Below are positions 1 to 64,000 of a stretch of 64,000 bases of DNA, piece by piece. Position 1 is the stretch's first letter; the number at the start of each line of letters is the position of its first letter. Origin of the DNA: Rhodomicrobium vannielii ATCC 17100 (GTDB lineage: Bacteria; Pseudomonadota; Alphaproteobacteria; Rhizobiales; Rhodomicrobiaceae); contig NC_014664.1 of the NCBI RefSeq assembly GCF_000166055.1, positions 3,503,501-3,567,500 on the forward strand. Direction: 5' to 3'. The notes under the pieces are model-generated. The model was given only the letters and a program-made list of their open reading frames with translations. It searched no databases and was not told where the DNA came from. The position numbers were made by a program, and so were the translations under genes.

Positions 1-1
1 C

Positions 2-964
2 GATCCGAAAGCGTGGTATGATTATCTTTACCCTGCCTACCCTCAGGTGGTCGGCGGAATTACCTACACGCAGGGTGGCGGCGGCGGTGGAACGAACTGG
101 GGCGTACGCAAGCTCGATCTGGCCGACCGCGACCGCGAGAAGGCGATGGTGCTCTTCACGTTCGATAATATTCCCCATGTCCCGAACCTGTCTCTTACAC
201 CGAGCTTCGGGCTGCGCAACGATAATTATCTGACCGACCCGAACAGGCTGGTCACCATCGCCGGTACGGGCTCAGCTGCCGGAAACACCTACTCCACGTA
301 CGAGATGGGCCTTTTGAAGGACAACAGTTGGAACGGCGGCCTCGAAGCATCCTATTCGTTTGGGCCGGGCCTGACCGTGTCTGCCGCCTATGTGCGCGAA
401 GAATTCGACAAGGACCTGGCGGGAAGCACCAGCACCACGACCTCAGGCACTGGGGCTACCGGCACAGCTAATGCTCTTGACTCGATCAATCGTTGGTCAA
501 GTAACATGAAGGAGAACGTAAATACCTTCATTCTCGGCTCCAACTTCATTTTCAACGATCGGTTCGATATCAGCGCCAGCTACTCCATCGCGCTCGGCAA
601 CGAGAACTGGAGCACGGAGGCGTTGGGTGCCACCAGCGTGTGTAACCCCGTAGGCGGAGCGGGCAGCAACATCACGGGCGCCTGTCAGCCGATCGACCCA
701 GTCAAAACGACGCTCCAGCGGATCGACTTGCAATCCCGCTTCAAGCTCGATTCGGAACTCGTCTCCCAGCTCGGCTTTGAGGGCGATGTTTACTGGAAGC
801 TTAAGTACAGTTTGGACCGGTCGCGCGTTAAGAATTGGCAGAACGACCTCGTTACGCCGTATATGTACCTTGTCGACAACACGGCGCGCGATATCGCCAT
901 GGCGGCGTACAACCCGAACTATGATGTTCACGTCGTCGCTACGTCGCTGAACTTCAAATGGTAA
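2..964 (+). CDS. pioB: PioB/MtrB-family outer-membrane beta-barrel protein, 3' part
   Basis: The reading frame is open from base 2 to the TAA at 962-964, so the 5' part lies outside the window. The roughly 320 visible residues alternate short polar and hydrophobic stretches rich in Gly, Asn, Ser and Tyr, as in outer-membrane strands, and end in Phe-Lys-Trp, a typical aromatic barrel terminus. In the MtrB/PioB family the barrel sheathes a decahaem cytochrome (PioA/MtrA) so that electrons from extracellular Fe(II) can cross the outer membrane. The call rests mainly on position: the next gene is a HiPIP, as in pioABC of Rhodopseudomonas palustris. A generic outer-membrane protein is possible but less likely. 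Confidence 0.8.
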   Translation, partial: DPKAWYDYLYPAYPQVVGGITYTQGGGGGGTNWGVRKLDLADRDREKAMVLFTFDNIPHVPNLSLTPSFGLRNDNYLTDPNRLVTIAGTGSAAGNTYSTYEMGLLKDNSWNGGLEASYSFGPGLTVSAAYVREEFDKDLAGSTSTTTSGTGATGTANALDSINRWSSNMKENVNTFILGSNFIFNDRFDISASYSIALGNENWSTEALGATSVCNPVGGAGSNITGACQPIDPVKTTLQRIDLQSRFKLDSELVSQLGFEGDVYWKLKYSLDRSRVKNWQNDLVTPYMYLVDNTARDIAMAAYNPNYDVHVVATSLNFKW

Positions 965-1472
965 GCGCTGCGCCTCGCCCGTATTTAGGCGGGGCGCAAC
1001 CGTGTTTCACCTTCCGTGCGCCGGGCCATGACGTCCCCACAGCGGCCCGGCGCACGGGAACGGGATTTGCGGCGACTGGAGTGCAAAGGCGGTGTCCGGG
1101 CTTACCGGGCGCCGCCCCTGGTCTCATCTTCTCCCGCTCGCCAATCCCGCGCAAAAAATCGACGCTTGCTACCTTGGAATTATTATCGTTCGCCTTGACG
1201 CCGAGCTTAAGCACACTATAAAGTTTATCTCCGTCAGGTTGGTCTGATTAGCGAAATTTCTACTGAAACGAAGGCTTTAACATGCGCCTGTTGCAAGTGC
1301 TAACAGGTAACCCGAGTCCTTTTGTCGGGATGTTTATTCCCTCGCTTCAGAGGCGATACATCGCTGATGCAGGGCCGATCATCGTAGCCAGCGCGAATTT
1401 ACGGCGGCTGCCAATAGCGAAGAACCGGAAAACGGCGAACGATAACCAACAAAAGGGAAAAGGAACGCTCCC
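965..1472. other. Long pioB-pioC intergenic region
   Basis: About 508 bases without a convincing gene. Besides the stem-loop at 970-997 it holds an inverted repeat CCTGTT/AACAGG (1287-1292 and 1302-1307) and a short CCCGA/TCGGG hairpin (1311-1315 and 1325-1329). An AT-richer patch around 1170-1280 could carry a separate pioC promoter, but no clear -35/-10 pair was found. Confidence 0.5.
970..997 (+). terminator. GC-rich stem-loop after pioB
   Basis: A 10-bp stem (970-979 pairing with 988-997, one G-U wobble) with an 8-nt loop begins 6 bases after the pioB stop codon. No T-run follows, so it may stabilise the 3' end or attenuate transcription rather than act as a full intrinsic terminator. 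Confidence 0.4.
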
Positions 1473-1754
1473 ATGGAAGATACCAGCAACAAGGCCGGAA
1501 ATACGCGGCGTGAAGTCCTGAAGTTCGGCGCTTACGCGCTCGGCGCGCTCGGCGCAGTCGGGCTCGTGGCGGGCAGCGCGGAAGCGCAGGTAGCGAAGAA
1601 GGCGGCGCAGTCGGCCGTCGGTTATCAGGGATCGCCGAATGGCGACAAGCAGTGTGGGAAGTGCCAGCACTTCCAAGCCCCCTCAAGCTGTCGCGTCGTG
1701 GATGGCACCGTCAGCGCGAACGGCTACTGCAAGATCTTTTCCAAGAAAGGCTAG
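1473..1754 (+). CDS. pioC: High-potential iron-sulfur protein (HiPIP), PioC-like
   Basis: A 93-residue protein. It has a twin-arginine signal (Arg12-Arg13, a hydrophobic stretch at about 16-34, and an Ala-Glu-Ala cleavage region near 36-38). The mature domain has four cysteines (C61, C64, C73, C86) in the C-x2-C-x8-C-x12-C spacing of HiPIPs, which bind one [4Fe-4S] cluster. AGGAA at 1461-1465 is correctly placed for the ATG at 1473. HiPIPs are periplasmic one-electron carriers; PioC takes electrons from the PioAB conduit and passes them to the photosynthetic reaction centre. Tat export fits a cofactor loaded in the cytoplasm. An intrinsic terminator follows at 1808-1837. Confidence 0.92.
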   Translation: MEDTSNKAGNTRREVLKFGAYALGALGAVGLVAGSAEAQVAKKAAQSAVGYQGSPNGDKQCGKCQHFQAPSSCRVVDGTVSANGYCKIFSKKG

Positions 1755-1807
1755 CGCGGGTAGGCGTCGCGCTCCGATGACTCGACGGGACCGATTGCCG
1801 CGCCCGA

Positions 1808-1837
1808 GGGCGCGTCGCTCTAGCGGCGCGTCCTTTT
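1808..1837 (+). terminator. Intrinsic terminator after pioC
   Basis: An 11-bp stem with two G-U wobbles (1808-1818 pairing with 1823-1833) closes a TCTA loop and is followed directly by TTTT. It lies 54 bases after the pioC stop and separates the pio and ccm transcripts. Confidence 0.7.
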
Positions 1838-2034
1838 CGGCGTTCGGGCGGGGGCCTGCGCTGTATGGGGCCGTTGGGCTTTCCCGGGGTGATGAGCCCT
1901 CCGCGCCTCTCGACCAGCCTGCCGTGAGCGGCTTCAAACGATGAGGGATGCGGCTTGAACAGCTTGATCTCGTCCCCATTAACTGGTCTTTCACGGCCTT
2001 GACACCCGAAGCTGTCGGAGTACTGTCGCGCGCG

Positions 2035-3144
2035 ATGATCTGGATAATCTTTGCTTTATTAACGGCCGGCGTAATTTTGGCGGTGACGCGTTCGCTCCGG
2101 CGTGCGCCCGCCAATGCCCATGCGGCCGCGTCCGAGGTGGAAGTCTACAAGGCGCAACTTGCCGAACTCGACCGTGAGGCCGAACGCGGCACCGTTGGCC
2201 AAGAGGAGACGCGCCAGACGAGGCTCGAACTTTCCCGGCGCTTGTTGCGTTCCAGCCGTCAGGGCAGCCCTCAATCGCGCGGGCAGGGCGCGGGTCGGAC
2301 CGGCGCGATTGCCGCTTCCGCCACGGCCGCGCTCCTCGCACTCGGCACCATCGCGACCTATGTCGCCTATGGACAACCAGGCTTGCGGGATATGCCGCTC
2401 GAAGCGCGCCTCAACGTCGCGCCGGACATGCAGACCCTCGACGTCTTCATTGCGAAGGCGGAGCGCGACCTGCGCCAGAATCCGAAAGACGTCGCCGCGT
2501 GGATGCGCATCGCGCCAGTCTATTTCCGCAACGGGCTTTTCGATAAAGCGGCGGAATCCTATGCTCGCGCGATTGAATATGGCGGCATGGACGAGGAAAA
2601 GCTCCTCGGCCTTGGCGAAGCGCTGACCTTCGCCAATGATGGCAGTATCAACGATCGCGCACGGCTCGCTTTCGAGGCCGCAGCCAAACTCGATGCGACA
2701 TCACTTCGTGTCCGCCTCTGGACCGGCCTGATCGCCGAGCAGGACGGTCGGAGGGGTGAGGCCGAGAAAATCTATAAGGCCATGCTCGCGGGCGACCTCC
2801 ATCCCACGCTCAGGCAGCTCGTCAGCCAGCGCCTCGCCGCGCTTTCCGCGCCCGCTCAATCGAACGATGTCGCTCAGGCGAGTCCTGATGAGCAGAGCAA
2901 GATGATCCGCGGCATGGTGGACGGCCTCGCCGCCCGCCTGAAGGAGAACAAGTCCGACCTCGAAGGGTGGCTCAGGCTGATCCGCTCCTACGCGGTGCTG
3001 AAGGAAAACGACAAGGCGAAGGACGCCGCCGCGACGGCGCGCCAGGCGTTCGCATCCGACGCGAAGGCGCTTCGAGACATCGAAGCCGCCGTAAATGAGG
3101 CGGGGCTTGGCGTTAACGGCCAGGGAGGGCAACCGAAGACATGA
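2035..3144 (+). CDS. ccmI: Cytochrome c maturation protein CcmI (CycH)
   Basis: The ATG at 2035 is preferred because the protein then starts directly with the first membrane helix (residues 1-21), as in the family; an upstream in-frame ATG at 1948 would add 29 residues without a signal. A charged heptad-like cytoplasmic segment (about 33-75) follows, then a second membrane helix (about 90-112), then a periplasmic domain with TPR-like repeats. CcmI is a chaperone that holds apocytochrome c and delivers it to the CcmF/H haem lyase. The 3' end overlaps ccmE by 4 bases, indicating translational coupling. The length of 369 residues is normal for alphaproteobacterial CcmI. Confidence 0.88.
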   Translation: MIWIIFALLTAGVILAVTRSLRRAPANAHAAASEVEVYKAQLAELDREAERGTVGQEETRQTRLELSRRLLRSSRQGSPQSRGQGAGRTGAIAASATAALLALGTIATYVAYGQPGLRDMPLEARLNVAPDMQTLDVFIAKAERDLRQNPKDVAAWMRIAPVYFRNGLFDKAAESYARAIEYGGMDEEKLLGLGEALTFANDGSINDRARLAFEAAAKLDATSLRVRLWTGLIAEQDGRRGEAEKIYKAMLAGDLHPTLRQLVSQRLAALSAPAQSNDVAQASPDEQSKMIRGMVDGLAARLKENKSDLEGWLRLIRSYAVLKENDKAKDAAATARQAFASDAKALRDIEAAVNEAGLGVNGQGGQPKT

Positions 3145-3605
3145 CGAGAAAGAAACGCCGCGCGGTTTTGATCGTGATGGGCCTCGCGCTGATCGGCGTG
3201 GCCTCGACGCTCGTTCTGAGCGCGCTCCAGACTCAGGTCACGTTCTTCATGAGTCCCGCTGAAGTGGCTAAGGCCGCGCCCGATCCTGCGACGCGTTTCC
3301 GCCTCGGTGGGCTCGTGGCGGCAGGAAGCTTCAAGCGCGAAGCCGACGCACTGAACGTCTTCACCGTCACCGACAACGCGGCTTCGTTGCCGGTCAATTA
3401 CAAGGGCATCCTGCCTGACCTGTTCCGCGAGGGGCAAGGTGTGGTCGCCGAAGGTCGCATGGTGAACGGCGTGTTCGTTGCCGATACCGTGCTTGCCAAG
3501 CACGACGAGAATTACATGCCGCCGGAGGTTGCCTCCGCGCTGAAAAAGAATGGCCATTGGCAGGAGCAAAGCGGCAAGCAACCGGCTTCAACGCCTGGCA
3601 CTTGA
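3141..3605 (+). CDS. ccmE: Haem chaperone CcmE (CycJ)
   Basis: A 154-residue protein with one N-terminal membrane anchor (about residues 8-28) and a periplasmic OB-fold domain. The haem-binding motif H-D-E-N-Y-M-P-P is present, with H121 the residue expected to bind haem covalently and Y125 the usual axial ligand. CcmE takes haem from the CcmABCD complex and passes it to CcmF. The start codon overlaps the ccmI stop. The C-terminal tail is short and polar. Confidence 0.95.
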   Translation: MTRKKRRAVLIVMGLALIGVASTLVLSALQTQVTFFMSPAEVAKAAPDPATRFRLGGLVAAGSFKREADALNVFTVTDNAASLPVNYKGILPDLFREGQGVVAEGRMVNGVFVADTVLAKHDENYMPPEVASALKKNGHWQEQSGKQPASTPGT

Positions 3606-3905
3606 CCTTGGGCGGTGGCCAACGGGCCGCATGGTGCTCAATGGCACCGCGTCGCGAACCGAATGCGGACAGGCGCGAGGCCGAAGCGCTGCCGACCAAT
3701 TATGCGAAGCGGCGCCCATAAACCGCTCGTGCAGTGAATTTGCATTTACGATTGCAGGTGCCCCCCTTCAGCAAAATGCAAAATTCGAAACTGCACGGAA
3801 TCACTTGGTTGCTCGTGATCTTGAGGCGCAATTTGCTTGAGAGCATGCGGCAAGGTGGACCAAAAATATGCGCCATAGCACGATGCGCATGGGAGAAAGA
3901 AGACC
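3606..3905. other. Gap between ccmE and ccmF
   Basis: About 300 bases inside what is usually a tightly packed ccm operon. No gene, terminator or clear promoter is visible. Its second half is lower in GC, so an internal promoter for ccmF-ccmH is possible. Confidence 0.4.
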
Positions 3906-5906
3906 GTGATCGTTGAACTGGGCCACTTCGCCCTCATCCTCGCTCTCTTCGTCGCCGTGGTTCAATTCGCGGCGCCCCTTGCCGGTTTGCGTACGCGCGA
4001 CACCCGCCTCATGGCCATGGGCGACGCCGCCGCTCCGATCGCCTTCCTGCTGATCGCGGGCGCCTTTGCTGCGCTGCTGTGGGCGCATATCACATCCGAT
4101 TTCTCGGTCGCGAATGTTTGGGAAAACTCCCATTCCGCGAAGCCGCTTCTTTACAAGATATCGGGCGTTTGGGGGAATCACGAAGGGTCGATGCTGCTTT
4201 GGGTGCTGATCCTCGCGCTGTTCGGTGCGGCGGTCTGGCTGTTCGGGCAGAACCTGCCGCTCGACCTGCGTTCGGCCGTGCTCTCCATTCAGGGGCTGAT
4301 CCTTTTCACCTTCACCCTGTTCATTATCGCGACGTCGAGTCCGTTCGTACGCATCCCGAATGCGCTGTTCGAAGGGCAGGGGCTTAACCCGATCCTGCAA
4401 GATCCAGCGCTCGCGATCCATCCGCCGCTGCTCTACGCGGGTTATGTCGGCTTCTCGATGGCGTTCTCCTTCGCCGTCGCGGCGCTGCTTCTCGGGCGCG
4501 TCGACAGCGCGTGGGCGCGCTGGGTGCGGCCGTGGACGCTCGCTGCGTGGATCTTCCTCACAATCGGAATCGCCATTGGCTCATGGTGGGCTTATTACAC
4601 GCTCGGCTGGGGCGGCTGGTGGTTCTGGGACCCGGTCGAAAACGCCTCGCTCATGCCATGGCTGACCGGTACGGCGCTCCTGCATTCCGCCATCGTGATG
4701 GAGAAGCGCGACAGCCTCAAAGCCTGGACGATCCTGCTCGCGATCCTCACCTTCAGCTTCAGCCTGCTCGGCACTTTCCTCGTGCGCTCGGGCGTCCTGA
4801 CCTCGGTGCACTCCTTCGCGTCGGACCCGTCGCGCGGCGTCTTCATCCTCGCAATCGTAAGCCTGTTCACGGCGGGCGGACTGTTGCTTTTCTCGTGGCG
4901 CTCGAATGCGCTCGCCGCGAGCACGGCCTTTTCGGTGGTGTCGCGCGAATCGAGCCTCGTGCTGAACAACCTGTTCCTTGCGGTGTCTTGCGGCGTCGTC
5001 TTCGTCGGCACGCTCTACCCGCTCGCACTTGAAGCCGCCACCGGCGACAAGATCTCGGTCGGCGCGCCGTTTTTCAATTCGACGGTGGTCTGGATCTTCC
5101 TGCCGCTGCTCCTGCTTCTTCCGTTCGGCATTTTCATCGCGTGGAAGCGCGGCGACCTAGGCGAAGCAGCGCGGCGACTTATCCCGGCTGCCGTGGCGGC
5201 CATTCTGGTCGGCATCGCTGCCATCGTGGCGGGCGCAGGCTTCAAGACCGGCCTTGCGCTGACGCTCGGCGCGTGGGTGTTCGCGGGCGCGGTGTGGGAA
5301 GTTCTCTGGCGCGCGCGCTTTGCTCAAGTGTCCTTTGGCGAGACGGCGCGCCGCATCCTGAACATGCGGCGCGGGCAATGGGGCGCGACGCTTGGCCATA
5401 TCGGCCTCGCCGTCAGCGTGATCGGCATCGCGGGTACGACCGCATGGAACGCCGAGCATCTCGCCGTGATGAAGCCCGGCGACAGCCTTGACGTCGGCAG
5501 CTACAGCATCACCTTCAAGAAGGTTTATGACGAGCCGGGGCCGAATTACACCGCGCAGGCGGGCGACTTCGAGCTGAAAAGCGGCGACAGCGTGATCGGC
5601 ACCATCACCTCGGCGAAGAAGAAATACGACGCGCCGCCGCAATCCACCACAGCGGCGGGCATCGCGGTGCGTCCGTTCGCGGATGTCTATGTCGTGCTCG
5701 GCAATGAAGCACCGGGCGGCGCCTTTTCGATCCGCGCCTATTACCATCCGTTCGTGCGGTGGATCTGGGGCGGCTCGGTCCTCATGTTCATCGGCGGACT
5801 CTTGTCGCTGCTGGATCGGCGGCTGCGCATCGGTGTCGGCCAGCGGGCCGCGAAGCCGCCGGTTTCGCAAACGCCCAAGGTCAGCCCTGCGCTGCCAGCG
5901 GAGTAA
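3906..5906 (+). CDS. ccmF: Cytochrome c haem lyase subunit CcmF (CycK)
   Basis: A 666-residue polytopic membrane protein with the tryptophan-rich haem-handling motif (GWGGWWFWDPVENAS, at about residues 233-247) typical of CcmF and CcmC, and many hydrophobic helices across the first 450 residues. A periplasmic domain follows, then a last helix near 620-640. The start is GTG at 3906, giving the usual N-terminus M-I-V-E-L-G-H. With CcmH and CcmI it transfers haem from CcmE to the CxxCH motif of apocytochromes. ccmH starts 5 bases after the stop, so the two are cotranscribed. Confidence 0.96.
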   Translation: MIVELGHFALILALFVAVVQFAAPLAGLRTRDTRLMAMGDAAAPIAFLLIAGAFAALLWAHITSDFSVANVWENSHSAKPLLYKISGVWGNHEGSMLLWVLILALFGAAVWLFGQNLPLDLRSAVLSIQGLILFTFTLFIIATSSPFVRIPNALFEGQGLNPILQDPALAIHPPLLYAGYVGFSMAFSFAVAALLLGRVDSAWARWVRPWTLAAWIFLTIGIAIGSWWAYYTLGWGGWWFWDPVENASLMPWLTGTALLHSAIVMEKRDSLKAWTILLAILTFSFSLLGTFLVRSGVLTSVHSFASDPSRGVFILAIVSLFTAGGLLLFSWRSNALAASTAFSVVSRESSLVLNNLFLAVSCGVVFVGTLYPLALEAATGDKISVGAPFFNSTVVWIFLPLLLLLPFGIFIAWKRGDLGEAARRLIPAAVAAILVGIAAIVAGAGFKTGLALTLGAWVFAGAVWEVLWRARFAQVSFGETARRILNMRRGQWGATLGHIGLAVSVIGIAGTTAWNAEHLAVMKPGDSLDVGSYSITFKKVYDEPGPNYTAQAGDFELKSGDSVIGTITSAKKKYDAPPQSTTAAGIAVRPFADVYVVLGNEAPGGAFSIRAYYHPFVRWIWGGSVLMFIGGLLSLLDRRLRIGVGQRAAKPPVSQTPKVSPALPAE

Positions 5907-5911
5907 AAGCC

Positions 5912-6400
5912 ATGAACGCAAAACGCCAGCGCCCCATCCTCGCGCTCCTCGCCCTGATGTTCGCCGCAGCGGCCACGCCCGCGCTCGCCGTCGACCCGCA
6001 GGAGCAATTGAAAGACGCGGCGCTTGAAAAGCGCGCCCGCGAAATTTCGGGCGGGCTCCGCTGCCTCGTTTGTCAGAATCAGTCCATCGACGATTCCGAC
6101 GCGCCGCTTGCGAAGGATCTACGCATCATCGTCCGCCAGCAGCTCGAAAAAGGGCAGACGAACGGGGAAGTGCTGGATTACGTCGTGGCGCGGTACGGTA
6201 ACTTCGTGCTGCTGAAGCCGCCGTTCACATTCAACACATTTTTACTCTGGGCCGCACCGGTGCTGCTCATCGGTGGCGGGCTCTTGCTCGCCGCGCGACT
6301 CGTCCGACGCAAGCCCGTCGAAACGGTACGCGCAAAGCCGCTCACGCCGGAAGAGCAGGCCGAGTTGCAGGCGCTTCTCGACGGTGAAAGGCGCTCCTGA
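5912..6400 (+). CDS. ccmH: Cytochrome c maturation thiol protein CcmH (CycL)
   Basis: A 162-residue protein from the ATG at 5912. It has a signal sequence or anchor (about residues 8-26), then the LRCLVCQNQS motif with redox cysteines C51 and C54, and a C-terminal membrane helix (about 108-130). CcmH reduces the disulfide of the apocytochrome c haem site. It is the single-domain form; the TPR part found in E. coli CcmH is here the separate ccmI. In many relatives a degP-type gene follows; here the next gene is an unrelated SRAP protein. Confidence 0.95.
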   Translation: MNAKRQRPILALLALMFAAAATPALAVDPQEQLKDAALEKRAREISGGLRCLVCQNQSIDDSDAPLAKDLRIIVRQQLEKGQTNGEVLDYVVARYGNFVLLKPPFTFNTFLLWAAPVLLIGGGLLLAARLVRRKPVETVRAKPLTPEEQAELQALLDGERRS

Positions 6401-6662
6401 GGTTGGCTTACGTCTGAGGCGAGCTTGGCGGCGCGTCGGCACGAACATGGGTGCGGGAGGGCATCCGCCCCCTCCGCGCTAGAACCGCCGATGCAATTCG
6501 TTCGCCATCGTTCTTTGCGCGATTGAAGTTGCCGCCCGCCGGTTTTGCACCCGAATCGTGTTCAAGCAAAAAAGGGCCGCGCGCAATCGAAAGCGCGCTC
6601 TAAAGTATGTGGCAAACGACGGATGACCGTTGGTCGCTACGCGGTTTCACAGGGGAGTCCGC

Positions 6663-7457
6663 ATGTGCGGGAGGTTCACGCAGCTTTTCTCCTGTCCCGA
6701 AATCCTCGCCTTCTACCGCATCGTTGGCGACATCTGCCCTGATCTTGCGGCCTCATGGAACGTCGCGCCGACGAATCAGGCGGTCGTCATCGCGGGAAGC
6801 TGCGGCGGGCTTGCGCTGACGCGTATGGCGTTCGGCCTCATTCCGCCCTGGGCGAAAGGTCCGGCCATCGGCTCGAAACTGATTAACGCGCGGGCCGAGA
6901 CGCTGAGCGAGAAGCCGGCGTTCCGCCAGGCCTTGCAGACCCGGCGTTGCGTCATTCCCGTTTCGGGCTTCTATGAGTGGGGTCGCATGGGGATGCGCAC
7001 GCGCAAAAGCCGGGGCGCATCCAAAGAGCCGGAGCGAGCTGCCGTGGCATCGGGGCAAGCGCCGCAGCAGTCCGGGCGACAGCCATATTACATCGCAAGC
7101 GCGGGAGGTACGCATTTATCGCTCGCCGGCTTGTGGGAGCAGTGGAACGACCGCCTGACTTTCGCGATCATCACCGTGCCGGCCAATCCCTTGCTCGCGA
7201 CAATACACGAGCGCATGCCCGCCATTCTTGCCGCCGAGGATGCCCGCGCATGGATCGAGACGGGAGACGCGTCCTTGCTCAAGCCCTATCCGCCCGATCA
7301 ATTGTCTATGTGGCCCGTCTCGCGGCGGGTCAACGCACCTGGCAACAACGATCCGAGCCTTGTCGAAGCTATTGCCGAGCCGCCCCATGAGCCGCGAGAC
7401 CCGGCGCGTAACGGCGGGGAGAACCGCGTGGCGACCCAATTCAGCTTTCCGTTTTAG
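6663..7457 (+). CDS. SOS response-associated peptidase (SRAP/HMCES/YedK family)
   Basis: A 264-residue protein. The ATG at 6663 is chosen because SRAP proteins need the catalytic Cys at position 2 after Met removal, and this start gives M-C-G-R-F. Further family signatures are the NARAET-like stretch (N-A-R-A-E-T), S-G-F-Y-E-W, and the H-E-R-M-P region near residue 178. SRAP proteins form a covalent thiazolidine link with abasic sites in single-stranded DNA. The stretch at about 110-140 is longer and more basic than usual. It converges on the glycosyltransferase gene with only 16 bases between them. Confidence 0.92.
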   Translation: MCGRFTQLFSCPEILAFYRIVGDICPDLAASWNVAPTNQAVVIAGSCGGLALTRMAFGLIPPWAKGPAIGSKLINARAETLSEKPAFRQALQTRRCVIPVSGFYEWGRMGMRTRKSRGASKEPERAAVASGQAPQQSGRQPYYIASAGGTHLSLAGLWEQWNDRLTFAIITVPANPLLATIHERMPAILAAEDARAWIETGDASLLKPYPPDQLSMWPVSRRVNAPGNNDPSLVEAIAEPPHEPRDPARNGGENRVATQFSFPF

Positions 7458-7473
7458 GGGTGTGTGAAAAAAG

Positions 7474-8577
7474 CTAGGCGGCAACGCGCTTGCCGACGCG
7501 GCCTCGCGCGAGGAGTTCGTCGAACAGCACGCGATATTGCGCCATGATGGCTGCCTCCGCATAGGTCGTCATCGCTTCGTTCTTGCCGGCAGCCGCGAGA
7601 CGCACAGCGAAGTCGCGGTCTCCAAGCACGCTGCGGAAGGCAGCGGCCATGGCGGCCGGGTCTTCGTTCGGAACGAGGAGGCCTGTCTCGCCGTGGCGGA
7701 TAAGGTGCTCCGGCCCCGGCGAACGCACCGCCACCACCGGCAGCCGGTGCGACCAGCCCTCCAGCACCACATTGCCGAAGACCTCGAAACGAGAAGCGCA
7801 CACGAACACGTCCGCCGCCGCGAGGAAGGGATGCACATTGTCCTGCCAACCGAGGAAGCGGATGCGGTCATTCAGCTGAAGCTGGGTCGCAACCGCGCGA
7901 ACCTCCGCCTCGAAGCGGCCCGTCCCCACCATCCAGAGATAGGCGCTGGGCACATCAGCCAGCGCCCGGATCACGAGATCCGGCCCCTTTTCGTGCTCCA
8001 TCCGCCCGGTCCAAACGATCAGCGGCGCGTCGTCGGGCGTGCCGTAATCGGAGCGGCGAACCTTCTTGACGCCGAGTTCAAGCTCGGGCACGAAATTCGG
8101 GATGTAGAAAATGCGGTCATCGCTCCAGCCGCCGCTGCGGAAATAATCGAGGCAGCCCGGCGTGTTGCCGATGAGATAGTCGCAGCGCGCGTAATCCTCC
8201 AGGGCGTAATAGCCGCCGAGCCGGGCCACATGAACCCACGGTCCGCGCGGCGTGCGCTTGGTGGCGCGTTCGAGATGCGTCAGTACGAGGTTCGCGCGCG
8301 CTTCTTTCAGGATGCGCGGATATTTGACCGGCGTCATCAGGTCGAGCGCGCCGCCGAAGGGCAGGCTGTGCAGCTTGACCCTGGTCTTGCGCATTTGCTC
8401 CTCGGTCCAGCCGGATCGCTTGACCACAAAGCCGTGCTGAACGCCGTCGTCTTCCATGGCCTTCGCCAGCCGCATGGTAAAGCGCTGGGCGCCTCCCTTG
8501 TGGCGGCTTCCGATCGCTTGCACCAGCCGCAGGGGTTCCGTTTCGCTGCGTTGCCAGAACTGCATCATTCCCCGCAT
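7474..8577 (-). CDS. Family 4-like glycosyltransferase (GT-B fold)
   Basis: A 367-residue protein. The C-terminal half shows the GT4 nucleotide-sugar site: a G-R-x-E-x-E-K-G stretch near residue 190 and an E-x7-E-type region (F-E-V-F-G-N-V-V-L-E-G) near 268-280, followed by G-E-T-G-L-L-V. The N-terminal half carries the G-G-A-Q-R acceptor-domain loop. It probably adds a sugar to lipopolysaccharide or an exopolysaccharide. Donor and acceptor cannot be read from sequence. Met1, Met4 or Met5 could be the start. No other glycan genes are adjacent. Confidence 0.8.
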   Translation of the reverse strand: MRGMMQFWQRSETEPLRLVQAIGSRHKGGAQRFTMRLAKAMEDDGVQHGFVVKRSGWTEEQMRKTRVKLHSLPFGGALDLMTPVKYPRILKEARANLVLTHLERATKRTPRGPWVHVARLGGYYALEDYARCDYLIGNTPGCLDYFRSGGWSDDRIFYIPNFVPELELGVKKVRRSDYGTPDDAPLIVWTGRMEHEKGPDLVIRALADVPSAYLWMVGTGRFEAEVRAVATQLQLNDRIRFLGWQDNVHPFLAAADVFVCASRFEVFGNVVLEGWSHRLPVVAVRSPGPEHLIRHGETGLLVPNEDPAAMAAAFRSVLGDRDFAVRLAAAGKNEAMTTYAEAAIMAQYRVLFDELLARGRVGKRVAA

Positions 8578-8846
8578 GCGCGTTTAGGTTGCGTAGCGGG
8601 TAGGATCCGCTTGACAAGCGGCAAATGCAATTAAAAGTTGCAGTACTCTGGCGCATGTGCCTGTTGATTGTAAGGCTCGTGCAAGTCAGGCTTCGAGCGC
8701 GTGGCGGAACGCGAAGTGGCCGCGTCGCATCACCACAAAATTGTGCAGAGCTGAGACGGAAAGCGTGATTCGCGCCACAGTGTGTGATTTAACCACCATG
8801 AGACTGGTCAGCCCCGGCTGACGGTAAGACATAGCGTGTTTGGTAC

Positions 8847-9953
8847 ATGACAAAGAAAAAACTGCTTCTTCTGCCCGGCGACGGCATCGGCCCCGAAGTG
8901 ATGGCCGAGGTCGAACGGGTTCTTGCGTGGCTCAACCAGAGCGGACGCGCGCAATTCGAATATGAGACAGATCTGGTCGGCGGCTGCGCGTATGACGCGC
9001 ATGGCGAGGCCATTTCCGATGCCGCGATGGACAAGGCGCACGCGGCCGACGCCGTGATCCTAGGCGCGGTCGGCGGCCCGAAATGGGCGAACGTGCCCTA
9101 CGCCAAGCGTCCCGAGGCCGGCCTGCTCCGCCTCCGCAAGGACATGAAGCTGTTCGCCAATCTCCGTCCCGCGATCTGCTATCCCGCGCTGACCGAGGCG
9201 TCGAGTCTCAAGCGCGAAGTGGTCGAGGGGCTCGACCTCATGATCGTGCGCGAACTTACCGGTGGCGTCTATTTCGGCGAGCCGAAGGAAATCGTCACGC
9301 TCGAAAGCGGCGAGCGTCGCGCGGTGGACTCGCAGCTCTATTACGAGCACGAAATCGACCGGATCGCGCGCGTGGCGTTCGAACTGGCGCGGGCGCGCGG
9401 CAAGCGGCTCGCCTCCGTCGAGAAGCACAATGTCATGCGCACGGGTGTCCTCTGGAAGTCCGTCGTGACGCGCGTCCATGAAGATTACAAGGACATCGAG
9501 CTGACGCACGTGCTCGCGGACAACTGCGCGATGCAGCTTGTGAAGTGGCCGAAGCAGTTCGACACGATCGTGACCGACAACCTGTTCGGCGACGTGCTAT
9601 CCGACCTTGCGGCCATGTCTACGGGCTCGCTTGGCATGCTTCCATCCGCCTCGCTCGGCGCGAAGGACGCGAACGGCAGGCGCCCGGCGCTTTATGAGCC
9701 TGTGCATGGCTCCGCGCCCGACATCGCGGGCAAGGGCATCGCCAACCCCATCGCCACAATCGGAAGCCTTGGCATGGCGTTGCGCTACTCCTTCGACCTT
9801 GGCAAGGAAGCGGATCTCGTCGATGCGGCCATCGCCGGCGTGCTCGCGAAGGGGCTTCGCACCCCTGACATCATGCAGGACGGCATGACGAAGGTTGGCA
9901 CGGTGGAAATGGGCGAGGCCATCGTCGGGGAGCTGAAGCGGCTTGCGGCGTAG
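8847..9953 (+). CDS. leuB: 3-isopropylmalate dehydrogenase
   Basis: A 368-residue protein of the isocitrate/isopropylmalate dehydrogenase family. It has the N-terminal [10 protein letters not shown], the Arg-rich substrate loop (L-L-R-L-R-K-D), a conserved E-K-H-N-V motif, the metal-binding V-T-D-N-L-F-G-D region, and the NAD site [10 protein letters not shown]. It catalyses NAD-dependent oxidative decarboxylation of 3-isopropylmalate in leucine synthesis. leuC and leuD are not adjacent. Length matches the family. Confidence 0.97.
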
Positions 9954-10107
9954 CGCCAGTGTGCACGAAGAAAGCGCTTGAAAAGAAATCTTGAGCATTT
10001 CCGCGCTTCACGGAATCGCGGAGAAGCTCAAGAGCCGTCTTACACTGCGGAAGTTCGCGTCCTTCGGCGCGGACTGCTTCCATGGGCAGCGGGAAGGAGA
10101 TGAGGTG

Positions 10108-10902
10108 ATGGCGGATCACTTCAGTCTTATCGGTTTCAAGGCGGCTTCGGCCGAAGATCTTTCGGCGCTTGTCAGCAGCTTGCTTGAACAGGGCGGCGAC
10201 AAGGAGCCGTGCCCCGTCGGCTACTACCACAGGCTGCGGCTGCCCGTGGGCCCCGAACTCTGGGTTCACATGCAGAAGTCCGCAGAGAATGACCCCGATC
10301 CGTATATCGCTGTAGGCATTACGCCGTTTTTCGAGGGTGAAGGCCGCACGCCAATTCGCGTGCGCGCGTTGCGGCAGCGACCGGACGACAATCTGTTCGA
10401 AGGCGCTTTCTATGTGGAACTCGGGCCGACCATCGCGCTGATCGACGTGGTTGATTTCGCCCGCTTTGCCGGGAAGCGCGTGCCGTTCATGGCCATCGCG
10501 CAGGTCGTCGCTTTCCCGCACGAACTGGCCGTCTACGAGAGCGAAGCCGCCTTCGATGCCACACAGGCCGACAAGGCCGTGAAATTCACGCCGCGATCCT
10601 TCCTTGCTAGCGGGCTTTTCACGGGCGGCGGCGACAGCGAACTCGTGTTCCTCGATCCGGAGGCGGAAGATTTCCGCGCACCCGCCCGCGCCTTCCTCAC
10701 GGGCGAAGTGCAGAAGGCGGAGCTTCGCCAGAACCCTGTCACCGGGCAGGAATTCACCTGGGCGGTGATCGGGACCGCAGGCGGCACCTTCGACCTCGTC
10801 GCCGACGCTGCGATGCTGAGGCAGCCGCTCGAACCCGGCATGATCGTCGAGGGCGAATTCTGGCTATGCGGCCGCCTGATCGAGATCTTCGGCGCCGCTT
10901 GA
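10108..10902 (+). CDS. Uncharacterised 264-residue protein
   Basis: Not recognised. The ATG at 10108 follows GGAAGGAG at 10092-10099; a GTG directly before it at 10105 is also in frame. There is no signal peptide or membrane helix, so it is probably cytoplasmic. It is acidic, with alternating beta-like segments and several G-P-E/G-D-S turns; the C-terminal part (about 170-264) resembles a compact beta domain. It sits between leuB and vapBC on the same strand with no clear functional link to either. Confidence 0.65.
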   Translation: MADHFSLIGFKAASAEDLSALVSSLLEQGGDKEPCPVGYYHRLRLPVGPELWVHMQKSAENDPDPYIAVGITPFFEGEGRTPIRVRALRQRPDDNLFEGAFYVELGPTIALIDVVDFARFAGKRVPFMAIAQVVAFPHELAVYESEAAFDATQADKAVKFTPRSFLASGLFTGGGDSELVFLDPEAEDFRAPARAFLTGEVQKAELRQNPVTGQEFTWAVIGTAGGTFDLVADAAMLRQPLEPGMIVEGEFWLCGRLIEIFGAA

Positions 10903-10931
10903 TTTGCCTGAGGAATTAGCAAACCACTTCT

Positions 10932-10962
10932 TTTGTGTATGTGCAGGTGTACACTACACAAA
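10932..10962. promoter_or_regulatory. Palindromic operator upstream of vapBC
   Basis: A perfect inverted repeat TTTGTGTA (10932-10939) / TACACAAA (10955-10962) flanks an inner GTGTACAC palindrome (10947-10954). It lies 29 bases before vapB, where VapB-family antitoxins and toxin-antitoxin complexes autorepress. This is inferred from symmetry and position. Confidence 0.55.
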
Positions 10963-10990
10963 GGCAAAGTGATTCGCGCGGCGGGGGCTC

Positions 10991-11203
10991 ATGCGGACCA
11001 ATATCGATCTTGACGACACGCTCATCGACGAGGTGATGCGGATCGCGAACGTGAAAACGAAGAAGGAAGCCGTGCATCTCGCGATGCGGGAATTCCTGAA
11101 GGCGAAGAAGAAGAAAAATCTTTTCGAACTGGCCGGAAAGATCGATTTCGACGCCCATTTCGACCACACCAGCTTCCGGCACACGCGCTACGATGCTGAT
11201 TGA
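10991..11203 (+). CDS. vapB: VapB-family antitoxin
   Basis: A 70-residue protein. Residues 1-40 form a ribbon-helix-helix-like N-terminus (M-R-T-N-I-D-L-D followed by a helix with K-K-E-A-V-H-L-A), typical of DNA-binding VapB proteins. A Lys-rich linker follows, then an acidic/aromatic C-terminal tail that would wrap the toxin (F-D-A-H-F-D-H-T). It overlaps vapC by 11 bases, the usual coupling of antitoxin and toxin. It should neutralise VapC and autoregulate through the palindrome at 10932-10962. Confidence 0.88.
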   Translation: MRTNIDLDDTLIDEVMRIANVKTKKEAVHLAMREFLKAKKKKNLFELAGKIDFDAHFDHTSFRHTRYDAD

Positions 11204-11609
11204 CACCAGCACGCTCGTCGCTCTTTTCCGTGACCGTACGGGCAGGGTGGCGCGCGCGCTCCAGACTGTGCTCGAAGGCCGGGACTATTACCTGACGCGC
11301 TTCACGCAGACGGAGCTTCTCGCTGGCGCGCGCGACGAGGTGGAGTGGCTAAAGCTCGCCGACTATCTCGCCGATCAGGACTATGTGGAGGCCGGCGCGG
11401 AAAGCTGGTCTGCGGCTGCGCGCCTCGCCTTCGATCTCAGGCGCGAGGGGCTGCCCGTACCGGGCGCGCCCACATGCTGCATCGCCGCGATCGCCATCGA
11501 AAACGGCATGACGCTTCTGCACAACGACGCCGATTTCGCCACCATCGCGAAAGTCAGCGCGTTGAAACATCTGCCGTTCGAAACGCTTGGAGCGGTGCGC
11601 GTGATTTGA
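11193..11609 (+). CDS. vapC: VapC-family PIN-domain toxin with altered active site
   Basis: A 138-residue PIN-domain protein. VapC toxins are Mg-dependent RNases using four acidic residues. D4 (M-L-I-D-T-S), E41 (Q-T-E-L-L) and D112 (H-N-D-A-D-F) are in place. The third acid, normally in D-C-L-I-A-A, is replaced by Thr94 (T-C-C-I-A-A). Either activity is reduced or another acid substitutes. The family call is firm; toxicity is uncertain. The gene ends 69 bases before the IS element, so the insertion did not interrupt it. Confidence 0.87.
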   Translation: MLIDTSTLVALFRDRTGRVARALQTVLEGRDYYLTRFTQTELLAGARDEVEWLKLADYLADQDYVEAGAESWSAAARLAFDLRREGLPVPGAPTCCIAAIAIENGMTLLHNDADFATIAKVSALKHLPFETLGAVRVI

Positions 11610-11678
11610 CGCACCGCCCACCTTCTTGCTTTTCAGATCGCCCACAACCTCTCCCTATCGAGGGGTTCTGAGCCTAGT

Positions 11679-11684
11679 TTTAGA
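11679..11684. repeat. Target-site duplication of IS copy 1, left
   Basis: TTTAGA, identical to 12702-12707 on the other side. Bases 11680-11682 also form the stop codon of the transposase gene, read on the minus strand. Confidence 0.85.
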
Positions 11685-12645
11685 TGTTTAGTCCCGGCAT
11701 TTGATGGATTGGATCGATTTTGAATCTTTCCGGCTCATTCGTCCAGCATTTACAGATGAACTCATAAGGCGTGAGGCCTTTGAGGGTCTTTAGTCGGCGA
11801 GCAAAGTTATAGGCGTTGATGAAGTCCGATAGATGGGTTTCGAGCTGCTCGTGACGGTCGTAGTGATAGCGTTTGACCGTCGCCTCCTTGATCGTCCGGT
11901 TCATTCGCTCGACCTGGCCGTTTGTCCAGGGATGCTTGACCTTGGTGAGGCGGTGCTCAATGCCGTTCTCGCTGCATCGCATGTCAAACATGTGCGTCAT
12001 GTATCTGGCCGTTGGTCCATCGGCATAACGCGGCGGAAACGTGAACTGGATGCCGTTGTCGGTGAGCACCGTGTGAATCTTGTAGGGAACTGCCTCTATC
12101 AGGGCGACGAGGAAGGCTGAAGCGGACGTCCTGCCGGTCTTTTTGACGAGTTGCACGAAGGCGAATTTGCTCGTGCGGTCAATGGCGACGTAGAGATAGA
12201 GCTTGCCTTCGGCCGTCTGCACTTCGGCTATGTCGACATGAAAATAGCCGATCGGATAGGACTTGAACTTCTTCTTGGCGGGCTTGTCGCCTTCGACGTC
12301 CGGCAGCCGAGAAATACCGTGGCGTTGAAGACAGCGATGCAGCGACGAGCGAGTCAGATGCGGTATCGTCGCCTGTAGCGCATAGAGGCAATCGTCGAGC
12401 GGCAAGAGCGTATGCTTGCGGAAGGCGACGATTATCGCCTCTTCCTCGACCGACAGAACCGTGGATTTCGGCTCTTTCGGTCCAGTCGGCACATCGGCGA
12501 CGGATGAGCGCTTCTTCCATTTCGAGACCGTCTTCGTGTTGATGCCGTAGCGCTTGGCCAGGGCCCTCAAGCTCTCTTGACTATGCTGTATCGCTCGACG
12601 GACCGCCTCAGTCGTTGTGGCGCTCCCATGAAGAATTTGTCCCAT
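11680..12645 (-). CDS. IS481-family transposase, copy 1
   Basis: A 321-residue transposase. An N-terminal helix-turn-helix (about residues 25-46, with L-R-A-L-A-K-R-Y-G-I-N) binds the ends. An integrase-type catalytic core follows, with D138 (F-H-V-D-I-A), D196 (L-T-D-N-G) and E246 (G-Q-V-E-R). It appears intact. The last bases of the reading frame, including the TAA stop, lie outside the terminal repeat in target DNA. The protein is identical to that at 61677-62642, indicating recent duplication within this genome. Confidence 0.93.
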   Translation of the reverse strand: MGQILHGSATTTEAVRRAIQHSQESLRALAKRYGINTKTVSKWKKRSSVADVPTGPKEPKSTVLSVEEEAIIVAFRKHTLLPLDDCLYALQATIPHLTRSSLHRCLQRHGISRLPDVEGDKPAKKKFKSYPIGYFHVDIAEVQTAEGKLYLYVAIDRTSKFAFVQLVKKTGRTSASAFLVALIEAVPYKIHTVLTDNGIQFTFPPRYADGPTARYMTHMFDMRCSENGIEHRLTKVKHPWTNGQVERMNRTIKEATVKRYHYDRHEQLETHLSDFINAYNFARRLKTLKGLTPYEFICKCWTNEPERFKIDPIHQMPGLNI

Positions 12646-12701
12646 AGCGCATCCTTCCAGCCGAGGGAGAATAATGCACCATCAAAATCTGGGATTAAAC
12701 A
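11685..12701 (-). mobile_element. IS481-family insertion sequence, copy 1
   Basis: A 1017-bp element bounded by imperfect 23-bp terminal inverted repeats beginning TGTTTA (19 of 23 matches between ends). It is flanked on both sides by the direct repeat TTTAGA (11679-11684 and 12702-12707), a 6-bp target duplication; read in transposase orientation the target is TCTAAA, close to the NCTAGN preference known for IS481. It encodes one transposase. A second copy lies inverted at 61621-62637. Confidence 0.92.
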
Positions 12702-12707
12702 TTTAGA
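12702..12707. repeat. Target-site duplication of IS copy 1, right
   Basis: TTTAGA directly after the terminal repeat, matching 11679-11684. A matched pair means this copy still sits where it inserted. Confidence 0.85.
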
Positions 12708-12752
12708 CAGGGACTGAAAACCTGGTCCGTTCTCAAATGCAAACTTGATTCG

Positions 12753-14330
12753 CTAAGCGGCCTGATCGGCGATGCGCGCCAGAGCCTCGTCCCGGCCGAG
12801 TACGGCGAGCACGTCGAACACCGGCGGCGACACTGTGCGGCCTGTGGCGGCGGCACGGAGTGGCTGCGCGATGTTGCCGAGTTTTGCGCCGGTTTCCTCG
12901 GCATAGGTGCGCGTGGCGGCCTCTATTGAAGCGGCGTCCCATGTTTCGAGCGCGGCGAAGCGCTCCTTCAGCGCGGCGAGATGTTTCCGCGCTTCGGGCG
13001 AGAGAACTTTCGCGGCCTTTTCGTCCGGTTGGATAGGCACGCGATCAGCCACAATGGTCACACCGGAAATTGTCGAATTCGACGCATTTAGATCACCGCG
13101 AGCCTCAATTGGCGGAAGCGTTGCGACAAGATATTCGGCCGATTGAACAAGTTCCTTAATGGTTTTCGCCCTCTCCTTAAGACCGGGCATAGCGGCTTCG
13201 AGTTGGCGCCAAGTACCTTCGTTGGCTCTTGCTTGAAAATAATCAGCATCTTCCAGAGTTGGCAAAACCTGCCGAATGTAGCGCACCAGCTCCGCATCGG
13301 GCGTGTTGCGGATATAGACGCCATTCAGGTTTTCGAGCTTGGCGAAGTCGAAGCGCGAGGGCGAGCGCCCGATGGCGTCGAGGTCGAACCAGTCGGCGGC
13401 CTGCGCGGTGGTGAAGATCTCCTCGTCGCCATGTCCCCAGCCGAGCCGCGCGAGGTAGTTGCGCATCGCGTCGGGCAGATAGCCCATCGCGCGGTACGCA
13501 TCGACACCGAGCGCGCCGTGCCGCTTCGACAGCTTCGCGCCGTCCGGCCCGTGGATCAGCGGGATATGCGCGAAGGTCGGAACGTCCCAACCCATGGCGT
13601 TGTAGATTTGCTTCTGGCGCGCGGCGTTGGTGAGGTGGTCGTCGCCGCGAATGACGTGGGTGATGCCCATATCGTGGTCGTCCACCACCACGGCCAGCAT
13701 GTAGGTCGGCGTGCCGTCCGAGCGCAGCAGCACCATGTCGTCGAGGTCTTTGTTGGCCCACCGCACGCGGCCTTGCACCTCATCCTCGACCACCGTCTCA
13801 CCCTCACGAGGCGCTTTAAGCCGGATGACGAACGGCGCATCAGCGGCAGGCGGCGTCTTGCCGTCGCGATAAGGCGAACTGAAAACCCTGGGCTTCGCCG
13901 CAAGCGCAGCCTCGAGTCGGGCGATTTCCTCGGCGGAAGCGCTGGCCTTTTTCGCGTCGGAGAGGGCCTTGCGGGCCGCGTCGGCCTCCGCGCGATAGGC
14001 TTCAAGCTCCTCGGGCGTCGAATAGCAGCGATAGGCGTTGCCGCTTTCGAGAAGCCGATACGCGACTTCCTTGTGCCGCTCAGCGCGTGCGAACTGGAAC
14101 ACCGGCTCGCCCTCCCAGTCGAGGCCGAGCCACTGCAACCCGTCGAGGATCGCCGCGATGGCCGCATCCGTCGAGCGCGCGCGGTCCGTATCCTCGATGC
14201 GCAGCAGGAATCGCCCGCCCGTGTGCTTCGCGTAAAGCCAGTTGAACAGCGCGGTTCGCGCGCCGCCGATATGCAGGAAGCCGGTGGGGGATGGGGCAAA
14301 GCGTGTCACCACGCCCGATGCGGACGCCAT
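12753..14330 (-). CDS. gltX: Glutamyl-tRNA synthetase
   Basis: A class I aminoacyl-tRNA synthetase of about 525 residues. The HIGH-type signature is F-L-H-I-G-G (residues 18-23) and the KMSKS-type loop is K-L-S-K-R-H (near residue 270). The start at 14330 is preferred because GGAAGG lies 6 bases upstream; an in-frame ATG at 14345 has no ribosome site. The enzyme charges tRNA-Glu, and in many alphaproteobacteria a non-discriminating form also charges tRNA-Gln. The segment at about 125-170 is longer and more helical than in E. coli. The IS copy ends 51 bases downstream of the stop and leaves the gene intact. Confidence 0.96.
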
Positions 14331-14353
14331 GGGAAGACCTTCCATTTCGCGGA

Positions 14354-14430
14354 TTAGAGCGCCGGACTTTAGATGCGACCCACGGATGGGTCAGCGGCTT
14401 TGTCGCATCTAAAGTCCATAAGCGCTCTAA
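14354..14430. repeat. 77-bp near-palindromic hairpin element between gltX and comEC
   Basis: The core arms GGACTTTAGATGCGAC (14364-14379) and GTCGCATCTAAAGTCC (14402-14417) are perfect reverse complements. Outer arms TTAGAGCG (14354-14361) and CGCTCTAA (14423-14430) extend the symmetry, and an inner GACCCA/TGGGTC hairpin lies in the loop side. It begins 24 bases upstream of the gltX start. It may be a REP-like or miniature mobile element, or a regulator site. Confidence 0.7.
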
Positions 14431-14545
14431 GGCTGTAAAAGTTTTAGCGAGCGATGTAGCACGATGTGCGACCGATTGGTAGGGCGGGCGACTGCCAAGG
14501 CGTGGCGGCTGGGGGCTGTCAACTAGCTTTGCCACGACCATTCCT

Positions 14546-16798
14546 GTGGACATTTTCGCCGCGCGGCGCTGTAAGATGTGCCGGATCGGCGAAAATGGGT
14601 GGCGGGGCGTGAGCATTGTCGTACCGGCGGAACTGCGCGAGCCGCGCGGCGGGCGGTTTTCGCGCGCGATGGCGACGGCGGAGCGTGCGCTGGCAACCGA
14701 ACTCGACGCCGAGCAGGGGCGTTGGTTCCTCTGGATTCCGGTGTTCTTCGGCGCGGGCGTCGGCGCCTATTTCGCGCTTCCCGCCGAGCCGGACCTGTCG
14801 CTGTCGGGCGGGTTGCTGCTGCTTGCGTTGAGCCTTCGCATTCTCGCGCGGACGCAGCTTTTCGCCTTCCTGCTGACGACGATCATCCTTTGCGCGAGCG
14901 CGGGCTTCTTCGCAGCGAAAGTACGCACGGCTGTCGTGGCGGCTCCGGTGCTCGAACGGCACGGCGCCTACAGCATCGAAGGCGTTGTCGAGCAGTTCGA
15001 CCGGCAGACGGAGAAGCGCGCCCGCGCGATCATTCGCCTGTCGAGCCTCAAATATGATGACGCCGAGATGCGGGCGCGGCCGTTTCGCGTGCGCGTGAGC
15101 CTTCGCGGCGATGTCGACCTTCGGCCCGGCGAAGCGATCCGGTTCCGCGCCATCCTCGGGCCGCCGCCCGAGCCCGTCATGCCGGGCGGCTACGATTTCG
15201 CGCGCGCGAGCTATTATCAGGCGGTCGGCGGCTCAGGCTATTCGCTGACGAAGCCGGAGAGGATCGAGGGCCGCGCGCTGCCGTGGGACATGGTGCCTCG
15301 CACATGGCTTGCTGATTTGCGCGGGCGCATTGGCGAGCGCATCAAGGCCGCTCTGCCGGGCCAGACGGGCGAGATTGCCGCAGCGCTGACGGTCGGCCAG
15401 ACGGCGGGCCTCGACGAGAAGTCGATGGACGACCTGCGCGCGTCGGGCCTCGCGCACATCATATCGATATCCGGGATGCATATGTCGCTCGTCGCGGGCG
15501 GCATGTTCTGGTTCGTGCGATGGGTGCTCGCGCTGTTTCCGTCGATCGCGCTGCGCTACTCCACGCGCGGACTTGCGGCGATGGCCGCGCTTTTCGTGGT
15601 GACGGTCTACCTCGCGTTGTCGGGCGCGGCAGTCGGGGCGGTGCGCGCCTATCTCATGATTGCGGTGGTGTTCCTCGCGATCCTGTTGAACCGCCCTGCT
15701 CTCTCGCTTCGTAACGTCGCGCTGGCGGGCCTCGTCATCCTCGTCGTGCTGCCGGACAGCCTCATCGACATCAGCTTCCAGATGTCGTTCGCCGCCACCG
15801 CCGCGCTGATCGCGGGTTATGAGCGGTTCGGGCGGTATCTGCATTTCGAGGCGCGCAGCATCCGCGAGCGGCTCGCGTGGCAGCCTGTCTACCTCCTCGG
15901 CGGCGTTCTGGTGACGACGGCAACGGCGGGCCTCGCGGTCGAGCCGTTCTCCGCCTACCACTTCCATACGCTGACGACTTATGCCGCGCTCGGCAATCTC
16001 GTCGGCGGCCCACCCGTCGATTTCATCGCCATGCCCGCGATGATCGTTGCGCTCATCGCCATGCCGTTTGGGCTGGAGGACGCGCCGCTTGCCGTGATGG
16101 GTGTCGGCGTCGATGCCATGATGGCGGTTGCGCATTGGGTCGGCGGGTTGCCCGGCTCGACCGTTCCCGTGGCGGCGTTCCCCTTCGCGGCGCTGCTCTT
16201 GATTGTATCGGGCGGCCTCTGGCTGGTGATCTGGCGGCGGTCGTGGCGCGTGCTGGGCCTCGGCTTGATCGGCGTCGGTGTGGCGATGACGTCCATCCAT
16301 GCGCGGCCCGACATCCTCGTCGACCGGGACGCGAAGCTCGTCGCCTTGCGCGACCGCGAGGGCCGCCTGCAAGCGCCGAAGACGCGCCGCGCGTCATACG
16401 CGCTCCAGCAATGGCTCAGGGCCGATGGCGATACGCGGAAGCCCAAGGAAGCGGCCACCGGCGCGGGTTGGCAATGCGACCGTACGAGTTGCGTTTCGAT
16501 GGTGAAGGGGCGGCTCGTCAGCCTGATCGCGCGGCCCGACGCCATCGAGGAAGACTGCCGCCGCGCCGCCATCCTCGTCATGCCGATGGACCTGGCGCGC
16601 CCCTGTCCGGCGCCGAAGCTCGTGCTCGACCGCGGCGCGTTGTGGGAACGGGGCGCGACCGCGATTTCGCTTGGCGACGGCGCGCTGGCGGTAACGACGG
16701 CATCGGAGGGGCGCGGGGACAGGCCGTGGTCGCCCACTCGGCGAAAGCGCGAAAAGATCCGCGCGGAGGTTGAAGGCGACGAAACCGCCGAAGACTGA
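14546..16798 (+). CDS. comEC: ComEC/Rec2-family DNA-uptake channel protein
   Basis: A polytopic membrane protein of about 750 residues. Two N-terminal helices (about 58-120) precede a DUF4131-like periplasmic region (about 130-245). The competence domain follows, with the signature S-G-L-A-H-I-I-S-I-S-G-M-H near residues 303-315, then about eight helices to residue 580. The C-terminal part is short and lacks the full metallo-beta-lactamase domain of some relatives. ComEC carries single-stranded DNA across the inner membrane during transformation. The start is uncertain: GTG 14546, ATG 14576 or GTG 14609. No other competence gene is nearby. Confidence 0.85.
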   Translation: MDIFAARRCKMCRIGENGWRGVSIVVPAELREPRGGRFSRAMATAERALATELDAEQGRWFLWIPVFFGAGVGAYFALPAEPDLSLSGGLLLLALSLRILARTQLFAFLLTTIILCASAGFFAAKVRTAVVAAPVLERHGAYSIEGVVEQFDRQTEKRARAIIRLSSLKYDDAEMRARPFRVRVSLRGDVDLRPGEAIRFRAILGPPPEPVMPGGYDFARASYYQAVGGSGYSLTKPERIEGRALPWDMVPRTWLADLRGRIGERIKAALPGQTGEIAAALTVGQTAGLDEKSMDDLRASGLAHIISISGMHMSLVAGGMFWFVRWVLALFPSIALRYSTRGLAAMAALFVVTVYLALSGAAVGAVRAYLMIAVVFLAILLNRPALSLRNVALAGLVILVVLPDSLIDISFQMSFAATAALIAGYERFGRYLHFEARSIRERLAWQPVYLLGGVLVTTATAGLAVEPFSAYHFHTLTTYAALGNLVGGPPVDFIAMPAMIVALIAMPFGLEDAPLAVMGVGVDAMMAVAHWVGGLPGSTVPVAAFPFAALLLIVSGGLWLVIWRRSWRVLGLGLIGVGVAMTSIHARPDILVDRDAKLVALRDREGRLQAPKTRRASYALQQWLRADGDTRKPKEAATGAGWQCDRTSCVSMVKGRLVSLIARPDAIEEDCRRAAILVMPMDLARPCPAPKLVLDRGALWERGATAISLGDGALAVTTASEGRGDRPWSPTRRKREKIRAEVEGDETAED

Positions 16799-17065
16799 CC
16801 GCCATTCCCGCGTGCGTTTCGCAACCGATCTCGACCGATATGGAAAAATACCTGTCGAAAACTGCGATACTCTCACGTCCATTTCATCGGCCAAGCCTTT
16901 GCAAAGGCGCGGCTTGTATGATTGTGTTCGCAAATGACTGGTGCGAACGGCAAATTTACCGCCAATCAACTTTTGTTACAATTTGATGAAGATTGTTACC
17001 TGTATGCGCGCTATATGATTCGATGTGGGCATCAAGATTCGCAAGTTCGCGAAACGGGGGTCGAC

Positions 17066-17350
17066 ATGCATCGAACCGAACGAGAGTTCGCGTTGCGTGC
17101 CGCGTCGGATTGTAATCGTCCTGTTCGCGCCGGTAGGGTGGGCGCAAGTCTTTTAGCGTTAGGTTTTTGTCTCAGTCTCGCAGCGTGCGCGGAGGATTTG
17201 TCTTATCCGAGCGTCGCGGGCATATCGGACATCGGTACGGTGCTCTCCAGAGAAGAGCGTCAGAAAACGGTGGAAGATCTGCAAAAACAGCAGAACCACG
17301 CGGCTTCCGGGCGTACCGAGGTAGCCGATACAAAGTCGAAGAGCGACTAG
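17066..17350 (+). CDS. Small predicted lipoprotein
   Basis: A 94-residue protein from the ATG at 17066. A basic N-terminus precedes a hydrophobic stretch (about 27-40) ending in the lipobox L-A-A-C, so Cys41 is the expected lipidated residue. The mature part is hydrophilic, with a short coiled-coil-like segment (S-R-E-E-R-Q-K-T-V-E-D-L). Similar small lipoproteins of unknown function with the G-I-S-D-I-G/L-S-x-E-E-R pattern are common in Hyphomicrobiales. The upstream extension of this frame is not supported. An intrinsic terminator follows at 17467. Confidence 0.7.
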   Translation: MHRTEREFALRAASDCNRPVRAGRVGASLLALGFCLSLAACAEDLSYPSVAGISDIGTVLSREERQKTVEDLQKQQNHAASGRTEVADTKSKSD

Positions 17351-17466
17351 AGCCGGTTTCCGATCGGATGCGCGTAATTCTGATCGGACAAACGGTCTCT
17401 GCCCGATTTTCAGGGACCGGCATCCGCGCGGCCTAAACGCTCTGAATGATGTCCTGATGGGGGACT

Positions 17467-17505
17467 GGAACGGGGAAGGACGCGAGTTCTTCCCCGTTCC
17501 TTATT
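17467..17505 (+). terminator. Intrinsic terminator
   Basis: A perfect 12-bp stem GGAACGGGGAAG (17467-17478) / CTTCCCCGTTCC (17489-17500) is followed by TTATT. It lies 116 bases after the small lipoprotein gene. The rest of the 17351-17722 gap shows no gene. Confidence 0.75.
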
Positions 17506-17722
17506 GCTTCGCCAGCATCTCGTGTCGTCGTCGCCGCTGGCGCTCCTCGCGCCTCGGGTCAGCGTCCGACACCCGCGCCCAGTTTCGGCCCGTACACGCA
17601 CCGCAATCACTCTCGCACCCTTATTGGCGCAAAGCTCCATGGACAGGGGCGGCGCTCCGGCTTTATAGGTAGTCAGGCGCCGGGCAAGCACCCCGCGCTT
17701 TGCTATTCAGGAACATCCAACC

Positions 17723-18949
17723 ATGACCGAAGAATTCCACCGCATCAAACGACTGCCGCCTTACGTGTTCGAGCAAGTGAACAAGCTCAAGGCAGCAGCA
17801 CGAGCGCGTGGGGAAGACATCATCGATCTGGGGATGGGCAATCCGGACCTGCCGACGCCCGACCACATCACCGAAAAGCTGATCGAGACGGTCGGCAAGC
17901 CGCGCACGAACCGCTATTCTGCGTCGCGAGGCATTCCGGGACTGCGGCGCGCGCAGGCAGGGTATTATGACCGCCGCTTCGGCGTGAAGCTGAACCCCGA
18001 CACGCAGGTTGTCGCCACGCTCGGCTCGAAGGAAGGCTTCGCCAATATGGCGCAGGCCATCACCGCGCCGGGCGATCTGGTCCTCGTGCCAAGCCCGACC
18101 TATCCGATCCACGAATTCGGCTTCATCATCTCGGGCGGCACCATCCGCCACGTGCCGGCGAGCGTGGACGACACGTTCCTTAGCGCGGTCGACAAGGCCG
18201 TGAAGCACAGCGTGCCGAAGCCGCTCGCGCTCATCATATCCTATCCGTCCAACCCGACGGCGCTGATGGCGAGCCTCGACTTCTACAAGGAAGTCATCGA
18301 CTACGCGAAGAAGCACGATCTCATCGTTCTGTCCGATGTCGCCTATGCCGAGATCTACTTCGACGACAACCCGCCGCCGTCCATCCTTCAGGTGCCGGGC
18401 GCGTTCGATGTCGCGGTGGAGTTCACCTCGCTGTCGAAGACCTATTCCATGCCCGGCTGGCGTATGGGCTTCTGCGTCGGCAACGAGCGGCTTTGCGCTG
18501 CGCTCGCGCGCGTGAAGTCGTATCTCGACTACGGCGCGTTCACGCCGATCCAGGTCGCCGCGACCGCCGCACTGAACGGCCCGCAAGATTGCGTCGAGGA
18601 GATGCGCCAGATTTACAAGCGCCGCCGCGATTGCCTCGTGGAGACATTCGAGCGCGCGGGTTGGCCGATCCCGGCTCCGGGCGGCACGATGTTCGCCTGG
18701 GCGCCGCTGCCTCCCGGCTGGGAGAAGGTCGGCTCCCTCGAATTCTCGAAGCTGCTGCTTGAAAAGGCTGGCGTCGCCGTCTCGCCTGGCCTCGGCTTCG
18801 GTGAATATGGCGAAGGCTTCGTCCGTATCGCGCTTGTCGAGAACGAGCACCGCATTCGGCAGGCGGCCCGCGCGGTCAAGAAGTTTCTATCGTCGGGCGA
18901 GCAGACGCTGCACAACGTCATCCCGTTCGCCGAGGCTGGCGCGCGCTAG
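17723..18949 (+). CDS. Class I/II PLP aminotransferase (AlaC / LL-diaminopimelate aminotransferase-like)
   Basis: A 408-residue fold-type I aminotransferase. The PLP-binding lysine is K239 in S-L-S-K-T-Y-S-M-P-G-W-R. Other signatures are the N-terminal G-M-G-N-P-D-L-P-T-P, the Y-P-S-N-P-T motif and a C-terminal F-V-R-I-A-L carrying the carboxylate-binding Arg. This subgroup is often annotated LL-diaminopimelate aminotransferase but in proteobacteria usually acts as a glutamate-pyruvate (alanine) transaminase like E. coli AlaC. Substrate is not decided by sequence alone. In many relatives a homoserine dehydrogenase gene follows; here a PLP decarboxylase does. Confidence 0.88.
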   Translation: MTEEFHRIKRLPPYVFEQVNKLKAAARARGEDIIDLGMGNPDLPTPDHITEKLIETVGKPRTNRYSASRGIPGLRRAQAGYYDRRFGVKLNPDTQVVATLGSKEGFANMAQAITAPGDLVLVPSPTYPIHEFGFIISGGTIRHVPASVDDTFLSAVDKAVKHSVPKPLALIISYPSNPTALMASLDFYKEVIDYAKKHDLIVLSDVAYAEIYFDDNPPPSILQVPGAFDVAVEFTSLSKTYSMPGWRMGFCVGNERLCAALARVKSYLDYGAFTPIQVAATAALNGPQDCVEEMRQIYKRRRDCLVETFERAGWPIPAPGGTMFAWAPLPPGWEKVGSLEFSKLLLEKAGVAVSPGLGFGEYGEGFVRIALVENEHRIRQAARAVKKFLSSGEQTLHNVIPFAEAGAR

Positions 18950-19194
18950 CAGCCCGCCAAGTCATAAAAAACCCTCCGCGTCGGAGCGCCGATCCGCCCT
19001 GCGCGGAGCGGCTCCGGCGTGACGGATGCGGCCGGAAATTCCGGCCCGCGCGGCCCTCTTGTCATCGTCAAGGATGCCGGCTCCACCGCGACCGGCGACA
19101 TCTCGCGCGGGTGACGAATGAGTTTGAATTTGCTCCCCTTTCAAAAGAACGAGAAAAGTCGCCACTGCTTCGGCCACTTCGAGAGGGATGATCC

Positions 19195-20613
19195 ATGGAC
19201 GCGCAGGACTTCCGCCGCTTCGGGCACCAGTTGATCGATTGGGTCGCGGATTACCGGGAGGGCCTCGCCAGCCGCCCCGTCATGAGCGAGGCGCAGCCGG
19301 GCGACATCCGCGCGAAGTTTCCCGCGCACCCGCCGCAGAAGGGCGGGCGGCTTGACGAAGCCGTGGCCGCGCTCGACCGCGACGTGCTCCCAGGCATCAC
19401 GCATTGGAACCACCCGAGCTTCTTCGCCTACTTCCCCAGCAATACGAGCTACGCGTCGATCCTCGCGGATTTGGTAATCGCCGGACTCGGCGCACAAGGC
19501 ATGAGCTGGCAGACGAGCCCCGCCGCGACCGAGGTGGAGGAAGTCGTCATGGACTGGCTTCGGCAGATGGTGGGTCTTGGCGAGGCATTTACGGGCGTCA
19601 TCCACGACACGGCCAGTACCGCGACCCTCACCGCCCTTCTCAGCGCCCGCGAGCGCGCCTCGAACTTCAGCCAGAACGGCCGGGGACTTCAGTCCGGCGA
19701 CGCGCCGCTTGTAGTGTATGCCTCCGACCAGAGCCACAGCAGCATCGAGAAGGCGGCGCTGCTCGCCGGTTTCGGCCGCGATCATCTGCGCCTCATCGAG
19801 ACCGACGACGACCACGCGATCCGGCTCGATCTGCTGGAAGCGGCCATCGCCGAGGATGTGCGCCGCGGCTTGCGCCCCTGCGCCGTCATCGCCTGCATCG
19901 GCACCACGGGCACCACCGCCGTCGATCCGCTGGCGAAAATCGCCGACATCGCTGCGCGCTTCGGCCCGTGGCTCCACGTCGACGCCGCAATGGCGGGCAC
20001 CGCGATGGTGCTGCCCGAATGCCGCGACCACTGGACGGGTATCGAACGCGCCGACTCGCTGGTCTTCAATCCGCACAAGTGGATGGGCGTCGGCTTCGAC
20101 TTCAGCGCCTATTACGTGCGCGACCCGGAGCATCTGATCCGCGTCATGAGCACCAATCCGAGCTATCTCCAGACGAAGCAGGACGGCGCGGTGAAGAATT
20201 ACCGCGACTGGCATATCCAGCTCGGCCGACGCTTCCGCGCGCTCAAGCTCTGGTTCCATCTCATGGATGTGGGTGTCGAGGGCGTGCAGGCGCTCGTGCG
20301 GCGCGACCTTGGCAATGCGCAATGGTTCAAGGACCGGGTCGACGCCGCTGCCGATTGGGAACGCCTCGCGCCGGTGCCGTTTCAGACCATCTGCGTCCGC
20401 CATGTCCCCGCCGCGCTCAAGGGCGACGAGGCCGCGCTGAAGGCGCACAATCTGGAATTGGCGCGAAGGGTGAATGAAGGCGGCGAGGCCTACATCACGC
20501 CCGCCCTCCTCAAGGGGAAGCAGATCCTGCGAGTGAGCATCGGCGCAACCGCGACCGAGCGCGCGGAGGTGCAAGCGCTGTGGGTGCTGCTGAACGAGGC
20601 GGCCGCTCCTTAA
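19195..20613 (+). CDS. PLP-dependent aromatic-amino-acid-type decarboxylase
   Basis: A 472-residue group II decarboxylase. The PLP lysine is K295 in N-P-H-K-W-M-G, and the Asp that contacts the pyridine nitrogen lies in the H-V-D-A-A motif (residues about 262-266). The N-terminal region has the T-H-W-N-H-P-S-F-F-A-Y-F signature of the aromatic-L-amino-acid decarboxylase branch. Likely substrates are tryptophan, tyrosine, phenylalanine or dopa, giving an arylamine and CO2. It lies 245 bases after the aminotransferase and may not share its transcript. Confidence 0.88.
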   Translation: MDAQDFRRFGHQLIDWVADYREGLASRPVMSEAQPGDIRAKFPAHPPQKGGRLDEAVAALDRDVLPGITHWNHPSFFAYFPSNTSYASILADLVIAGLGAQGMSWQTSPAATEVEEVVMDWLRQMVGLGEAFTGVIHDTASTATLTALLSARERASNFSQNGRGLQSGDAPLVVYASDQSHSSIEKAALLAGFGRDHLRLIETDDDHAIRLDLLEAAIAEDVRRGLRPCAVIACIGTTGTTAVDPLAKIADIAARFGPWLHVDAAMAGTAMVLPECRDHWTGIERADSLVFNPHKWMGVGFDFSAYYVRDPEHLIRVMSTNPSYLQTKQDGAVKNYRDWHIQLGRRFRALKLWFHLMDVGVEGVQALVRRDLGNAQWFKDRVDAAADWERLAPVPFQTICVRHVPAALKGDEAALKAHNLELARRVNEGGEAYITPALLKGKQILRVSIGATATERAEVQALWVLLNEAAAP

Positions 20614-20775
20614 TTAGCCGGTGAGGTCGCGTCCTTGGCAAGGCGTTGTCGCTCGGGCAATCTGCGAGCGTTCAAGGTTGCGGCACGCCGTGCGGCGCGA
20701 TTCCGCATAGGCCGTGCGTTCAAGGTGGCGCGGCTCGCGCCCCGGCGTCGTCAACCCCCGCAGCCGGGTGGTGGA

Positions 20776-21381
20776 TCAGTTCACGCCGAGTTTCACCGTC
20801 GCCTCGATCTGCGGCTTCATCTCGCGAACGATGGCGACGTTTTGCGCTGGCGGCTCCTTCGCGAGTTCCTCGCCAGCCTTATCGAGGTTTTCCTTGAGCT
20901 TCGCCTTCTGCTTCTCGTTCAGGAGCCCAAGCTTCTCAAGCTCCTTCATGGCGTTGTCCTTGTGCTTGTCGAGCGTATCGCGCGCCACGCCACGCGATGG
21001 CCCCACGGTCAGATGCAAGTAAGCCTGAGCGATGGCGCGGCCCGTGTCGGCCCAGTCGGCCACATCGGTGAAGCCGTGCTTACCGGCGATGGCCTTCGCT
21101 TCGGTCTTGAGCCTGGATTTTTTCACCGCCTTGACGACGGCGCCGATGGGATTTTTCGAGGCATCCTGATCCGCGCTCGCCTGAAGTCCCTCGGTGATCG
21201 CGATGGCGCGCATCTCGGTGAAGGAATCGAGGAAACGCGTCACGCTCTCGCGCGTGAGGCCTCCATCCTTCGCGGCCGCTGATCCGATGGTCGGACTGAC
21301 AGTTGCCGCAAGCGTCATTAAAATGACAGCCATCAGTTTTCGCAGGTCGATTTTCCGAAAGTCGTTCACGCCCAGATCCAT
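20776..21381 (-). CDS. Secreted helical protein of unknown function
   Basis: A 201-residue protein. An N-terminal segment (about residues 14-36) looks like a Sec signal peptide ending near S-A-A-A-K. The mature part is alpha-helical, Lys/Ala/Glu-rich and close to a coiled coil, especially 150-185 (repeated E-K-L, K-A-K-L-K-E-N-L). No catalytic motif is recognised. It is divergent from the thioesterase gene with 71 bases between them. Codon use is typical of its neighbours, supporting a real gene. Confidence 0.65.
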   Translation of the reverse strand: MDLGVNDFRKIDLRKLMAVILMTLAATVSPTIGSAAAKDGGLTRESVTRFLDSFTEMRAIAITEGLQASADQDASKNPIGAVVKAVKKSRLKTEAKAIAGKHGFTDVADWADTGRAIAQAYLHLTVGPSRGVARDTLDKHKDNAMKELEKLGLLNEKQKAKLKENLDKAGEELAKEPPAQNVAIVREMKPQIEATVKLGVN

Positions 21382-21452
21382 ATTTCCGCCCCCGGCTTGC
21401 CGCTCTTGCCCGTGATCCCCCGAAATCTTGGTGAAATAACGGAGATGCCATC

Positions 21453-21902
21453 TTGGACGCCCACGATAACGCGAAGCTGACCCCGCCGAAGATGACGGCC
21501 GCCGAGGTGAGCGCCTTTCTCGTGCAGGTTTTCCCGCAGTTCGCTATCGGGCGCTCCTACAAGATCGAGGAAACCCGCCACGGCTTCGCGCGCATGCACA
21601 TGGTCTACGGCGATCACCTGCTGCGGCCCGGCGGCACGATTTCGGGCCCCGCGATGTTCACGCTCGCCGATGTGGCGATGTATGCGGCCGTGCTCGCCAC
21701 CATCGGCCCGGTCGCGCTCGCGGTCACGACGAGCCTCACGATCAACTTTCTCCGCAAGCCCGAGCCGCGCGACATGATCGGCGAGGCGCGCATGCTGAAG
21801 CTCGGCAAGCGACTCGCGGTCGGCGAGATCGGGCTCGTCTCGGAGGGCGAGAGCGAGCTTGCGGCGCACGCAACGGCCACCTATTCGGTGCCGCCGCATT
21901 GA
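21453..21902 (+). CDS. PaaI-type hotdog-fold thioesterase
   Basis: A 149-residue protein of the acyl-CoA thioesterase (PaaI/4HBT) group. The region L-R-P-G-G-T-I-S-G-P-A-M-F-T-L-A-D holds the hotdog helix with the catalytic Asp, and the T-S-L-T-I-N-F-L-R-K-P strand follows. It should hydrolyse acyl- or aryl-CoA esters in the cytoplasm; substrate unknown. A TTG start at 21453 is taken because GGAG lies 8 bases upstream; the ATG at 21492 is an alternative. The stop codon abuts a hairpin at 21903. Confidence 0.85.
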   Translation: MDAHDNAKLTPPKMTAAEVSAFLVQVFPQFAIGRSYKIEETRHGFARMHMVYGDHLLRPGGTISGPAMFTLADVAMYAAVLATIGPVALAVTTSLTINFLRKPEPRDMIGEARMLKLGKRLAVGEIGLVSEGESELAAHATATYSVPPH

Positions 21903-21939
21903 GGTATCAAGATACCGCGTCGTGCGGTATTATGATACC
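21903..21939 (+). terminator. Hairpin immediately after the thioesterase gene
   Basis: Two 16-base arms (21903-21918 and 21924-21939, 14 of 16 paired) close a 5-nt loop. The left arm is itself nearly self-complementary (GGTATC/GATACC). It follows the stop codon directly, with only a weak T tract. Probably an end-of-transcript structure before the rplM promoter. Confidence 0.55.
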
Positions 21940-21998
21940 ATTCTCGTAACGCGTTGTTTTTGCGTAGTTATTATTCGCCATGCGCCGCTCGTGTGCCG

Positions 21999-22027
21999 TT
22001 GACATGGCCCGCTGCGTCAACTACTTA
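21999..22027 (+). promoter_or_regulatory. Predicted sigma-70-type promoter of rplM-rpsI
   Basis: TTGACA (21999-22004), a 17-base spacer and TACTTA (22022-22027), about 65 bases before the rplM ATG. A perfect -35 with ideal spacing fits strong ribosomal-protein expression. Confidence 0.6.
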
Positions 22028-22092
22028 TTGTCCCCAATCGGGCCATGCGGCCCCCTTTTTTATTGGAGCCCGGCCCGTCCGGACATTCTCTC

Positions 22093-22560
22093 ATGGCAAC
22101 CTTTTCCGCTAAACCATCCGACATCGAGAAGAAGTGGATTCTGATCGATGCCGAGGGCCTCGTGGTCGGCCGCCTCGCGACGATCATCGCGAACCGACTG
22201 CGCGGCAAGCACAAGCCCACCTTTACCCCGCACATGGATGACGGCGACAACATCATCGTCATCAACGCCGCGAAAGTCGTCTTCACCGGCAACAAGTTGC
22301 ACGACAAGATCTACTATCGCCACACCAACCATCCCGGCGGCATCAAGGAACGGCGTCCGTTCGAGGTGCTCGGCAGCAAGTTCCCCGGTCGCGTGCTTGA
22401 AAAGGCCGTTGAGCGCATGGTTCCGCGCGGTCCGCTCGGTCGTCAGCAGATGACGAACCTTCGCATCTATCCGGGTGCGGAGCATCCGCACGCTGCGCAA
22501 AATCCTGAGACGCTCGATGTCCGGGCTCTGAACTCCAAGAACGTGGCGAGGGCCCGCTGA
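22093..22560 (+). CDS. rplM: 50S ribosomal protein L13
   Basis: A 155-residue protein matching L13: [15 protein letters not shown] near the N-terminus and [11 protein letters not shown] in the conserved central part. The ATG at 22093 gives the expected N-terminus; the frame extends upstream but without a plausible start. L13 is an early assembly protein of the large subunit. The stop overlaps the rpsI start (TGATG), and the rplM-rpsI pair is universal in bacteria. Confidence 0.98.
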
Positions 22561-23057
22561 TGTCTGAGACAAGCGCAAAGACCTTTTCCGGTCTCGACAA
22601 GGGCGCCGCAACCGCCGCTCCCGTCGCCGAGGATCGCTCGCGTCCGGTTCACGTCCAGAAGCTCGACGCTCACGGCCGCGCTTACGCGACCGGCAAGCGC
22701 AAGAACGCCGTCGCCCGCGTCTGGGTGAAGCCCGGCGTCGGCAAGATCGTGGTCAACGACAAGGATCATGAGGCGTATTTCGCGCGCCCCGTGCTCCAGA
22801 TGATCCTGAAGCAGCCGCTCGTGACCGCCAACCGCCTCAGCCAGTACGACATCTACGCGACTGTCGCCGGCGGCGGCCTCTCCGGTCAGGCGGGCGCGGT
22901 TCGCCATGGCCTGTCGAAGGCGCTCACCTATTACGAGCCGGAGCTTCGCACGATCCTCAAGAAGGAAGGCTTCCTCACCCGCGACAGCCGCGTGGTGGAA
23001 CGCAAGAAGTACGGCAAGGCCAAAGCCCGCCGCAGCTTCCAGTTCTCGAAGCGCTAA
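22560..23057 (+). CDS. rpsI: 30S ribosomal protein S9
   Basis: A 165-residue protein with the S9 core ([13 protein letters not shown], then [14 protein letters not shown]) and the basic C-terminus ending F-S-K-R that reaches the decoding centre. The N-terminus has a roughly 40-residue extension typical of alphaproteobacterial S9. It is coupled to rplM by a one-base overlap and followed by a strong terminator. Confidence 0.98.
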
Positions 23058-23100
23058 TGGCGAGGGCGCTTCGGGCGCTCTCATCGATTTCCTGTCGATC

Positions 23101-23140
23101 AACCCGCCTTCCGGTGTTACACCGAAAGGCGGGTTTTTTA
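23101..23140 (+). terminator. Intrinsic terminator of rplM-rpsI
   Basis: AACCCGCCTTCCGGTG pairs with CACCGAAAGGCGGGTT with one mismatch, giving a long GC-rich stem with a TTA loop, followed by TTTTTATT. It lies 43 bases after the rpsI stop. Confidence 0.9.
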
Positions 23141-23203
23141 TTGCGATGCCAGCGTCCCCTCATCGGGCAATGGAGGTGAGCGGGGTCCGCAAAGAGGCTT
23201 GAT

Positions 23204-24259
23204 ATGCCAAATACCACGGGCGAAAAAATTAAAATCGGCGTGATCGGAGCGAGCGGCTATACGGGGGCGGATCTCATCCGCCTTGCCGCCTGCCATCCGG
23301 GCATGGAAATCTCGGCGCTCGCGGCGAACACGCACGCGGGCAAGCCGCTGGCGGACGTTTTCCCGCATCTCGGTTTCGTCGACGCGCCGCCGCTCGTCAA
23401 GGCGGAGGAGGTCGACTGGTCGAGCCTAGATGCCGTGTTCTGCGGGCTTCCGCACGGCACCGCGCAGGACATCATCGCCACGCTGCCTGAAAGCGTGAAG
23501 GTTATCGACATGTCCGCCGACTTCCGGCTGAAGGACACGTCCACCTACGCGAAATGGTACGGCCGCGAGCACGCGGCGACGCATCTCCTCGAAGGCGCGG
23601 CCTACGGGCTGACGGAGCATAATCGCGAGGCGATCCGGGCCGCGCGGCTCGTCGCATGCCCCGGCTGCTATCCGACCGCAACACTGCTCGCCCTGCTTCC
23701 GCTCGTCGCCGCGAAGCTGGTCGACGCGTCCGACATCATCGTCGACGCGAAGTCGGGCGTGTCCGGCGCGGGGCGCTCGCTGAAGCAGAACATCCTGTTC
23801 TCGGAGGCGGGCGAAGGGCTTTCGCCCTACGCCATCGCGGGCCACCGTCACGCACCCGAAATCGAGCAGGAAATCTCGAAGGCTGCGGGCGCGAACGTGT
23901 TCGTCAATTTCACGCCGCATCTCGTGCCGATGAGCCGGGGCGAACTCGTCACGTGCTATGTGAGGCTCGCTGGCGGCCACACCGCCGCCGATCTCGCCGC
24001 CGCGTTGGCCGAGCGCTACACGGGCGAGCCTTTCGTCAAGCTCGCGCCCAAGGGCACACTGCCCTCCACGCAGTTCGTACGCGGATCGAATTTCTGCATG
24101 ATCGGGGTCTATGCCGACCGCATTCCCGGCCGCGCGATCGTCGTCTCCGCCATCGACAACCTCGTAAAGGGGTCTGCCGGACAGGCGGTGCAGAATTTCA
24201 ACCTCATGTTCGGCTTCGAGGAAACGGCGGGCATCGCCCAGCAACCGCTGTTCCCCTGA
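23204..24259 (+). CDS. argC: N-acetyl-gamma-glutamyl-phosphate reductase
   Basis: A 351-residue enzyme of the type 1 ArgC family. The NADP-binding G-A-S-G-Y-T-G motif is at residues 16-22 and the catalytic cysteine is C155 in A-C-P-G-C-Y-P-T. A conserved H-R-H region follows at about 225. It reduces N-acetylglutamyl phosphate to the semialdehyde in arginine synthesis. The rplM-rpsI-argC order is common in alphaproteobacteria, although the terminator at 23101 separates argC from rpsI transcription. Confidence 0.97.
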   Translation: MPNTTGEKIKIGVIGASGYTGADLIRLAACHPGMEISALAANTHAGKPLADVFPHLGFVDAPPLVKAEEVDWSSLDAVFCGLPHGTAQDIIATLPESVKVIDMSADFRLKDTSTYAKWYGREHAATHLLEGAAYGLTEHNREAIRAARLVACPGCYPTATLLALLPLVAAKLVDASDIIVDAKSGVSGAGRSLKQNILFSEAGEGLSPYAIAGHRHAPEIEQEISKAAGANVFVNFTPHLVPMSRGELVTCYVRLAGGHTAADLAAALAERYTGEPFVKLAPKGTLPSTQFVRGSNFCMIGVYADRIPGRAIVVSAIDNLVKGSAGQAVQNFNLMFGFEETAGIAQQPLFP

Positions 24260-24400
24260 CCCTTCGGGGGCCTTGCATTGGAAACACAGCAGGGCAAAAA
24301 ATCCGATCTATACCGAAATGACATAAACTCGTGCCGGCCGGTGTGATAAGAGCCGCTATCTCACGAATCATAGACTTTCGTTCGGCATCAGAGGACAACC

Positions 24401-24850
24401 ATGGTCCGAAACGTTCTCATCGCCGTCTTGGCCGTCGCGCTGGCGGGCGTCGCCTATCAATACCAGCAGGTTGCTGCGTCGGTCGACCAGCAGGCGAAGC
24501 TTGTGATCGAAACGCGGGACAAGGCCGAGAAGGAATTGCAAGCCTTGCGTGACAAGCTCGCGTCGGAAGAACGCGCGCGGCAGGTTGTCGAAAAGGACTC
24601 GAAGGCCGTATCCGCAAAGCTGGCTGAGGAACAGACGGCGCGCGATGCCGCAGAGCACGCAGTGAAAGCTGCGCAAACGAAGCAGGCTGAGCTTCAGACC
24701 GCGCTTGATGTCGCGCAGCAGGAGGCCCGCCAGGCTCACGAGTCGCTCGACCGGGTTCAGCGCGAGAAGGAAAACGCCGAGCTTACCGCCAAGCAGGCGC
24801 TTGAAATGCTCGCCCGCGAGAAGAAGCCGGGGCAAGGGCCGCGAGGCTGA
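24401..24850 (+). CDS. Membrane-anchored coiled-coil protein, unknown function
   Basis: A 149-residue protein. Residues 3-22 form a single hydrophobic anchor or uncleaved signal. The rest is one continuous charged helix (about 28-140) rich in Ala, Glu, Lys and Gln with heptad spacing, predicted to be a coiled coil. The last residues are Pro/Gly-rich. Not recognised as a named family; probably a periplasmic-facing structural or scaffold protein. It is convergent with the extensin-like gene. Confidence 0.65.
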   Translation: MVRNVLIAVLAVALAGVAYQYQQVAASVDQQAKLVIETRDKAEKELQALRDKLASEERARQVVEKDSKAVSAKLAEEQTARDAAEHAVKAAQTKQAELQTALDVAQQEARQAHESLDRVQREKENAELTAKQALEMLAREKKPGQGPRG

Positions 24851-24952
24851 GACGCCGCTCGCAAAATTGCTTCGCCAGAAATGGGGATCTGGTCGGGTTA
24901 GCAGCCTGACCGGCGCATTCGTCTCAAACTATAAAGAGAGTGCTTTTTGCTA

Positions 24953-24972
24953 TCGGATGGCCGACCATCCGA
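24953..24972. terminator. Hairpin between convergent genes
   Basis: TCGGATGG (24953-24960) and CCATCCGA (24965-24972) form a perfect 8-bp stem with a 4-base loop between convergent genes. T-rich stretches are weak, so it is a candidate two-way terminator only. Confidence 0.4.
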
Positions 24973-25058
24973 ATTTAACTAGTTTCAGCGGGCTCTCGCG
25001 GGGATCGCGCCTGCCCGCCCCCCCCAAGCTATGGCAAAGCCTCCACTTACTCGCCGCC

Positions 25059-26549
25059 TTAAAAGCGGATGCCGAAGGGCAACCTCGCACGGCGGCGGAT
25101 TGGCTTGCGGCGGCGTGTTTCGGCCGCCTTTTGCGCGCGCGGCTTTTCGACTGACTTCTCCGCTATGGCTTTCGGTATCGCTGCCTCGCGCACGGCGGGT
25201 GCAGCCGCTGGAACGGGAGCGGGCGCTACCGTCACCGGCTTCTCGCTTGGCGGTGCCTTGCCGCTGACGGGAACCGGTGGGAGCGGCGGCCCGTAGACAA
25301 CCGGCGTTTCCTTCGACGGCAACGCGCCACTGACTGGGACGGGCGTCGCCGCCTGTTTCGCAGCCAGCGCTTCCGCCCTCCGTTGCGCTTCTCTCGCGCG
25401 TGCCTCCGCACCCGTGAAATCGCACAGGGGGCTTCGCCGCTCCGTCATGTCGAGATGGAGGTGGTTACTGTGCGCATCGTTCGCCTCCGGCCCAAGCGTG
25501 GTGCCGAATATGCGGCATGCGCCCGCGTGGATGGCACGCAGGAAGGCGGCGCGCTCGTCGCCCGCGTCCCAATGATCTTCGAGCACGATCTTTTCGCCGC
25601 GCGCAGTGACGAATGAGCCGATGTCGAGCGCATTCGCATAAGCATGCTGGCTGATCCGCTGGGAAAAGCCTCCGTTGCGCGAGCGGCAGTCGTAGCCGGA
25701 CATCGCACCGACGCGAACGACGGTTGCGTTCAGATGCTCCTTCGCCTTCGGCTGCACGACCTCTGCGAACCAGCGCCGCATCGCTTCACCCAGCTTGCAC
25801 GTGATCGTCGGAGCGGGCGCGAAGGTGACCGCGGGTCCGATCTTCTCTTCGAGCGCCTTCAGGCGGATGGGTGCAGGCGTGCCGCACGCGCCCTCGCGTA
25901 ACGGGTCGAGGCGCTCATGGACAACGCCCAGCGCGGGCAGGCGCCAGTCGCAATCGCGTCGCGCGGCTTCGATTTCGGCCTGCGTCCAGACGATCGGCGG
26001 GGGTGGCGGGCCGAAGACTTCGGCGGGTTTCGATGGCGCTTCGGGCGTGGACACGGCAAGCGACGGCGGTTGAGCGGGCGTGGCGAGCCCTTGCGCTTCC
26101 GGCGCGGCCGTTTTCGGCGCAACCGCCGCCGTGGCCTCGGGCAGCGCCGGCGGCTGCGGGGGCTTCTGAGGCTCCGGCTCCGCGCTCGAAGTCGCCTCAG
26201 GCGGGGCAGTCGGAAAGGCAGGGAGCGGCAGCGGATCGCGCGCCTCACGCGGGGCGGCTTTGCTTCCTGCGGCGGGTGGCGCGGTCGAAACGTCGCTTCG
26301 CCCGCCCTGCGGCTGCGATTTCCGGGCTTGCGTTTCCTCCGCACCGTCCTTCGCCGGGCTGCGCCCGCGCCTGTGCCGATAGCCGCGATGTCTTCGGCGC
26401 GCTTCCACCGCCAGCGACGGCGGGGCCTTCACGATCTGAAACACCCCCGCTGGCGCGGCCGACGCGGGCTGCAGCAGCAAGCAAAGCGCAGCGAACGCCG
26501 AAGCGCCCGCGAGAACAGTCGGTCTGTAGCACCGCGCCGAAAAAAACAT
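25059..26549 (-). CDS. Extensin-like (D-Ala-D-Ala carboxypeptidase-related) secreted protein
   Basis: A 496-residue protein with a signal peptide (about residues 1-31). A long Pro/Ala/Lys-rich low-complexity arm runs to about 180. A compact domain (about 190-385) follows, with paired cysteines and metal-site motifs S-Q-H-A-Y-A-N-A-L-D and H-S-N-H-L-H-L-D. This matches the extensin-like C-terminal family, whose fold and His/Asp pattern resemble LAS-type peptidoglycan peptidases. A second Pro/Ala-rich, basic tail (about 390-496) ends the protein. It probably acts on or binds the cell wall; activity is not proven. Confidence 0.85.
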   Translation of the reverse strand: MFFSARCYRPTVLAGASAFAALCLLLQPASAAPAGVFQIVKAPPSLAVEARRRHRGYRHRRGRSPAKDGAEETQARKSQPQGGRSDVSTAPPAAGSKAAPREARDPLPLPAFPTAPPEATSSAEPEPQKPPQPPALPEATAAVAPKTAAPEAQGLATPAQPPSLAVSTPEAPSKPAEVFGPPPPPIVWTQAEIEAARRDCDWRLPALGVVHERLDPLREGACGTPAPIRLKALEEKIGPAVTFAPAPTITCKLGEAMRRWFAEVVQPKAKEHLNATVVRVGAMSGYDCRSRNGGFSQRISQHAYANALDIGSFVTARGEKIVLEDHWDAGDERAAFLRAIHAGACRIFGTTLGPEANDAHSNHLHLDMTERRSPLCDFTGAEARAREAQRRAEALAAKQAATPVPVSGALPSKETPVVYGPPLPPVPVSGKAPPSEKPVTVAPAPVPAAAPAVREAAIPKAIAEKSVEKPRAQKAAETRRRKPIRRRARLPFGIRF

Positions 26550-26730
26550 GCCGGATCATCCGAAGCGGTTGAGGAATGACTTAAGCGACTTTCAGATTTG
26601 CGCGTCAATCGCGAACTGCCCGCCACCTATTCAGATGCGTTTCCTACGCTCCGCAACCTTTTCGTGCCCGGGAGCCTATCACGTTTCACTGAATCGCGTT
26701 TGGTAATCCGCCCAGCTTCGCCCAAGCACC

Positions 26731-28089
26731 TTATGCAAGCGCGCCCTCCGCTTCGACGCTTTCACCCTCGCGCGGAAGCGGCCGGACGCGGCTTTCGAGA
26801 TGCTTCAGCGGCTCGGGGCATGGCCCGCCATACGCCCAGTCCAGAAGCTCCACGGTATGCACGATGGGGAACGGCCCCGCGAGCTGGCTGATGCAGCCCA
26901 CATTGCCGCTCGCCACGACATCGGGTTTCACGCTCGCGATGGCCTGAAGCTTGCGCTCCCTGAGTTCCTTCGCGAGATCCGGCTGAAGCATGTTGTAGGT
27001 GCCCGCCGAGCCGCAGCAAATGTGCCCTTCCGGGATTTCAACGACGGTAAAGCCCGCGTTGCGCAGAAGTTGACGCGGTTCCTCGATCACGCGCTGGCCA
27101 TGCTGCATCGAGCACGACGATTGATAGGCGACGCGTATGTCGCTCCAGCCGACGGGTGCGTCGATCTTCTGCAAGGCCGCAAACTCGGAAACATCCTTCG
27201 CCAAGCTCGAAACATAGCGCGCCTTGTCCGCATAGGCCGGATCGTCGGCGAACAGATGCGCGTAATCTTTCACGGTCGAACCGCAGCCCGATGCGTTGAT
27301 GACGATGGCGTCGATGGGACCATTCTTGCGGGCGTCGTGCCACACGTCGATGTTGACCTTCGCGAGCGCCTTCGCCTCGGCCTCCTTGCCCATGTGCAGC
27401 GTGAGCGAGCCGCAACAGCCCTCGCCTTCCGAAAGCACCACGTCATAACCGATGTGGTTCAGGAAGCGCACGGTCGAATCGTTGATGCCCGGCTTCAGCA
27501 CGCGCTGCACGCAGCCACGCAGCAGCAAGACGCGGCCACGGCGCGGCTTCTCCGTCTTCACCGTCTCCGCATGGGTATAGACGCCGCTCCTGACGCGGCT
27601 TCGTGGGGCAAGGCTCAGCATCGCGCCGATGGTCTTGAAGCGGGAACGCATCAGCAGCCGCCGGAAGGGAAGCGCGAGGAAAACACCGGCGAGCGCGGTG
27701 CGGAACCGCTTCGGATAGGGCAGCACCGTGCGGATGAGCTTGCGGATCGCCTCGTCTCCCGGCGCGCGGGTGGAAGATGTCTCGATGATCTGGCGCGCAT
27801 AATCGGACAGGTGCCGATAGTCCACGCCGCTCGGGCAAGTCGTCATGCACGAATAGCACGAGAGGCAGCGATCGATATGCGGGCGTATCTGCTTCGGCGT
27901 GGCCTTGCCTTCGAGCATCGTCTTGATGAGATAGATGCGCCCGCGCGGGCTGTCGCGCTCGTCGCCGAGCATCAGATAAGTCGGGCATGTCGCGATGCAG
28001 AACCCGCAATGCACGCATTTGCGAAGGATGGCGTCGGCCTCCTTCATGCGGGGATCGCGAAGCTGCGCGAGGGTGAAGTTCGTTTCCAT
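26731..28089 (-). CDS. glcF: Glycolate oxidase iron-sulfur subunit GlcF
   Basis: A 452-residue protein. Two [4Fe-4S] motifs are near the N-terminus (C-V-H-C-G-F-C-x3-C-P and C-L-S-C-Y-S-C-x3-C-P). Two CCG domains of the heterodisulfide-reductase type follow (G-C-C-G-S-L near 230 and I-C-C-G-S-A-G near 365). GlcF passes electrons from the GlcDE flavoproteins to the membrane quinone pool during glycolate oxidation to glyoxylate. It is the last gene of glcDEF, 4 bases after glcE. Confidence 0.95.
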   Translation of the reverse strand: METNFTLAQLRDPRMKEADAILRKCVHCGFCIATCPTYLMLGDERDSPRGRIYLIKTMLEGKATPKQIRPHIDRCLSCYSCMTTCPSGVDYRHLSDYARQIIETSSTRAPGDEAIRKLIRTVLPYPKRFRTALAGVFLALPFRRLLMRSRFKTIGAMLSLAPRSRVRSGVYTHAETVKTEKPRRGRVLLLRGCVQRVLKPGINDSTVRFLNHIGYDVVLSEGEGCCGSLTLHMGKEAEAKALAKVNIDVWHDARKNGPIDAIVINASGCGSTVKDYAHLFADDPAYADKARYVSSLAKDVSEFAALQKIDAPVGWSDIRVAYQSSCSMQHGQRVIEEPRQLLRNAGFTVVEIPEGHICCGSAGTYNMLQPDLAKELRERKLQAIASVKPDVVASGNVGCISQLAGPFPIVHTVELLDWAYGGPCPEPLKHLESRVRPLPREGESVEAEGALA

Positions 28090-28093
28090 GCGC

Positions 28094-29317
28094 TCAAACT
28101 CCCGCGTACATCCGCCCGGGGTTAAGAATTCCCGCAGGATCGAACGACTTCTTCAGCGCACGCACGAGGTTCATCTTGGCGACAGGCTGCGGGTGGAAAA
28201 CCTCGATGCCGGAGCGCACCGAGCGGGGCGCGCGCATGAGCATCGAATCCGCGTCGTATTCGGCCAGCACGCGGCGCACGTCGGTCACGCTCGCGTCGGC
28301 GGAGGGCGGCAGTTCGAGCCAAAGCAGCCCGCCCGACCATTCATAGGCAGCGCGGACGTCGAGGAACGCGGACAGCGCCCGGACGACAGGCGCGGCCTTG
28401 GACGGCGCGACGGAAATTCGCCAGAGCGGCCGGTCGAATTGCGCGGAGAGAAAAGCCAGCGAGCGGACATCCGCCCAAAGGTAACGCGAACGCTCGTGGT
28501 CGAGTTCGTAGGATTCGCCGAAGGGCGACAACAGACGCCGCAGCCGCTCCACACGGTGCGCGAGGCTCTGCGGGCTCCCCTCAAGCCTGAGCGCGGTGAG
28601 TGCGGTCTTCGCGGGTGCTATCTCGGGATCGGTGAGCCGCGCGACGAGCGCGCCGTGAAGGTGGATCGTGCCGGAAACCTCGTAAGGCGTGCCCATGGCC
28701 GCGCTCATCACGCCGACGGCGGCTTCGTCCGCGAGACCGACGAAAAACACGGTGCGCGTCTCCGGCGCCTTGGGCAGCACCTTGAAGGTCAATTCCGTGA
28801 TAACCGCAAGCGTCCCCCATGAGCCGCAAAGGCCGCGCGTGAGGTCTACTCCGGTCACATTCTTCATGACGCGTCCGCCTGCGTTGATGGTCTCGCCCTC
28901 TCCGTTGATGGCGCGAAGCCCCAGCAGGTAATCGCGGGCCGCACCTTTGAGAATGCGGCGAGGCCCGGAAATGTTCATCGCCGCCACCGAGCCGAGGCTC
29001 GCGGCCATCGAGTCCTTGCCGTAGATGCGGGAAAGGTCGGTCGGCTCGAAAGCCAGTTCCTGATTTTTCCGCGCCAGCGTGGCTTCGAGTTCGTGAAGCG
29101 GCGTGCCAGCACGCGCCCGCACGACGAGTTCCGATGGTTCGTAGAACACTATGCCGCCCAGCCGCGCGGTTGAGACCAGGGCGGCGCAGTTTGCCGGACG
29201 CCCGGCCTCGCGCTTGGAGCGGAAGCCGCACACTTCGATCGGCGTGCTCGAAGCTCGCGCGGCCTTGACGAAATCGGCGAGTTCCGCCTCGGTTGTCGGC
29301 ATGGTTACGTCAGGCAT
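28094..29317 (-). CDS. glcE: Glycolate oxidase FAD-binding subunit GlcE
   Basis: A 407-residue protein of the PCMH-type FAD-binding family. The N-terminal half holds a flavin-binding pattern with V-V-R-A-R-A-G-T-P-L and later A-M-N-I-S-G-P-R-R and N-V-T-G-V-D-L. It is shorter than GlcD, as expected. GlcE and GlcD together form the flavin part of glycolate oxidase. It overlaps glcD by 8 bases. Confidence 0.93.
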   Translation of the reverse strand: MPDVTMPTTEAELADFVKAARASSTPIEVCGFRSKREAGRPANCAALVSTARLGGIVFYEPSELVVRARAGTPLHELEATLARKNQELAFEPTDLSRIYGKDSMAASLGSVAAMNISGPRRILKGAARDYLLGLRAINGEGETINAGGRVMKNVTGVDLTRGLCGSWGTLAVITELTFKVLPKAPETRTVFFVGLADEAAVGVMSAAMGTPYEVSGTIHLHGALVARLTDPEIAPAKTALTALRLEGSPQSLAHRVERLRRLLSPFGESYELDHERSRYLWADVRSLAFLSAQFDRPLWRISVAPSKAAPVVRALSAFLDVRAAYEWSGGLLWLELPPSADASVTDVRRVLAEYDADSMLMRAPRSVRSGIEVFHPQPVAKMNLVRALKKSFDPAGILNPGRMYAGV

Positions 29318-30767
29318 GTGCGCGGGCCTCGGCGGCGAAGCGCTCCTGAAGATCGAGCGGGAAGACCTTGCCGTAATTCAGGAGCCATTGGGGATCGAAA
29401 GCCGCCTTGACGCGCATCTGCTGGAGAAGTTCGGCTTCGGAATACTGATAGCGCATCAGTTCGCGCTTTTCGATGCCGACGCCATGCTCGCCAGTAAGGC
29501 ACCCGCCCGCGTCAACGCAGAGCTTCAGAATGTCGGAACCGCATTGCTCGGCGATCACTTTTTCGTGTTCGTCATTCGCGTTGTACATGATCATCGGGTG
29601 GAGATTTCCGTCGCCGGCGTGGAAGATATTCGCGACCCTGAGGCCGTGTCCGTTGCCGATGGCTTCCACCTCCTTCAGTACCTCGGCGAGTTTGCCGAGC
29701 GGGATGACGCCGTCCATACACAAATAGTCTGCGACGCGCCCGACCGCTCCGAACGCGGCCTTGCGGCCTTTCCAGATGGCTGCGGATTGGGCGTCGCTCT
29801 GGCTGACACGCAGCGTCTTCGGATTGAACCGGCTTGCGATCTCGCCGACGCGGCCGATCTGGTCCTCGATCTCGGCGGGCGAGCCTTCGACCTCCACGAT
29901 CAGCATGGCTTCCACGTCGAGCGGATAATCCGCTTTCGCGAACTCCTCGCAGACGCGGATCGCTGGCTTGTCCATGAATTCAAGCGCCACCGGAATGAGA
30001 CCATCGGCGATGATGGCGGCGACGCAATTGCCTGCGGCTTCAGCGGAATCGAAGCCGATGAGCATGGGTCGCGCGCCTTCCGACTGCGGTAGAATGCGAA
30101 CGGTTGCCTCGGTCACGATGCCGAACTGCCCTTCGGAGCCGGTTGCAAGGCCAAGGAAATCGTAGCCCTGGCCGTCCAGGAAATCGCCGCCGAGTTCGAC
30201 CACCTCGCCGTCCATCAGGACCATTTTCAGCTTGAGAAGATTATTGGTGGTCACGCCGTATTTCAGACAGTGCGCACCACCGGAATTCATCGCGATGTTG
30301 CCGCCGATCGTGCATGCAAGCTGGCTCGACGGGTCCGGCGCATAGAAGAAGCGCGCATGCGCAACGGCGTTGGAAATGGCAAGGTTGGTGATACCTGCCT
30401 CCACGGTGGCCGTACGGTCGAGAAAGTTTACGTCGAGCACCCGATTCATGCGGGACAGGCCGATCACAATTGCGTCACCGGTCGGTATCGCGCCGCCGGA
30501 AAGCGACGTACCCGCGCCGCGGGCGACCAATTTGACGCAGTTCTCGCTGCAAAACCTTGCGATAGAAACAACCTCGCTCGTCGATCTTGGCAAGACGACC
30601 GCTAGCGGCGGCTGTCTGTAGGCGGTAAGGGCATCCGTTTCAAAGGCCCGAAGCCCGGCTTCGTCGCTTATGAGCGTGCCGCTACCGACAGCTGCGGACA
30701 GCCCCGATATGATCGCTTGCCTTCGGCTCAAGGTGCGCAGATCCTCTTTTGGCATGATGACGGACAT
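29310..30767 (-). CDS. glcD: Glycolate oxidase catalytic FAD subunit GlcD
   Basis: An FAD-linked oxidase of 485 residues from the ATG at 30767. That start is preferred because a GGG lies 8 bases upstream; a GTG at 30797 would add 10 residues. The N-terminal FAD domain shows the P-R-S-T-S-E-V motif and A-R-G-A-G-T-S-L-S-G-G. The C-terminal half has the histidine-containing H-A-G-D-G-N-L-H-P and G-E-H-G-V-G signatures of the GlcD/D-lactate dehydrogenase family. It oxidises glycolate made by photorespiration, or D-lactate in some relatives. The LysR gene is transcribed away from it, the usual layout for a local regulator. Confidence 0.94.
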   Translation of the reverse strand: MSVIMPKEDLRTLSRRQAIISGLSAAVGSGTLISDEAGLRAFETDALTAYRQPPLAVVLPRSTSEVVSIARFCSENCVKLVARGAGTSLSGGAIPTGDAIVIGLSRMNRVLDVNFLDRTATVEAGITNLAISNAVAHARFFYAPDPSSQLACTIGGNIAMNSGGAHCLKYGVTTNNLLKLKMVLMDGEVVELGGDFLDGQGYDFLGLATGSEGQFGIVTEATVRILPQSEGARPMLIGFDSAEAAGNCVAAIIADGLIPVALEFMDKPAIRVCEEFAKADYPLDVEAMLIVEVEGSPAEIEDQIGRVGEIASRFNPKTLRVSQSDAQSAAIWKGRKAAFGAVGRVADYLCMDGVIPLGKLAEVLKEVEAIGNGHGLRVANIFHAGDGNLHPMIMYNANDEHEKVIAEQCGSDILKLCVDAGGCLTGEHGVGIEKRELMRYQYSEAELLQQMRVKAAFDPQWLLNYGKVFPLDLQERFAAEARAHA

Positions 30768-30866
30768 GGAATAACCCTTTGCGGACAAACCCCGCACGTC
30801 AATGCGGGTACAACCTCACTACCATTCCCAACAATGCCGGATTATCTACGCAATTGAACATTATCT

Positions 30867-30940
30867 TTTGTTACACGGCATCGAAGGGCTTGACAGGAGC
30901 CCAAGCTGGCCAATTATAACGACGCTATGTGTGTAACAAA
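30867..30940. promoter_or_regulatory. Inverted-repeat regulatory region between glcD and the LysR gene
   Basis: TTTGTTACAC (30867-30876) and GTGTAACAAA (30931-30940) are perfect reverse complements 54 bases apart. A 10-base palindrome TTGTATACAA lies further right at 30950-30959. A possible promoter for the LysR gene is TTGACA (30890-30895) and TATAAC (30915-30920), with a long 19-base spacer. The layout suits a LysR-type regulator controlling both directions. Confidence 0.55.
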
Positions 30941-30979
30941 TAGACCAGATTGTATACAAAGTGACAGAGGAGGGGTTTT

Positions 30980-31942
30980 GTGACTTCGATTGCAGACCTC
31001 GAGATTTTTGCTCGAGTTGTGACCGCCGGAAGCATGTCAGCCGCCGGCCGCGAACTCGACCTTTCCCCCGCTGTCGTAAGCAAGCGCATTAGCCATCTCG
31101 AAACGCGACTTGGTACGAGACTTTTCCATCGTACCACCCGGCAGCTTCAGTTGACCGAGACGGGACGCGGTTTTTACGAGCGGGTTGTTCAAATTCTCGC
31201 GACGGTACAGGAAGCGGAGGCGTTCGTCTCCTCTGGCCACCAGCGCGCGGGCGGCTCGCTCAAGATCACCGCACCGACCGGATTCAGCAGGCTGCATATT
31301 GCGCCGTATCTCGGCCAGTTTCTCAAGCAGTATCCCGACCTCAGCATCGAGATCATCGCGACGGACATGATGCTCGACATCGTGCGCGAAGGCATCGACG
31401 TCGCCATCCGGATTTCCGAACTGGACGACTCGAGCCTCGTGGCGAAAAAGCTTGCGCCGTGCCGCAGGTTGTTCGTGGCGACGCCTGAATATCTGAAAGA
31501 GCACGGCACCCCGAAGACGCTCGCCGATCTTGCGAAGCACAAGATCCTCGTCGAAAACAACGTGACGTGGCGCGTCCAAGGCCCCGAAGGCGACGTCTCG
31601 CTCAAACTTTCTGGAGAGATCAAGACGAATTCGAGCGAGATCGTGCATCAGGCGCTCGTGACAAATTGTGGCATCGCGCTTCGGGCAACGTGGCAAATCC
31701 GCGAGGAGTTGCTTTCGAAAAAGCTCGTCCATGTGCTTCCCCAGTACCGCGAAGCACCGGGCGTCGCCGTGTATGCCGTCTACCCGGACAAGCAGTATAT
31801 CCCGACACGCCTTCGCGTTTTCGTGGATTTTCTCGCGTCCATCTATGGGCCGGCGCCATATTGGGACGAAGGACTGGAACTGAGCGGACGTGCTACAAAG
31901 AAGCCCAACTCCGTGAACGCTCAGGCCGTCGCCGACGCTTGA
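30980..31942 (+). CDS. LysR-family transcriptional regulator
   Basis: A 320-residue protein. The N-terminal winged helix-turn-helix (about residues 3-62, with A-R-V-V-T-A-G-S-M-S-A-A-G-R-E-L) is of the LysR type. The effector-binding domain spans about 90-295. A GTG start at 30980 follows GAGGAGGGG. Being divergent from glcDEF, it is the obvious candidate regulator of glycolate use, in place of the GntR-type GlcC of E. coli. It may also control the TRAP transporter downstream. The effector is not known. Confidence 0.9.
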   Translation: MTSIADLEIFARVVTAGSMSAAGRELDLSPAVVSKRISHLETRLGTRLFHRTTRQLQLTETGRGFYERVVQILATVQEAEAFVSSGHQRAGGSLKITAPTGFSRLHIAPYLGQFLKQYPDLSIEIIATDMMLDIVREGIDVAIRISELDDSSLVAKKLAPCRRLFVATPEYLKEHGTPKTLADLAKHKILVENNVTWRVQGPEGDVSLKLSGEIKTNSSEIVHQALVTNCGIALRATWQIREELLSKKLVHVLPQYREAPGVAVYAVYPDKQYIPTRLRVFVDFLASIYGPAPYWDEGLELSGRATKKPNSVNAQAVADA

Positions 31943-32721
31943 CCTTGGCAAGGCCGTCCGAGACTTGCAGCACCGCGCCGCTCAGGTGGCGTGCGTGGTC
32001 TCGGGCCGCGCTTCCCCGCGCATGGCGTTGAATGCCATCGCCTAAATTAGGCCGATGACGGCCCATTCTTTTTTAATTACAGCGGTTCTTCAAGAGCTTC
32101 TCTCGTCGCGGACGCAGCGCCTGTCCGCTACAGCGTGGTGCTTAAAACGAAGCACGACGCCTATCTTCGTCAATCGGGCGATTAACCAGGCTGTGCTACC
32201 GGACCATTCAATCATTATGAGGTAGGTAGTTGTAGCGTTCTACGCCGCTTCCTTTTCATCCCGTGAAGCTGCTTGCCCAGCTGCCAAGCTCGACAAGTCG
32301 TTGCAACGCGAAGCTGGCTCGCGCCCACGCCAGTCCTCGGCCGCCCGTGCGTTGTGTGTTTGGTCGCGGCACATGGATTAGTGTTTTCAATGCTCCGCAT
32401 CAATTCTCTGCCAGGTATTGTGCTGACCGCTAGAGATCAACCCGCTCGCCGATTCCATTCGTAAATATTTAGTTAATTAACATTGGGCACAAACGTCGCA
32501 CCGTAGCTCGAACCTCCTGCAAACCCTTAAGGACGCAGCGGCAAACTCGCGCAAAAAACGCAAACGAACGCCGCTACTTCTCCTAATTTGTGTTCAATTA
32601 TTACTTTTTTGCATACGTTTAAGACCAAAGTATAAACCGGCAATGATTCCCTTCCCGCGACGGCCGGATGCTATAAGAAAGGCGCACGAACGACCCCTCC
32701 TGACAAAAATTGGAGAACGCC
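31943..32721. other. Long intergenic region between the LysR gene and the TRAP operon
   Basis: About 780 bases without a convincing gene on either strand. Composition shifts to AT-rich near 32460-32480 and 32580-32640, where the TRAP promoter is predicted. Short open frames here lack ribosome sites and normal codon bias. No tRNA cloverleaf was found by eye. Confidence 0.5.
32609..32636 (+). promoter_or_regulatory. Predicted promoter of the TRAP transporter operon
   Basis: TTGCAT (32609-32614), a 16-base spacer and TATAAA (32631-32636) lie 86 bases before the dctP start codon in an AT-rich stretch. Confidence 0.5.
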
Positions 32722-33735
32722 ATGATTTCGAGACGGGCATTCATCGGCGGCGCCGCCCTTTCCATAGCAGCGCCTGGGCTTCTTCGGGCGCAAGGTGTCC
32801 GCACGCTGAAGATCTCTCATCAGTTCCCAGGCGGCACGATCGATCAGGGCGATTTCCGCGATCGGCTTGTGCGGCGGTTCGCTGCCGAGGTGGAGAAGCG
32901 CACGAACGGCGCGCTGAAGTTCGAAATCTATCCCGGCTCGTCTCTCATGAAGACGTTCGCGCAGTTTTCTGCGCTGCGCAAAGGCGCGCTCGATTTTTCG
33001 CTCTATCCGTTGCCCTATGCCGGCAGCGAGGTGCAGGCGCTGAACCTCGGCCTGATGCCGCTTCTCGTCACGTCCTATGAGCAAGGCGCGAAGTGGAAGG
33101 ATGCGCCGATCGGCCAGTCCCTCTCCAAGATCGCCGAATCCAAGGGCGTGAAGTTCATCACTTGGGTCTGGCAGGCGGGCGGCGCGGCGTCTCTCAAGAA
33201 GCCGATCCGCGTCCCGGATGACGTGAAGGGCCTGAAAATCCGTGGCGGCAGCCGCGAGTTCGACCTCATGCTGACCGCTGCGGGCGCGCAGGTTTCGACC
33301 ATGCCGTCCAACGAAATCTATCTCGGCATGCAGACGGGCGCGCTCGACGCCGCTCTGACCTCTTCGACGAGCCTTATGTCCTTCCGGGTTGAAGAACTCT
33401 GCAATTCCATCACGACCGCCCGCACGGGCGCCATCTGGTTTATGTGCGAGCCGCTCCTGATGTCGAAGGACATCTTCGACTCGTTGCCTGCCGACCAGCA
33501 GAAGATCATCCTCGATGTCGGCCAAGAAATGGAATGGTTTGGCACGGTCGAGGCGAAGAAGGACGACGAAGCCATCGCGAAGCTTTATGCGGGCCTCAAC
33601 AAGACGGTCGTCGACCTCAAGCCGGAAGAACTTGCGGCGTGGAGCAAGCTCGCCGAAGAGACGGCGTGGAAAGACTTCGCGTCCAAGTCCACCGAAGCCG
33701 CTGAACTCCTTGCCAGCGCGCGCGCGGTTTCCTGA
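32722..33735 (+). CDS. dctP: TRAP transporter substrate-binding protein DctP
   Basis: A 337-residue periplasmic solute-binding protein. A twin-arginine-like signal (S-R-R-A-F-I-G-G, hydrophobic to about residue 20) opens the protein. The DctP fold follows, with G-L-K-I-R-G-G-S-R-E carrying the conserved Arg that binds the substrate carboxylate. GGAGA lies 7 bases before the ATG at 32722. It delivers an organic acid to the membrane subunits encoded next, overlapping by one base. The substrate is not set by sequence; a 2-hydroxy acid such as glycolate or lactate would fit the neighbouring glc genes, which is inference. Confidence 0.93.
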   Translation: MISRRAFIGGAALSIAAPGLLRAQGVRTLKISHQFPGGTIDQGDFRDRLVRRFAAEVEKRTNGALKFEIYPGSSLMKTFAQFSALRKGALDFSLYPLPYAGSEVQALNLGLMPLLVTSYEQGAKWKDAPIGQSLSKIAESKGVKFITWVWQAGGAASLKKPIRVPDDVKGLKIRGGSREFDLMLTAAGAQVSTMPSNEIYLGMQTGALDAALTSSTSLMSFRVEELCNSITTARTGAIWFMCEPLLMSKDIFDSLPADQQKIILDVGQEMEWFGTVEAKKDDEAIAKLYAGLNKTVVDLKPEELAAWSKLAEETAWKDFASKSTEAAELLASARAVS

Positions 33736-35699
33736 TGTCGGCTGGCGAACTGCATTCCGACGCCATCCTAGCGGATGACCGGAACCTGAATCATGCTGGC
33801 GAGAGCATCCTTCGGGGTGCTTTTCGCCGGTTCGTCGACCTTCTCTTCAATCTCGCGTCTATTTCTCTCATCGTCGCTTCGGGCGTTCTGACGGTTGGCG
33901 TCCTTCTATCACACTTCACCGGCCAGGGCATGGTCTGGCAGGATGAGATGGAGGTGTTTCTTGTTGCCGGGGCGGTGTTCCTGTCGGCGGCCGCCGTTCA
34001 GGCGCGTCGCGGTCATATCGGCATCGAGCTACTGGCCTCCTTCCTGCCACGCCGCGCGAAAGTGGCGCGGGACGTGTTCATCGACACCGTCTCGCTCATT
34101 TTCATCGCGTTCGTAGCGTGGAAGGCGGGCGAGCTTTTCCACGAAGCTTGGGCTGAAGGGCAGATCTCGCAGTCTTCGTGGGGTGCTCCGCTCTGGATTC
34201 CCTATCTCGTGATGACGGTCGGTTTTGCGGTGCTCGCGCTGCAACTCGCGCTGCAGGTAGGCGAGCGCTCGATCATCATGCTCGTGTTGGGTCTTGCCGC
34301 ATTCGCCGCGCTGGTCCTGTGGCAGCGTCCCGTGATGCCTTTGCTTCAGGGCTATTCTCCCGCGACCATCGGCATTGCCTACTGCTCGGCGACGCTTCTT
34401 ATCATGTTCTCGGGCATTCCCATCGCGTTCGCGCTGGGTGTGGTCGCGACGATCTTCATGTTTCTTTTCATGCCGCGAGCGTCGGTCGATACCATCGCGC
34501 AGAACGTCTATGAGGAACTTGCTAACGTAATCCTGCTCGCCATCCCGCTGTTCATTCTGAAGGGCGCTGCGATCGGCCGGTCCGATGCAGGCAAAGACCT
34601 CTACTCCGCTCTGCACGCGTGGCTGCACAAGGTCCCCGGCGGTCTCGGCGTGGCGAACACACTCGCTTGCGGCCTCTTCGCGGCCATGGCGGGTTCCTCG
34701 CCCGCAACCTGCTCGGCAATCGGGTCGGCGGGTATCCCGGAGATGCGCAAGCGCGGCTACTCGCCCGGTCTTGCGGCGGGTATCATCGCAGCGGGCGGAA
34801 CCCTCGGCATCCTGCTTCCGCCTTCGGTCACCATGCTTCTCTATGCCGTGGCTGCGGAAGTTTCGCTCGGGAAGCTGTTCTTGGCGGGTATTGGTCCCGG
34901 CCTGCTTCTGATCGTGCTCTTCGCACTCTACGCGTCGTGGAAGTTCAGCCGGGAAAAGCGGCAGGCGCTGGCGGCGGTGGAGCGCGGGCAAGCGGCACAA
35001 AACGCTGCGATCCTGCACGTTGATCATTACACGCTGCGCCAGAAGATCACGATGGTTGCCTGGGTGATGCCGTTCGTCACCATCCTGGCGGGCGTCATGG
35101 TCGTGCTCTACGCGGGCTATGCGACACCATCGGAAACCGCAGGCGTCGGCGCCATCCTTGCGCTGCTCGTCATCGGTGTGATGTACGGCGTATGGCGGCC
35201 GAAGCGACTGATGCCGATTCTTACGGGCACCATGCGCGAAAGCTCGATGCTCCTGCTCATTATCGGGTTCTCGCTCCTGTTCTCCTATGTGATGAGCTAT
35301 CTGCATATTTCGCAAAGCGCAGCGATGTGGTTGACGTCGCTCGGGCTGTCGAGATGGGAACTCCTGGCGTCGATCCTCGTCTTCGTGGTGGTGCTGGGCT
35401 TCTTCCTGCCGCCGGTGTCGATCATTCTGATGACGGCCCCGATCATCCTGCCGCCGCTCAGAGCCGCTGGCTTCGATCTGATCTGGTTCGGCGTCGTGAT
35501 GACCATCGTCATGGAAATGGGTCTCATTCATCCGCCCGTTGGCCTAAACCTGTTCGTCATCAAGAACATCGCGCCCGATATTCCGCTCTCGACGGTCATG
35601 TGGGGCGCACTTCCCTTCGTATTCCTGATGTTCGTCGGCGTCGTCCTGATCTGTTTCTTCCCGCAGATCGCGATGTTCCTGCCGAGCTTCGTCAGCTAA
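33735..35699 (+). CDS. TRAP transporter fused membrane protein DctQM
   Basis: A 654-residue membrane protein joining both TRAP subunits. Residues about 30-195 form the small DctQ domain with four helices (W-Q-D-E-M and A-R-R-G-H-I-G-I-E-L are typical). Residues about 205-650 form the large DctM permease, with G-I-P-I-A-F-A-L-G, G-S-S-P-A-T-C-S-A-I-G, G-G-T-L-G-I-L-L-P-P-S and H-P-P-V-G-L-N-L. Uptake is driven by a cation gradient. The start overlaps the dctP stop (TGATG). Fused DctQM proteins are known but less common than separate subunits. Confidence 0.93.
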   Translation: MSAGELHSDAILADDRNLNHAGESILRGAFRRFVDLLFNLASISLIVASGVLTVGVLLSHFTGQGMVWQDEMEVFLVAGAVFLSAAAVQARRGHIGIELLASFLPRRAKVARDVFIDTVSLIFIAFVAWKAGELFHEAWAEGQISQSSWGAPLWIPYLVMTVGFAVLALQLALQVGERSIIMLVLGLAAFAALVLWQRPVMPLLQGYSPATIGIAYCSATLLIMFSGIPIAFALGVVATIFMFLFMPRASVDTIAQNVYEELANVILLAIPLFILKGAAIGRSDAGKDLYSALHAWLHKVPGGLGVANTLACGLFAAMAGSSPATCSAIGSAGIPEMRKRGYSPGLAAGIIAAGGTLGILLPPSVTMLLYAVAAEVSLGKLFLAGIGPGLLLIVLFALYASWKFSREKRQALAAVERGQAAQNAAILHVDHYTLRQKITMVAWVMPFVTILAGVMVVLYAGYATPSETAGVGAILALLVIGVMYGVWRPKRLMPILTGTMRESSMLLLIIGFSLLFSYVMSYLHISQSAAMWLTSLGLSRWELLASILVFVVVLGFFLPPVSIILMTAPIILPPLRAAGFDLIWFGVVMTIVMEMGLIHPPVGLNLFVIKNIAPDIPLSTVMWGALPFVFLMFVGVVLICFFPQIAMFLPSFVS

Positions 35700-35874
35700 A
35701 ACCTCGCCGTCGCCTGGCACGCCATTGGTGTTCCACGCGACGGCGAATCGCCTTGAAGCTGTCGCCGCACAAATCTGAAAGAGACAACTCTCGCGTTGTT
35801 ATACCTTCGGTCTTTTGCTCGGCTCCCGGCACATTAATGATGCACGTCCTGACGTCGCATCCGGCATGAGCACA

Positions 35875-35902
35875 AGCGGAGACACGTCGGTCTCCGCTTT
35901 AT
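35875..35902. terminator. Intrinsic terminator between the TRAP and barrel genes
   Basis: AGCGGAGAC (35875-35883) pairs perfectly with GTCTCCGCT (35890-35898) around a 6-base loop, followed by TTAT. It lies between convergent genes and could serve both strands. Confidence 0.6.
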
Positions 35903-35954
35903 GCATGTACAGAGCCCCTTGCCCCTAGTCGTCGTAGACCGACACGCGCCGGTG

Positions 35955-36830
35955 CTACTTCAGCGGAACGTATGCCGCGGGCGACGAGACGAAGCGATAG
36001 TTGAAGCCAAGCTTCACGGTATCGGCCGTCACGTCGTTTTTGAATATTTTCCAGTTGTTGCCTTCATCCCAACGCCAGTTGTTGTCGTCGAGGCTGAAGT
36101 CGAAGTGAAGATACTCGACTTTCATGGTCCAATTCGGGTTGAACTGGTATTCCAAGCCGCCGCCAGCCGTCCAACCGGTGAGCGTGTTGTCAAAGCTCCG
36201 GTTGTAGTAGTCCGTCTCGCCGTCGATATCTGTGATGGCCGCACGCACCTTCAGGTCGGTGGCAAGCCACGCAAAGCCGCCTTTCAAATAGAGCAACGTG
36301 TTGCCCCAGGCGTAGCCAAGGCGGCCCGTCACATCGCCGTAGATGCCGCCTTGCGATTTGACGTTAACGACCGCTATGTGGTCAATCGCATCCAGAGCAG
36401 GACCGTCATAGGTCGCGGCGGCGAAAGTGCGCTCGTTGTCGCCCTGAAGGCCGCCGACATCCACTTCGATGCCGAGCACGAAATTGCCGCCGGTCTGCCA
36501 GTTGTAGCCGAACTGACCACCGCCAAAGGCACCGGTTGTGCCCAGGCCATTTCCGCCGAAAGTGCTGTAATCGTATGGAGCAGCCGCGACACCGGTCGGA
36601 AGCGGGTCGCGGTCCCAGTAGGTATTCCGCCGGGTTTCGAGATTCGTCCACGCCGCGCCGAGATGGCCACCGACATAGAACCCGGTCCATGCGGGCGCTG
36701 CCACAATGATGGGCGCGTCCTTGTAACCGCCATAACCGCCGCCGCCATAAATATCCGCAGCACTCGCAGAACCGATGATCGCAAACACACCGGCTGCCAA
36801 CGCACTCGCTCGCACAACACGAACAGACAT
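35955..36830 (-). CDS. Outer-membrane beta-barrel protein, Omp25/31-like (first paralogue)
   Basis: A 291-residue protein from the ATG at 36830, which follows TAGGAG. The signal peptide (about residues 1-24) ends at S-A-S-A-A-D. The Y-G-G-G-G-Y-G-G-Y-K-D stretch precedes W-T-G-F-Y-V-G-G-H-L-G, the first strand of Omp25/31-type barrels. Repeated amphipathic strands rich in Gly, Tyr and Asn fill the rest. The protein ends V-P-L-K rather than an aromatic residue, as does its neighbour at 37128. Probable role: an abundant structural surface protein. Confidence 0.85.
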   Translation of the reverse strand: MSVRVVRASALAAGVFAIIGSASAADIYGGGGYGGYKDAPIIVAAPAWTGFYVGGHLGAAWTNLETRRNTYWDRDPLPTGVAAAPYDYSTFGGNGLGTTGAFGGGQFGYNWQTGGNFVLGIEVDVGGLQGDNERTFAAATYDGPALDAIDHIAVVNVKSQGGIYGDVTGRLGYAWGNTLLYLKGGFAWLATDLKVRAAITDIDGETDYYNRSFDNTLTGWTAGGGLEYQFNPNWTMKVEYLHFDFSLDDNNWRWDEGNNWKIFKNDVTADTVKLGFNYRFVSSPAAYVPLK

Positions 36831-37073
36831 AACCCTCACTCCTATCCCGCCTAGATTGCATGACATGATAACGCTACACTCAATGAGTGTTTACACGGCC
36901 GCCCGCTAAACTCAAGATAGCGGATGCTGCGGCAACACGTTTTGCGGGTACTCGTGAACACCGGGATAGATTGAGATCCATTGAATTCAAAGACTTATGG
37001 GATAGCAGGCCCTCCTGCCTGTTGATTCCCTGCAACAGCTCCAATCTGATTTGCCATCGAAACGCTTCCTTAG

Positions 37074-37107
37074 CACAAAAAAAGACCGGCGTTTTGGGCC
37101 GGTCTTT
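37074..37107 (-). terminator. Intrinsic terminator of the second barrel gene
   Basis: Read on the minus strand, AAAGACCGGC and GCCGGTCTTT (37098-37107 and 37081-37090) pair perfectly and are followed by a run of seven Ts. It starts 21 bases after the stop codon. Confidence 0.88.
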
Positions 37108-37127
37108 CCATTTGCGTCTCGCCGAAG

Positions 37128-38006
37128 CTACTTCAGAGGAACAGCAGCCACGGCGTAGTCGCCGCCGAAGTTCCAGTTGAGACGAGCTGTGACGGTCCAG
37201 AAGTCGAGGCTGTCCCTGTTGCCATAGCGCCAGTATTGACCATCGTCGTTATAGACGTCCCAGGTGCGGTTGTTTGCGTTCTCGAAGTTGTAATACAGGC
37301 CGAGGACGCCGAAGCTCACATTCGAGCCGAGCATGTTGAGCAGGCCGAAGCTGCCCGGCTTGAAGTCGATGCCGCCACCGACGACCCAGCCCGCGAAGTT
37401 CTTGTCGTTGTCGCGGCGAGAAACGGTGTAGGTGTGATCCACCACATTATCGCCCCAGCCGCTCGTCCAGCCGGTGTCGTCATAGCCGAACTTGTTATCG
37501 TTGTTCAGGCCGATCCACGCGCCGCCGCCCGTTGCATAGAGCAGCACGTTCTGGAAGCCGAAGCCGAGCTTGCCGCGTGCCGACACGAGATAATCGACGT
37601 TATCCGAGAAATCGGCGTCAACTTCGAAGCCCACCACGAGCGGTGAACCCACGCGCTGCCAGTTGAAACCGGCCTGCACACCGCCGATGAACTGGGAGTC
37701 GTTGTTGTTGCGGTTGCCCCAGAAGTGGTCCACATCGGAGACCGGCACTTCAGTCCACTTGTGGTCGACTTTCTCCCACACGTTATGCCAAGGGCCTTCG
37801 CCATCGTCCCAGCGATTTTTGTTGTTGTTGTCGACGAAGGCGCCGCCGACGTTGCCGCCGAGATAGAAGCCCGTCCAGGTTTGCACCGGGATGACTTCGG
37901 GAACGTCCTTCAGACCGCCGCCACGATAGATTTCCGCCGCTTGCGCCGAAAGGGCCAGTGCGCTCGTGAGCATAAGGCCCAGGAGCGGAGCGCTCAATTT
38001 TCTCAT
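37128..38006 (-). CDS. Outer-membrane beta-barrel protein, Omp25/31-like (second paralogue)
   Basis: A 292-residue protein with a signal peptide (residues 1-23, cleavage after A-Q-A). It shares W-T-G-F-Y-L-G-G-N-V-G with the neighbouring barrel and ends P-L-K. It differs by an Asn/Asp/Trp-rich loop after the first strand (D-N-N-N-K-N-R-W-D-D) and N-R-N-N-N-D near residue 100. It has its own terminator, so the two paralogues are transcribed separately. The function is probably structural or a small-molecule pore. Confidence 0.85.
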   Translation of the reverse strand: MRKLSAPLLGLMLTSALALSAQAAEIYRGGGLKDVPEVIPVQTWTGFYLGGNVGGAFVDNNNKNRWDDGEGPWHNVWEKVDHKWTEVPVSDVDHFWGNRNNNDSQFIGGVQAGFNWQRVGSPLVVGFEVDADFSDNVDYLVSARGKLGFGFQNVLLYATGGGAWIGLNNDNKFGYDDTGWTSGWGDNVVDHTYTVSRRDNDKNFAGWVVGGGIDFKPGSFGLLNMLGSNVSFGVLGLYYNFENANNRTWDVYNDDGQYWRYGNRDSLDFWTVTARLNWNFGGDYAVAAVPLK

Positions 38007-38479
38007 TATGAATCCCCGTCTTGGTTCAGGTTTCAGCTCCGCGCGATGATGGCCCTTGAAGCCTCATGACACGCGCACTCCAAACAACGAGACAGATGCA
38101 TCCAACTCACAGTCAGCGAATCTCATGCTGTGCCTCGTAGTTAGGGCTTATAATCCGATGTAACTCAAGATTGTATCGATGATTTTTATCCACTATTGCG
38201 GGTTTGCAACAATCTTGACGTGTGCGAAAGCAATGAATGGCTCAAATTACAACTTATATTATCTTTGGGTTGCTTGGCTGACTGCGCGGGAGAGGTTGGA
38301 CGGGGCGCGTCTCGTCGCGCGCGCATTCGCGCCTCGTTCTTGCTTTCGGCGCGACATCGGCTATATCAGGCGCTGAGCGGGCTCACCCATAATCAGCGGC
38401 GATCTGGCGTTGAAACGCGCTCATCCCTTTTTGTTCTCGCGCATGCGCCGCGGGTGCGTCAGACTTGAACCGGACCGGA
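38007..38479. other. Intergenic region between barrel gene and lepB
   Basis: About 470 bases with AT-rich stretches at 38150-38275 that could hold promoters for both divergent genes. No gene or RNA structure is supported. Confidence 0.4.
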
Positions 38480-39274
38480 ATGATGAGCGTGAAAACCGAA
38501 GTGACCCAAGAGAAGGATAAGAAGGAGAGCAGTGCGTACGATCTCGCGGTCGTCCTTCTTCAGGCCATCGCCATCGCGATCGTGATCCGCATCTTCCTTT
38601 TCCAGCCGTTCAATATTCCATCCGGCTCCATGATCCCGACGCTGCTCGTCGGCGATTATCTGTTCGTCTCGAAATACAGCTACGGCTACAGCAAATACTC
38701 CTTCCCCTTCGGAGCGGGGATGTTCAACGGGCGGATCCTCGCGTCCGATCCCAACCGCGGCGATGTCATCGTCTTCAAGACGCCTCGCGACAATTCCACC
38801 GATTACATCAAGCGCCTTGTCGGGTTGCCCGGCGACCGCATCCAGATGATCGGCGGGCAACTCTATGTCAACGGCGAGGGCGTGAAGCGCGAGCGCGCGC
38901 CCGACGCGGTGATGGATACGAAATGCGGGCCGAATCAGACGGTGCACCAGTATCGCGAGACGCTGCCGAGCGGTCGCAGCTATCTGACGCAAAAGCTTTC
39001 GGAAACCTGCCGCCTCGGTCGGTTCGGCGCGGCTGACGACACGGAAGTGTTTGTCGTGCCGCCGCAGCACTACTTTTTCCTCGGCGACAACCGCGACGAT
39101 TCCGCCGACAGCCGCTTCTTCGATGGAAACGGCATCGGCTATGTTCCCTCGGAGAACCTCGTGGGCCGCGCCCGCGTGCTGTTCTTCTCCCTTGACGAGT
39201 CTGCGACCTGGCTCGCCCCTTGGCGCTGGCCCCTGGAGATCCGCTGGTCGCGGATCGGAACCGTGATTCACTGA
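38480..39274 (+). CDS. lepB: Signal peptidase I
   Basis: A 264-residue S26A peptidase. One N-terminal membrane helix (about residues 22-41) precedes the catalytic serine in F-N-I-P-S-G-S-M-I-P-T. The catalytic lysine is in Y-I-K-R-L-V-G-L-P-G-D, and the G-D-N-R-D-D-S-A-D-S-R box follows. It cleaves signal peptides of Sec- and Tat-exported proteins at the periplasmic face. ATGs at 38480 and 38483 are both possible starts. The stop is one base from rnc, so lepB-rnc-era form one transcript. Confidence 0.96.
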   Translation: MMSVKTEVTQEKDKKESSAYDLAVVLLQAIAIAIVIRIFLFQPFNIPSGSMIPTLLVGDYLFVSKYSYGYSKYSFPFGAGMFNGRILASDPNRGDVIVFKTPRDNSTDYIKRLVGLPGDRIQMIGGQLYVNGEGVKRERAPDAVMDTKCGPNQTVHQYRETLPSGRSYLTQKLSETCRLGRFGAADDTEVFVVPPQHYFFLGDNRDDSADSRFFDGNGIGYVPSENLVGRARVLFFSLDESATWLAPWRWPLEIRWSRIGTVIH

Positions 39275-39275
39275 G

Positions 39276-39986
39276 TTGCCTATCAAGAAACCACGCGTCG
39301 AGGAGCTCGAAGCTTCGCTCGGCTATAAATTCCAGGAACGGGGCCTTCTCGCGGAGGCCCTTACCCATTCGAGTGCGCGCAGCGAAAAGGGCGGCCGCGA
39401 CAACGAGCGGCTGGAGTTTCTGGGCGACCGGGTGCTCGGCCTTTCGATCGCCGCGCTGCTCTTCGAGCGCTTCCCCAAAGCGCGCGAGGTGGAGCTGGCC
39501 CGACATTTCAACGCGCTCGTCTGCAAGACGACGTGCGCCGAAGTGGCGTTGAAGCTTGAGCTTGGCCCGCATCTCGTCATGGCGCCGAGCGAGGCGCGGT
39601 CCGGCGGGCGGAAGAAGGACGTTATCCTCGCCGACGCCGTGGAAGCGCTGCTGGGAGCAATTTCGGTCGATGGCGGTTTTGCAGCGGCGGAAACCGTCGT
39701 GCATCGCCACTGGGAGCCGTTCATCGCCTCAAGCGAGCCGCCCGCCCCCGATGCCAAGACGGCGCTTCAGGAATTCGCGCAAAGCCAGAAGCGCGGCTTG
39801 CCTGATTATCATGAGGTCGAGCGTTCCGGAGCCGATCACGCGCCGAACTTTACGGTCGAGGTCAGGGTGCAGGGATTGAAGCCGGAGCGCGGCACGGGCT
39901 CGTCGCTCAAGAAGGCACAGCAGGCCGCGGCGGAAGCGCTCCTGAAGCGCGAAGGCGTCGGCCAACCGGAACGAGAACATGCCTGA
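39276..39986 (+). CDS. rnc: Ribonuclease III
   Basis: A 236-residue protein. The catalytic signature N-E-R-L-E-F-L-G-D is near residues 44-52 and D-A-V-E-A-L-L-G-A lies near 120. A C-terminal double-stranded-RNA-binding domain spans about 160-230 (A-L-Q-E-F-A-Q, then K-K-A-Q-Q-A-A-A-E-A-L-L). It processes rRNA precursors and cuts double-stranded RNA. The start is taken as TTG at 39276, directly after lepB. The end overlaps era by 8 bases. Confidence 0.96.
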   Translation: MPIKKPRVEELEASLGYKFQERGLLAEALTHSSARSEKGGRDNERLEFLGDRVLGLSIAALLFERFPKAREVELARHFNALVCKTTCAEVALKLELGPHLVMAPSEARSGGRKKDVILADAVEALLGAISVDGGFAAAETVVHRHWEPFIASSEPPAPDAKTALQEFAQSQKRGLPDYHEVERSGADHAPNFTVEVRVQGLKPERGTGSSLKKAQQAAAEALLKREGVGQPEREHA

Positions 39987-41073
39987 GAACAAGAAGAACA
40001 AGACTGACGCTCTCGAAGACAACGAGCATGTCGAGGACGAAACCGCCGAAGCGACAGGCACCGCAGAGCAAGATCGCCCGCAAGTGCCCGTGTATGAGCG
40101 TCGGCGCCTGTCTGAAGAGGATGGCGGCCCGGTTCCCGCGCCAGGTGCGGAGAGCGGGGAACGGCCCTCAGCGGGCGCTGGAAGCCGCTGCGGCTTCGCG
40201 GCCGTGATCGGCGCGCCGAACGCGGGCAAATCCACGCTCGTCAATGCGCTAGTCGGCGCGAAAGTCTCCATCGTCACGCACAAGGCGCAGACGACGCGCA
40301 CGCGCGTTCGCGGCATCGCGCTCGACGGCGAGGCGCAAATCGTGCTCGTCGACACGCCGGGCATCTTCGCGCCCAAGCGTCGGCTCGACCGCGCGATGGT
40401 GGAAACCGCCTGGACCGAGGCGCGCGAGGCGGATGTCGCCGTGCTCGTGGTGGACGCGGCGCGCGGCTTCGACGACACGGTCGATCCCATCGTGAACGAA
40501 GCGGCGAACCTCAAGATTCCGCTCATCCTGGCGCTGAACAAGGTGGACAAGATCCACAAGGAGAAGCTGCTGGCGCTCGCGGGCGAGGCGTCCGAGCGGC
40601 TCAAGCTTGAGAGTCTGTTCATGATCTCGGCGCTTTCGGGCGATGGCGTGGAAGATCTGCGAGGCTTTCTCGCCACGCGCATGCCCTATGGTCCGTGGCT
40701 CTTCCCGGAGGACCAGATCGCGGATGCGCCGCTGCGTCAGTGGGCTGCCGAAATCACACGCGAGAAGATGTTCATCCGGCTGCACGAGGAAATTCCGTAT
40801 TCCTCCACCGTCGAAACGACGAGCTGGAAATCCGTTCGCAAGGGCGCCGTGCGCATCGAGCAGACGATTTTCGTGGAGCGCGAGAGCCAGCGGAAGATTG
40901 TGCTCGGGGCCAAAGGACAGGCGATCAAGCACATCTCCATGGAAGCGCGCAAGGAGATCGAAGAGGCCATCGAGACGCCGGTGCATCTCTTCCTGTTCGT
41001 GAAGGTGCGGGAAAACTGGGCCGACGATCCCGAACGCTATCGCGAGATGGGCCTCGATTTTCCCAAGAAATGA
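39979..41073 (+). CDS. era: GTPase Era with long acidic N-terminus
   Basis: A 364-residue protein. Residues 72-240 are the GTPase domain: G1 loop G-A-P-N-A-G-K-S at 78-85, D-T-P-G, and N-K-V-D. The C-terminal KH domain (about 270-350) has G-A-K-G-Q-A-I-K. Era binds the 3' end of 16S rRNA and is needed for small-subunit maturation. The first 70 residues are an extra acidic, Pro-rich, probably unstructured extension; E. coli Era is about 301 residues. The start overlaps rnc. Confidence 0.95.
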   Translation: MPENKKNKTDALEDNEHVEDETAEATGTAEQDRPQVPVYERRRLSEEDGGPVPAPGAESGERPSAGAGSRCGFAAVIGAPNAGKSTLVNALVGAKVSIVTHKAQTTRTRVRGIALDGEAQIVLVDTPGIFAPKRRLDRAMVETAWTEAREADVAVLVVDAARGFDDTVDPIVNEAANLKIPLILALNKVDKIHKEKLLALAGEASERLKLESLFMISALSGDGVEDLRGFLATRMPYGPWLFPEDQIADAPLRQWAAEITREKMFIRLHEEIPYSSTVETTSWKSVRKGAVRIEQTIFVERESQRKIVLGAKGQAIKHISMEARKEIEEAIETPVHLFLFVKVRENWADDPERYREMGLDFPKK

Positions 41074-41186
41074 CGCGCCGCGCGCCTTCGACGGACGCTC
41101 GCGAACGCCTCCCCGGCGATCCGCTGCTTTGCGAGCGGTTGACGGTCGACATCGGCGAAGCACCTTGGCCAGGAAACAGGTAGGCC

Positions 41187-41912
41187 ATGAGATGGGCTGA
41201 CGATGGCATCTTCCTCGCAGGGCGCCCGCACGGCGAAACGAGCGTCATCGCCGACATTTTCACGCGCGCCAACGGCCGAGCCAAGGGGCTGGTTAAGGGT
41301 GGCCGGTCCCGCCGTCTTCGGCCGCTCCTCCAGACGGGAAACACGCTCGGCGTCGAATGGCGCGCCCGTCTCGACGACCAGCTCGGCGTCTATACCGTCG
41401 AACTCGCGCGAGCCACCGCCGCGAACGCGCTCGACGATCCGTCCGCGCTCGCGGGCATGACGGCTCTGGCCGCGCTCCTGCAAGTTCTGGCCGAACGCGA
41501 TCCGCACCCCGCCCTTTACGACGCGGCGCAGGACTGCCTCGCGCATGCATCCGACGCAAGTTTCCCCGCCGCCTTCATCCGCTTCGAACTGCGCTTTCTG
41601 AACGAACTCGGCTTCGGCCTCAATCTCGCGACATGCGCCGCGACGGGGCGCGCGGACGACCTCATCTACGTCTCGCCGAAATCCGGTCAGGCGGTCTGTC
41701 GCGAGGCGGGCGAACCTTATGCGGACCGCCTGCTTCCATTGCCCGCCTTTCTTGCGAACGCGGCCAGCGCCGCCGCGCCGTCAGACGCGGAGATCGAAGC
41801 GGGATTGCTACTCACCGGTCATTTTCTCGCTGTGCATGTCTTCGCTGAAAGCGGCAAGCCGCTGCCCACGGCGCGAGATGAATTCGCGCGCACGCTCCGG
41901 CGCAGGACATGA
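41187..41912 (+). CDS. recO: DNA repair protein RecO
   Basis: A 241-residue protein. The N-terminal OB-fold has the family opening W-A-D-D-G-I-F-L-A-G-R-P-H-G-E and later K-G-L-V-K-G-G-R-S-R. The helical C-terminal part has F-E-L-R-F-L-N-E-L-G-F-G and a partial zinc-type Cys motif (C-A-A-T-G, C-R-E-A-G). RecO loads RecA on SSB-coated gaps with RecR. It is the fourth gene of the lepB-rnc-era-recO group, 113 bases after era. Confidence 0.95.
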   Translation: MRWADDGIFLAGRPHGETSVIADIFTRANGRAKGLVKGGRSRRLRPLLQTGNTLGVEWRARLDDQLGVYTVELARATAANALDDPSALAGMTALAALLQVLAERDPHPALYDAAQDCLAHASDASFPAAFIRFELRFLNELGFGLNLATCAATGRADDLIYVSPKSGQAVCREAGEPYADRLLPLPAFLANAASAAAPSDAEIEAGLLLTGHFLAVHVFAESGKPLPTARDEFARTLRRRT

Positions 41913-42232
41913 GGCCGCGCAATTCCAGGCAACCGCCGCTGCGCCTATGCGGCCATCGCATGACAGTCGGTCGCCAGCCGCGCAGCCGACGCTTAGACCT
42001 TCGAAGCACAACCTTAACGGTTTCCTCGTGTTATAGTGACGGTGCACAACCATTTTGAATTGCGGAAAGCGGCGCGTTTCGCCATTTAGTGTTTTGCACG
42101 CAGCGCAACGCTGGCCTATTCGTGGGCAGCGGGTGTTGGCCGCACCGGTTTCCGGGCGCCGCTCAAGAAACGGCGTACCCTGCGCCACAGACCAAATAAA
42201 GCCGCCCGGTCAGCCGCATAGAAAGGTTTTTC

Positions 42233-42904
42233 GTGGACGTCCTCGGAAGTATCCAGGAATTCATCCTCGTTAATAAGGATCTGGCTGGGCCAATTCTCGC
42301 CGTCATCGCGTTCGGCGAATCCCTGATCCTGGTCGGTCTTTTCTTTCCCGCCACGGCGATCATGCTTTTCACTGGCGGTCTTATCCAGAAGGGCATGCTC
42401 GATCCCACGACGGTCATCTTGTGGTCCATTGCGGGCGCGTGCCTCGGCGATGCCGTCACTTACTGGTTCGGCCGCTGGATCGGCCCCAGCGTGGTGCATC
42501 GATGGCCGCTCAACCGCGAAAAAGAAGGCGTCGCGCGGGCGCGGCTTTTCTTCCGCAAATACGGGTTTCTTTCGATCTTCATCGGCCGTTTTCTCGGCCC
42601 GGTCCGGTCCACGATTCCGCTGGTCGCGGGCATCATGCGGATGCGTCACCTCACCTTCCAGATCGCGAACGTCACGTCCGCGATCGCGTGGGTGCCGTTC
42701 ATGCTGCTTCCGGGCTATTTCTTCGCCCGGGAGGTCGGCGACTTTACCGAGGTGAGCACGGGAGGCTGGGTCGTCATCGCCGCTATCGTGCTCGCGCTTA
42801 CGGCGCTGTTCACGATCATCGCGGTCAAGGTTCAGGGGACGAGTGCGAAGGATCGTCGCAAGCGGCGCCCATCACCCGACGAAACCAGCGTCCCGGCCGA
42901 GTAG
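42233..42904 (+). CDS. DedA-family membrane protein
   Basis: A 223-residue protein with the DedA/SNARE-associated domain. The G-E-S-L-I-L-V-G-L-F-F-P-A motif is near the N-terminus. F-F-R-K-Y-G and F-I-G-R-F-L-G-P-V-R-S-T, the conserved re-entrant-loop region, lie near 105-130, and G-Y-F-F-A-R-E-V-G follows. The start is GTG at 42233, preceded by GAAAGG. DedA proteins move phospholipids such as undecaprenyl phosphate across the inner membrane and support envelope integrity. The tail is Lys/Arg-rich and cytoplasmic. Confidence 0.92.
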   Translation: MDVLGSIQEFILVNKDLAGPILAVIAFGESLILVGLFFPATAIMLFTGGLIQKGMLDPTTVILWSIAGACLGDAVTYWFGRWIGPSVVHRWPLNREKEGVARARLFFRKYGFLSIFIGRFLGPVRSTIPLVAGIMRMRHLTFQIANVTSAIAWVPFMLLPGYFFAREVGDFTEVSTGGWVVIAAIVLALTALFTIIAVKVQGTSAKDRRKRRPSPDETSVPAE

Positions 42905-42931
42905 GCGCTCTGGCGCCAATCCCTTTCGAAC

Positions 42932-43453
42932 TCAATTGGACGAGCACGCCTCCACCGAAGTCGGGATAGCACGCGCGCTCGCCATCCCCGGAGCGATTTC
43001 CCGGATCTTCTGATAATCGCGCAGGGCCTCGCCGCTTCTGCAAAGGCGTTCGTACGCCTTGGCGCGATTGTAATATCCCACGGGATTGCCGGGGCTAAGC
43101 CGGATGGCGGTCGAGTAGGCCTCCACGGCTTTTTCGGGGTTTTTCGTCTTGTCGAAATAAACGCCGAGGTTGTAGAAGGTCAGCGGATTTCCGTCGTCCA
43201 GCGCCGCTGACCGGGCTAGATCCTCATAGGCGCGCTCGAATTGCGCCAGAGCGAGAAATGCGCCGCCTCGGTGCGTCAGTGCCCGTGCATCGGCCGGGTT
43301 CGCGTCCACAGCCCGCGAGCAGAGCGCGACAGCTTCCGGCAACGCGGCTTTCCGAAGCGCGCTTTGGCACAGGTCTGAAGCCGTGCCTCCGTCAGCATGC
43401 GCAACAGTTCCGGCGAGTGCAAGAGCGCCGCAGACCACCGCAGTAAAACGCAT
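42932..43453 (-). CDS. Periplasmic tetratricopeptide-repeat protein
   Basis: A 173-residue protein from the ATG at 43453, which follows GGGAG and gives a clear signal peptide (residues 1-20, cleavage near A-H-A). Three to four TPR motifs follow, e.g. A-L-T-H-R-G-G-A-F-L-A-L, T-F-Y-N-L-G-V-Y-F and G-Y-Y-N-R-A-K-A-Y-E-R-L. The upstream extension of the frame has no export signal and is discarded. TPRs mediate protein contacts; the partner is unknown. It converges on dedA. Confidence 0.82.
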   Translation of the reverse strand: MRFTAVVCGALALAGTVAHADGGTASDLCQSALRKAALPEAVALCSRAVDANPADARALTHRGGAFLALAQFERAYEDLARSAALDDGNPLTFYNLGVYFDKTKNPEKAVEAYSTAIRLSPGNPVGYYNRAKAYERLCRSGEALRDYQKIREIAPGMASARAIPTSVEACSSN

Positions 43454-43860
43454 CGAGAGGCTCCCTTTTTGTTGGCGGCGCACGCCAATCGCAAGCCGCG
43501 CTCGCCTTTCGGCAAGGAGCGTAGCCGGGGCCTTGGCTTCGGCCTCCAGCCAACTTAAGAAGATTGACTTGCCGCGAGCTTGCGCAACATGTCCAAAGGA
43601 TTCACTTCTTGCGGCTCCGGGGTTGCATTGGCGCAAGAGATGCCGCGATTATTTGAGGTAATGCCCGTTTCGCAAAAAATTATTGGCGAAAAAACAATAT
43701 TACATCGTTTAATTCGATTTATAATAGTTGTAATCAAGTGTATTTCTGCCACTAACGGCATAACGTAACTCTCTAACCTCCTTTTTCTTGCGTTTCGCCG
43801 ATTGACCTTGCCCCGCCGACTCAGCCACTGGTTGCATCTATTGGCTGTGTTAATTCAGCG
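43454..43860. other. AT-rich intergenic region before the porin gene
   Basis: About 400 bases; 43660-43760 is notably AT-rich and could hold the porin promoter. No gene is supported. Confidence 0.4.
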
Positions 43861-45381
43861 ATGCATCAAAAATGCATCGCGGGAAGCCGTCGGATGCGGC
43901 GTTCTAAAATTGAAGCTGGAACTCTGCGGATCAGGAAAAGCGCCGTGAGACGACATCAACCAGGTTCAAGCGCCCTTTGCGGAGGCAGGCATTTCAAAGC
44001 CATCACGATCTGCACCGCATGCCTTGCAGGCGCCCTGCTGATCCCGGCTCTAAACGCGACCCCCGCACTTGCTGACGAAAAAGACGGCCTGCCCGAGCAA
44101 TCCATCGCCACGAGCCTCGATGGCGGACCCGACAAGGATGCGCGCGCCGCGTTGGCAGCGAAAGGCGTCACATACGGCATTAACTACATCGGTGAAGTCT
44201 GGACCAATTCCGGCGGCCGGGAAGACGTCACCACCTACCTCGGCCGACTTGAAATCCTCGTCGATGCCGATCTCGAAAAGCTGTGGGGGCCCAAGGGGCT
44301 GACATTCCACGTGAACGGCTATCAGATCCACGGAGCGGGACTCGAAAAATATCTCGGCTACCCGCTCGATTTCATCAGCTCCATTGAGGCGCTGCCTTCC
44401 TCACGGCTTTTCGAACTCTGGCTCGAACAGAAGTTCGGAGAGCGCGTGTCGGTGCGCGCCGGTCAACTCGCGGTCGACAGCGAGTTTATGACCTCCGAAA
44501 CCGCCGGCAAGTTCTTGAACTCCTCATTCGGCTGGCCCGCTATCTGGTCGACCGACCTGCCGAATGGCGGAAACGCGTATCCTCTGGCGACGCCCGGCGC
44601 GCGTGTGAAAGTCGAGATGACGGACAAGCTGACCTTTCTCGGGGCGATCTACAATGGCAATCCGGCTGGCTGTCTAGACGGGCAGCGCTGCAACCGCAAT
44701 GGCATCGACTTCCGCACGCAAGACCCGCCCTTCGTCATTGAGGAAGTACAGTACAAATATAATCAGCGCGCGAAAGGCGTGGAAAAGGACGGCGGCAATA
44801 AGGGTAAGGAAAATGCCTCAACCGATCTTCTGAGCCTCCCCGGTATCATAAAGTTCGGGGCGTGGCAGCACTTCGACAATTTCCGGGATGTATATTCGGG
44901 AACGCTCATCGATGCCGATATCAATGTGTCGCCGAGGGGGTTTTGGGGAAATTACGGCTTTTACGCGCTGGTCGATCAGCAGATTTATCGGCTGGCCAAC
45001 GATCCAGAGAACGGTGTCTTCGTTTTTACGCGCATCGCGGCTGCGCCCTCGGAACGCAACATCGTGAGTTTCTACATCGACGGCGGCGTCTTCTTCCGAG
45101 GTTTTGTTCCAGGCCGTTCGGAAGACACCTTTGGCGCGGCGCAGACATATGTCCAGGTCTCGGGCGATGCAAGCGATGCGGATCGTTACATCGCGGATTA
45201 TACAGACCCCTCCTATCGTGTGCGCAATTTCGAAGCCGTGGCGGAAGTCTTCTACAAGTTTCAGATCGCGCCAGGCTTCGCAGTCCAGCCGGATCTGCAA
45301 TATATGTGGAATCCGGGCGGCGGCATCGCGGAGAACAAGGACGCGGTCTACGGCGGCGTTCGTGTCAGCATCGCCTATTGA
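43861..45381 (+). CDS. OprB-family carbohydrate-selective porin
   Basis: A protein of up to 506 residues. If the ATG at 43861 is used, about 45 basic residues precede the signal peptide (hydrophobic at about 46-66, cleavage near A-L-A-D); a later start is likely. The mature part has the OprB pattern: G-I-N-Y-I-G-E-V-W-T-N, L-F-E-L-W-L-E-Q-K-F, repeated barrel strands, and a C-terminal V-R-V-S-I-A-Y ending in an aromatic residue. OprB porins form outer-membrane channels for sugars. It lies 29 bases from the convergent dCTP deaminase gene. Confidence 0.88.
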   Translation: MHQKCIAGSRRMRRSKIEAGTLRIRKSAVRRHQPGSSALCGGRHFKAITICTACLAGALLIPALNATPALADEKDGLPEQSIATSLDGGPDKDARAALAAKGVTYGINYIGEVWTNSGGREDVTTYLGRLEILVDADLEKLWGPKGLTFHVNGYQIHGAGLEKYLGYPLDFISSIEALPSSRLFELWLEQKFGERVSVRAGQLAVDSEFMTSETAGKFLNSSFGWPAIWSTDLPNGGNAYPLATPGARVKVEMTDKLTFLGAIYNGNPAGCLDGQRCNRNGIDFRTQDPPFVIEEVQYKYNQRAKGVEKDGGNKGKENASTDLLSLPGIIKFGAWQHFDNFRDVYSGTLIDADINVSPRGFWGNYGFYALVDQQIYRLANDPENGVFVFTRIAAAPSERNIVSFYIDGGVFFRGFVPGRSEDTFGAAQTYVQVSGDASDADRYIADYTDPSYRVRNFEAVAEVFYKFQIAPGFAVQPDLQYMWNPGGGIAENKDAVYGGVRVSIAY

Positions 45382-45410
45382 TACGACGACCCGGCTGCCC
45401 GCGCAGCACT

Positions 45411-46496
45411 TCAGATGGCGCGAAAGTGCTTCGACAGCTTCAGCGACTGCGCCTGATAGTGCGATCCGATGTCGTGCCCGTAGAGGCGCGCGGGCGGCTC
45501 CGAGAGCGGTTCGTAGCTCAGCCGCCCGATCAGCTGACCGTCTTCGAGGATGAACGGCACCTTGTGGCTGCGCACTTCCAGCACCGCGCGGCTGCCATGA
45601 CCGCCAGCCTCCGCCATGCCGAAGCCGGGATCGAAGAACCCCGCATAATGCACGCGAAATTCGCCCATCAGCGCATTGAATGGCTCCATCTCGGCGGCGT
45701 GGGTGGCAGGCACGCGCACCGCCTCCTTCGAGGCGAGGATGTAGAACTCGTCCGGGTCGAGGATCAGGCGGTGGTGATGGGTAGCCGCGATCGGCTCCCA
45801 GAACTCCTCGATGTCGTAGGCGCCCGCGCGGTCCACGTCGATGACGCCGGTGTGGCGCTTGGCTCGATAGCCGATCAGCGCGCCCGGCTCGCCGCCCAGC
45901 TCGACGGACAATGCGACATCGCGCGGCTGGCCGCCTGCCTCGGCGGATGCCGCGGCACCGCCGCCGTTCGCGTCACGGAACCGGATTTGCGAGAGGCGCG
46001 ATCCCGTCCGCACGAGGATCGGGAAGGTCTGCGGGCAGATTTCGAGCCAGAGCCGCCCCTTGTAGCCCGCGCCGGTCTGATCGAAGCCGGGACCGTGGTC
46101 GGCGATGACGCGCGTGAATACATCGAGGCGCCCGGTCGAGCTTTTCGGGTTGGCGATGCCGGAAAGGAACAGCGGCAGCGCGAGCGACTCGTCGATTTCC
46201 GCTACATACACGCAACCGACTTCGAGCACCGCGCCGGGGCCGAGGTCGATGGTGTGCAGCTTGAAGCGCTCGATCTGGTCTTCCGTCTTCGTCCCCGGCC
46301 CCGGAATGAAGCTGGCGCGCACGCGAAATGCGCGGCGGCCAAGCCGAAGATCGAGGCTCGCGGGCTGGATCTGCCCCTCGCCGATGGGGGCGGAAGCCGC
46401 AATCGCGCCCTCGGCGACGAGCTTCGCAATGGCCTGTGAGGGTAGAATGCCGGACGCTTTCACGCTCAGGGAAGAGGTCATTTCAGGTGCAATCAT
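45411..46496 (-). CDS. dcd: 2'-deoxycytidine 5'-triphosphate deaminase (long DCD family)
   Basis: A 361-residue protein from the ATG at 46496 (ATG 46481 is an alternative). It belongs to the long alphaproteobacterial dCTP deaminase family, about twice the length of E. coli Dcd. The N-terminal half has I-Q-P-A-S-L-D-L-R-L-G and N-P-K-S-S-T-G-R-L-D-V-F-T-R. A second related region follows (about 215-361). The enzyme turns dCTP into dUTP, the main route to dTTP in many proteobacteria. Confidence 0.9.
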   Translation of the reverse strand: MIAPEMTSSLSVKASGILPSQAIAKLVAEGAIAASAPIGEGQIQPASLDLRLGRRAFRVRASFIPGPGTKTEDQIERFKLHTIDLGPGAVLEVGCVYVAEIDESLALPLFLSGIANPKSSTGRLDVFTRVIADHGPGFDQTGAGYKGRLWLEICPQTFPILVRTGSRLSQIRFRDANGGGAAASAEAGGQPRDVALSVELGGEPGALIGYRAKRHTGVIDVDRAGAYDIEEFWEPIAATHHHRLILDPDEFYILASKEAVRVPATHAAEMEPFNALMGEFRVHYAGFFDPGFGMAEAGGHGSRAVLEVRSHKVPFILEDGQLIGRLSYEPLSEPPARLYGHDIGSHYQAQSLKLSKHFRAI

Positions 46497-46752
46497 CTCT
46501 ATTGTTGCGCTGGCTCCACCGTCTGTTGTCAAGCAGCATCGAGGCCATCGGCGCGAAGACAAGCATTATCGGAAAAGTTGCGTCTGCGCGAGTGGGCTGA
46601 ACGGCCGCAGCGCCACGCGCCGCGAGCCTGCCCCCGCGCGATGACAATATTCAAAAATTTGTGGAAAAGCCTTTTACCGAGCGGAAGCAAAGGTGCGCTT
46701 CAATGCTGGAATATCCCCTCAGCTTTGACTAAGCGTATTGATGCGGAGGTCT

Positions 46753-48705
46753 ATGTCCGCACTCTCCCGAGTGTTGCCGAGCGGAAGCGAAAGCGCATCT
46801 TCAAGCCCCGATTTGCACAACATGGCGGTTAAGCGGCGCGGTCTCAAACCTGACAGGCGGGGGCGCATCCGGCGTTCGGGCGCCAAACTCAGGCTCGCGG
46901 TCGCGATCTCCGCATGCGGCGCGGTGATCGGCACCGTTCTTTTCTTCTGCGCTGTCGTCAACGAGGCGCGCTCTTACGCGGAAAGCCGCGCCTGGAACCA
47001 TGTCTCCACCCTTTCGGCCGCGTTCGAAGAGCAGGCGCGCGCAAACCTTGAGATGGTCGCGAGCGCGATTCAGTTTCTCAAGCCACAATTCGCGGAGCAC
47101 GGAACGAGCGTGAGCCTGATCGACTGGCGGACCTATCTCCCAGCCCTGGCCTCATCCTCAACCACGGTGCAGATCGCCTTCGTCGGGTCGGACGGAAAGC
47201 TGCTTGCATCGTCTCTTACCCAAGACCCGCCGCCAATAGACCTCTCGGATCGCGAACACATCCGGGTGCAATTGGAGGGGCGACCCGGCCTCTATGTCGG
47301 CAAGCCGGTGATCGGCCGCATCTCGCGGCAATGGACGATCCAGATCACGGACCGGGTGGAAGGCTCGGACGGGAAGCTTGCGGGCATCATCGTCTTTTCG
47401 CTTTCGCCGGACTCGCTGACGACGCTTCAGCGATCGATCAACCTCGGCAAAAGCGGCAGCCTGATGCTTGTGGGGACGGACGGCGTCATCCGTACATCCT
47501 TCGCCAACTGGCAGAAGACCGACGTCGCCCTCGTGGGAACGACATACCCGAACCTGCAGGCACTCACCGGCGGCCAACTCGCCGGGCAAAGACGCGTCCA
47601 TGATCCGCTGAATGGTTCCCAAACCTTTTTCCGCTGGCGCAAGGTCGGCGATTATCCGCTTCTGGTCTTGTCCGGGATCGCGGAGCCGGAGGTTTACGCC
47701 GCCGTCAACAGAGCAGCCGCCAAACTGGGAGCGCTATGCGCGAGCGTCCTGGCGCTTCTTCTCAGCCTGAGCTGGGTTCTAGCGCGTGAGATCGCGCGGC
47801 GCGTGGAACGGGAGGTCGCGCTTTACGATGGAAGTCGCAGGCTCGCGCTGGCGAATGACAGCCTGCGCCGCCGTCACCGCCAACTTGGCAGAACGAGCGC
47901 GGCTCTGGCAGCAGAGCGCGAGCGGCTTCAGCACATCAACGTGGAACTGAAAACCGCCAAGGAGCAGGCCGACGAAGCCAATCGGCTGAAGACCGCCTTT
48001 CTCATGAATATGAGCCATGAATTCAGGACGCCGATGCACGCGATCCTGAACTATGCCGCGTTCGGGTTGAAGGCTGCGCGCGGAAGCGACGAAGCGCGGC
48101 TGGAGAGGTGTCTTACGAACATACAAACGGCGGGCGACCGCCTTCTCGGCATGCTGAATGCGCTGCTCGATCTGTCCAAGCTCGAGTCGGCCTGGTCCGA
48201 TCTGGACAAGGAGCGCGGAAACCTCATGGACGTTGCGCATAGCGCCGGAGTCGAACTCGGCTCGCTTGTCGAGGAGAAGGCTCTGCGCCTGCGATTTGAG
48301 GCACAAACCAGCGACCTTGAAGCCGTATTCGACGCGCGGCGCATGATGCAGGTTTTCGTCAATCTGTTCTCGAACGCGATCAAGTTTTCTCCGAAAGGCG
48401 GAACCATCACCGTCACGATGAGCGATGACGCGATGCCCGACGGCGGCGAGGCCATCCACTGTCATATCGAAGACCATGGTCTCGGTATCCCGGAAGACGA
48501 ACTCGAACGCGTATTCGACAAATTCACCCAGAGCAGCAAGACGGACACCGGAGCGGGGGGCTCGGGGCTTGGCCTGACGATCTGCCGTGAAATCGTTCGA
48601 CTGCACGGCGGCCGCATATGGGCAGCCCCTTCGGCAAACGGGGCATCGATCCATTTCATCATTCCCAGAGCCGGACCCGATCAGATTAAACCGACCCGAT
48701 CCTGA
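46753..48705 (+). CDS. Membrane-bound sensor histidine kinase with periplasmic sensor domain
   Basis: About 650 residues. A first membrane helix (about 48-70) is followed by a periplasmic dCache-like domain (about 75-315) and a second helix (about 325-345). A coiled coil leads to the DHp domain, with phospho-acceptor H422 in M-S-H-E-F-R-T-P-M. The HATPase domain has an N-box (N-L-F-S-N-A-I-K-F-S), E-D-H-G-L-G-I-P and G-G-S-G-L-G-L. There is no receiver domain. Start: ATG 46753 has GGAGG very close upstream; ATG 46741 is an alternative. It should respond to a small extracytoplasmic ligand and phosphorylate a separate regulator, possibly the receiver protein at 50231. Confidence 0.9.
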   Translation: MSALSRVLPSGSESASSSPDLHNMAVKRRGLKPDRRGRIRRSGAKLRLAVAISACGAVIGTVLFFCAVVNEARSYAESRAWNHVSTLSAAFEEQARANLEMVASAIQFLKPQFAEHGTSVSLIDWRTYLPALASSSTTVQIAFVGSDGKLLASSLTQDPPPIDLSDREHIRVQLEGRPGLYVGKPVIGRISRQWTIQITDRVEGSDGKLAGIIVFSLSPDSLTTLQRSINLGKSGSLMLVGTDGVIRTSFANWQKTDVALVGTTYPNLQALTGGQLAGQRRVHDPLNGSQTFFRWRKVGDYPLLVLSGIAEPEVYAAVNRAAAKLGALCASVLALLLSLSWVLAREIARRVEREVALYDGSRRLALANDSLRRRHRQLGRTSAALAAERERLQHINVELKTAKEQADEANRLKTAFLMNMSHEFRTPMHAILNYAAFGLKAARGSDEARLERCLTNIQTAGDRLLGMLNALLDLSKLESAWSDLDKERGNLMDVAHSAGVELGSLVEEKALRLRFEAQTSDLEAVFDARRMMQVFVNLFSNAIKFSPKGGTITVTMSDDAMPDGGEAIHCHIEDHGLGIPEDELERVFDKFTQSSKTDTGAGGSGLGLTICREIVRLHGGRIWAAPSANGASIHFIIPRAGPDQIKPTRS

Positions 48706-48824
48706 CGGCCTCTATCGGAGAACCCGCCCAGATGGGTTGTATTATCGCGACTAAGACCCGGTTCTATATTGTTAAATATTGAAAGCTTATCCTTCCGAAA
48801 ACTTTCCATTTCCCGCCTAAGCTG

Positions 48825-50099
48825 ATGGAAATGACTGATCCGACGCAGCCGGAAGCTTTGCGGGATTTTGCCGCCGTTGCCGCGGAGGAGGAGCGTTTGC
48901 GTGCGCTCTACGAGCTCGACCTTCTCGATACGAGGCGAGAACGTGCTTTCGATCAACTCGTCGCCTTCGCCTCCAGTCTGTTCGAAACCCCCATCGCCCT
49001 GATCTCGCTCATCGACAGCCATCGTCAGTGGTTCAAGGGCAGGCTCGGCTTCCCTTACGCGGAAACGCCGAGAAGCGTGGCCTTTTGCGATCACACCATC
49101 CGGGGGAGCGGAGTCTTCGTCGTTGAAGATGCAACGCGAAACCCGATCTTCTGTCGAAACCCCCTTGTGACGGGCGAACCCCACATTCGCTTCTATGCGG
49201 GAGCGCCGCTCACACGGCGGGGTGGCCAGAACATCGGTTCGCTCTGCGTGATCGACCGGCGCGCGAGGACGTTTTCCAATCACGACGCCGAACTCCTTGC
49301 GAGCCTCGCGGATATGGTGGTGACGCTCGCCGAGGGCCGCGTCAGGAAGCGACGGCTCTTGAGGCGCGTCGCGCGCTTGCAGATCTTGGGGCGCAGCGAG
49401 CGGCTCAGGTCGGATTTCCTTTCCCACGTCTCCCACGAATTGCGCACGCCGATGCACGTAATTTTGAGCCACGTTCATAGCGGGCTGAAGATAACGTCGA
49501 AGGGCGGCACGTGGAATGCAGAGAAGCATCTCGCGAGCATTCACACAGCGGGAAAAAGGCTGCTCAACCTTCTCAACGACCTGCTCGACCTCCAGAAGCT
49601 GGAATCGGGCAAGGCGGCTTTTTGCTTCGAGCGCGGCGATCTCGCCGAAGTCTGCGAAACGGCGCAGTCGGAACTTTCCCCGCTTCTCTCGTTCAAGAAC
49701 CTGTCCCTCGCGCTCGTCGTAGAGACCGATAACGCCCAAACCCTCTTCGACCGCAACGGACTTTTACAGGTGATCGTGAACCTTCTCGCGAACGCTATCA
49801 AATACTCGCCCCAGAGCGGCGTAATCACCATCGTGCTTTCCGACGCGACCGCACCCCACCATTGCGCCCCCGGTATCATGTGCGCGATCTCGGATGAGGG
49901 CATCGGCATTCCGAATGACGAACTCGAGTCCATATTCGACAAATATGCGCAAGGCACGAATGCCAAGACCCTCGGCGGAACGGGGCTCGGCCTGTCGATC
50001 TGCCGGACCATCGTTTCCGCGCACGGCGGGAGAATCTGGGCGGAGAACGGCCGCGGACGGGGCGCTGTCATCAAATTCGTGCTTCCCCGCGCCGTCTGA
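48825..50099 (+). CDS. Cytoplasmic GAF-domain sensor histidine kinase
   Basis: A 424-residue protein without membrane helices. A GAF domain spans about residues 25-170 (L-I-S-L-I-D-S-H-R-Q-W-F-K and I-G-S-L-C-V-I-D are typical). The DHp domain has H204 in V-S-H-E-L-R-T-P-M. The HATPase domain carries an N-box (N-L-L-A-N-A-I-K-Y-S), S-D-E-G-I-G-I-P and G-G-T-G-L-G-L. The sensor may bind a small molecule or sense redox state. It follows the membrane kinase by 119 bases and resembles it closely in the catalytic half. Confidence 0.92.
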   Translation: MEMTDPTQPEALRDFAAVAAEEERLRALYELDLLDTRRERAFDQLVAFASSLFETPIALISLIDSHRQWFKGRLGFPYAETPRSVAFCDHTIRGSGVFVVEDATRNPIFCRNPLVTGEPHIRFYAGAPLTRRGGQNIGSLCVIDRRARTFSNHDAELLASLADMVVTLAEGRVRKRRLLRRVARLQILGRSERLRSDFLSHVSHELRTPMHVILSHVHSGLKITSKGGTWNAEKHLASIHTAGKRLLNLLNDLLDLQKLESGKAAFCFERGDLAEVCETAQSELSPLLSFKNLSLALVVETDNAQTLFDRNGLLQVIVNLLANAIKYSPQSGVITIVLSDATAPHHCAPGIMCAISDEGIGIPNDELESIFDKYAQGTNAKTLGGTGLGLSICRTIVSAHGGRIWAENGRGRGAVIKFVLPRAV

Positions 50100-50230
50100 G
50101 TGCCCCGCCCTGATCGTCCGCCCTTTCCTCGACGGAACCCTTCATTGCGTTTTCAGGTTTTTCTAGTTCCTTAGGTCAAAGGCAATTTGTCGCTCCCTCC
50201 GCCGTGCCGGTGGTTTTTCGCGGGTTCCGT

Positions 50231-51121
50231 ATGCGCAAGATCCTTTATGTCGATGACGATGCGCTGAACCGCGATATCCTGCGCGAGCTTCTGTGCGAAG
50301 GGGGCTACGATGTTGTGGAGGCGGACGATGGCGACACCGCGCTTCAGCGCCTCCACGATACGTCCGGCATCGATGCAATCCTCCTCGACCGGATGATGCC
50401 GCGCATGGGCGGCATTGAGGTGCTGAAAGCGGTGAAGGCGGATGCGCGTTTTGCCGACATTCCCGTCATCATGCAGACTGCGGCAACTTCCCGCGACCAG
50501 ATCCTTCAGGGCATCAAGGCGGGCGTCTATTACTACCTCACGAAGCCGTATGAAGATCAGATGCTGCTCGCCATCGTCGGCGCCGCGCTTCAGGACGCTG
50601 CGCAAAAGCAACGGCTTCGCGAGGAGGTGGCGCAACATCGCAGCCTCATGGGGCTTCTCGAACAGGCTCGCTTCCGCTTCCGCACCCCGCAAGAGGCGCG
50701 CAGCCTCGCCTTCCTCATCGCCAACTGTTTTCCCGAGCCGGAAGCGGCAATCTACGGTCTGCACGAAATGCTCTCCAATGCGATCGAGCACGGCAATCTC
50801 GGCATCACCTATGATGAGAAGACGCGCCTCATTCTCGAAGGGCGGCTGCGGGAGGAAATAGAGTGTCGCCTCGCTCTCCCCGCCAACCGCGAGAAATGGG
50901 CGTGGCTGAGCTTCGAAACGGACGGCAAGACGCTTCGGGCGCGCATTCGCGACCAGGGCAATGGGTTTGACTGGCGGCCTTTTCTTGACATCAGCCCCGA
51001 GCGGGCAATGCATCCCCATGGGCGCGGCATCGCGACGGCGCTAAGGATGTCGTTCAGTTCGCTTGACTATGTCGGCTGCGGCAACGAGGTGGTCTGCACA
51101 TTCGTCGTCGACGAAGCGTAG
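50231..51121 (+). CDS. Receiver domain fused to an anti-sigma-type ATPase domain
   Basis: A 296-residue protein. Residues 3-125 are a receiver domain: acidic D-D-D near 8-10, phospho-acceptor D53 in L-L-D-R-M-M-P, and the conserved Lys in L-T-K-P-Y. Residues about 165-296 form a HATPase_c_2 domain with an N-box (H-E-M-L-S-N-A-I-E-H-G-N), D-Q-G-N-G-F-D and P-H-G-R-G-I. This domain is used by RsbW/SpoIIAB-type anti-sigma kinases and lacks a phospho-His region. The ATG at 50231 begins the receiver directly; GTG 50204 is an alternative. No partner phosphatase, anti-anti-sigma factor or sigma gene lies nearby. Confidence 0.88.
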   Translation: MRKILYVDDDALNRDILRELLCEGGYDVVEADDGDTALQRLHDTSGIDAILLDRMMPRMGGIEVLKAVKADARFADIPVIMQTAATSRDQILQGIKAGVYYYLTKPYEDQMLLAIVGAALQDAAQKQRLREEVAQHRSLMGLLEQARFRFRTPQEARSLAFLIANCFPEPEAAIYGLHEMLSNAIEHGNLGITYDEKTRLILEGRLREEIECRLALPANREKWAWLSFETDGKTLRARIRDQGNGFDWRPFLDISPERAMHPHGRGIATALRMSFSSLDYVGCGNEVVCTFVVDEA

Positions 51122-51126
51122 CCTTT

Positions 51127-51151
51127 CCGATCAGGCTTTTAACCTGATCGG
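51127..51151. terminator. Stem-loop between convergent receiver and peroxiredoxin genes
   Basis: CCGATCAGG (51127-51135) pairs perfectly with CCTGATCGG (51143-51151) around CTTTTAA. No strong T-run on either side; it probably acts as a two-way terminator. Confidence 0.55.
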
Positions 51152-51172
51152 TGATCGGTGATCGGTGATCGG
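51146..51172. repeat. Tandem 7-bp repeat GATCGGT
   Basis: Nearly four direct copies of GATCGGT (three full, one lacking the last base) overlap the right arm of the stem-loop. Likely slippage expansion. Confidence 0.85.
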
Positions 51173-51193
51173 CGCTGAGGCGCAGGCGACGAA

Positions 51194-51679
51194 TCAGAGG
51201 TCCGCGAGAAGACGGTCAGCGCTGCTCGCCTCCGCGACGGAGGGATTTTCCTCCACGTGGAGCGCTTTCACCACGCCGTCTTCGAGCAGCATCGCATAAC
51301 GCTTCGAGCGGAGGCCGAGGCCGAACCCGCCCGCATCGAGATCGAGCCCGATTGCCTTGGCGAAATCGCCGCTGCCATCGGCGAGGAACACGATCTTGTC
51401 GCCCGCTCCCGTCGATTTAGCCCAAGCGTCCAGCACAAACACATCGTTGACGGCGGTGCAGGCCACCACATCGACGCCCTTCGCCTTGAAGTCGTCCGCA
51501 TGCTCGATGAAGCCGGGCAAGTGCGCGAGGCTGCATGTCGGCGTAAACGCGCCGGGAACCGCGAAGAGCACGGCTTTCTTGCCGCCGAAAAGCTCGTCCG
51601 TGGAAACATCGGCCGGGCCGTTCGCGGTCATGATCTTGAATTTCGCATTGGGAAGGTGAGTGCCGGGTGCGATGGTCAT
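51194..51679 (-). CDS. Peroxiredoxin, Prx5/AhpE-like thiol peroxidase
   Basis: A 161-residue protein from the ATG at 51679, preceded by GGGAGA. The peroxidatic cysteine is C49 in P-G-A-F-T-P-T-C-S, typical of Prx5-type enzymes that use glutaredoxin or glutathione. The C-terminal half holds R-S-K-R-Y-A-M-L-L-E-D-G-V-V. It reduces peroxides and alkyl hydroperoxides in the cytoplasm. The longer upstream frame is not supported. Confidence 0.94.
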   Translation of the reverse strand: MTIAPGTHLPNAKFKIMTANGPADVSTDELFGGKKAVLFAVPGAFTPTCSLAHLPGFIEHADDFKAKGVDVVACTAVNDVFVLDAWAKSTGAGDKIVFLADGSGDFAKAIGLDLDAGGFGLGLRSKRYAMLLEDGVVKALHVEENPSVAEASSADRLLADL

Positions 51680-51989
51680 GTTCTCTCCCTGGACGCTTGA
51701 ATTGGCCGATGCCCCGCGTCGCCTGGATCGGACCACGCGCGGAAGCCTGAGGATCGCTCGCCGTCGACGTGCGCCCTCCAAGTCTCGCCACGTATGAAGC
51801 GGCGCAATTCCTGACAATCCACCGGACGGCTTTTCACGATGACTTGAATGCCCCATCGGACACGCGAGCGAGCGCTGGGTTCCCGCCAGCAGTGATCTTT
51901 CATCCAACTTTTGGCAGGTGGCGGGTGAAAGCCTCGCTTTGGTCCAAAAGATGTTGCCGCGTACGGTGGAGGTTCATAATTTCGCTCCG

Positions 51990-53468
51990 ATGCCGGTGCG
52001 AGAACCGGACGCGCCATCACGGCTGCGATTTTTCTGGGGGAAGCGATTGGCGCGGCGATCTTTCGTTCTGTTCGTCTCTATGGGCGTCTTTCTGGCGTTT
52101 TCGCCCGAGGCTGCCCGCGCCGCCGACGATCTCATCAGCAACATTTTCGGATCGGGCGACGCCGAGAAGGCGACGGGCGCAGCCTCCCCTTCGCAGCGCT
52201 CGCCGGGGCAGAGCGCGCCCAGAGTCCGCGCCTCCAAGCCCCTCAGCAAGGGCATCGAGAACCGCATCAAGCCCAGCCGTCGCTCCGGCAAGGAGGGCAC
52301 GGCCGAGGCGAAGCTCGATAATGAGCAGGCGCGGGAGCTTTACATCCGGCGGAAGGCGCGGCTTGAAGAGATCAAGGCACGCCAGGGCGAGCTATCGAGG
52401 GACAAACGCACGCTGGCGAATAATCGCGCGCGGCTTCAGGCGCGTCTGGTGGAGACGGCGCGCTCGCTCAGGCTGTCCGAGAAGCGCCTCTCGGAGATCG
52501 AGACGCGGCTCGCCGAAACGCGCGAAAAGATGAAGGAGCAGCAGACGAAGCTCGACTCCAAGAGCCAGCAGCTTTCAGCGCTGTTCTCTCTCATGCAGGG
52601 GCTTTCGCGCCAGCCGCCGCCGCTTCTCATCACGCACACGCGCGACGCGTTGAAGATGATCCGCAGCGGCATGGTGCTCGCGACTTTTTACGCCGATGTC
52701 GAAAAACTCGCGACACAGTTAACGGCCGACGTCGATGCGCTGGAAGCGATCGAGAAAGACGCCGCGCTTCAGGAGCAGCGCCGCAGGATCGAGCAGGCGC
52801 AGAGCTTTCGGATCAAGGCGCAACTCGACCTCCTTATTGCCGAAAACCGGGAGCAGATACAGGCCAACGCGGCCACGCTGGAAAGTCTCGGCAGCGCATC
52901 GAAGATCAACGTAGCCAGCATCAAGAGCCTTGAGGACATGCTTCCCGCAATCAGCGCAAGCAAGGCAGAAGCGGATAACAAGGCGAACGAATTCAAGCCA
53001 GATGCCACGCGGGTTGCACTTCAGGCCGGCCGGATGAAGCCGTCGATACCTTTCGCTGCGGCGCAAGGTCTTCTGCCCGTGCCAGTACAGGGAAAAGCTC
53101 TTGTCAATTTTGGACAAACAACCGAAGATGGCAGTCCATCGAAGGGTATTCACCTAGAGTCGCGGCCCGGAGCACAGGTTATATCGCCCTGCGACGGTCA
53201 GGTTTTGTTCGCTGGCCCGTTCCGCTCATATGGTCAACTCTTGATTATCGATGCCGGTGGGGGCTATCATGTTGTAATAGCAGGCATGGAGCGGATCGAG
53301 GTCGACCAAGGTCAATTCGTTCTGGCCGGTGAGCCTCTGGCGGCGATGGGGTCTGAAACCCGCGCCGATGGAACGACGCCGAAACGCCCATCACTCTACG
53401 TCGAATTTCGTAGAGAGCAACAGTCTGTCGATCCCGCACCGTGGTGGTCTGCGGGAGGAAAAGGTTGA
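51990..53468 (+). CDS. EnvC-like murein hydrolase activator with LytM domain
   Basis: About 492 residues. A basic N-terminus and hydrophobic segment (about residues 22-45, ending A-R-A-A-D) form a signal peptide. A long coiled-coil region (about 100-310) follows and the LytM/M23 domain closes the protein (about 370-480, G-I-H-L-E-S, Y-V-E-F-R). The usual catalytic H-x3-D and H-x-H residues are incomplete, as in EnvC-type activators, which stimulate amidases at the septum instead of cutting the wall. The start is uncertain among GTG 51918, ATG 51951 and ATG 51990. It is 6 bases from ctpA, a conserved alphaproteobacterial pairing. Confidence 0.88.
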   Translation: MPVREPDAPSRLRFFWGKRLARRSFVLFVSMGVFLAFSPEAARAADDLISNIFGSGDAEKATGAASPSQRSPGQSAPRVRASKPLSKGIENRIKPSRRSGKEGTAEAKLDNEQARELYIRRKARLEEIKARQGELSRDKRTLANNRARLQARLVETARSLRLSEKRLSEIETRLAETREKMKEQQTKLDSKSQQLSALFSLMQGLSRQPPPLLITHTRDALKMIRSGMVLATFYADVEKLATQLTADVDALEAIEKDAALQEQRRRIEQAQSFRIKAQLDLLIAENREQIQANAATLESLGSASKINVASIKSLEDMLPAISASKAEADNKANEFKPDATRVALQAGRMKPSIPFAAAQGLLPVPVQGKALVNFGQTTEDGSPSKGIHLESRPGAQVISPCDGQVLFAGPFRSYGQLLIIDAGGGYHVVIAGMERIEVDQGQFVLAGEPLAAMGSETRADGTTPKRPSLYVEFRREQQSVDPAPWWSAGGKG

Positions 53469-53474
53469 ATATAC

Positions 53475-54833
53475 ATGCGCAAATCCGAACTCGCGCTCGG
53501 TGCTCTTCTTATTGCGCTGGTTTGCACAGCCAGCTTTTTCATTTTGCAATCCACGCGCCGGGATCAGGCCATTGCTGCGAATGCGGAAATCTACCGCCAG
53601 CTTGACCTTTTCGGAGAAGTGCTTGAGCGCGTCCGCGCGGAGTATGTGGAAAAGCCGGACGACACCAAGCTGATCGAAAACGCGATCAACGGCATGCTGC
53701 AAGGGCTCGATCCGCATTCGAGCTACCTCACGGCGAAAGAATTTCAGGACATGCAGGTGCAGACGCGCGGCGAGTTCGGCGGGCTAGGCATCGAAGTCAC
53801 GATGGAAGACGGCGTCGTGAAGGTGATTTCGCCCATCGACAATACGCCGGCCGATCGCGCGGGCGTGATGTCGGGCGACTACATCACCCATCTCGACGGC
53901 GAGTCGATCCAGGGCCTCTCGCTGAACGAAGCGGTGGAGAAGATGCGCGGACCGGTGGATTCGCCGATCATGCTCACCATCATGCGCAAGGGCGCGAATG
54001 CCCCGATCCAGACGCGCGTCGTGCGTGACATCGTGCGCATCAATCCGGTGAAGTACAGCGCCGAGGACGATATCGGCTGGATCAAGGTCAAGACGTTCCA
54101 GAGCGAACACACCTACGAATATATGAAGCAGGGCATCGAAGACCTGAAGAAGACCATCGGTCCGAAGCTCAAGGGCTACGTCCTTGACCTCCGCAACAAT
54201 CCCGGCGGTCTTCTCGATCAAGCCATCGCTGTCTCCGACGCATTCCTCGACAAGGGCGCGATCGTGCTGACAAAGGGCCGTAACGCCAGCGAGTCGAGCC
54301 GCGCGAGTGCAAAATCCGGCGACGTCACCGAGGGCAAGCCCGTTGTCGTTCTGATCAACGGCGGTTCGGCCTCGGCTTCGGAAATCGTGGCGGGCGCTTT
54401 GCAGGATCACAAGCGCGCCGAGGTGATCGGTACGCGCTCGTTCGGTAAAGGCTCCGTCCAGACCATGATCCCGCTCGGCGCGAATGGCGGCCTCCGTCTG
54501 ACGACGGCGCGCTATTATACGCCGTCCGGGCGCTCGATCCAGGCGACGGGCATCTCGCCGAACTATCAGGTGGAGCCCGAGCTTCCCGACGACCTCAAGC
54601 AGCAGATGGCATCGTTTACGCCGAAGGGCGAAGCGAGCCTGCGCGGACATCTGAAGAACGAGGGCGCGCAAGAGGCTTCCGGCAGCATCTCCTATGTTCC
54701 CAAGGAGAAAGAAAAGGACGTGCAGTTGAAGGCGGCTATCGACCTTCTGCACGGCAAGAAGATCGAAGTCGCGAAGAAGGTCGAAAACGCGGCGGCTCCC
54801 GCAGCGGCCGCGACTGCGGAAGTTCCGAATTAA
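53475..54833 (+). CDS. ctpA: C-terminal processing peptidase CtpA (S41 family)
   Basis: A 452-residue protease with an N-terminal signal or anchor (about residues 5-22). A PDZ domain spans about 95-175 (G-L-G-I-E-V and A-G-V-M-S-G-D-Y-I). The S41 core carries the serine-rich motif N-G-G-S-A-S-A-S-E near 295-303 and the catalytic lysine K325 in R-S-F-G-K-G-S. It degrades periplasmic proteins from their C-termini, including wall hydrolases; pairing with the EnvC-like gene suggests control of wall remodelling. An Ala-rich tail ends the protein. Confidence 0.95.
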   Translation: MRKSELALGALLIALVCTASFFILQSTRRDQAIAANAEIYRQLDLFGEVLERVRAEYVEKPDDTKLIENAINGMLQGLDPHSSYLTAKEFQDMQVQTRGEFGGLGIEVTMEDGVVKVISPIDNTPADRAGVMSGDYITHLDGESIQGLSLNEAVEKMRGPVDSPIMLTIMRKGANAPIQTRVVRDIVRINPVKYSAEDDIGWIKVKTFQSEHTYEYMKQGIEDLKKTIGPKLKGYVLDLRNNPGGLLDQAIAVSDAFLDKGAIVLTKGRNASESSRASAKSGDVTEGKPVVVLINGGSASASEIVAGALQDHKRAEVIGTRSFGKGSVQTMIPLGANGGLRLTTARYYTPSGRSIQATGISPNYQVEPELPDDLKQQMASFTPKGEASLRGHLKNEGAQEASGSISYVPKEKEKDVQLKAAIDLLHGKKIEVAKKVENAAAPAAAATAEVPN

Positions 54834-54865
54834 ACTTTCGCATCCGCAAATGCGATCCTATAGTG

Positions 54866-54900
54866 AAAAGGTTCATGCGAGAGCGTGAGCCTTTTTGCTT
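54866..54900 (+). terminator. Intrinsic terminator after ctpA
   Basis: AAAAGGTTC (54866-54874) pairs with GAGCCTTTTT (54887-54896) with one G-U wobble, followed by GCTTTTTG. It is 32 bases after the ctpA stop. Confidence 0.65.
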
Positions 54901-54924
54901 TTTGTCGAAGCACAGGGGTGCTCA

Positions 54925-55224
54925 ATGAAAACGCTTTTGATCGTCGCCGGGCTCTTTTTTACGCTTTTCGGAGGGGCCATCGCCTGGTTCGCCTCATCCG
55001 ATCCCGGACATGAATACGATCTCAGTCTGGTGATTCCGATCGATACGCGTCACATGCCGCGCGCGGTCAATTTGCCTAAGGTCGAGTCCACGTCGAGCGC
55101 GGAAGTCGACTCGCCGCCCGCTGTGGACGGGCGCGCGGAAGCGGGAAACGCACCCGTATTTCCCGAGCGTCCTCCTGTCCAACTAAACTATGCGACCGGC
55201 GCTGCATCGGAAGCCCCTCGATAA
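54925..55224 (+). CDS. Small single-pass membrane protein
   Basis: A 99-residue protein from the ATG at 54925, with GGGG about 7 bases upstream. Residues 2-22 form a membrane anchor; the rest is acidic, Pro/Ala-rich and periplasmic by charge. Not recognised. In many relatives the slot between ctpA and rppH holds a divergent polysaccharide deacetylase (YibQ-like) with a similar N-terminal anchor and Pro-rich linker; this may be a reduced version, which is speculation. Confidence 0.6.
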   Translation: MKTLLIVAGLFFTLFGGAIAWFASSDPGHEYDLSLVIPIDTRHMPRAVNLPKVESTSSAEVDSPPAVDGRAEAGNAPVFPERPPVQLNYATGAASEAPR

Positions 55225-55459
55225 GCGCTTCCAATGTCGAACGCCGCCGCATCCAGCTAAAAATGAACTCGTGTGAAGCGGGATATCGGTCTCATCGCCG
55301 CCGCGATGCATTGTTTATCGCTCGCCCTCGTCTGATGAGAGCTCCGTAACGGTTAAGCGCTATGGAGCGAACCGGAAATCGCTCGCGTGCCGAAACAGGA
55401 GCCGGCTCGCATTCGAGCCAACGCAAAAAGTCCCGCAGCATCATAAGGAAACAACCGCG

Positions 55460-55960
55460 ATGCTCATCCAACCATCCACCCTCCCTTACCGGCTCTGCGC
55501 CGGGATCGTGCTTCTGAACGCCGAACGCCGCATCTGGATCGGCCACCGCACAAAAGACTTCGCTTCAGGTGAGGCGAATCGGCGCTGGCAAATGCCGCAG
55601 GGTGGGATCGACAAGGGCGAAGACCCAAGGGCAGCCGCTCTCCGCGAACTTCACGAGGAGACAGGCGTGACGAGCGTGTCGATTCTCGCGGAGGCACGGG
55701 CTTGGATCTACTACGACCTGCCGCCCGAATCCGTCGGCCGGGCCTTGAAGGGTAAGTATCGGGGACAACAGCAGAAATGGTACGCGATGCAGTTCACCGG
55801 CGATGAGTCTGAAATGAATCTCAAGCTCGACGGCCACAAGCCGGAGTTCGACTCCTGGCGTTGGGCCACTCCGGCAGAGGTCGTCGATGAGATCGTGGGC
55901 TTCAAGCGCGCTGCCTACGAGGCCGTTTTCGCTGAATTTGCTGACCTTCTCGTTCCATGA
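55460..55960 (+). CDS. rppH: RNA pyrophosphohydrolase RppH
   Basis: A 166-residue Nudix hydrolase. The Nudix box runs over residues 48-70 (G48, E54, R62-E63-L64 and E66-E67-x-G69). The Y-R-L-C-A-G start, R-W-Q-M-P-Q-G-G and the Q-K-W-Y motif are typical of RppH. It removes pyrophosphate from the 5' end of mRNAs, opening them to RNase E. It precedes the ATP synthase operon. Confidence 0.95.
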   Translation: MLIQPSTLPYRLCAGIVLLNAERRIWIGHRTKDFASGEANRRWQMPQGGIDKGEDPRAAALRELHEETGVTSVSILAEARAWIYYDLPPESVGRALKGKYRGQQQKWYAMQFTGDESEMNLKLDGHKPEFDSWRWATPAEVVDEIVGFKRAAYEAVFAEFADLLVP

Positions 55961-56150
55961 GGAACGATCTTTCGCAAAGGCGAAAAACGATCATTCAATT
56001 CGCTGCACCGGGTTGCAATGCGTGAAGGGTCTATGCTAGAAGCGCCTCAGGCATAAGCCGGGCTTCAAATCCGGACATTTATCACCGATTTCAGAGCACG
56101 CTTCGACGCTCCACGCGTTTGGCGGCTCTTTGACTGTTGGAGAGCACGTC
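55961..56150. promoter_or_regulatory. Upstream region of the ATP synthase operon
   Basis: About 190 bases containing TTGCAA near 56013 and a weak -10 about 16 bases further right. A promoter must lie here or upstream, but none is certain. A short TTCGC-type hairpin after rppH may end that transcript. Confidence 0.3.
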
Positions 56151-56707
56151 TTGGCGCGGACCATCGCAGGATCGACGGTAGCTGAACGTTACGCTGGAGC
56201 GCTTTTCGATCTGGCCCGCGCGGACAACGCGGTAGGCAGCGTCGAAGCTTCTCTCGAAATCTTCCAGAAATCGCTGCGCGAAAGCGACGATCTCCGTCGC
56301 CTCGTGCTGAACCCGACGTTCTCCATCGCCGAACAGGAAAAGGGCCTCTCGGCCGTCCTGAAGGCGGCCGGAATCGAAGGCCTTGCGCGCGATTTTCTTA
56401 TCGTTCTCGCAAAGAACAGGCGGCTTTTCGCCGTAGAGAACGTGATCGCGGCTTTCCGCTCGCTTGCCGCCAAGGACCGCGGCGAGGTCGAGGCAGAAGT
56501 CATTTCCGCCGTGCCGCTTAGCGAAGCCCAGACCCAGGATCTGGTCGACACGCTTCGGCAGAAGCTCGGCAAGACGCCGAAGCTTACGGCGATTGTGGAT
56601 TCGAAGCTGCTCGGCGGGCTTGTCGTCCGCGTCGGCAGCCAGATGATCGATACGTCCTTACGTACGAAATTGAAAAACCTCGAAAAGGTGATGAAAGAGG
56701 CCAGCTG

Positions 56708-56708
<1 letters not shown>
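56151..56708 (+). CDS. atpH: ATP synthase F1 delta subunit
   Basis: A 185-residue OSCP/delta protein. TTG at 56151 is chosen because GGAGAG lies 6 bases upstream; TTG 56130 would add 7 residues. The N-terminal helical domain opens [12 protein letters not shown]. The C-terminal part has [11 protein letters not shown], the signature that binds subunit b. It joins the F1 head to the stator. It overlaps atpA by one base. Confidence 0.96.
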
Positions 56709-58249
<1,541 letters not shown>

Positions 58250-58270
58250 TCGGGCTTAGCGGAGACACCA

Positions 58271-59131
58271 ATGGCGAGCCTGAAAGACCTAAGAGGCCGC
58301 ATCGCGTCGGTTAAGGCCACACGCAAGATCACGAAGGCCATGCAAATGGTGGCCGCCGCGAAATTGCGCCGTGCGCAGGACCAGGCCGAAGCGGCTCGCC
58401 CCTACGCCGAGGGTCTGGACAAGATCCTCGGAAAGTTCGCGGGCAAGGCGATGCCCACCGGTCCGCTTCAGCTGCTGTTGCAGGGCACCGGCAAGACGCA
58501 AACGCATCTGCTCGTGGTCGCCACTGGCGAGCGCGGGCTCGCGGGCGCGTTCAACTCGAACATCGCGCGACTCGCGCGCGATCACGTTCGCGTGCTCCTC
58601 GCCGAAGGCAAGTCGGTCAAGATCATCACCATCGGCCGAAAGGGCGCTGACGTGCTCCGGCGCGATTTCGGCAAGCTGATGATCGACCATGTCGACCTGC
58701 GCGGCGTGCGACAGCTTGGCTACGTTCATGCGATCGATATCGCGCAGCGCGTCGTCAAGCGGTTCGAGGCGGGCGAATTCGACGTCGCCACTCTCTTCTT
58801 CTCGAAGTTCCAGAATATCATCACCCAGAAGCCCACAGCGGGCCAGCTTCTTCCGGTAGAACTCCCTGCCTCCGAAGGCGACTACGAGTTCGAGCCGGAC
58901 GAAGCCGAAATCTTGCTCGATCTCGTGCCGCGTGCGCTCGCAACCAAGATCTTCAGCGCGCTTCTGGAGAACAATGCGGGCTTCTACGCGTCTCAGATGA
59001 CCGCGATGGACAATGCAACGCGCAACGCAGGCGATATGGTGAGCCGCTACACGCTTGAGTATAACCGCGCGCGTCAGGCGATGATCACGAAGGAACTGAT
59101 CGAAATCATCTCGGGAGCTGAGGCAGTCTAG
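58271..59131 (+). CDS. atpG: ATP synthase F1 gamma subunit
   Basis: A 286-residue rotor-shaft protein. The N-terminal coiled-coil helix has [20 protein letters not shown]. The C-terminal helix has [11 protein letters not shown], the family signature. It turns inside the alpha/beta ring. A 320-base gap separates it from atpD, unlike the usual tight spacing. Confidence 0.97.
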
Positions 59132-60885
<1,754 letters not shown>

Positions 60886-60982
60886 GAAACGATATCGGCC
60901 GCTTTCGCCCGCGCTGGAACATGTGCGATGGTGAGAGCGGCCTTCGGATTTTCACGGTTTAGCGCCGGAGAACGGACCCGAG

Positions 60983-61384
60983 ATGGCCGATACTATTTAC
61001 TTTGAACTTATCGCCCCGGATAAACGGCTGCTCTCCGCAGACGTCTCGGAGGCCGTGCTTCCGGGTCAGGAGGGCGACCTTTCCGCCCAAGCCGGACGTG
61101 GTTTTCTTATTCTCAAGTTGCGCCCGGGCATTCTTACAACGCGAGCGAAGGACGGCGAGAAGCAGTTCTTCCTGCGCGGCGGCTTCGCCGATGTAGGACC
61201 AGACAAGGCGACGGTGCTGGCTGAATTCGCCATACCGCTCGAAGACCTGACGGGCGCTATCCTGGCGGATGAAATCGCGCAGGCAGAGCAATCTCTGGAT
61301 GAAGCGAAAGACGACGCTCGCAAGATCTCGTCGTGGGATCGGCTGGAGCGCTTGCAGACCCTGAAAGCTCGGCTCGCTCTTTAG
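60983..61384 (+). CDS. atpC: ATP synthase F1 epsilon subunit
   Basis: A 133-residue protein. The N-terminal beta-sandwich has F-E-L-I-A-P-D-K-R-L-L, V-L-P-G-Q-E-G-D-L-S and F-F-L-R-G-G-F-A-D-V; the C-terminal helical part (about 88-133) is A/E-rich. It couples the gamma shaft to the c-ring and can inhibit ATP hydrolysis. It is the last gene of the operon; no F0 genes are in the window, as is usual in alphaproteobacteria where F1 and F0 operons are separate. Confidence 0.95.
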   Translation: MADTIYFELIAPDKRLLSADVSEAVLPGQEGDLSAQAGRGFLILKLRPGILTTRAKDGEKQFFLRGGFADVGPDKATVLAEFAIPLEDLTGAILADEIAQAEQSLDEAKDDARKISSWDRLERLQTLKARLAL

Positions 61385-61620
61385 CGGGTCGGGGAAACCG
61401 CGGAAGCCTATGAGTTTCGGCTGGTCCTGACGGCGGTTTGACGCGCGTGGGGCAAAAGCTAAGCGTTCTGTTGTACTCGCTTCCGAACCTCCGATTCTCA
61501 ACAGCTTGCTAGGCCCGCGATGCCCCGCAACTCCGGGCGCGTACGCTCGGATCGTGTTCTGGTCGCGCTTGAACGACGCCGAGCGCTTATTCCTGTTGGC
61601 GGAATCAAAACGCCCTATGA

Positions 61621-62637
61621 TGTTTAATCCCAGATTTTGATGGTGCATTATTCTCCCTCGGCTGGAAGGATGCGCTATGGGACAAATTCTTCATGGGAGC
61701 GCCACAACGACTGAGGCGGTCCGTCGAGCGATACAGCATAGTCAAGAGAGCTTGAGGGCCCTGGCCAAGCGCTACGGCATCAACACGAAGACGGTCTCGA
61801 AATGGAAGAAGCGCTCATCCGTCGCCGATGTGCCGACTGGACCGAAAGAGCCGAAATCCACGGTTCTGTCGGTCGAGGAAGAGGCGATAATCGTCGCCTT
61901 CCGCAAGCATACGCTCTTGCCGCTCGACGATTGCCTCTATGCGCTACAGGCGACGATACCGCATCTGACTCGCTCGTCGCTGCATCGCTGTCTTCAACGC
62001 CACGGTATTTCTCGGCTGCCGGACGTCGAAGGCGACAAGCCCGCCAAGAAGAAGTTCAAGTCCTATCCGATCGGCTATTTTCATGTCGACATAGCCGAAG
62101 TGCAGACGGCCGAAGGCAAGCTCTATCTCTACGTCGCCATTGACCGCACGAGCAAATTCGCCTTCGTGCAACTCGTCAAAAAGACCGGCAGGACGTCCGC
62201 TTCAGCCTTCCTCGTCGCCCTGATAGAGGCAGTTCCCTACAAGATTCACACGGTGCTCACCGACAACGGCATCCAGTTCACGTTTCCGCCGCGTTATGCC
62301 GATGGACCAACGGCCAGATACATGACGCACATGTTTGACATGCGATGCAGCGAGAACGGCATTGAGCACCGCCTCACCAAGGTCAAGCATCCCTGGACAA
62401 ACGGCCAGGTCGAGCGAATGAACCGGACGATCAAGGAGGCGACGGTCAAACGCTATCACTACGACCGTCACGAGCAGCTCGAAACCCATCTATCGGACTT
62501 CATCAACGCCTATAACTTTGCTCGCCGACTAAAGACCCTCAAAGGCCTCACGCCTTATGAGTTCATCTGTAAATGCTGGACGAATGAGCCGGAAAGATTC
62601 AAAATCGATCCAATCCATCAAATGCCGGGACTAAACA
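61621..62637 (+). mobile_element. IS481-family insertion sequence, copy 2 (inverted relative to copy 1)
   Basis: Same 1017-bp length and terminal repeats as the copy at 11685-12701, in opposite orientation. Its flanks differ: CTATGA on the left and TCTAAG on the right, so there is no target duplication. The right flank fits the CTAR-type target, the left does not. This points to rearrangement at the left boundary. Confidence 0.9.
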
Positions 62638-62642
62638 TCTAA
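61677..62642 (+). CDS. IS481-family transposase, copy 2
   Basis: 321 residues, identical in protein sequence to copy 1, with the same helix-turn-helix and D138/D196/E246 catalytic residues. The ATG at 61677 lies 56 bases inside the element. The TAA stop at 62640-62642 is in flanking DNA, just beyond the terminal repeat. Both copies appear intact, so the element may still move. Confidence 0.93.
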   Translation: MGQILHGSATTTEAVRRAIQHSQESLRALAKRYGINTKTVSKWKKRSSVADVPTGPKEPKSTVLSVEEEAIIVAFRKHTLLPLDDCLYALQATIPHLTRSSLHRCLQRHGISRLPDVEGDKPAKKKFKSYPIGYFHVDIAEVQTAEGKLYLYVAIDRTSKFAFVQLVKKTGRTSASAFLVALIEAVPYKIHTVLTDNGIQFTFPPRYADGPTARYMTHMFDMRCSENGIEHRLTKVKHPWTNGQVERMNRTIKEATVKRYHYDRHEQLETHLSDFINAYNFARRLKTLKGLTPYEFICKCWTNEPERFKIDPIHQMPGLNI

Positions 62643-62911
62643 GCGGGGCACCGTTGAAGGAAATGTCGCTTGGCGGAACGTGTCATTCACACCTGCCGTG
62701 GCGCTTCTTCAGACGGCTTTGTAGCAATTTTTGCGCTTTGAGTTAGAAGTGGGGGCGCTGGGAGATAGAAAAACGAACCCAGCCGCCTCTGAGCCTTCTG
62801 ATTGCCAAGCGATCTCGCTATCGGAACGTCTATCGTCTTGCCGAGCGGTCGCCAACGGATTTCCAAGCCCATCATTTTTGACAGGCCCTGTGAATGTTCT
62901 GAAATGTTCTG
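62638..62911. other. Junction DNA right of IS copy 2
   Basis: About 270 bases with no recognised gene; one 62-codon minus-strand frame (62687-62875) has no supporting features. It looks like debris between the IS and the repA fragment. Confidence 0.4.
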
Positions 62912-63262
62912 TTATAATGAGGGCGCCACCAATTCTGCGTAAACCCGCCACCGATTCAGCGTGAAGTAAGAGAATTTCGCCACCGATTCTGCACGGGCGA
63001 AACCTCCGCCGAACTGGGTCGATAGGGCGTTCCAAGAGAGCGTCGTTGGTGCCCTCATAGAATGCAGTCGGTAATTCAGCCAGAAATACATGTCGAGCTT
63101 GCGGGAGGACCCAGCAAATGCGCGGACAGCTTCGGCCCGGATCGGCAGGGCGTGCTTCACCAGGGTCTCGTAGAAATCCAGGCTGAAGGTTAGGGTTGAA
63201 TGCCACAGCATCAGCTGGTCTGGGTTGACCGGTAGCCAGACTTCGATCCGGGAAAAGGGCAT
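62912..63262 (-). pseudogene. repA: Truncated plasmid replication initiator (RepA-like) fragment
   Basis: A 116-codon frame whose first 85 residues match the middle of alphaproteobacterial plasmid RepA proteins: R-I-E-V-W-L-P, L-W-H-S-T-L-T-F-S-L-D-F-Y, H-A-L-P-I-R, and L-D-M-Y-F-W-L-N-Y-R-L-H. In intact proteins the N-terminus and about 100 further C-terminal residues would be present; here the C-terminal part runs into the IS21-like repeats (about 63000) and the upstream part into methyltransferase sequence (about 63290). It cannot work as an initiator. It is a relic of a plasmid or integrated element. Confidence 0.7.
62924..62996. repeat. Three direct repeats resembling an IS21-family terminus
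   Basis: Copies of CGCCACCRATTCWGC start at 62925, 62947 and 62979. Multiple repeats of this kind are typical of IS21-family ends, where the transposase binds. No istA or istB gene is adjacent, so only one end remains, inside the repA fragment. Confidence 0.55.
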
Positions 63263-63573
63263 ACCCTGGAAGTCGACGGCACGTTGGCCATCCGGCCGTA
63301 GCCATAATTGACAAGATCCGTGGACAGAACGTCGTATCCGGCCGCAATCAATTCCTCTGAGATCCAGCCGGTTCCGCAGGCGGGCTCCCAGATGGGGCCA
63401 TCGAAGCGCTCGACCGAGAGAAGGGCGCGTGTCGCCTCCGGTGGCGTCGGGTAGAACTCGTAGGCGGCCCGGTTGGGATGGAGCCGTGGCCCGAACCTGA
63501 AGGCGCGGGCGGTTTCAGTCACGACACGGCGCGTGCGCAGCTCATGGGGTAGGAGGAGGCGAGGGGCGTTCAT
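63211..63573 (-). pseudogene. Truncated SAM-dependent DNA methyltransferase
   Basis: A 120-codon frame. Residues 1-93 match the N-terminal part of phage/plasmid methyltransferases: Y-E-F-Y-P-T-P-P-E-A-T-R-A-L-L and the SAM-binding E-P-A-C-G-T-G, then S-T-D-L-V-N-Y-G-Y-G. After about 63290 the family match ends, and the same DNA in another frame is the repA fragment. The catalytic motif (D/N-P-P-Y/F) expected further on is absent. Its start overlaps the previous gene by 4 bases, so it was once the third gene of a small operon. Confidence 0.7.
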
Positions 63574-63779
63574 TGGGCGGCCTCCTCGATGTCCAGTTCA
63601 ACGCCGCCCTGTTCACCGGAGATGTATCGGGCGCGGTCGGCTTCCGACCACCCGTAGTAGGTTTCCAGGGCAACATCTTCGGCAACGTCCCCGTCTTCGG
63701 CCCTGACCGTGAACTGAAACACGTTCCGTTCGTACAGGATGATGGTGAAGTCCTTGCAGGAGGGATTGACGATGCTCAT
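63570..63779 (-). CDS. Small protein resembling DpnD/PcfM family (second of tandem pair)
   Basis: 69 residues. The pattern is an N-terminal beta strand pair (F-T-I-I-L-Y-E and F-Q-F-T-V-R-A-E), a helix rich in Asp/Ala, and an acidic C-terminal strand (G-V-E-L-D-I-E-E). This layout resembles DpnD/PcfM-like small proteins found next to phage and plasmid genes. It overlaps its neighbours by 4 bases on both sides (ATGA), so it is translationally coupled. Family assignment is by pattern only. Confidence 0.6.
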   Translation of the reverse strand: MSIVNPSCKDFTIILYERNVFQFTVRAEDGDVAEDVALETYYGWSEADRARYISGEQGGVELDIEEAAQ

Positions 63780-63973
63780 TCGTCGGCCTCCTGTTCGTCG
63801 ATGATCTCGAAACCGTCAACGCCGCTGGCCTGGCAGGAGAATTCCTCACGGCCGTGCCTTTCGTAAGAGGCGCGGGCTTGTGCCTTGGCTTCATCCTCCG
63901 AGGCGGCATCGACGCAGATGTTCCAGGTTTCCCACATGATCATCGCGACGGTGTAGCTCTTGAGCTGGTTCAT
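63776..63973 (-). CDS. Small protein resembling DpnD/PcfM family (first of tandem pair)
   Basis: 65 residues from the ATG at 63973, which follows GGAG; a GTG at 63982 is also in frame. Two strands (Y-T-V-A-M-I-M and W-N-I-C-V-D-A-A), a charged helix (S-E-D-E-A-K-A-Q-A-R-A-S-Y) and an acidic end (G-F-E-I-I-D-E-Q) match the layout of the next gene, suggesting an old tandem duplication. It is the first visible gene of the minus-strand operon, which may continue beyond the window. Confidence 0.6.
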   Translation of the reverse strand: MNQLKSYTVAMIMWETWNICVDAASEDEAKAQARASYERHGREEFSCQASGVDGFEIIDEQEADE

Positions 63974-64000
63974 TGGGCACACTCCTCATCATCGTTCCAG

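Follow-up and report, generated by a model that had tools for sequence, protein, structure and literature searches.

The genes K1, K2 and RR probably form a two-component module of the TciKR/LvrC type, its gene run including an additional kinase; most likely, a membrane sensor, alongside a dispensable second sensor, controls a regulator whose output is contact with another protein instead of DNA. The genes lie within a window of 64,000 nucleotides from Rhodomicrobium vannielii ATCC 17100 (contig NC_014664.1), all on the + strand: the ORF of K1 (46753..48705, 650 aa, with TTG 46738 as a possible alternative start) encodes a dCache-TM histidine kinase, that of K2 (48825..50099, 424 aa) a GAF histidine kinase, and RR (50231..51121, 296 aa) a receiver joined to an RsbW-like ATPase. 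A preliminary description had placed a membrane kinase, a GAF kinase and a receiver-RsbW-type ATPase in a row, which the ORFs, the Pfam matches and the hydropathy bear out. For RR, we prefer the ATG at 50231 over the GTG at 50204, because homologues from the genus align from this ATG; the longer form, which would add 50204..50230 (+), is less likely. Numbered from the ATG, the acceptor is D53, as had been proposed. Promoter-like sites at the locus numbered 0 vs. 1.3 expected, and terminator-like sites 6 vs. 5.1 by chance.

Judged by its sequence, RR is a member of the receiver-RsbW-like (TciR/LvrC-type) response regulators in its receiver, its ATPase and its full-length similarity. The receiver (residues 1 to ~125) is followed by a helical linker and an RsbW-like Bergerat ATPase (~145-293); Pfam matches Response_reg at 85.9 bits and HATPase_c_2 at 25.5 bits, the latter just below the cut-off of 27.4 and matched at E <= 0.001 by 63 of 64 aligned members of the RR family. 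The receiver residues D8, D9, D53, T83, Y102 and K105 are present and conserved, and the ATPase carries an N-box (E179/N183/H187), a DxGxG motif (D241, G243, G245) and a GRG motif (G264-R265-G266); across 64 aligned sequences, conservation is complete or no lower than 90% for E/N/H, DxGxG, GRG, D53, K105 and T83. Pfam found no DNA-binding output domain in RR, which agrees with the earlier view of an RsbW-like protein lacking such an output, and the catalytic residues are kept; Pfam also gave no match within RR to the PP2C (SpoIIE) domain, the trait of SypE and HsbR (PA3346). The closest solved structure to the AlphaFold model of RR (pLDDT 90.6) in a Foldseek search is LvrC (9QIH; E 8.5e-18, 313 columns, 22% identity), with a poor whole-protein superposition (TM 0.44), so the arrangement of the domains may differ from that of LvrC. 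A profile match to LvrC extends over positions 6-295 of 301 (E 2.7e-29), and when the ATPase half is searched against the PDB, LvrC alone matches at E <= 1; it is not among the VIA-align rows listed for RR, which cover mainly the receiver, an absence that does not speak against the match.

K1 matches dCache_1 (45.4 bits, cut-off 45), HisKA and HATPase_c, and its hydropathy peaks at about residues 50 (2.37) and 325 (2.26), placing the dCache domain between two hydrophobic segments and outside the cytoplasm. K2, with GAF, HisKA and HATPase_c matches, has no clear membrane segment, its highest hydropathy (1.88, at residue 45) falling within the GAF domain. The predicted phosphorylated histidines are His422 in K1, within SHEFRTPMHAIL, and His204 in K2, within SHELRTPMHVIL. 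The catalytic halves had been called very similar and are indeed 47% identical over 234 aa; K2 is by far the nearest kinase to K1 in its own genome (205 bits vs. 114 for the next, among 15 matches including K1 itself). No receiver domain was matched by Pfam in either kinase, and a PDB phmmer search with the two catalytic regions returned generic kinases, LvrB not being recognized among the matches listed. In the mechanism that we propose, the dCache domain of K1 would sense a small extracytoplasmic ligand, K1 would autophosphorylate on His422 and the phosphate would pass to D53 of RR, which would free or rearrange the receiver on a dimeric RsbW-like ATPase. The ATPase would then grip, release or Ser/Thr-phosphorylate a partner protein, so that the output would be exerted by protein contact instead of DNA binding. 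K2 may phosphorylate the same receiver as an accessory input.

The kinship of the two kinases argues for their coupling to RR. In a tree of kinases, of which those outside the own genome were all collected from regulator loci with K1 as query and which does not include TciK, both K1 and K2 fall in one group of 37 kinases vs. 44 others (split 100/98), a class defined by the relatives of K1 beside receiver-RsbW regulators. One locus is counted twice in this tree (L020 and L029), and L165_own, a wrong-frame fragment on the same side, is excluded from the 37. The split has an SH-aLRT of 85 under a mixture model with five rows dropped (L164_own, L165_own, L166_own, L097_4780 and the duplicate L029). 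Histidine at His+7, giving RTPxH after the phosphorylated histidine (RTPMH in K1 and K2), is found in 36 of the 37 class kinases vs. 4 of the 44 others. Within the class, 35 members lie at most 450 bp from a receiver-RsbW regulator and the other 2 in the same loci; such adjacency is not specific to the class, since 17 of the 44 other kinases show it too. A search independent of the regulator loci found K1-class kinases (E <= 1e-42) in 3 of 289 alphaproteobacterial genomes, all three among the 18 that have RR. An exact DNA pattern for HELRTPMHAIL matched only K1 itself in the 289 genomes, and is too strict for a census because the kinases of locus L173 read HAII or HAIM. Membership in a class that occurs next to receiver-RsbW regulators makes coupling of K1 and K2 to RR likely, although the docking surface of K2 has drifted, and convergence of both on D53 appears plausible.

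The conserved unit is K1-RR. The two are linked in four of five Rhodomicrobium genomes, with K2 intervening in the source genome (G000) and a K1 orthologue directly upstream of RR in G001 (94%), G003 (82%) and G002 (50%); in the fifth genome, G004, RR lies near the contig start, shortly after a K1-like 3′ end that the contig edge truncates. The link outlasts a rearrangement in G003, where the flanks differ. K2, by contrast, was found in the source genome alone of the five: at E <= 1e-60, no full-length homologue was detected in 60 other related genomes, with one catalytic-half match, in G002. A 3′ remnant of K2 is kept in frame in G001, where the deletion starts at ~48707 in the K1-K2 intergenic region (48706..48824, +) and ends near 50015 within the 3′ end of K2, and a longer, frame-broken remnant occupies the same place in G003; none was seen in the short K1-RR spacer of G004. 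These remnants indicate that K2 was formerly present and then lost in sister species, and they rule out a horizontal insertion into the source genome alone. A recent tandem duplication of K1 was likewise rejected, as the nearest kinases to K2 by tree path are those of Asticcacaulis (0.95-0.98), compared with 1.19 for the group of K1 (to L017). The preliminary description had made conservation of the three-gene order a test of the system: the two-gene core passes, K1-RR being kept, but the two-input design does not, K2 being missing in G001, G003 and G002.

K2 may not feed RR at all. Three of five docking positions, which reportedly set specificity in work on HK853/RR468, depart from the class, with V at His+8, H at +12 and S at +15; the majority among 36 class kinases carries A, F/Y and a hydrophobic side chain there, respectively. 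Together with the absence of K2 from four sister genomes and the remnants in two of them, this leaves a reading in which K2 has drifted to another receiver or is being lost, the working system being K1-RR; we give it somewhat less than even weight, given that K2 is still an open frame matching GAF, HisKA and HATPase_c, belongs to the class of K1, and lies on the same strand between K1 and RR, and that the HK-HK-RR order recurs in a Burkholderiales MAG (L036) with both kinases of the class. In our main reading, K2 is another kinase of the K1 class, probably cytosolic and perhaps able to phosphorylate the RR receiver; it is an accessory, dispensable input that sister species have lost.

As noted before for this locus, the Pfam scan of the neighbors revealed no sigma factor, STAS or PP2C gene. 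The flanking genes encode an OprB porin, a dCTP deaminase, a redoxin, VTT-domain and TPR proteins, an M23 peptidase, an S41 protease, a NUDIX protein and one 109-aa ORF without match; no partner gene was recognized next to RR within Rhodomicrobium, and the scanned neighbors lack the STAS antagonist and/or sigma factor encoded alongside RsbW/SpoIIAB-type proteins. Some relatives of RR differ in this respect. Of 80 loci ranked by identity, 22 have a STAS or PP2C gene at most 2 kb from the regulator, a count that is partly circular because 7 STAS and 6 PP2C profile seeds came from those loci; among 20 alphaproteobacterial loci, a set that includes no profile seed, the number is 12. Neither gene is that close in the remaining 58 and 8. 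Control flanks of 829 kb contain 1 STAS and 0 PP2C genes. The 80 loci include two from Rhodomicrobium (L028 in G004, L029 in G002), and the 20 derive from 22 alphaproteobacterial RR places outside the own genome, one more lying inside L173 and one being left out. In several alphaproteobacteria the regulator is beside or fused to PP2C with a STAS gene adjoining, and the distant relatives L048, L084, L094, L096 and L102 have a PP2C match in the regulator itself. This enrichment suggests that a STAS protein is the usual partner across the family, most likely with a PP2C phosphatase as its opponent. Searches for a SpoIIE domain (E <= 0.01) found none in four of the five Rhodomicrobium genomes (G000, G001, G003 and G004), and in G004, which keeps RR, no stand-alone STAS was found, STAS-family matches occurring only in 509-aa and 411-aa frames. 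In our preferred reading, Rhodomicrobium lacks the phosphatase, and RR would act on a partner encoded far away or on one of a different type.

These absences fit a classical anti-sigma factor, in which RR would sequester an unlinked sigma factor, released or gripped upon D53 phosphorylation, with no STAS involved. This is proposed for LvrC (PMC13269768) and is one model for TciR, V. indigofera being described there as lacking an RsbV homologue (PMC12826045). With no sigma gene adjacent to K1-K2-RR, and with STAS and PP2C in many of the relatives' loci scanned for them, we consider it a real possibility, though one that we would not favor; the sigma factor target envisaged in the preliminary description is not necessary, as many of these loci point to STAS and PP2C partners.

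Elsewhere in the Rhodomicrobium genome (~2.77 Mb), a CheS-like STAS (by Pfam) heads a STAS-CheY-CheA-CheW-MCP order, and in both Asticcacaulis relatives a histidine kinase and RR lie directly upstream of this order. In all three, a Thr aligns to the Ser of the DSAG stretch of other STAS proteins, which we take to be their phosphorylation site. RR might then be a receiver-gated Ser/Thr kinase of this STAS, the operon feeding a two-component input into chemotaxis. We find this unlikely, since an HK-RR pair precedes a chemotaxis cluster in only 2 of 80 loci, G004 has RR without that STAS, the source genome has no SpoIIE to reverse the phosphorylation, and published CheS binds CheA (PMC12654446). 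Still more improbable is the general form, that receiver-RsbW regulators are phospho-gated STAS kinases linking two-component signals to chemosensory clusters, K1/K2-RR phosphorylating the CheS-like STAS on Thr or sequestering it, so that an extracytoplasmic ligand would tune chemotaxis without a transcription step.

We return to the module in which RR acts on a partner by contact. The TciR and LvrC papers (2025-2026) propose a sigma factor as target; the neighborhood counts offer a testable alternative that requires no guess on distant genes, and since a STAS gene adjoins the regulator in several alphaproteobacteria, a kinase assay on this neighbor would be a direct test. Among the papers listed by searches of open-licence PubMed Central, we found no earlier description of this STAS/PP2C neighborhood, the new element here, nor of the K1-K2-RR operon. 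The operon is an ordinary member of the receiver-RsbW type with a second input lost by sister species, a loss that provides a small natural experiment on the gain and loss of two-kinase wiring.

The system had been put forward as undescribed, but TciK/TciR (PMC12826045) and LvrB/LvrC (PMC13269768) share its build. TciR (Vogesella indigofera, December 2025; PMC12826045) and LvrC (Leptospira interrogans, April 2026; PDB 9QIH; PMC13269768) are both receiver-RsbW regulators of unknown target, with a receiver-gated structure published for the latter. Like K1-RR, TciK-TciR is an apparent two-gene operon of a sensor kinase followed by a regulator with a receiver and a C-terminal RsbW-like domain; TciR keeps the kinase residues, as does RR, and V. 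indigofera has no RsbV homologue (PMC12826045). The likeness is drawn from the described build, and a single kinase there contrasts with K2 between K1 and RR here. LvrC resembles RR as a receiver-Bergerat regulator with acceptor D53 and two kinases upstream in its pathway (PMC13269768, PMC5863495). Those kinases, the hybrid kinase LvrA and the receiver-kinase LvrB, are cytosolic and form a cascade, with LvrC encoded by a separate gene, lic11110 (same sources); unlike them, K1 and K2, having no receiver match, could act only in parallel. Receiver control of an RsbW-like kinase is also described for SypE of Vibrio fischeri and for PA3346 of Pseudomonas, whose target is a STAS protein (PMC12826045, PMC8256260). 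Each carries the opposing function within the same polypeptide, as a PP2C domain in SypE and as phosphatase activity in PA3346, whereas RR has no PP2C match. Finally, RbaV/RbaW/RbaY of Rhodobacter capsulatus is an alphaproteobacterial partner switch for which no sigma target is known, in which the receiver sits on the PP2C protein RbaY and not on RbaW (PMC3999984), whereas here it is carried by the RsbW-like RR itself.

The K1, K2 and RR genes run in one shared direction over 46753-51121 of the window, and ORF calls together with domain assignments confirm the layout of two kinases and a receiver-ATPase proposed in the preliminary description. K1 (46753-48705, forward strand) is a membrane histidine kinase with a dCache sensor, K2 (48825-50099) a GAF histidine kinase, and RR (50231-51121) a regulator made of a receiver, a helix linker and an RsbW-like ATPase. 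The gaps measure 119 bp between K1 and K2 and 131 bp between K2 and RR, counted to the ATG at 50231. The genes scanned around them encode a porin, a deaminase, a redoxin, a protease and the like, with no sigma factor, STAS or PP2C gene among these neighbors in the window, as was also first described; the genome assembly is a single contig of 4.01 Mb. The acceptor residue of RR is D53, as assigned earlier. In an alignment of 64 sequences, conservation is complete or at least 90% for the acceptor, Lys and Thr of the receiver and for the ATPase motifs E/N/H, DxGxG and GRG. The AlphaFold model of RR is confident (pLDDT 90.6, pTM 0.80), and its top PDB match is Leptospira LvrC (9QIH; Foldseek E 8.5e-18, 22% identity, TM 0.44), whose chain is the sole match of the ATPase half alone in a PDB sequence search (E 1.7e-7).

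A search of five Rhodomicrobium genomes found RR at nearly full length in every one. K1 lies immediately upstream of it in G001, in G003 and at both G002 loci, the second of which resembles K1 in the catalytic part only; in G004, the contig begins within the end of a K1-like gene. The K1-RR pair is still linked in G003 despite different flanks. Compared with window positions 46753-54994, the unit in G003 (locus L018) sits between other genes, with the S41/NUDIX neighbors on its opposite side, which is a local rearrangement around a K1-RR module; the genes upstream resemble F1 ATP synthase genes. G002 carries an extra kinase-RR pair (L020, G002:C179), its RR 53% identical. Searching 60 other related genomes for K2 (E ≤ 1e-60) returned no counterpart save a catalytic-half match in G002. 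Spacer alignment revealed an in-frame relic of the K2 3′ end between K1 and RR in G001, a longer, frame-broken one in G003, and none in the short spacer of G004. The relics indicate that K2 was already present before the window's genome, G001 and G003 diverged, and that at least the latter two have lost it. Conservation of gene order holds for the K1-RR pair and not for the three-gene arrangement.

To place the kinases, we built a maximum-likelihood tree of catalytic regions from the relatives' loci (query K1) and the window's own genome. The results show a class of 37 kinases, including K1 and K2, set apart from 44 others (split support 100/98), a split recovered under a mixture model with five rows removed (SH-aLRT 85). 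Thirty-five class members have a receiver-RsbW regulator no more than 450 bp away, and the other two share a locus with one; 17 of the 44 outside the class also adjoin one. The RTPxH motif, with a His at position +7 from the phospho-His, occurs in 36/37 class kinases versus 4/44 others, and K2 departs from the class consensus at three of five docking positions. A Burkholderiales MAG (L036:2-10119) shows a second two-kinase order, namely kinase, kinase, receiver-RsbW and receiver-SpoIIE, both kinases being of the RTPxH class. We also sought K1-close kinases (E ≤ 1e-42) in 289 alphaproteobacterial genomes, a sample not drawn from the relatives' loci. Three genomes had one, all among the 18 that bear RR (E ≤ 1e-30); by our arithmetic, the chance of both further genomes falling among the 17/288 RR-bearing ones is about 0.003. 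The kinase is distant from RR in G173, and one of three in G156 lies on a different contig from RR, arguing that this co-occurrence is not merely operon hitch-hiking.

We examined the neighborhoods of RR relatives in two sets. One holds the best 80 loci by identity from GTDB genomes, where at least 585 stretches were found and at least 538 of them encode a relative (E ≤ 1e-3, some possibly receiver-only matches); the other holds 20 loci of the alphaproteobacterial sample. The STAS and PP2C profiles were seeded from the first set and not from the second. Within 2 kb of the regulator, STAS genes occur at 10/80 and 12/20 loci, PP2C genes at 19/80 and 11/20, and either at 22/80 and 12/20, while the 2-7 kb control zone holds one STAS and no PP2C in 657 kb (80 loci) and neither in 172 kb (20 loci). 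Pfam agreed for all eight neighbors checked, four SpoIIE with a receiver (the one of L170 falling 0.3 bit short of its cut-off) and four STAS; it assigned the window genome's own two STAS genes to STAS_2. In Rhodospira, Magnetospirillum and kin (L048, L084, L094, L096, L102; RR gene near 5.5-10 kb in each), a SpoIIE-like PP2C domain is fused to the C-terminus of the regulator, making proteins of ~560-600 aa, and a STAS gene adjoins four of the five. Several betaproteobacterial loci run kinase, regulator, PP2C gene, the last being receiver-SpoIIE by Pfam in the three checked. Eight of the 20 alphaproteobacterial loci (L180-L183, L185-L187, L189) are chemosensory clusters carrying a built-in partner switch, with CheR, CheB, MCP-like, STAS, PP2C and receiver-RsbW genes; the PP2C often has a receiver-like match, and a large kinase adjoins the receiver-RsbW gene in three. 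Their chemotaxis names are given by similarity to the chemotaxis genes of the window's genome.

In two Asticcacaulis loci (L030:4461-15168, L031:5211-15131), STAS-CheY-CheA-CheW-MCP follows immediately downstream of a kinase-RR pair. A transposase-like ORF at L149:7981-8946 adjoins the second STAS/chemotaxis cluster of its genome. Azospirillum plasmids (L026, L027) bear receiver-RsbW regulators (~38% identical); a large kinase with the annotation "response regulator" stands before each, and a convergently oriented diguanylate cyclase gene comes after it.

The STAS/PP2C-bearing loci are dispersed over many branches of the RR tree (102 rows). The neighborhood evidence favors a STAS protein as the family's usual partner, although neither gene lies within 2 kb in 58/80 and 8/20 loci. 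These neighborhoods do not settle the partner in Rhodomicrobium, since SpoIIE genes were found in G002 (two) and in none of the other four genomes, and stand-alone STAS had no match in G004. In our model, a ligand would act on the dCache domain of K1, as the domain suggests, and K1 would phosphorylate D53, in keeping with operon, kinase class and genome co-occurrence; K2 might also do so, with a weaker case. By analogy with LvrC, the receiver would gate the ATPase dimer, whose candidate partners are a sigma factor, a remote STAS protein or another protein. Convergence of both kinases on RR is plausible and rests on a dispensable kinase, K2. What is new here is the STAS/PP2C neighborhood evidence, which makes the target question directly testable in other genomes.

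The operon had been put forward as an undescribed system, a view that two published systems of the same kind overturn. TciK-TciR of Vogesella indigofera is an apparent two-gene operon of a kinase and a receiver-RsbW regulator, both required for pigment, and its authors were aware of no functionally characterized protein of that build, nor of the target (PMC12826045). LvrB phosphorylates LvrC, whose structure is solved and whose proposed target is an unknown sigma factor (PMC13269768). LvrA and LvrB are described as sharing an operon and acting together in a phosphotransfer pathway (PMC5863495); unlike that pair, K1 and K2 show no receiver domain, so parallel action is the sole possibility for them. 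The window's operon is thus a further member of the recently described TciK-TciR/LvrC kind.
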